Origin: a virus
Length of the DNA stretch: 20,028 nucleotides
IMG/VR virus record: IMGVR_UViG_3300020473_000169
Span: 1 to 20,028 of that record
Direction: 5' to 3' (one strand)
Position numbers and translations under genes: made by a program. The notes beneath the pieces were generated by a model. That model had not been told where the DNA came from, did no database searches, and worked only from the letters and a program-made list of their open reading frames with translations. Below are positions 1-20,028 of this stretch, piece after piece. The number at the start of each line of letters is the position of its first letter. Position 1 is the stretch's first letter.

Positions 1-1
1 A

Positions 2-2179
2 TTTGGTGATTCATTTAGAAGTGGTAGTAATTATTATCAATATTTAACATCTCATACAGCAAAAGAGTATTTAAGACATAATAATACTTTAACAGTTGTA
101 AGAATTTTAGCTGGAAATTATAGTCACGCATCAGCTTCAATTTCTTCATCTGTTGATCCAACTATTGTAGGAGGTGTTAACCCTACTGTTCCTGTAGCAG
201 GAGATACACCAGCTAAACATTCAGCAAGTTTAACTATACCAGCTGGAGCTATAGGTTATTTAGGAACAGATGCATCCGCATCACTGACACCTAGAGGGGG
301 TAATGAAGTTAAATTCGTATTTACAGGAAGTAATGCTCCCACGAATACATCAACTGCGATATATGTCCTTTCTTCTTCTGGTGCAGGTTCTGTAGCTAAT
401 GATAAAGCTCAATCAGCTTTAAACTTGGCACATGCTCTTGGAAGTAGTTCTTTACATGGTTTAGATATAACCGCTTCAGCAGCCGCTGCAGTAGTTAACA
501 TAACAATGAGTCGTGCTGGAGCTTTCGGAGTACCAACAGGTTCTAGAGCGATAACGCATATTAATACTACAACAGCAGATGGAACTGGAAAATACCTCGA
601 TAGTCCAGGATCTGGTGAGTCAATTTCTACAGGAAACTTTATTGATCTTGTAGGTTCTTATGGTTTAATTACTACCAAGAGTTTTGGTGGTGGAAGGGAT
701 TTCAATGCTGGAAGGAAAAAAGTTCCATTTAAACTCCATACACATGGTGTTGGAACAATAATGAATAATTACAATTCACAAAGTGTAAATGCTATAGGAA
801 CAAATAATTTATTATTAACAGGTAGTTCTAATAATTTAAGATGGGAAATTTCTAAACTTAATCAGAAAAAAGGAACATTTTCATTATCAATAAGAAGTGG
901 TGATGATGTTGAAAATAGAAAACAAATTCTTGAAACTTTTAATAATGTAAATCTTGATCCTAATTCTTCTGGATATATAGGAAAAGCAATAGGTGATCAA
1001 ATTCAGACAATTAGAACTGATGAAAATGGGAAACCATTTTTACAATTATCTGGATCATATCCAAACAAATCTAAATATGTAAGGGTTGAAGTTTTTGAAC
1101 AAACCATTGATTATCTTGATGAAAACGGAGAGGTTAGAGTTCCAGGAGCTTCTGCTTCCTTACCAACATTCCATAGTGGTTCAAATAGTGGATCTAGATG
1201 GGGTTCATTCGGAGGTGGTTCAGATGGAACTGTAGCTGCGGGTGGTATAGGTGATTACACTTATGAAAGTATTTCCGAAAATAATTCACAGGGGTTAGAT
1301 CCAAGTGGTGATGGTGGTGATAATGGATATAATCAATATATTCAAGCATTAGATTTATTATCAAATCAAGATGAATATGATATTAATTTAATATTAACAC
1401 CTGGTATTATTGCATCTTTACACACATCTGTAGCTTCTAAAGTAATAGATGTATGTGAAACGAGAGGAGATTGTTTTGCAATAATTGATCCTGTTGATTT
1501 TTCTAAAAATATTACTAATGCCACAGACCAAGCTAAAACAAGGAATTCAAATTATGCAGCTATGTATTGGCCGTGGGTTAAAGTAGCTGATTTACAAGTT
1601 GCTGGAACTATGAGATGGGTGCCACCATCAGTTGTAATGGCGGGTGTTTATGGATTCAATGATAAGGTGGGTCATCAATGGACTGCTCCAGCTGGATTGA
1701 ATAGAGGTGTATTAAGTCAAGTTGCTCAAACTGAAAGAAATTTGACTATTTCGGATAGAGACACATTATATGATTCAAATGTTAATCCAATTGCAACATT
1801 TCCTGGACAAGGAGTTGTAGTTTGGGGTCAGAAAACATTACAGAAAAAACCAACAGCTCTTGATAGAGTAAATGTTAGACGGTTATTGATTAGACTTAAA
1901 AAATTCATTGCAAGTTCTTCAAGATTCTTAGTATTTGAACAAAATACAGCAGCAACACGAAGAAAATTTTTAGGAATTGTAAATCCATTTATGGAACAGA
2001 TTCAAGCTCAAAGTGGATTAAGTGAATTCAGAGTGGTAATGGATGAATCGAATAACACACCTGATACAATTGATAGAAATCAATTGGTAGGACAAATATT
2101 TGTTCAACCTACAAGAACTGCTGAGTTTATTGTATTAGACTTTACAGTACAACCAACAGGTGCATCGTTTCCTGTTTAA
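2..2179 (+). CDS. Contractile tail sheath protein (T4 gp18-like), 5' end outside window
   Basis: This protein forms the contractile sheath around the tail tube. The frame is open from base 2, so the gene starts before the window; a TTG at 425 is internal, not the start. 725 residues are visible, already more than T4 gp18 (about 660). Near the window start, the segment with NYYQYLTSHTAKEYLRHNN then LTVVRIL fits the N-terminal sheath domain. The C-terminus is the clearest match to gp18: RWVPPS, WTAPAGLNRGVL, DRVNVRRL, then a long conserved stretch with SNNTPDTIDRNQLVG and a final TGASF. The middle is rich in Ser, Gly and Asn and is probably the variable surface domain. It is followed by an 89-base gap and the tube gene, the usual sheath-tube pair. 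Family assignment is seen directly in these motifs; the domain reading is inference. Confidence 0.95.
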   Translation, partial: FGDSFRSGSNYYQYLTSHTAKEYLRHNNTLTVVRILAGNYSHASASISSSVDPTIVGGVNPTVPVAGDTPAKHSASLTIPAGAIGYLGTDASASLTPRGGNEVKFVFTGSNAPTNTSTAIYVLSSSGAGSVANDKAQSALNLAHALGSSSLHGLDITASAAAAVVNITMSRAGAFGVPTGSRAITHINTTTADGTGKYLDSPGSGESISTGNFIDLVGSYGLITTKSFGGGRDFNAGRKKVPFKLHTHGVGTIMNNYNSQSVNAIGTNNLLLTGSSNNLRWEISKLNQKKGTFSLSIRSGDDVENRKQILETFNNVNLDPNSSGYIGKAIGDQIQTIRTDENGKPFLQLSGSYPNKSKYVRVEVFEQTIDYLDENGEVRVPGASASLPTFHSGSNSGSRWGSFGGGSDGTVAAGGIGDYTYESISENNSQGLDPSGDGGDNGYNQYIQALDLLSNQDEYDINLILTPGIIASLHTSVASKVIDVCETRGDCFAIIDPVDFSKNITNATDQAKTRNSNYAAMYWPWVKVADLQVAGTMRWVPPSVVMAGVYGFNDKVGHQWTAPAGLNRGVLSQVAQTERNLTISDRDTLYDSNVNPIATFPGQGVVVWGQKTLQKKPTALDRVNVRRLLIRLKKFIASSSRFLVFEQNTAATRRKFLGIVNPFMEQIQAQSGLSEFRVVMDESNNTPDTIDRNQLVGQIFVQPTRTAEFIVLDFTVQPTGASFPV

Positions 2180-2223
2180 ATAAGTAGACAAACATAAATA
2201 ACTTTAATATTTTTTAACTTTTT

Positions 2224-2240
2224 AGATATTTATATGTGAA
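2224..2240 (+). promoter_or_regulatory. Candidate late-promoter-like AT motif upstream of tail tube gene
   Basis: In the 89-base gap between sheath and tube lies AGATATTTATATGTGAA, about 30 bases before the tube ATG. It shares the core ATATTTATAT with the gaps before the lysozyme, the 96-residue protein and the thioredoxin-like gene. The core TATTTATA is the reverse complement of the T4 late promoter octamer. That it drives transcription is inference from its repeated position in gaps that precede genes. Confidence 0.45.
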
Positions 2241-2268
2241 GGTAAAAGTAGTAATAGGAGAATAAAAA

Positions 2269-2757
2269 ATGCCAGAATTATTAGAACCACAAGATATTAT
2301 GTTTACACCTTTTGAGCCAAAGCTCAAAAATAGATATATAATGCAAATTGATGGTATAAATGCATATTTAATTAAATCAGCTAAAAGACCATCAATTGAT
2401 GCTGAAACAGTAGAATTAGAACATATGAATGTTACAAGATATGTCAAAGGTAAGTCAAAATGGCAACCAATTGACATAACTTTATATGATCCAGTTGTTC
2501 CATCAGCTGCTCAACAAGTAATGGAATGGGTTCGGTTAGGACACGAATCTGTAACTGGAAGAGATGGTTACTCTGATTTCTATAAGAAAGACATAACATT
2601 TAATATGTTGGGTCCTGTAGGTGATGTGGTTGAAGAATGGGAGTTAAAAGGTGCTTGGTGTAAATCAGCAGATTTTGGTGAAATAGGTTTTGATGATAAT
2701 GCACCTGTAGAAATTGCAGTAAATATAGTTTATGATTATGCTATACTTAAATTCTAA
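2269..2757 (+). CDS. Tail tube protein (T4 gp19-like)
   Basis: This subunit stacks into the inner tail tube through which DNA passes. Its 162 residues match the size of T4 gp19 (about 163). Recognisable features are FTPFEPKLKNRYIMQIDGI near the N-terminus, the strand RPSIDAETVELEHMNVTRYV, PIDITLYDPVVPSAAQQVMEW, and a C-terminal WELKGAWCKSADFG followed by the VEIAVNIVYDYAIL strand. The ATG is preceded by a good ribosome binding site (AGGAG, about 8 bases upstream). A strong terminator follows the gene, which fits a very abundant structural protein needing its own transcript. It lies directly after the sheath gene. The family is clear from the sequence alone. Confidence 0.95.
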   Translation: MPELLEPQDIMFTPFEPKLKNRYIMQIDGINAYLIKSAKRPSIDAETVELEHMNVTRYVKGKSKWQPIDITLYDPVVPSAAQQVMEWVRLGHESVTGRDGYSDFYKKDITFNMLGPVGDVVEEWELKGAWCKSADFGEIGFDDNAPVEIAVNIVYDYAILKF

Positions 2758-2779
2758 TCATAACAAAAAAGTATAAAAT

Positions 2780-2813
2780 AAAAAACCCTTAATAAATAAA
2801 TTGAGGGTTTTTT
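2780..2813 (+). terminator. Intrinsic terminator after the tail tube gene
   Basis: A 13-base arm (2780-2792) holding CCCTT pairs with 2801-2813 holding GAGGG, with one T-G wobble, around an 8-base loop. The arm is A-rich on the left and runs into a T tract on the right, so it could also end transcription from the other strand. It separates the highly expressed tube gene from the lysozyme-chaperone block. Confidence 0.85.
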
Positions 2814-2820
2814 TGTTTTA

Positions 2821-2836
2821 TATATATTTATATATG
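2821..2836 (+). promoter_or_regulatory. Candidate late-promoter-like AT motif abutting the lysozyme start
   Basis: TATATATTTATATATG lies directly downstream of the terminator and ends 2 bases before the lysozyme ATG at 2839. It shares TATTTATA and the trailing ATATG with the other three intergenic copies. If it acts as a -10-type element on this strand, transcription would start at or just past the start codon. Confidence 0.45.
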
Positions 2837-2838
2837 AA

Positions 2839-3318
2839 ATGAAAACAACATTTAATGAAATAATAGAAGTGGTTTTAGAACACGAAGGTGGTTATGTAAA
2901 TGATCCAGACGACGCTGGAGGTGAAACCAATTTTGGTATCGCTAAAAGATGGTATCCGGATGTTGATATAAAAAATCTCACAAAAGAACAGGCTAAAAAA
3001 ATATATCATCAAGATTATTGGAGACCTGGTAAATGTGATGAAGTTCCCCCACAATTAAGACATATTTATTTTGATATGTGTGTTAATTTTGGAAGAAGAG
3101 GAGCTGTTAAGGTTTTACAACAGGCTGCTAATTCTAAATTAAGAAATAAAATAGAAGTAGATGGAGGAATAGGTCCAGCTACATTAAAAGCTATACAAAA
3201 TGTCAGTTTAGACAGAGTAAGGGCTTATAGAGTTTTAAGATTCGCAAACATAGTTATAGACAAACCTAAACAAGAGAAATTTTGGGTAGGTTGGTTTAGA
3301 AGAGCAACGGAGGTATAA
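2839..3318 (+). CDS. GH108-type N-acetylmuramidase (phage lysozyme)
   Basis: This enzyme should cleave peptidoglycan glycan strands. Its 159 residues fit a GH108 catalytic domain followed by a short peptidoglycan-binding domain. Glu16 in the EHEGGYVNDPDDAGGETNFG motif is the expected catalytic acid; DYW (59-61) and YFDMCVNFGRRGAVKVLQ (77-94) continue the fold, and VDGGIGPATLKAI (107-119) is typical of the C-terminal domain. There is no signal peptide or membrane segment, so it would need a holin or delivery on the virion. The start is fixed by homology, since the family begins just before EGGY, yet no Shine-Dalgarno sequence precedes it. The chaperone gene follows after one base. It could be the lysis endolysin or a tail-associated lysozyme; the hub protein here shows no lysozyme domain, which leans to the latter without proving it. 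Confidence 0.9.
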   Translation: MKTTFNEIIEVVLEHEGGYVNDPDDAGGETNFGIAKRWYPDVDIKNLTKEQAKKIYHQDYWRPGKCDEVPPQLRHIYFDMCVNFGRRGAVKVLQQAANSKLRNKIEVDGGIGPATLKAIQNVSLDRVRAYRVLRFANIVIDKPKQEKFWVGWFRRATEV

Positions 3319-3319
3319 A

Positions 3320-4087
3320 ATGGCAGAACAAAAACAAAAACAAAAGTTTCCAAGTGAAGTTATAGATTTACCAAGTGAAGGCAAAGTTTATCCAAAAGAT
3401 TCACCACTATCAGGTGGTAAAATAGAATTAAAATATATGACAGCAAGGGAAGAAGATATTCTTACATCACAAAATCTTATTAAAAAAGGTGTCGTAATCG
3501 ATAAATTATTAGATTCACTTATTCTTACAGAAGGAATAAAATGTGATGATTTAATATTAGGTGATAAAAATGCTGTTATGGTTGCTGCTAGAGTTTTAGC
3601 ATATGGTGCAGATTATAATTGTATGGTTACAAATCCAAATAATAATGAATCATTTGAAACAACCATTAATCTTACGGATTGTCCATTTAGAAAATTACCA
3701 GAAGATATTTCTTCAAATTCATTTTCACTTGAATTACCACTTTCAAAGAAAAAAGTTACTTTTAAATTGTTAACGGGTATAGAAGAAAAAGCAATAGAAC
3801 AAGATTTAAAAGCTTCTAAAAAAGTAGGATCTGATATTTCACCTGAATTGACAACAAGATTAAGACATACTATTACATCAGTTGATGGTGATAATTCACA
3901 ATCTACAATAAATAATTTTGTTCAAAATTTATTGGCTAGAGATTCATTATTTTTAAGAAGTGAAATTAAAAAAATGACACCTGATATTGAACTTAAACAG
4001 GAAGTAGAAATAGAAGGAGAGACGGTCGAGGTAGCGATACCAATGACCGTAAACTTTTTTTGGCCTGACTCCGAAGCATCGCTCTGA
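3320..4087 (+). CDS. gp26/gp51-type baseplate-hub or tail assembly chaperone, zero-frame product
   Basis: A 255-residue protein resembling the T4-like family annotated as baseplate hub subunit (T4 gp26/gp51 type). The conserved start includes IDLPSEGKVYPKDSPLSGG and IELKYMTAREEDILTSQN, followed by DKLLDSLIL. A good ribosome binding site (GGAGG) stands before the ATG at 3320, one base after the lysozyme stop. Its place between tube and tape measure is that of the tail assembly chaperone in other long-tailed phages, where a frameshift makes a longer form. Here the zero frame ends in FFWPDSEASL, while the open frame downstream is in +1. The C-terminal acidic strand region (about 222-243) sits in unusually GC-rich DNA. 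Whether it is a virion hub subunit or a transient chaperone cannot be decided here. Confidence 0.8.
   Translation: MAEQKQKQKFPSEVIDLPSEGKVYPKDSPLSGGKIELKYMTAREEDILTSQNLIKKGVVIDKLLDSLILTEGIKCDDLILGDKNAVMVAARVLAYGADYNCMVTNPNNNESFETTINLTDCPFRKLPEDISSNSFSLELPLSKKKVTFKLLTGIEEKAIEQDLKASKKVGSDISPELTTRLRHTITSVDGDNSQSTINNFVQNLLARDSLFLRSEIKKMTPDIELKQEVEIEGETVEVAIPMTVNFFWPDSEASL
4022..4050 (+). other. Predicted RNA stem-loop just upstream of the frameshift site
   Basis: ACGGTC (4022-4027) pairs with GACCGT (4045-4050). Inside, GGTA (4030-4033) pairs with TACC (4038-4041) around the GNRA-type loop GCGA (4034-4037). The stem ends four bases before the run of seven T at 4055. AGCGAT (4033-4038) is also complementary to ATCGCT at 4078-4083, allowing an alternative long-range pairing across the slippery site. 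No folding energy was calculated. Confidence 0.5.
4054..4063 (+). other. Putative +1 (or -2) translational frameshift site
   Basis: The zero frame reads AAC TTT TTT TGG. A tRNA-Phe on the second TTT (4058-4060) can move one base forward onto TTT (4059-4061) with perfect re-pairing, after which GGC (4062) is read. A -2 slip gives the same frame with one extra Phe. A -1 slip meets TGA at 4066 and is useless. Phage Mu (-2) and SPP1 (+1) chaperone genes are known precedents for non--1 shifts. An indel error in the T run is the main alternative. Confidence 0.6.
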
Positions 4088-4298
4088 TTTACATGACCAA
4101 ATATTCCAATTAATATATTTCGGTGAAGGTGGATTTACACATTCCGATGTGTATACTATGCCTACATATTTAAGAAATTTTTACTATAAAAAACTTTTAG
4201 ATGTAAAAGATACAGAAAAAAGACAATTAGAAAAACAAGAACAAAAAAATAGTAAATTATCCAAACCATCTTTTAAAAATTCAAATTTCAAACGATAA
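4062..4298 (+). CDS. Frameshift-encoded C-terminal extension of the chaperone (78 residues)
   Basis: This open frame has no plausible start codon of its own: it is open only from 4053, and its first ATG is at 4158, inside what looks like a conserved block. It translates as a compact region with LHDQIFQLIYFGEGGFTHSD and VYTMPTYLRNFYYKKLLDVK, then a basic, Gln/Lys-rich tail ending in FKR. The zero-frame stop at 4087 lies inside it. Joined to residue 247 of the upstream gene it would give a 325-residue protein. This layout (chaperone, shifted extension, tape measure) is the G/GT or E/E+E' arrangement of lambda and P2. Known chaperone extensions bind the tape measure. That the block is protein-coding is judged from its composition and motif-like pattern; the frameshift itself is inference. 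Confidence 0.65.
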   Translation, partial: GLTPKHRSDLHDQIFQLIYFGEGGFTHSDVYTMPTYLRNFYYKKLLDVKDTEKRQLEKQEQKNSKLSKPSFKNSNFKR

Positions 4299-4310
4299 TT
4301 TTTTACATAT

Positions 4311-4327
4311 TTGATATTTATATATGA
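4311..4327 (+). promoter_or_regulatory. Candidate late-promoter-like AT motif upstream of the 96-residue gene
   Basis: TTGATATTTATATATGA stands 28 bases before the ATG at 4355, just after the end of the chaperone extension. It shares GATATTTATAT with the copy before the tube gene and TATTTATATATG with the copy before the lysozyme gene. The gap around it holds no clear hairpin. A ribosome binding site (AGGAGA) follows at about 4344. Confidence 0.45.
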
Positions 4328-4354
4328 ATAGATACATCTAATTAGGAGAAAGGG

Positions 4355-4645
4355 ATGAAGAAAAAAAAATCATATATGAATTTTGAAAATATATTATCAG
4401 AGGGATTTTATTCAAAATTGTTTAAATTTTTGTTACCAAAAAAAATAAAAGATAAATTGGATAGTTCCAAGAAAAAAGCATTAGATAAAGAAATAGCAAA
4501 AATTGATAAAGATATAAAATCTTACAAAAAACAAATGAAAATTTCTCAAGGTAAACTATATAAGGCTGTTGAAAAACAAACAGGTGTAAAAATCAACAAA
4601 AAAATAGTAGATCAAGAATGGGAAAATTTAATTTCAGGAAATTAA
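4355..4645 (+). CDS. Small basic protein of unknown function, before the tape measure
   Basis: I do not recognise a characterised family. The 96 residues begin with a lysine run, then FENILSEGFYSKLFKFLLP, and residues 30-75 are a strongly charged Lys/Asp/Glu helix, probably a coiled coil. A good AGGAGA site precedes the start, and one copy of the recurrent AT motif lies upstream, so the gene may open the tape-measure transcript. It ends four bases before the tape measure gene, suggesting co-expression and perhaps a role with it. Residues 14-16 (LSE) match the LxE pattern cut by T4-type prohead proteases, which may be chance. The gene itself is well supported; its function is unknown. Confidence 0.75.
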   Translation: MKKKKSYMNFENILSEGFYSKLFKFLLPKKIKDKLDSSKKKALDKEIAKIDKDIKSYKKQMKISQGKLYKAVEKQTGVKINKKIVDQEWENLISGN

Positions 4646-4649
4646 TTAA

Positions 4650-6644
4650 ATGGCTAAAGAAAGAAACTATGTAAAAGATTTAGATGCTGTAAAACTGTTA
4701 AATCATGAACTTAAAGAGTCAGCTAAAACATTACGCAAGTTAGATGGAACTGCTGAAGATTTAGGTAAATCTGTTCTTGGCATAGCTAAAGGTCTTGGAA
4801 AAAGTAGAAAAGAAACCGAAGAAAATGTAAATTTAGCAAAACAACAAGCAAATCTTGGTCAAAAAATGGTAAAGTTTCTCAAAGCAGAAGAGAAAGGTGG
4901 AAAAATGGGTTTAATGTTTGCTAAAGCAAGATTGAAACTAGCATTCGCTCAGGCTGATAAAAATGATGATATTACTAAAGAATTAAAAACTCAATATAAT
5001 CTTCATAGGACAACTGTAAAAATAGAAAAACATCGTAAGCAGCTTCAAGAACGAAAGAAAGATTTAGCAAAAGCCACCTCGTCTGCATTTGGTGAAATGG
5101 GCTCAATACTAACATCAGCTGTATCTAATCCACTCACTTTTATAATCACATTGATGATGAGATACAATGCTATAACTCAAAGAATTGGTGATAGTTTCGG
5201 TGCTATAGGAATGCATCAACATAAACAGGATTTAACTGAAATTCAAGCTAAAGCTGAAGAATTTGGATTGTCTATGGAAGTTGGAGTAGAGTCAGTTATA
5301 GCTCTGGGTGATGCATTTGGGTATGGAACTCAAAAAGCTACAGAACTTGCTGATGATGTTTTAAATATTCAAAAATCTTTAGGTCTTAGTAATGATGTAT
5401 CTGCAAATCTTGTAGGATATTTTTCAGAAATGACTGGAAAAAGTGGACAACAAACTCAAGAATTATTAAAACAAACAGCAGCATTAGCTGATGCAAATAA
5501 TGTTGCACCAAAAGCAGTTATGGAAGATATAGCTAATAGTACTGAAGCTTTTGCAAAATTTGCAAATGGTAGTGCTGAGGGTTTATTAAGAGCTGCGATA
5601 CAAGCAAGAAAACTTGGAATAAGTTTAGATAAAGTAGCTGGTAGTGCAGAAGGTATGTTAGATTTTCAAACATCATTAAATGCTGAAGTTGAAGCTTCAG
5701 TTATGTTAGGAAGAAATATAAATTTACAAAAAGCTAGAGAGTTGGCATTGACTGGTGATTTAGAAGGATTTCAAAAAGAACTTATGAACGCTATTGGAGA
5801 TGAAACTGAATATAATAAGTTAAATATTCTTCAAAAAAACTCACTCGCTCGAGCTCTTAATTTATCTGTTGCTGATATGGATAAAATGGTTAGAAAGGAG
5901 AAAGAAGCTGTAACACTTGCAGGAGTTATGGCAAAAACAGATATATCACATATAATGCCTAAAGATGCGATGACTGATATGGCTCAGAGAATGGCTGAAT
6001 TTCAAGTTCAACTTACTAAAGTAGCTGTTGAAATCGGACCTATGTTGTTAGATTTATTTGCAGGAGAAAATGGTTTAGCTAAACATTTAATAACAATAGT
6101 TGCAGCTGTTGCAGAATTTATCGTAGGTCTTAATAACTCAATAGGAATTGTTCCACTTTTAATTGGATATATGGCAACATTAGCGGGAAAATCAATAGGT
6201 GTTTTAGTAGCTGCAGCTGGAACTGCTTATGTTAAGGGAGCTTCTACACCACCAAGTCCTGTAACTTTAGCTCTTTTAGCTGCCGCACCAGTTGCAATTG
6301 CAGCTATAGTTGGGGGTATTACAACATTAATATCTAGTATGTCAATGGCTGGTGATGCATTTGTTGGTAGGGGTAGAGGACCAATGATATCTCCGAGAGA
6401 AGGGGGACTTATTCAAGGAACTGTAAATGATGAAGTATTGATGGCTCCAAATATAGGAGGATTGTTCAATGCGACACAAGGTGGTGGTAGTGGAAATCAA
6501 CAACAATATATGGAACAAGTTAAAACAAATCAAAGATTAGGTCAACTAATAGCGAGTATGGATTCTTACTTTGGAACTGGTGGTACTCAATCCAGAGCAT
6601 TAAAAAGAATTTCTGAGGTGGAAGCTGATAAAGGATTTTTATAA
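4650..6644 (+). CDS. Tail tape measure protein
   Basis: This protein should set tail length and travel in the tube lumen. At 664 residues it is somewhat longer than T4 gp29 (590). Residues 1-145 are charged and helical, consistent with coiled coil. A hydrophobic segment lies at about 153-170 (TSAVSNPLTFIITLMM), a helical Ala/Leu-rich middle at 190-420, and a long hydrophobic Ala/Gly/Ile stretch at about 477-565, as in many tape measures. The C-terminus is Gly-rich, then amphipathic, ending in EADKGFL. Its place after the chaperone pair and before the cap, LysM and hub genes supports the call. With the usual rule of about 0.15 nm per residue the tail would be near 100 nm. Identification rests on architecture and position more than on catalytic-type motifs. 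Confidence 0.85.
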   Translation: MAKERNYVKDLDAVKLLNHELKESAKTLRKLDGTAEDLGKSVLGIAKGLGKSRKETEENVNLAKQQANLGQKMVKFLKAEEKGGKMGLMFAKARLKLAFAQADKNDDITKELKTQYNLHRTTVKIEKHRKQLQERKKDLAKATSSAFGEMGSILTSAVSNPLTFIITLMMRYNAITQRIGDSFGAIGMHQHKQDLTEIQAKAEEFGLSMEVGVESVIALGDAFGYGTQKATELADDVLNIQKSLGLSNDVSANLVGYFSEMTGKSGQQTQELLKQTAALADANNVAPKAVMEDIANSTEAFAKFANGSAEGLLRAAIQARKLGISLDKVAGSAEGMLDFQTSLNAEVEASVMLGRNINLQKARELALTGDLEGFQKELMNAIGDETEYNKLNILQKNSLARALNLSVADMDKMVRKEKEAVTLAGVMAKTDISHIMPKDAMTDMAQRMAEFQVQLTKVAVEIGPMLLDLFAGENGLAKHLITIVAAVAEFIVGLNNSIGIVPLLIGYMATLAGKSIGVLVAAAGTAYVKGASTPPSPVTLALLAAAPVAIAAIVGGITTLISSMSMAGDAFVGRGRGPMISPREGGLIQGTVNDEVLMAPNIGGLFNATQGGGSGNQQQYMEQVKTNQRLGQLIASMDSYFGTGGTQSRALKRISEVEADKGFL

Positions 6645-6646
6645 TT

Positions 6647-8998
6647 ATGGGTTTACAAAATTTAAAAAGTATATTCACCAAAGGATTGGAGAAATTCAAC
6701 AAATCAGATTTAACATCTCTTGATAGTAAATATACTCAAGGTGCAACGGAATTTAATAAAGCAGAACTTACTGTTAGAACCAAGAACAGTCCATTATCTA
6801 GACTTGATAGTGATTTCGATAATGGTGTGGGAGAATATATTACTCCATCATCACCCTTTAATAGTGAATATGATAATGTATCTATACCAACTTTTGAAAA
6901 TATAGGAAATCAAATAGGAAACAGTTTATTCAACAATGATATAAATGGTCTTATTGATATTTATGAATCTAATCGACCTCAAGATACATATGATTCTAAA
7001 ATAGGTTTTGATCCTAATGGAACTAATGAATGGAACAATGTAACTATATATTCAACTCATCAAGGTGATGGGGGATTACCGATGATTACACCTGTGTCCG
7101 CACCAATACTTGATACACTTTTGAGGCAACCTCCATCTTTTGTGAGTAATGATTTGACAATTAAACATTATACTCAAGAAAATTTTGATTCAAGAATTCC
7201 AAAAAATGATGGAATACAAATAAATAATATCAATACTTATGCTGGTTCAATACTTTATCCTCATAATACTAATACAATTGAAAGGTTTGGATCTAATGGT
7301 TTTGTTACAACTGATTATTCTTCAGCTGGTCAAGGTCAGGGTTTTCAAGGTTCACCATTTATACCATTATCTGAATTGGGTTTAGATTTGGGTACATCTG
7401 AAGGATGGCCAAGTTTATATAAAGAAGATCATTCACCATTAATAATAAATAATCCAGATCCAAATAATCCATTTAAACCTTATATCTATGGTGGGAATGT
7501 TAACAGAGATAAATTAAATATAAGAGGAACAGCTTCTGATGCACCTTCTAATTTATTTAGTCCATCAAGAACTCAAGTACTTGGCCAAGGTGCTGGTGAA
7601 CCTTACATAATAAGTCCAATACCAAGAAGTGATACAGATAATAATAGTGGTAGATTTCGTAATGCGGGAAGTCAGGAATTTCCTATTATAAGAAGCACAT
7701 TAGATACTATAAGAATAAGTAAATTTTTAACTTCACCAGCTGGAATTGCATTTGTAGCAAAACAAAATATAAATTCATTTACAAATACAGCTGTCATAAG
7801 AGCTGGTGATGATTTATATAGAGTTCCTCAAATGTTTAATAAATTTTATTTTCCTGCTTCTACACTCGCTACAATTAATCCTATGAGTAGACAAATTGGT
7901 ATAGCTTTCCCAAAAGGTTTATATAGAAGGGATTCAAATCAGATACTCGATGATGTATTTGGTGAAGTCAGTTATATTAACAGAATTCCTAGACCTAATG
8001 TTTCAGGTTTTACAGGTCGTGGTGAATATAATTGGGCATCTAGAGCAAGTCGTGATACAACAATTGATGATGTTAATGCCGCTCGAAATAGAATGAACGA
8101 GAGTACTGTTCAGTCGGGTTTTCCTGATTGGGATATTAATCAAACATTTAAAGCTGGTTTGCAAGATTCAGACGAAAATACAGGTATTACTGGTGTACAA
8201 TCTGGAACAAAAACTCTTTTGGATGCTATAGAAAATAGTGTAAATTTGGGTATGTTTACTGTATTTAGTTCTAGTGGAGGTGAGGTTATTCCTAAAACTA
8301 ATTTTGGTGATAAAATGACTCTAGCTAAAATGATAAGAGGTACACATATGATAACTACCAATGAAGGAACTATAACTCCTGAAGCTCAAGGTAGTGCTAC
8401 TGCGAAGGAAAAAATTGCTAACACAACTGCAGTTAATATTGAAGCTGAAAAAGAAGGAATGCCATTTTATTTTAAAGATTTGAGGACTCTAGAATATGTA
8501 TTTTTTAGAGCTTATTTACAAGATATAGTAGAAAATGTAGTTCCTACATGGAATCCTACTACATATGTAGGAAGAAGTTCTCCTGTTTATACATACCAAT
8601 CAACTGAAAGAGATATAGGTTTTACTCTTAAATTGTATGCGAATACTGAATCTGAGTTAAATATGATTTATACGAAGCTAAATAAATTAACATCATTGTG
8701 CTACCCACAATATTCTAAGGATTTACGAATGAGTTCGAAATTGCGAGGCGGTAAAAATATAAATAGAATGAAACCACCATTAACTCAACTTAGAGTAGGT
8801 GAATTATATGGAAATGAAAAAGGAAATCTTTTAGGATTTCTTGAAACAATAAATTATACAGTTGAACAAACGGCGACTTGGGAAACAAAAAAAGGTAAAA
8901 GAGTTCCAAAGTATGTTTTAGCAACCATTGCTTTTAGAGTTATATATTCACATGTACCAGATGCTTTTTCAAATTTTTATGGTTTAAATAAGGGATAA
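6647..8998 (+). CDS. Baseplate tail-tube cap/initiator protein (gp48/gp54-like C-terminus) with long N-terminal extension
   Basis: The last 170 or so residues (612-783) look like the T4-like baseplate-tube junction family: EYVFFRAYLQDIVENVVPTW, the strand region around YQSTERDIGFTLKLYANTES, KPPLTQLRVGELYGNEKGNL, then VEQTATWET. Such proteins sit on the hub and start tube polymerisation. T4 gp48 and gp54 are only about 320-364 residues; here about 600 residues precede the domain. That extension is rich in Asn, Ser, Asp and Gly, has few Cys, and starts with short repeating patterns (KSDLTSLDSKYTQGATEFNK), so it may be partly disordered or surface exposed. The gene starts two bases after the tape measure stop and ends four bases before the LysM gene. 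The exact family (gp48, gp54 or P2 gpU-like) is uncertain. Confidence 0.7.
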   Translation: MGLQNLKSIFTKGLEKFNKSDLTSLDSKYTQGATEFNKAELTVRTKNSPLSRLDSDFDNGVGEYITPSSPFNSEYDNVSIPTFENIGNQIGNSLFNNDINGLIDIYESNRPQDTYDSKIGFDPNGTNEWNNVTIYSTHQGDGGLPMITPVSAPILDTLLRQPPSFVSNDLTIKHYTQENFDSRIPKNDGIQINNINTYAGSILYPHNTNTIERFGSNGFVTTDYSSAGQGQGFQGSPFIPLSELGLDLGTSEGWPSLYKEDHSPLIINNPDPNNPFKPYIYGGNVNRDKLNIRGTASDAPSNLFSPSRTQVLGQGAGEPYIISPIPRSDTDNNSGRFRNAGSQEFPIIRSTLDTIRISKFLTSPAGIAFVAKQNINSFTNTAVIRAGDDLYRVPQMFNKFYFPASTLATINPMSRQIGIAFPKGLYRRDSNQILDDVFGEVSYINRIPRPNVSGFTGRGEYNWASRASRDTTIDDVNAARNRMNESTVQSGFPDWDINQTFKAGLQDSDENTGITGVQSGTKTLLDAIENSVNLGMFTVFSSSGGEVIPKTNFGDKMTLAKMIRGTHMITTNEGTITPEAQGSATAKEKIANTTAVNIEAEKEGMPFYFKDLRTLEYVFFRAYLQDIVENVVPTWNPTTYVGRSSPVYTYQSTERDIGFTLKLYANTESELNMIYTKLNKLTSLCYPQYSKDLRMSSKLRGGKNINRMKPPLTQLRVGELYGNEKGNLLGFLETINYTVEQTATWETKKGKRVPKYVLATIAFRVIYSHVPDAFSNFYGLNKG

Positions 8999-9002
8999 TA
9001 AA

Positions 9003-9269
9003 ATGGCAAGATATGAAAATACAAAAACTTCAAAAAAAAATAAAAATAAATATTATATGACTTCAATATATCCAGAAGTTCCTGAAAGTGATAATGATAT
9101 GTATTATATATCACAAGAAGGTGATAGGTGTGACAACTTAGCATTTAGATTTTATGGTGATTCAACTTTATGGTGGTTTATTGCACAAACAAATAAATTA
9201 AATTCAATGAATATAGAATCTGGCGTATCATTGAGAATACCGGCAGATATACCAACAGAGGTTTCTTAA
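9003..9269 (+). CDS. LysM-like small baseplate protein (tail protein X / gp53 LysM type)
   Basis: An 88-residue protein that is mostly one LysM-like fold: YYISQEGDRCDNLAFRFYGD (34-53), STLWWFIAQTNKLN, then SGVSLRIPAD. This is the pattern of P2 gpX-type tail proteins and of the LysM part of T4 gp53, which act as glue in the baseplate around the hub instead of binding cell wall. It lies between the tube-cap gene and the hub gene, exactly where X-type proteins stand in contractile tails. The stop overlaps the next start by one base (TAATG), so translation is probably coupled. The basic N-terminal tail (KTSKKNKNK) is a small extension. Confidence 0.85.
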   Translation: MARYENTKTSKKNKNKYYMTSIYPEVPESDNDMYYISQEGDRCDNLAFRFYGDSTLWWFIAQTNKLNSMNIESGVSLRIPADIPTEVS

Positions 9270-12200
9270 TGAATATAAATGCAAGAGTATTCGGTTCTCC
9301 TATTCCTAAAAAAGTTAAAAATAAGTTAGAAGCTAGACAAGAAGCTGCATCAAGAACTATAAAACCAAATGAAACTTTATACACTCGTGGAAGAGGTAAT
9401 GTGATGGTAAATCAGGGAACTACTTATGGTGATCTTCTTAACAATCAATTTGGGGGTGAAGGTGATTTATCATCAAGAACTCCTTTTGTAAGAATGTGGA
9501 CAGCAGTTCAGTTAAGAGAAAAAATAGATTATAAAGATGATCAAAAAACTTGGATGAACATAGACTGGCAAGAACCTTTAGATACTTATGAAGAAGCTGC
9601 ACGACTAGCTAAAAAATATAATGGGGGGATAGATAATTTAGATAACATAGGTGAACCTGATCCAGAAGTTGGATATCTTCTTCCAAGAACTTTTGTTCAA
9701 TATGATGATAAAACTAAAAAATATTATCTAAGACAAGAGAAACCAACAAGTCAAGATGTAGAAGGATTTGGTAAAGCAATTTATACTCTTACTACTAATA
9801 ATATACCAACACATGCAGGAGTTAATGCAAGTGGTTATGATAAATCAACTTCAATGAGTTATAATGAATGGGTTCAGGACGGAAGGCTTATAGCGGAGGG
9901 TGGTGAGATTGGGCAGGATGAAGCTTTTGAAGTATCACAAGGAAAATTTGGCAGCCAATGGCAGTCAAAAGCTTTTGAAGGTAGATGGGAAAGAGAGGGA
10001 GATACTGAAGGATATCAGAGGTATTTGAAAAATCAACAGTCTGCATATGATAAGGCTTTTCCACGAGAACATGGTGTTGAAAACGATCATAATAAATTTA
10101 TGAAACCACCAGCTGGAATAAAATCTATCAATATTAGTACAGAAGGTTCATTGGGTGTTATAAAAAAAACAACAGTAAATTTTATTGTTCATAATTTTGC
10201 TGATTTTGAAGAAATTTATATGAAATATTTTATGAGGCCAGGAGCTCAAGTTTTTGTTGATTATGGTTGGAGTAATGTACCTCTTTATAGTCCTGAAAAA
10301 ATAATGGATTTGGGTCCTGTTGGAGAATATCAATTACAAAAAATATTATTTGATTCAGAAAAAGGAATTATTCCAAAATATCAGGGTGATTTAGATACTT
10401 TAATAGGAATTGTTACTGACTATGAGTCAAGAATATTACAAGATGGTAGTGTTGAATGTAGTGTAACCATTACTTCAAAAAATATGGCTTTACTTGGAGT
10501 TGATGTAGAAGAAAAAACATCTAAAAGGATAAATTTTTTAATAGATTATACAATACAATATGAGGGATTATTTTTAAATAGTAGTCCAAATGAAAGAAAA
10601 ACCTTAGCATTTAGTATACCAAATGCAAATTCCTCAACAGTTGATATAAGGGGTTTTAAAAATGCAATAAAAAATCTTGCAGAAAAAAGTTTTGGTACTG
10701 AGTTATTGACACCTGGTGGTTATGTACAACTGTCTACTGGAATTTATGTAAATACAAAACATGATAAACAATATATAACATGGGGTTTACTTGAAGATAA
10801 ACTTTTTAATAGTGAATTTGGATTTGGGTCAGATTTAAAAAATCTAGTAGGTGTTTCAGTATCTAACAAAGCGGGTTTCGAATCAACACTCGATTCAAGT
10901 GAAACATATGTTAGGTGGGATGAAAAATTAGGAAAAAGACAAACATGGATGTCTGTAGCTGATGAAAAACCTTGCAACTGGCTTTATCCAGAAAATTGGG
11001 GTAATGTAGGAAAAGGAACATATGAAATTAGTGGATCTTTTACTAAAGGTGTACAGGATATAGACACAAGAAATGTTAGAACTTATAGTAATAGACTTGC
11101 GAAAAGACCTGATTTTGATTTTTTAATAAAAGAAGCAATTGAAAATGAAACAACTCAACCTACAACTCCACATGGAGAATATATAAGTGAAGATGAAATT
11201 AAACAAAGACTTGGTCCAGAATATTGGAGTTTTTCACATTATGGTGCTAATCCAGATTACACACCACCAACTCTTGACGATATAACAGAATATACTTGGG
11301 AAGAATTAGAAGAACATTTTTCAGAAGTTCCTAACATTGAACCGGATGGAGAACCTGTTAATTTACTTCAAATGATGAATAATCAGTTTTTAGCTATTAG
11401 AAATCAAACAATAGAAGAAGCTACTGGACTTTCAGAAAAAGAATTTAACAATTTAAAAAGAGCTACTTCACCACCACTCGGAACTGTTGGTGCTGATGGC
11501 CAATATGATCATCATCAACAATTTGAAGTTAATTTAGCAGCTAATCCTGGAGAACAGGGATATCCTGCGTTGGGAATGTGGGCTTCCGATTACACATTAG
11601 GTTATCAAACACATCAATCTGAATATGGATCCTCACAGGGATTTGCAAACACTGATATGCCTGAAGAATATTGGTGGATAGATGCATTAGACACTTCTAG
11701 ATTGGGAAGTTTAGACTTAACAAAAAAAAGATTTTGGTGGTATTTTTATGCACCAACCACTGCTTGGCTTACTATCGGAACTTCTAAAAAAACTTATGAA
11801 TCTTTCAATCCGCGAAATGAACGAAGGGTGTTCCCTACAAGAGGTGGAGGGATTCCTGCTTATATGTATGAATCAAATCCACACTTTGGGAATCCAGCAC
11901 TTGCTCATTTGGAGCCAGGTGAATCACTTGAATATTATGAAGTTGAATCAGCTGATCAATTCAGAGAAGCATTAAGACATGACTCTTTTAGAGAATTTTG
12001 GACTTCACCTTCATCATGGAGAGTCGAGGGGGCAACTGGTATGGGAATTGGTACTGGAGATGATTATGAACTCCTCCCAAATGCTGAGCAAATAACTCTT
12101 AAAAAAAGAAGAATGTTGGATTTTTTAGAAATAATTGGTATTGAACCATATCTCTCTCTTATAGAGACATTTCCAGGTAAATATAAGTATGAACAAGTTG

Positions 12201-15200
12201 ATACTAGTGCTAAACCAACTGTCACCGATGCAGCAATCACAATTCAAAATCCTATAGACTGGACAGCTGTTGATAAATATCATTCAAGAATACCTCTTAG
12301 AGAAATTTTTATTGATGTTGAGATTGTTAAAAAAGCTTTTGAATCCACTGATGAGGGTACTACAACAAAAGAGGCTATAGAATATATTTTAGAAAAAATG
12401 AATGAAGATTCTGTAGGAATTTGGGATTTAAAATTAGTTTCTGCTCCAGGAGATGATACAAGTTTATCAGTAGTAGATTATAATTTTCTGGGAAAGGATA
12501 AAAATAAGGGAAACACAACTCAACAATCTACTTATGATGAACTTTTTGTGTTCGATATTACAGGAAGAAAGTCAATTGTAATAAATTACGATTTATCATT
12601 AAATATTCCAAGTGGAAATATAGCAACAATGTTAGCTATTCAAGGTGCATCAGAAACTAATCAATCTTTTAATTTAAATGCGGATATTGATTCACATTTA
12701 GCTTTTTCAAGTGTAACGGGTAATGATAATGAGCGTTATATTCAATATTTACCTAATTTACATGGATATAGAAATTTTAGAGGAAACACAGATGATATAG
12801 TTGGACTTCAGGGTTTTGATGATATGAAACATTTTAGTAAGCAGACTATTAGAGAAACAAATGTAGCTAATAATAATTATGATCTTGTTAATGTTTCACA
12901 ACACACCGACGCGCAAGGTTACATTTATGATACAAGTACAAATGAAAAACAATCAGACAAAGCTACTATAGATGCACAAGTAAAAGTTAATGAACAGTTG
13001 CAGGCTGATCAAAGAGACAGATTAAAAGAACTTGGTTTTATAGTTACAAGTACATTTAAAGAATATTTTGATACATTAGCAATGGGGGCATATTTGAATG
13101 ATAAAGATGGTAGAGCAGCACCTCTTCATTTTTTAAAATTAACTTTAAAAGTATATGGTATATCATCGTTACAACCAGGTGATATATTCAGAGTTAATTA
13201 TTTACCAAAAATTTATTTAAATAATGTTTATTTTCAAGTCATTAAAGTTACTCATGATGTAGATCCAACTGGTTGGTATACAACTTTAGAAACGGTGTTT
13301 AGAGTTAGACCTGACAAAAAAAATGAAGCAAATATAGCTAAAACCGCAACCGACTCCAATGTTGTAATGGATTCGACAATGTTAGCTTCTATGCAAAATT
13401 TAAGTGAAGCTTCAAGAGTAGGTATGGATGTTCCTATGTTTAAAACCGACTGGTATTGGGGTGCCAACACTTCCGCCACATGGAATTATTATACAGGCTA
13501 TCAAGCTGGTAGTATAAAAGATCAACCATATGGTTCTAATCAAAAAACTAAAGAAAGACAAAAAGAATATAGAATAGATAGAGCTACAGAACTTAATTTT
13601 AAAAAATTAGCACCCTTTATTACAAAATTAAGACCTTATATTAATGACATAGTAACTGACCCAAATAGTAGAATTTCACATGGATTTGAATTTGAAGTTT
13701 GGAATACAATGACAAATCAAGATGTTGGATTACATGTTAAGACTCAAGCAGGTGGTGTGCACACCACTCTCAAAGGCTCTACCAGTGCCACTAATGCATC
13801 TGCATATCGAGCTCTTGGTGAACTTTTCCCACCTAAGGATCCTCACCCTATGGCTCTTCCAGGTACATTAAATGTTTATCCTATGATGAGTATGTGCGCT
13901 TCAGTATATATGGATGTGGATTATAATATGAAAAGTAAGGATGGACGAGGTAAAAATAACCAAGAAATAGCTAATGGAAGTATTGCTCAAAGACTTGGTT
14001 ATTTTGATAAAAAAGGAGCTGCTCATTTTAATAGTGATGTAACATCATATAAGATTCACACTAATTTATGTAGAAGGAATAGAAACAAACCACAATCTGG
14101 TGATATGAAAATATCTATTCCAGCAAATTCATCAGGATTTACAACTGCTAATTTTTGTGATTATGGGGTAATGCCCACCATTCTTAATTCTATTGCTGGT
14201 ACTAAAAAAGAAGTTTGTACAGGAACTAATAATAATGGTTTGGTAACAATGAAATTAGATAGAGTTGATGATAACGAACTTTTAAGATATAATAGTTGGA
14301 AAGATTATGGAGCTGACGATTATGGTGTAGATGAATATGTTGATAAACAAAGTTTATATTTAGGTTGGACGGGTTATAGACTTCAATATGAAGGATATAG
14401 ATGGAGACATATGCTTGAACCAGGTTATCATTCTCATTTTTGGGAGTATGGTGGAGGATGGGATGATATAGTTACTAATTCTCGGGGTAAACGATACAAA
14501 GATATATTTAATGAACATTTTCCTGTAAGAGATGAGGAGGGGTATCCAAAATCACAATTCGGTGGAAGTTGTTATAATATTGGCTGGGAGCCTGGAGGAT
14601 TTGGTCATCAAACTGATTCAGCATTTCCATATAGTAACATGACTTATGAAAGATTTAATGGAGGTCAAGTAGGTAATTGGACACCTTCATATGCAACGGG
14701 AGATAAGAAAGGTGGGATGGGAGTATATCAAAATTACCATCTTTTAAATGAGATGAAAGGTGTAGGAAGCACTCAGTGGCAAAACACTACCAATTTTCAA
14801 GGTCATGCACCATTGCAATTTAGGAAAGCCATGGCTTGGACTGCTAGAGTGCATGAGAATTTTCATTATTTTCATAAAGGAGAAAAATGGGTAATATTAT
14901 TTAATAAGGCTAAACCTCGTTCTCATTATATGTTTGTTAGAAAAGAACATTTAGAAGCAAATACAAATGGTATATATGATGTATTGTTCTCAACAGATAC
15001 ATCAGCTAAAACTGGAGTTATGATAACAGGATTTACAAACACACATGTGCCTTGGGGTGATAGTTGGACACATGGAATTGGTCCTTGGTGGATTGGTCAG
15101 GATTGGAAAAACAATTTTCAAGATACTCAAAACTTGGAATATGATTCGAGACGCGAAGATAATCCTCACCTGTTCTCCTATATGGGCACTAAGGGTGCAG

Positions 15201-15346
15201 TCGCTGTTAAATGTGCTAATGCATGTGAATATAGCCCAAATGATTGTGCTGATCCAAATAATGTACTTCCACCTGGTAATTCAAACAAAGGTGATGGTTA
15301 CTTTTGTAATGCTTCCACACATGGTTGGAATGCAATAGGTTATTAG
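9269..15346 (+). CDS. Giant baseplate hub-like protein with C-terminal module of unknown function
   Basis: At 2025 residues this is the largest gene here. Residues 1-85 (VFGSPIPKKVKNKLEARQ, SRTPFVRMWTAVQL) and 280-435 (IKSINISTEGSLGVIKKTTV, FADFEEIYMKYFMRPGAQVF, VDYGWSN) look like the gp27/gpD-type hub. Residues about 985-1110 and 1250-1347 resume a hub-like pattern (SSLQPGDIFRVNYLPKIYLN, FQVIKVTHDVDPTGWYTTLE). An insertion-like, Trp/Tyr-rich region lies at about 625-945. From about 1385 to the end the protein changes character: Trp, Tyr, His and Gly are abundant and 9 of its 11 Cys occur there, ending in CX3CX6CX19C. No lysozyme motif or catalytic site was recognised. It overlaps the LysM gene (TAATG), as in P2 X-D. 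It may be a fused hub plus tip or receptor-contact protein; that part is inference. Confidence 0.7.
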   Translation: MNINARVFGSPIPKKVKNKLEARQEAASRTIKPNETLYTRGRGNVMVNQGTTYGDLLNNQFGGEGDLSSRTPFVRMWTAVQLREKIDYKDDQKTWMNIDWQEPLDTYEEAARLAKKYNGGIDNLDNIGEPDPEVGYLLPRTFVQYDDKTKKYYLRQEKPTSQDVEGFGKAIYTLTTNNIPTHAGVNASGYDKSTSMSYNEWVQDGRLIAEGGEIGQDEAFEVSQGKFGSQWQSKAFEGRWEREGDTEGYQRYLKNQQSAYDKAFPREHGVENDHNKFMKPPAGIKSINISTEGSLGVIKKTTVNFIVHNFADFEEIYMKYFMRPGAQVFVDYGWSNVPLYSPEKIMDLGPVGEYQLQKILFDSEKGIIPKYQGDLDTLIGIVTDYESRILQDGSVECSVTITSKNMALLGVDVEEKTSKRINFLIDYTIQYEGLFLNSSPNERKTLAFSIPNANSSTVDIRGFKNAIKNLAEKSFGTELLTPGGYVQLSTGIYVNTKHDKQYITWGLLEDKLFNSEFGFGSDLKNLVGVSVSNKAGFESTLDSSETYVRWDEKLGKRQTWMSVADEKPCNWLYPENWGNVGKGTYEISGSFTKGVQDIDTRNVRTYSNRLAKRPDFDFLIKEAIENETTQPTTPHGEYISEDEIKQRLGPEYWSFSHYGANPDYTPPTLDDITEYTWEELEEHFSEVPNIEPDGEPVNLLQMMNNQFLAIRNQTIEEATGLSEKEFNNLKRATSPPLGTVGADGQYDHHQQFEVNLAANPGEQGYPALGMWASDYTLGYQTHQSEYGSSQGFANTDMPEEYWWIDALDTSRLGSLDLTKKRFWWYFYAPTTAWLTIGTSKKTYESFNPRNERRVFPTRGGGIPAYMYESNPHFGNPALAHLEPGESLEYYEVESADQFREALRHDSFREFWTSPSSWRVEGATGMGIGTGDDYELLPNAEQITLKKRRMLDFLEIIGIEPYLSLIETFPGKYKYEQVDTSAKPTVTDAAITIQNPIDWTAVDKYHSRIPLREIFIDVEIVKKAFESTDEGTTTKEAIEYILEKMNEDSVGIWDLKLVSAPGDDTSLSVVDYNFLGKDKNKGNTTQQSTYDELFVFDITGRKSIVINYDLSLNIPSGNIATMLAIQGASETNQSFNLNADIDSHLAFSSVTGNDNERYIQYLPNLHGYRNFRGNTDDIVGLQGFDDMKHFSKQTIRETNVANNNYDLVNVSQHTDAQGYIYDTSTNEKQSDKATIDAQVKVNEQLQADQRDRLKELGFIVTSTFKEYFDTLAMGAYLNDKDGRAAPLHFLKLTLKVYGISSLQPGDIFRVNYLPKIYLNNVYFQVIKVTHDVDPTGWYTTLETVFRVRPDKKNEANIAKTATDSNVVMDSTMLASMQNLSEASRVGMDVPMFKTDWYWGANTSATWNYYTGYQAGSIKDQPYGSNQKTKERQKEYRIDRATELNFKKLAPFITKLRPYINDIVTDPNSRISHGFEFEVWNTMTNQDVGLHVKTQAGGVHTTLKGSTSATNASAYRALGELFPPKDPHPMALPGTLNVYPMMSMCASVYMDVDYNMKSKDGRGKNNQEIANGSIAQRLGYFDKKGAAHFNSDVTSYKIHTNLCRRNRNKPQSGDMKISIPANSSGFTTANFCDYGVMPTILNSIAGTKKEVCTGTNNNGLVTMKLDRVDDNELLRYNSWKDYGADDYGVDEYVDKQSLYLGWTGYRLQYEGYRWRHMLEPGYHSHFWEYGGGWDDIVTNSRGKRYKDIFNEHFPVRDEEGYPKSQFGGSCYNIGWEPGGFGHQTDSAFPYSNMTYERFNGGQVGNWTPSYATGDKKGGMGVYQNYHLLNEMKGVGSTQWQNTTNFQGHAPLQFRKAMAWTARVHENFHYFHKGEKWVILFNKAKPRSHYMFVRKEHLEANTNGIYDVLFSTDTSAKTGVMITGFTNTHVPWGDSWTHGIGPWWIGQDWKNNFQDTQNLEYDSRREDNPHLFSYMGTKGAVAVKCANACEYSPNDCADPNNVLPPGNSNKGDGYFCNASTHGWNAIGY

Positions 15347-15393
15347 ATTAAAAAAAAGCTTGTTTTTAACATAAAAAGGTTATATATTGTAGT
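15347..15393 (+). other. Short gap before the polymerase-like gene
   Basis: This 47-base gap contains an all-AT 7-base inverted repeat (15348-15354 with 15363-15369) around AAGCTT, too weak for a confident terminator, and an AT-rich GTTATATATTGTAG that only loosely resembles the recurrent TATTTATA motif. The only ribosome-site-like sequence is AAAAAGG, about 14 bases from the ATG, which is longer spacing than usual. A separate transcription start here is possible but unsupported. Confidence 0.3.
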
Positions 15394-16716
15394 ATGGTTT
15401 ATATTGTAATACCTATATATTCAGACCCATTCTTGCATCCAATGCATAAGAATAACAAGTTATCTTTGCTTTATGTTAGGGAAATTCATGGAAACGATGT
15501 GGATAATTGGGATTCATCAAAGAGTTATATATTACCTCAAAAACATCCAGACTCAAAAGAATATATGGTTGACTATTCATTTTTAGAGGATGGACTTATA
15601 TTCACACCTGATTCTAAAAAATTACAACCAATATTTAAAGAACATAAGAAAGTTGGTGATGTGAATATTGCTTATTGGTGGAAATATGGAAAACCTATGG
15701 ATTTAGAAGTAAGAAATAATGCAATAGATTTCTTGAGTAATAAGTTCTACAATGTAAAAAAACTCAACGAAATAGTACCAATTTCGAAACATAAAGAGTA
15801 TTGTGATGAAGTATCAGAAAGAATAATAGACTTCTTAAAAAAAGATTTAAATGGACTTATAAATGATGAAGGGTGGTTTCACGAGAATGGTAATACTGAA
15901 GCTATTCAAGCTTTCCATAGTATAGAAAAGAATGGTGTAAAAGTATCAGATGATGTGTGTGACATATTTGATGTGAGAGTAAAGAAACATATATCAGATG
16001 GTAAATTATATAGTAATTACAATCTAACTACAACAACAGGTCGTCCAAGTAATTCATTTGGAACTGTTAATTTCGCAGCTCTTCCACCCGAAAAACGAAG
16101 GGCTATCATACCTGAAAATGACTATCTTGTTGATTTTGATTTCGATGCTTATCATTTAAGATTGATTGGAAACTTGGTTGGATTTGATTTTGATAGTGGA
16201 GGTTGGGAAGATAAATCTGTTCACGAATACTTTGCATATAGATATGGTTGTTCATATGAGGAATCAAAACAAAAGACATTTCAGATATTATATGGTGGTA
16301 TTCGTAAAGAACACGAACAAATATCATCTTTTTTCCCAAAAACATTAGATTATATTAATAAAAAATGGAGAGAAATAAATACACATAATTGTGTTTTTAC
16401 TGATATTTATAGACGGAAACTATTATTCGATAATTACGAGGACTTGAATAGAAACAAGTTATTTAACTATTTGATACAGGCTTATGAGACAGAATCAAAT
16501 ATTAAGAAGATTTTATCTATTCAAGACTATTTATATAATAAGAAGACTAAATTGGTTTTATATGGATATGATAGTTTCCTATTCGATTTTTCAAAACAAG
16601 ACGGAGTAGAAATTTTGACGGAAATTAAAAACATCTTAGAAAGAGAAAATCAACTCACCAAATCCAAAATGGGTTTGAATTATGGTGAAATGCAAGACAT
16701 TACAAAGAGGTTATAA
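15394..16716 (+). CDS. Family A DNA polymerase-like protein with altered motif residues
   Basis: The C-terminal 230 residues keep the order of family A (Pol I) motifs. TTTTGRPSNSFGTVNFAALP (212-231) matches the TGR region; motif A is DFDAYHLRL with Asp249 and Arg256; motif B is KQKTFQILYGG with Lys292, Phe296, Tyr300 and Gly301; motif C is YGYDSFLFDF with Asp393. Both metal-binding Asp positions are thus kept, but compared with E. coli Pol I the motif A Glu is His254, the motif B Arg is Tyr288, and HDE has become YDS. Residues 1-200 show no 3'-5' or 5'-3' exonuclease motif. At 440 residues it is a minimal or divergent polymerase core. A replication enzyme inside a tail cluster is unexpected; T4-like phages normally replicate with a family B enzyme. 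Activity cannot be judged from sequence. The next gene begins immediately after its stop. Confidence 0.75.
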   Translation: MVYIVIPIYSDPFLHPMHKNNKLSLLYVREIHGNDVDNWDSSKSYILPQKHPDSKEYMVDYSFLEDGLIFTPDSKKLQPIFKEHKKVGDVNIAYWWKYGKPMDLEVRNNAIDFLSNKFYNVKKLNEIVPISKHKEYCDEVSERIIDFLKKDLNGLINDEGWFHENGNTEAIQAFHSIEKNGVKVSDDVCDIFDVRVKKHISDGKLYSNYNLTTTTGRPSNSFGTVNFAALPPEKRRAIIPENDYLVDFDFDAYHLRLIGNLVGFDFDSGGWEDKSVHEYFAYRYGCSYEESKQKTFQILYGGIRKEHEQISSFFPKTLDYINKKWREINTHNCVFTDIYRRKLLFDNYEDLNRNKLFNYLIQAYETESNIKKILSIQDYLYNKKTKLVLYGYDSFLFDFSKQDGVEILTEIKNILERENQLTKSKMGLNYGEMQDITKRL

Positions 16717-18864
16717 ATGAATACTTTACTCGATAAAATATTGACAGAATGGGCTTACCGCGTTGATAATGGTATGCCTAATCCAAAGAATCCATTACAT
16801 ATAGTTCAACTACGAGAGTCAATGGAATATTTACAAATACCTGAAAGAGTTATAGATGGATTTGTTAATAACTTGACAGAACAAAAATTTTATGCTAGAA
16901 ATCCGAAAGGTAATAAAATAAGTGTATTTACTAACAAAGATAATTATGATAAAGCATTAAAAGGTGGATATAAACATGTTGATTCTGAAGAAGCTGAAAA
17001 GGAATTAGGCAAACAAGGTGAGGAACCTGAAGGTAAATCAAAAGAACAACCTAAAGAAGAACCACCACAAACAAAAAAAGGTATGGATATTAAAGATAAT
17101 CCATTTGGTAAAGATAGTGAAGATTCAAGAGATTCAAAAGGAAGAAATATCAGCAATGAAAATAAAAAAATAGTTAGTGATTTTGATAAAAGAGTAAATG
17201 ATAGAATTGATAATTTAAATGGTAATCAAAAAGAATTAGTGAAAGGTGCTTTGGATAAAATAAAAACTTTATATGATGATGGTGCTTCTGAAGAATCACA
17301 AATAGAATCTGCTCAATGGTTAGTTGATAATATGGGATTTACTACAAATGCTAATGGTAAAAAGGCTTATTTTAATAAATTAGGGGGTAACAGAAAAATC
17401 ATATCAGGTGATGCTGGAACTGCAAAATCAGCTAATCTTGTAAGTAAGGTATCATCATTAGTTGAACTAAATACATTTGATGCGAAAGGAACTAAACAAG
17501 GATTTACTACAGCTGCTAAACCTGATTTGGGTGATGATAACATTGTTAAACCAAAAGATGATAAGAGGGTAGCAGATTATTTTTCTAGACATCCAATACT
17601 TCAAAAAATACGAGGTGGATTACATGGTATATATGGTGTTATAGGTGAAGATGGGAAAATAAAAATGCCAAGTAATAAACATTCAAAAGATTATTTGAAA
17701 CAAAGTTTTAATAATCCAGCTCTTCAGAATACAATAGATTTTGCTAAAGAACAAGTTGAATCTGGTAATGTGGATGGGGGAGTTCTTACATCTTTAGAAA
17801 ATCATCAAAATAATTTAAGTAGTATTTTAGATAATTATGAAATACCAAGTGAAGAAGCTCAACAGGTCATTGCTAATAGTTATAATGATTTGATGGTAGG
17901 TTTACATAAAGCGGATTCTGATATCGCTAATTCAATTATGAAACAAATTGCTGAGAACAATTTATATGAACAAGAGTTAGCTAGAGGTGAAGAAGTTTAT
18001 TTACCATCGGCCGGTAATTTCCCAGCCGGTGATAAGATAAAAGGTGGAACTACTGAAAGAGTTGCATTGGTTAGTTGTAAGTTTGGAAAAGCTGGTAGAA
18101 TTTATGGTTGTCCTGCTAATTCAAAAACTATTTGTGAATTACATCCAAATGAATCTAAAAGAAATAATCAAGGACAATATCTTGGTGAAAAAGGACACAC
18201 ATTGGTTATCAACGATAATTTAATAAAGGGTGAAAGTAAAATAGAAACCAAAGAAAAAACAAAAAAATTTATTGAAGATTCTTTGAAGGAAGTTAATTTA
18301 AGTGACACATTTTCTGATGAAGAAACAACAGAAATAGCTAACATAACATCTGATTATATGGAAGACATTGATAGGATTAGAAAAGAAGTTTCTAATACGA
18401 ATCCACCGGATGTAACTGCATATTGGAAAGAATTTGGTAAAAGAGTATCAGAAATTGAAGATGATTATAAACAAAGAATGGGTAAAGTTATTACCAAAGA
18501 ACATGCAACTGCTTTAATAGGTGAAAATAATGTTCCAAATTTAGTTCAAAAAGGTGGAGTAAAGATTGAAGCACTTATGTCAGCTATTGAAATTGCAAAT
18601 AATATTAGAACAAATAATTCTTTAAATGAGTTGGAACATAATAAACAATATTATGATGAAAATGGTGAACCTAAATTTGTTACTGATAACGGAAATCAAA
18701 ATCCAAACGATTATTCAATAACATTTAGAACTAAAAGAACTGCTGGTAGAACTGGTGGTGGTTGTCAACTATCATTTACAGGTGATGGAACACCTCCAAA
18801 AAATAATTTACAAGATGATGGTAGTTTAACAGATTCTCAAACTGGTGATGAGGTGGAAGTATAA
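16717..18864 (+). CDS. Large conserved-looking phage protein of unknown function
   Basis: I do not recognise a function. The 715-residue protein begins LLDKILTEWAYRVDNGMPNP then KNPLH, a pattern I associate with uncharacterised proteins of marine T4-like phages (from memory, not checked). Residues 95-150 are a charged Glu/Lys/Gln/Pro linker of low complexity. The middle includes KIISGDAGTAKSANLVSK (227-244); it superficially recalls a nucleotide-binding loop but is not a proper GxxxxGK[ST] motif. Three Cys cluster at 454, 465 and 473 (VSCKFGKAGRIYGCPANSKT then IC), a possible metal or disulfide site. The C-terminus is Gly/Asp-rich and acidic. An AGAGG site lies just before the ATG, which abuts the polymerase-like gene's stop; the stop overlaps the next start (TAATG). 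The tight coupling suggests a shared role with both neighbours, possibly a virion protein. Confidence 0.7.
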   Translation: MNTLLDKILTEWAYRVDNGMPNPKNPLHIVQLRESMEYLQIPERVIDGFVNNLTEQKFYARNPKGNKISVFTNKDNYDKALKGGYKHVDSEEAEKELGKQGEEPEGKSKEQPKEEPPQTKKGMDIKDNPFGKDSEDSRDSKGRNISNENKKIVSDFDKRVNDRIDNLNGNQKELVKGALDKIKTLYDDGASEESQIESAQWLVDNMGFTTNANGKKAYFNKLGGNRKIISGDAGTAKSANLVSKVSSLVELNTFDAKGTKQGFTTAAKPDLGDDNIVKPKDDKRVADYFSRHPILQKIRGGLHGIYGVIGEDGKIKMPSNKHSKDYLKQSFNNPALQNTIDFAKEQVESGNVDGGVLTSLENHQNNLSSILDNYEIPSEEAQQVIANSYNDLMVGLHKADSDIANSIMKQIAENNLYEQELARGEEVYLPSAGNFPAGDKIKGGTTERVALVSCKFGKAGRIYGCPANSKTICELHPNESKRNNQGQYLGEKGHTLVINDNLIKGESKIETKEKTKKFIEDSLKEVNLSDTFSDEETTEIANITSDYMEDIDRIRKEVSNTNPPDVTAYWKEFGKRVSEIEDDYKQRMGKVITKEHATALIGENNVPNLVQKGGVKIEALMSAIEIANNIRTNNSLNELEHNKQYYDENGEPKFVTDNGNQNPNDYSITFRTKRTAGRTGGGCQLSFTGDGTPPKNNLQDDGSLTDSQTGDEVEV

Positions 18865-19265
18865 TGAAATCACAACTACTATGTACATTCTCAACTAAAA
18901 AAGATATAGAATCAACTATAGCTACCATATCTTCTGCTTATACAATTATGTTTAACAAGATTTATGTATTACAAAATGAAGATAATACAAATGAATTGAT
19001 ATGTACATATAATGTAGATATAGGAAGTGGTATAGACTATAACGCGGTTAGTGGTACAATATCACTACATAGAAAGAAACATTCAAATACACTATATACA
19101 ATAAATGCATTAAATGAATGTGTAAAGAATTTAAATAATGGTGTTATGGATGAAAAATTTATGATACCATGGGAAAACTTTAAGAATATGTTAATGGTAA
19201 CAAATTCAGATGGTTTGAATAAAATTAATACAAGAATATATAAAATCATAAAAATAAATGAATAG
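18864..19265 (+). CDS. Small protein of unknown function, translationally coupled to the 715-residue protein
   Basis: A 133-residue protein of mixed alpha/beta character with no signal peptide or membrane segment. LLCTFSTKKDIESTIATISS then YTIMFNKIYVLQNEDNTNEL suggests a helix followed by strands, and NVDIGSGIDYNAVSGTISLH then RKKHSNTLYTINALNECV and MIPWENFKNMLMVTNSDGL look like conserved blocks. I believe similar unnamed proteins occur in other marine T4-like phages, but this is memory, not a search. No catalytic motif is evident. Its ATG shares one base with the upstream stop (TAATG), so it is probably translated by reinitiation. A 49-base gap with the recurrent AT motif follows. Confidence 0.75.
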   Translation: MKSQLLCTFSTKKDIESTIATISSAYTIMFNKIYVLQNEDNTNELICTYNVDIGSGIDYNAVSGTISLHRKKHSNTLYTINALNECVKNLNNGVMDEKFMIPWENFKNMLMVTNSDGLNKINTRIYKIIKINE

Positions 19266-19278
19266 TTTTCAAAATTTA

Positions 19279-19295
19279 TATATATTTATATATAC
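19279..19295 (+). promoter_or_regulatory. Candidate late-promoter-like AT motif upstream of thioredoxin-like gene
   Basis: TATATATTTATATATAC is the fourth copy of the recurrent intergenic motif with core TATTTATA. It lies about 20 bases before the ATG at 19315, with a ribosome site (AGGAGA) at about 19301 in between. Unlike the other three copies it is followed by ATAC in place of ATG, and this stretch is almost a perfect AT palindrome, so its orientation is ambiguous. Confidence 0.45.
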
Positions 19296-19314
19296 ATTAT
19301 AGGAGAAATAGGTT

Positions 19315-19917
19315 ATGGCAAAAGATAAAAAACCAAAAGAAGTTATAGAAGAAGTAAAATCTACAAAAGAAGAATCAACATTATATTATTTTACATCAAC
19401 TGGATGTGCTTTTTGTAAACAATTAGATCCAATTATTGAAGAATTAAATAATGGTGATTATAATATATTAAAGCTTGATTTATCTGAAAAAGATAATGAA
19501 GGCTTAAAAAAAGAAGTACAAAAAGAATATGATATAAAATGTGGAACTCCTTTATTGGTAGATGTTAAAGATGGTAATTTTGTTTGTGGTTATCGAGAAA
19601 AAGACTTAATTGAAAAGTGGGCTAAAGGTGAAAAAATACCAACCCCTCCAAAACCTAAAAGTCCTCCACCAAGACCACCTTTTGATTTTAATAATGAAAT
19701 ACAAGTTAGTTCTTGGAAAAAACAATATAAAATATGGGCAAAGGAAAATAAACATCTTCCTAATATACCTACTACAGAAGATATGCTTAATAGGTTAAAA
19801 GCACAATATAATAGTAGACAAAGTCAAAACAAAATAAATGAAAAGACTACTGAACAAAGAATAAGTTCGTTAGAAAAAAAGATAGATAAATTAATGAATC
19901 ATCTTGGAGTTCGATGA
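19315..19917 (+). CDS. Thioredoxin-like protein with proline-rich linker and C-terminal coiled coil
   Basis: Residues 20-105 are a thioredoxin fold: STLYYFTSTGCAFCKQLDPI carries the redox pair Cys31 and Cys34 (CAFC), the strand ILKLDLSEKD follows, and Thr78-Pro79 in CGTPLLVDV is the expected cis-proline turn. Two more Cys (76 and 91) lie near the active-site face. Residues 109-122 are a proline-rich linker (PTPPKPKSPPPRPP), then a helical part and a probable coiled coil at about 176-195 (EKTTEQRISSLEKKIDKLMN). T4's own thioredoxin-like NrdC is only about 87 residues, so the C-terminal half is an addition that could anchor the domain to another protein. It has a strong ribosome site and an upstream copy of the AT motif. 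Disulfide exchange is the likely chemistry; the substrate is unknown, the Cys-rich hub tail being one candidate. Confidence 0.85.
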   Translation: MAKDKKPKEVIEEVKSTKEESTLYYFTSTGCAFCKQLDPIIEELNNGDYNILKLDLSEKDNEGLKKEVQKEYDIKCGTPLLVDVKDGNFVCGYREKDLIEKWAKGEKIPTPPKPKSPPPRPPFDFNNEIQVSSWKKQYKIWAKENKHLPNIPTTEDMLNRLKAQYNSRQSQNKINEKTTEQRISSLEKKIDKLMNHLGVR

Positions 19918-20028
19918 AATTCAAATTCAAACCAAAACCAACGGTTGAAAGAGAAGCTACAGAAGAAGAATTAAAGAAAATAAAAGAATCAGAGGAGATG
20001 TTAGAGAAGGAAAAAAAACTTCCACCAA
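19914..20028 (+). CDS. Start of a charged protein, 3' end outside window
   Basis: An ATG at 19914 overlaps the thioredoxin-like gene's stop (ATGA) and the frame stays open to the window end. The 38 visible residues begin MKFKFKPKPTVEREATEEE and continue as a Lys/Glu-rich, helical and possibly coiled-coil sequence ending in KKLPP. No family is recognised from so short a piece. Codon use and the overlap with its neighbour support it as a real gene in the same operon. Confidence 0.65.
   Translation, partial: MKFKFKPKPTVEREATEEELKKIKESEEMLEKEKKLPP

Follow-up and report, generated by a model that had tools for sequence, protein, structure and literature searches.

A probable stem-loop-assisted +1 frameshift in the tail assembly chaperone gene of a marine T4-like phage family

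In a family of marine T4-like phages, a single gene seems to yield both a short and a long tail assembly chaperone, and a conserved stem-loop located just 5' of the slip site probably pushes ribosomes to shift. The family was delineated around a stretch of viral DNA of 20,028 nucleotides, referred to here as the window (IMG/VR record IMGVR_UViG_3300020473_000169). On the evidence of sequence, the gene consists of two parts with a +1 offset, coding selection acts on the extension, the slip site is conserved, and a stem-loop precedes it. Very probably, the gene gives rise to a protein of 255 residues (TAC-N) and, through a +1 slip at a run of T that is assisted by the stem-loop, to a protein of 325 residues (TAC-NC), with roles like those of the lambda tail chaperones.

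Gene layout and conservation of the +1 register

The two parts of the chaperone gene, the elements at the slip site, the upstream tube gene and the 664-residue ORF downstream all lie on the plus strand of the window. The ORF of the short form, a gp26-like tail assembly chaperone, occupies the zero frame at 3320-4087 with its stop codon at 4085-4087. The +1 frame is open from stop to stop over 4053-4298 (81 codons), and the extension (TAC-C, 4062-4298) comprises 78 residues past the shift and a stop codon. The slip site TTT_TTT_T is a run of seven T at 4055-4061, over which the zero frame reads AAC TTT TTT TGG CCT GAC; the P-site codon TTT is at 4058-4060 and the zero-frame A-site codon TGG at 4061-4063. 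The +1 codons after the run are GGC CTG ACT CCG (G L T P), and the resulting fusion joins 247 zero-frame residues to the 78 of the extension. The -1 frame is closed by a TGA at 4066-4068. The initial annotation had proposed a programmed shift at seven T, linking a zero frame ending at 4087 to the +1 frame at 4053-4298, with products of 255 and 325 residues, a blocked -1 frame and no usable start ahead of the conserved block. All of these coordinates hold on re-reading, the computed lengths of the ORF and the fusion agree, and the window has no ATG, GTG or TTG in the +1 frame ahead of that block.

The chaperone gene sits between the gene of the gp19 tail tube protein upstream (2269-2757; PF06841, phrog_4542) and a large ORF of 664 residues downstream (4650-6644), which, judged by its position, is probably the tape measure protein and for which Pfam and PHROG profile searches gave no family match. 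The order of tube, chaperone and tape measure is annotated in Flavobacterium phage immuto and Listeria phage LIS04, where the tape measure is the next gene after the chaperone. Both this position and the comparative data below support the analogy with lambda-type tail chaperones that the initial annotation had drawn. Other features of the window are a strong intrinsic-terminator-like site right after the tube gene (2780-2813; 14 pairs followed by a T run), a GH108 endolysin gene between the tail tube and tail chaperone genes (2839-3318) and a single ORF of 2025 residues in the baseplate region (9269-15346), which is very large for that position.

Relatives were collected in two rounds, the query being the zero-frame protein in one and the extension in the other, and confirmed by tblastn, which resulted in 159 IMG/VR loci from many metagenomes and, together with the window, a set of 160. 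Because some of these loci overlap or are near-identical, distinct sites were tallied apart (n = 104, isolates included). Both parts are present in 160 of 160 loci, and the offset of the extension is always precisely +1. Nearly all of the 160 loci have TTTTTTTGGCC as the slip, and TTT TTT TGG is found at 94 of the 104 distinct sites. An alignment of homologues had been set beforehand as a check of the proposed frameshift, and homologues carrying both parts in one frame had been named as the result that would speak against it; a single-frame joining of the two parts occurs in none of the 160 loci, and the comparative data support a programmed shift at the T run. Conservation of the T run as sole proof of a shift was rejected; by itself it is weak evidence, because TTT accounts for 85% of the Phe codons in these genes. 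The pN/pS of the extension in the +1 frame is 0.29 for its first part and 0.37 for its core, and ranges from 0.63 to 2.2 in the other two frames, a pattern of substitution by which the extension is evolving as a protein in the +1 frame only.

The +1 layout is also found in the isolates Microcystis phage Mel-JY01 and Rhodothermus phage RM378 (join TTTTTTTGG in each), Flavobacterium phage immuto (join TTTCTTTGG), Bacillus phage SP-15 (join TTTTTTCAC) and Streptococcus phage GXN1 (join TTCTTTCGT), as well as in an uncultured phage of 484 kb (join TTTCTATTC). In SP-15, GXN1 and RM378, the most distant of them, the extension is open in +1 and too diverged for certain homology.

Small "hypothetical proteins" are located after the chaperone gene, namely immuto35A_232 (L162, 4851-4961), SP15_046 (L165, 4821-4940) and WWT39326.1 (L163, 4761-4997). 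They are apparently fragments of the +1 extension and not separate genes, and the extension would account for gene calls that are small or absent downstream of the chaperone in annotated phages such as immuto, SP-15 and Mel-JY01.

The stem-loop 5' of the slip site

The initial annotation did not include the stem-loop at 4022-4050 (ACGGTCG-A-GGTA-GCGA-TACC-AA-TGACCGT), which stops 4 nt short of the T run (3' context AAAC-TTTTTTT) and has its base 7 nt 5' of the P-site codon. Its single-strand fold z in the window is -4.7. In a shuffle test of the 42 nt upstream of the slip, in which the protein was kept fixed and the codons were drawn from each gene's own usage, the fold was much more stable than expected, with a z of -3.1 on average over the 104 distinct loci and of -5.0 for the window, as opposed to -0.1 for control windows of the same genes. 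The mean MFE is -12.6 upstream of the slip versus -3.2 in the control windows, and values at or below -9 kcal/mol are reached in 83 of 104 windows at the slip versus 10 of 728 controls.

Covariation was assessed in an alignment of 49 distinct sequences of the main clade, in which the stem is paired in 94.6% of the cells and changes on both sides were observed 26 times versus 4.0 in shuffles; RNAalifold recovers the same helix unprompted. Pair 12-36, which joins two third codon positions, occurs as CG (31), GC (8), UA (4), UG (4) and AU (2), and is broken in none of the 49 sequences. On a tree built from the remainder of the protein, parsimony counts 14 changes on one side of this pair and 12 on the other, yet only 14 joint events.

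A second clade, L061-L080, has a longer stem-loop of different build in the same place, and locus L164 has a perfect CGCATCC/GGATGCG stem without a T run. In most loci the last helix has its base 6-8 nt 5' of the P-site codon. In L097-L119, immuto, SP-15 and GXN1, the shuffle test found no significant stem-loop, though the +1 layout is retained. The stem-loop is therefore a clade-level feature, and the system as such does not depend on it. A conserved downstream stimulator was considered and rejected, as synonymous shuffles are just as structured as the 60 nt that follow the slip (mean z -0.37). Rfam gave no match at 3900-4200. Just 5' of the stem-loop lies a Shine-Dalgarno-like AAGGAG (4014-4019), a site that is the strongest of its gene in most loci. 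In the main clade it does not go beyond what the encoded codons give, being mostly explained by Gly and Glu codons. Significance is reached in some lineages, among them L129, L148, L163 and L164, and its contribution as an element is suggestive.

Direction of the shift and alternative explanations

Shifts of +1 and -2 lead to the same frame and were compared by a re-pairing test at the 104 distinct sites. Re-pairing of a tRNA-Phe type in the P site is possible after +1 at all 104 sites. After a -2 shift as in phage Mu, which would give a long form of 326 residues with the junction VNFFFGLTPK, seven T permit perfect re-pairing at 100 of them. However, it fails in L142/L144 (TTC TTT TGG), GXN1 (TTC TTT CGT) and LR756508 (TTT CTA TTC), three lineages in which +1 still works, and Mu-type re-pairing thus does not extend across the whole family. 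Moreover, upstream hairpins stimulate +1 shifts on 70S ribosomes and are expected to oppose backward ones (PMC6321510). The initial annotation had named +1 or -2; the register stands, and +1 is the better reading because of the re-pairing pattern and a 5' hairpin of the kind that favours +1, while a -2 shift is improbable.

Transcriptional slippage, in which RNA polymerase would omit one U or add two at the T run and the ribosome would read normally, could make use of the seven-T run present at most sites. However, a seven-base run is short for efficient transcriptional slippage, the +1 layout is kept in L142, L162, L164 and L166 without a long homopolymer, and a 5' RNA stem-loop would be unnecessary for it, which makes it very unlikely. 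We give equally little credence to the view that the stem-loop and the T run form an intrinsic terminator or attenuator and that the extension is expressed as a gene of its own from a non-standard start. The combination of a stem-loop and subsequent T's does look terminator-like, and an ATG, GTG or TTG is present somewhere in the extension frame ahead of the core in 54 of the 104 loci; it is absent, however, in the window and 49 other loci (50 of 104), the +1 overlap is fixed in all loci, and L164 retains the stem-loop without a T run. The terminator scan, moreover, reports the site at 2780-2813 and passes over the stem-loop because of the 4-nt gap between the stem and the T run. Finally, homopolymer runs are prone to sequencing and assembly errors, and one truly continuous gene could in principle lie behind the T run. 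This can be considered excluded for practical purposes, because the same +1 offset is found in 160 of 160 loci and the extension is under coding selection in that frame; the offset is identical across many metagenomes and complete isolate genomes, and the overlapping stops are at conserved positions.

The +1 slip at the T run thus remains the preferred reading for the window family and for the isolates named above, and other arrangements occur among the T4-like phages sampled. In LIS04, the extension is in +1 and the slip TTT TTT AGT would fit either a +1 shift one codon earlier or a -2 shift. In Atu_ph07, PA5oct, Kyanoviridae DSL-LC02 and phiAS5 (L187, L188, L189 and L191), the extension has a -1 layout at AT TTT TTC or similar, from which it follows that the shift direction switched within the chaperone family. 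T4 itself has separate genes. A further arrangement is seen at about position 3802 of LR756511 (L167), a phage of 595 kb, in which an extension-like ORF in the -1 frame starts at an ATG that shares bases with the stop codon of the chaperone (TAATG); stop-start translation may here take the place of frameshifting.

Chaperone identity, known systems and proposed mechanism

The zero-frame product matches PF12322 (E 3e-8, 34 bits, cut-off 24.5) and phrog_150 (E 3e-13), which are the families of T4 gp26 and gp51. Residues 1-203 of T4 gp51 align with the whole of gp26 (HHalign 97.9%, E 2.9e-12), so that gp51 corresponds to gp26 with an additional C-terminal piece, and T4 gp26/gp51 is a short/long chaperone arrangement built from two genes, which are divergently placed. 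A direct HHalign comparison of the window chaperone profile with T4 gp26/gp51 was not significant, though the Pfam and PHROG profiles connect them. The extension alone gave no convincing family match in Pfam and PHROG profile searches. For the fusion of locus L147, the phrog_150 match spans 8 to 280 and takes in the gp51-type C terminus; that of the window matches only up to 235 without alignment to this terminus, so that the extension is likely, if not proven, to be homologous to the C-terminal piece of gp51.

For structure modelling with AlphaFold2, the chaperone and the extension were folded as separate chains, which gave a pLDDT of 88 for the chaperone and three helices with a pLDDT of 80.5 for the extension. 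The chaperone model is similar to other phage "baseplate hub" proteins in BFVD, and Foldseek against the PDB found no significant match; the two best solved-structure matches, YqbN and the HK97 gp13 tail assembly chaperone, are weak (Z 5.2 and 4.8). Because of the gp26/gp51 family matches and the structure-model comparisons, the label "baseplate hub subunit" is probably a misnomer for a tail assembly chaperone. A match to Enterocloster phage CB473P3 (H13) was weak, in a region annotated on the other strand, and was taken as chance.

Vladimirov, Gautam and Davidson (Virology 566:9-15) reportedly assigned genes 26 and 51 in 2022 and described frameshifting in several T4-like groups. Tail-chaperone frameshifts are a known class, to which T4 was given as an exception in a 2016 review (PMC5009743). 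The T4-like tail chaperones were identified in 2022 (Vladimirov et al., as cited in PMC10885494 and PMC12846349), and the second of these papers refers to it as the source for -1 frameshift signals of the poly-T type in the TAC-N genes of this phage group. Going by these citations, the statement in the initial annotation that T4-type phages are not usually described as using a frameshift here is outdated. The window family resembles the T4-like chaperones in its short form of the gp26 family and, probably, in its gp51-like long form, and differs from the cited poly-T -1 signals (PMC12846349) in its +1 direction and 5' stem-loop. With the gpG/gpGT shift of lambda (Xu, Hendrix and Duda, 2004; reviewed in PMC5009743) it shares a short ORF and an out-of-frame, 3'-overlapping extension; however, lambda shifts by -1, whereas the window has +1 with a 5' stem-loop and a chaperone of the T4 gp26/gp51 family.

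The closest parallel for the stem-loop is the yeast gene ABP140, in which a conserved stem-loop 6 nt 5' of the shift site stimulates +1, one codon more spacing abolishes stimulation, and the effect of the stem-loop is confined to sites at which re-pairing is open to the P-site tRNA (Fenton et al., 2025; PMC12661321). According to these authors, stimulatory structures identified earlier were located downstream, and the bacterial support they name comes from the internal Shine-Dalgarno of RF2, artificial hairpins and T4 gene 60 (PMC12661321). In T4 gene 60 bypassing, as cited in that paper, mRNA structure behind the ribosome likewise favours forward movement. The bypass, however, spans 50 nt and involves a take-off codon, a landing codon and a signal from the nascent peptide, as opposed to a single-base shift in the window. 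ABP140 and the window have in common a covarying stem-loop, whose base is 6 and 7 nt 5' of the P-site codon, respectively, and +1 re-pairing in the P site, whereas ABP140 is a eukaryotic cellular gene with the heptamer CUU_AGG_C. The +1 shift of RF2 (prfB) also takes place on a re-pairing P-site codon with a duplex just 5' of the E site, which is an mRNA-rRNA duplex with UGA in the A site, in contrast to the intramolecular stem-loop and TGG of the window. To our knowledge, a natural +1 shift stimulated by a 5' stem-loop has been demonstrated in only one gene, that of yeast.

In the proposed mechanism of a stem-loop-assisted +1 slip, most ribosomes would terminate at 4085-4087 and yield TAC-N. 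In a fraction of them, with Phe-tRNA in the P site on the second TTT and TGG waiting, the stem-loop freshly out behind the decoding site would refold and pull the mRNA by one base, the P-site Phe-tRNA would re-pair one base ahead on the next TTT, and reading would resume at GGC CTG ACT in +1 to give TAC-NC. By analogy with lambda G/GT, the tape measure protein would be coated by numerous copies of the short form, and the long form, in few copies, would recruit tube subunits. The shifting of ribosomes, its efficiency and product ratio, and the role in tail assembly are what we infer from the conserved layout, and the pulling of the mRNA is suggested because of the ABP140-like geometry and the perfectly re-pairing UUU_U.

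Since the class of chaperone frameshifts is already known, T4-like phages included, what is new here is the +1 direction together with a natural, covarying 5' stem-loop; a search of mostly freely accessible literature found no report of a phage +1 site with such a stem-loop. The window family is likely to present the first natural case in prokaryotes (here in a phage) of a +1 frameshift that is driven by a 5' stem-loop refolding during translation, which would be an intramolecular replacement of the internal Shine-Dalgarno, kept by compensatory silent changes across T4-like chaperones whose arrangement has switched between +1, -1 and separate genes. With its silent-site covariation, the stem-loop lends itself to testing, on bacterial ribosomes, the "mRNA pulling" model proposed for +1 shifting (Fenton et al., 2025). 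Among the T4-like phages, a gp26 chaperone with a probable frameshift of +1 polarity now stands beside related groups that rely on -1 or on two genes, and these arrangements therefore form a natural series for the evolution of shift direction.

Follow-up and report, generated by a model that had tools for sequence, protein, structure and literature searches.

A predicted thumbless relative of family A DNA polymerases and its constant small neighbour in uncultured tailed phages

The locus and its gene order

The window (the whole stretch of DNA analysed, a 20,028-base virus record that is G000 in our set) carries a gene for a 440-residue protein that we call mini-PolA. The preliminary description placed it within the tail cluster. 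Genes for the tail sheath, tail tube, baseplate hub and wedge, assigned using PHROGs, and for an endolysin do lie upstream, and the mini-PolA reading frame starts 47 bases after that of a 2025-residue protein, but the gene is better described as sitting where the baseplate and replication modules meet. One relative of the window, the 67-kb record G005, has a mini-PolA that is 59% identical (among the matches listed). In 272 of 286 loci, the gene upstream of mini-PolA in G005 has a homologue at a distance of no more than 4 kb; these and the other locus counts given here are not independent, because some contigs were fetched twice and sequences overlap between scans. The endolysin (Glyco_hydro_108 and PG_binding_3; window 2839-3318) is encoded between the tail tube and baseplate hub genes. 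The T4-type late-promoter motif TATAAATA occurs 7 times in the window against 5.0 expected and gave no signal.

Table 1 Features in and around the mini-PolA gene of the window.
Feature	Position	Strand	Basis or detail
2025-aa protein, tail/baseplate side of junction	9269..15346	+	Upstream-gene homology, upstream PHROGs
mini-PolA, predicted thumbless family A polymerase relative, 440 aa	15394..16716	+	ORF, alignments, AF2 model
Exonuclease-like domain without DEDD residues (residues 1-173)	15394..15912	+	Bst alignment, conserved columns
Thumb remnant (residues 181-217)	15934..16044	+	Spacer of 20-40 versus 123-222 residues
Motif A (residues 249-256)	16138..16161	+	D249 = D705; H254 at the E710 steric-gate place
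Motif B, O helix (residues 288-301)	16255..16296	+	Y288 = R754, K292 = K758, F296 = F762, Y300 = Y766
Motif C, Y-D-S (residues 392-394)	16567..16575	+	= H881-D882-E883
715-aa protein, variable, encoded between mini-PolA and p133	16717..18864	+	Locus comparison
p133, conserved partner of ~130 aa (133 aa in the window)	18864..19265	+	Linkage; AF2 model
Thioredoxin-domain protein, not constant	19315..19917	+	PF00085, E 4.9e-5; phrog_22

Across the relatives the gene order, with names that outside annotated records are putative and were assigned from sequence, is baseplate gene, mini-PolA, a variable gene or none, a small gene that we call p133, other genes, SSB, RecA, 5'-3' flap exonuclease, DnaB-type helicase, ribonucleotide reductase with others, and PolB. 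SSB was found within 5 kb in 169 of 180 loci and RecA in 156 of 180. Of 28 long records, 27 encode a flap-exonuclease domain, and the exception (G025) ends about 3 kb after mini-PolA. When 50,697 phage records were searched using tblastn, the SSB of the module was found in 119 and its flap exonuclease in 1917; as both also occur in phages without mini-PolA, they give no evidence of a dedicated partnership. The phages immuto and Mel-JY01 have genes for DnaG-type primases, so a primase role would be unnecessary in those two genomes, and the idea of mini-PolA as a primase replacement is weakened accordingly.

Several further genes were observed in these regions. In Mel-JY01, the gene annotated as 'DNA polymerase I' (TIGR00593; L003:25144-26184) is by Pfam a stand-alone 5'-3' flap exonuclease, and a 428-residue protein with an S-adenosylmethionine lyase domain (L003:21757-23043) is encoded near the replication module. 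The immuto genome has queuosine/7-deazaguanine genes, along with one for a DpdA-like transglycosylase. In G002, an IMG/VR phage contig of 131,840 bases, a 939-residue SusC-like protein (L161:7200-10019) with TonB-receptor Plug and carboxypeptidase-regulatory domains has its gene within the replication region, where the helicase gene lies on one side and the PolB gene on the other.

The 715-residue gene starts directly after the mini-PolA stop codon, and its product showed no meaningful Pfam or PHROG family. A profile grown from this protein found a match within 3 kb in 136 of 264 loci. The p133 gene comes immediately after that of mini-PolA in 109 of 330 loci, and the 715-residue gene is therefore an insert and not a partner. 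The suggestion of a dedicated pair was thus aimed at the wrong neighbour: it fails for the 715-residue protein and is supported for p133 by the linkage and co-occurrence described below. An N-terminal motif of the 'EWAYRVxxGMPNPKN' type is often shared by the genes that come next after mini-PolA (window 16717-18864, L026:7279-8880, L158:7643-8902), but from phage to phage they differ in body and length (533, 419, 787, 655 and 715 residues), as in a variable, cargo-like slot.

A thioredoxin gene is found within 3 kb in 44 of 264 loci. The T7 polymerase holds thioredoxin through its thumb. We considered the window protein as a T7-like processivity factor and set this aside, since the gene is not constant and the binding thumb is missing.

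Fold, missing parts and active site of mini-PolA

Used as a single query, the window protein matched no PDB sequence and could not be assigned to any meaningful family in Pfam or PHROG. Among PDB entries, a 19-row family profile matched Pol I (best E 1.5e-4), 12 of the 19 members matched Pfam DNA_pol_A (best 4.6e-11), and residues 180-440 aligned to a PolA profile with E 2.7e-16 (hhalign, profile-profile). We obtained 396 mini-PolA matches, of which 372 were full-length once 24 partial ones had been removed; they include at least 289 unique full-length relatives, and reduction below 70% identity left 70 representatives. The reading frame, the motif order and the substitutions named in the preliminary description were confirmed, with residues equated by profile alignment to 12 reference PolAs (E. 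coli Pol I and 11 phage PolAs, a small sample).

An AlphaFold (AF2) model built from 110 sequences (pLDDT 94.1) superposed on KlenTaq (4n56_A) with Z 27.1 and an rmsd of 3.1 A over 357 residues (VIA-align). Against the Bst fragment 402 residues aligned, with model residues 1-434 running onto Bst 314-876. These superpositions place a palm in the model and make the N-terminal part the counterpart of the exonuclease domain. The model has the palm and fingers of family A, and the motif A and C Asp, the O-helix Lys758 and Tyr766 equivalents occur in order in all 70 representatives. On both sequence and model, mini-PolA is a real, conserved family A polymerase relative. Its carriers are many uncultured tailed phages, mostly marine and freshwater. 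A genome collection search gave 6 matches, all on contigs in metagenome bins, and 6 of the 50,697 phage records contain the gene; the immuto copy is annotated merely as 'DNA polymerase family A' and that of Mel-JY01 as 'hypothetical protein'.

Two features of a canonical enzyme are missing. Between the Gly before the thumb and the Arg668 equivalent there are 20-40 residues in 289 mini-PolAs versus 123-222 in the 12 references. Judged from these alignments, the thumb expected of a canonical Pol I or T7-type enzyme is essentially gone, which had been overlooked earlier. Two other stretches are also shorter, from motif A to B (33-44 versus 42-70 residues) and from Tyr766 to motif C (87-94 versus 106-143). 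The DEDD exonuclease residues are kept by 12/12 references, and no equivalent D/E set was found among the conserved N-terminal columns of mini-PolA. The earlier statement that no exonuclease is present is thus right for the residues but not for the fold, which retains an exonuclease-like N-terminal domain. This domain has a conserved set of its own, consisting of P129 and of H15, H51, D/E53, K75, D89, K132 and E135, which stand amid otherwise variable residues 1-135 (window 15394-15798). A stand-alone RNase_T exonuclease, considered as a companion, was present in only 1 of 8 records.

The catalytic residues are retained. D249, K292, Y300 and D393 (equivalent to D705, K758, Y766 and D882 of Pol I) are invariant in 70/70 representatives, as are R217 (R668) and Q362 (Q849), and F296 (F762) is Phe in 69/70. 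Around them the pocket is altered: E710 is replaced by His (H254) and H881 by Tyr (Y392) in all 70, and R754 by Tyr (Y288) in 67. The 12 references keep E710, R754 and H881 without exception, and each of the three is present in 63 of 64 immuto-type full-size PolAs, so that mini-PolA departs from canonical Pol I and T7-type enzymes at all three places. The immuto-type PolAs (NC_055915.1, L501-L580) have Leu at the F762 place in 63/64. Ser (46) or Ala (24) occupies the E883 place in the mini-PolA representatives (S394 in the window protein). This change is ordinary, because the references also vary there (Ser in 5, Ala in 3, Gln in 1 and Glu in 3). Of the motif C changes reported earlier, it is therefore only the replacement of H881 by Tyr that is unusual; for phage PolAs it is normal that the E883 place is non-acidic. 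The dN/dS ratio was 0.03-0.39 with a median of 0.12 (2100 pairs), and 0.20-0.27 in five pairs involving the window protein; the family is therefore under purifying selection with the altered pocket fixed. As read from these comparisons, the altered residue set is an old, selected signature and not decay.

A second polymerase and its constant partner

To place mini-PolA within whole replication systems we used 28 long records, picked from the scans by length and all found through mini-PolA itself. A separate full-size polymerase is encoded in 25 of them (17 PolB, 8 PolA). The first eight records comprise seven with PolB and immuto with a separate PolA of ~778 residues; the twenty further records have PolB (10), a PolA of ~780 residues (7) or neither (3). 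In the three without a second polymerase, G018, G024 and G025, the sequence after mini-PolA runs for only about 4, 17 and 3 kb, respectively. Relatives of matching type have their second polymerase some 24 kb or more downstream, an expected place that the three records do not reach. In G005, PolB is encoded about 12 kb downstream of mini-PolA on the same strand. The count covers relatives, as the record of the window breaks off before reaching a gene of this kind. In the relatives tested, gene content indicates that mini-PolA is a second polymerase and not the sole or main one.

A tree of 240 columns united 26 mini-PolAs in one clade (UFBoot 100, stem 1.67) apart from the 12 references, none of which has the E710, R754 or H881 changes. 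The phylogeny thus places mini-PolA outside ordinary phage PolAs. Together with the separate full-size polymerases, it upholds two earlier proposals: that another enzyme replicates these genomes (the three records without one end early) and that mini-PolA does something else.

The constant neighbour is p133, the gene of which overlaps the 715-residue gene by one base. Where 3 kb or more of downstream sequence was available, p133 lay downstream of mini-PolA in 262 of 264 loci; where there were 5 kb or more it did so in 180/180, and 28/28 long records contain it. Reciprocally, among the matches listed for p133, mini-PolA was present in 27/27 loci with at least 5 kb upstream, and in 32/33 and 34/38 at a reach of 3 kb and 2 kb, respectively. 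By tblastn, p133 occurs in six of the 50,697 phage records, and these are the same six that contain mini-PolA. Pairwise distances of the two proteins correlate at 0.92 (partial correlation 0.80 given SSB and RecA), and SSB and RecA pair with each other (0.91); these values come from 105 non-redundant loci out of 192, after 87 near-identical ones had been dropped.

One set of records is free of the bias of searching with mini-PolA: 11 records reached through the immuto-type full-size PolA and picked by length from 80 loci. Seven contain both mini-PolA and p133 and four contain neither. Three of these four end within 4-13 kb upstream, and the fourth, G031, has about 41 kb. Because G031 lacks both genes, mini-PolA and p133 may not be strictly required. 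They could also be co-inherited core genes of one clade whose products do not touch.

In a 55-row alignment of p133, H69, R70, K71, K72, N75, Y78, T79, N81 and N84 are invariant or nearly so. The AF2 model (pLDDT 93.2) is that of an alpha/beta protein. By sequence p133 has no meaningful Pfam family and only chance-level PDB matches (best E 0.06). By structure nothing rose above noise: an ACT/ferredoxin-like fold was considered, and the best Foldseek E was 0.16 and the best Z 6.6, the latter over residues 1-70. As the fold gives no confident match, a DNA-binding role for p133 is a guess.

What mini-PolA may do

We infer from the sequences and the model that mini-PolA polymerises DNA. The reading that we favour, and that we consider about an even call, is that in a large group of T4-like phages it is a dedicated second, distributive polymerase for short patches that works beside the replicase, with p133 supplying grip. 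Distributive synthesis, with few nucleotides added per binding event, would be expected because the thumb that holds the duplex is absent. The missing grip on DNA would be replaced by p133 or SSB, and p133, with its conserved basic HRKK motif, and/or the neighbouring SSB would bring mini-PolA to DNA. Together with the flap exonuclease, SSB and RecA, each encoded by its own gene in this module, mini-PolA would do the work of Pol I from separate parts. It would close the short gaps that are left once primers are removed, or those at intermediates of recombination and repair, as PolB (or the full-size PolA) meanwhile copies the genome. T4 matures its Okazaki fragments without a second polymerase, so this job need not call for one.

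The altered pocket raises the matter of substrate. In Pol I, R754 and H881 face the incoming nucleotide or the primer end, and R754 matters for dNTP binding. E710 is described in PMC9324360 as the ribonucleotide steric gate and as mattering for dNTP binding in Pol I. As both E710 and R754 matter in this way, the activity of mini-PolA on dNTPs could be poor or different, and on sequence grounds the His and two Tyr may allow a changed choice of substrate. If the chemistry itself had changed, mini-PolA could be a ribonucleotide-tolerant, primer-making or template-independent polymerase with p133 as its second subunit; the three replacements are fixed as a set at places facing the nucleotide or primer end, the steric gate among them, and loss of the thumb removes the grip on the duplex. 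We nevertheless think this improbable: F762 stays Phe in nearly all representatives, R668 and Q849 are kept, immuto and Mel-JY01 have DnaG-type primases, and His is itself bulky and could still exclude the 2'-OH. In a bolder form that we likewise doubt, mini-PolA and p133 would be a new type of two-subunit polymerase in which the thumb was discarded, grip comes from p133 and the rebuilt pocket (a His gate and two Tyr) changes the choice of nucleotide or primer end. Ribonucleotide-tolerant patching and primer extension are examples of what such a pocket may serve, and the exonuclease-like domain, in which an H/H/D-E/K/D/E set is conserved, may form another altered active site.

An equally unlikely reading makes mini-PolA a translesion or recombination-repair polymerase that is loaded by RecA or SSB under DNA damage, in the manner of Pol theta or DinB. 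The absence of proofreading residues and thumb and the frequent proximity of SSB and RecA are consistent with this, but the distances of SSB and RecA follow a pattern separate from that of the mini-PolA/p133 pair, and translesion polymerases usually retain a little finger or thumb that grips DNA.

The favoured gap-filling role and both of these readings assume an active enzyme. The preliminary description allowed for loss of activity and a structural role, that is, a palm protein with no catalysis that is retained as a scaffold or as part of the virion. The adjoining baseplate genes and the altered neighbours of the active site would suit such a protein, but we judge it very unlikely, as some loss would be expected in a dead enzyme, and the catalytic Asp pair and the Lys758, Tyr766, Arg668 and Gln849 equivalents are invariant in a family under purifying selection. 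Its place as the first gene before the replication module and the immuto annotation notwithstanding, an ordinary replicative polymerase misread because the region is short is scarcely credible and already refuted for the relatives tested, given the separate full-size polymerases and the missing thumb and proofreading residues.

Mini-PolA shares with E. coli Pol I and the Taq and Bst large fragments the palm and fingers, the motif order and D705, D882, K758, Y766, R668 and Q849. It differs from them in lacking the thumb and DEDD residues, in the E710, R754 and H881 replacements and in having the flap nuclease as a separate gene. Its polymerase domain is homologous to those of replicative phage PolAs (T7, T5-like, SPO1-like, HMO-2011 and immuto gp199). 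The 11 phage PolAs compared are 609-1086 residues long (the longest is cut at its 5' end) and have a thumb and proofreading residues; mini-PolA forms a separate clade and coexists with such an enzyme in immuto-type phages. Because the thumb, the steric-gate Glu and the DEDD residues were looked for and are absent, we class mini-PolA within the family A superfamily as a lineage that has diverged, and not with the canonical Pol I or replicative PolA enzymes. Human Pol theta and Pol nu, which were among the structure matches, are family A repair polymerases that likewise occur beside separate replicases, but they have large thumb insertions rather than a loss, and canonical motifs. In group 2.2 jumbo phages, a minimal DNA polymerase III alpha accompanies a T4-like PolB, according to PMC7824862; it resembles mini-PolA as a stripped-down second polymerase beside PolB and differs in having a Pol beta type fold, split in two genes and not homologous to mini-PolA. 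We found no description of the mini-PolA module in the literature searched, a search with most subscription papers outside its scope, and a term search of the text of PMC7077304 returned none of 'immuto', 'DNA polymerase' and 'T4-like'.

In the textbook picture, a family A polymerase has a thumb and a steric gate formed by Glu. A lineage that has neither, yet is widespread and under selection, provides a direct test of what those parts do. The combination of mini-PolA with a complete replicase and one fixed small partner gives a handle on why large phages keep two DNA polymerases and, if active, this polymerase core of only 440 residues may be of practical use.
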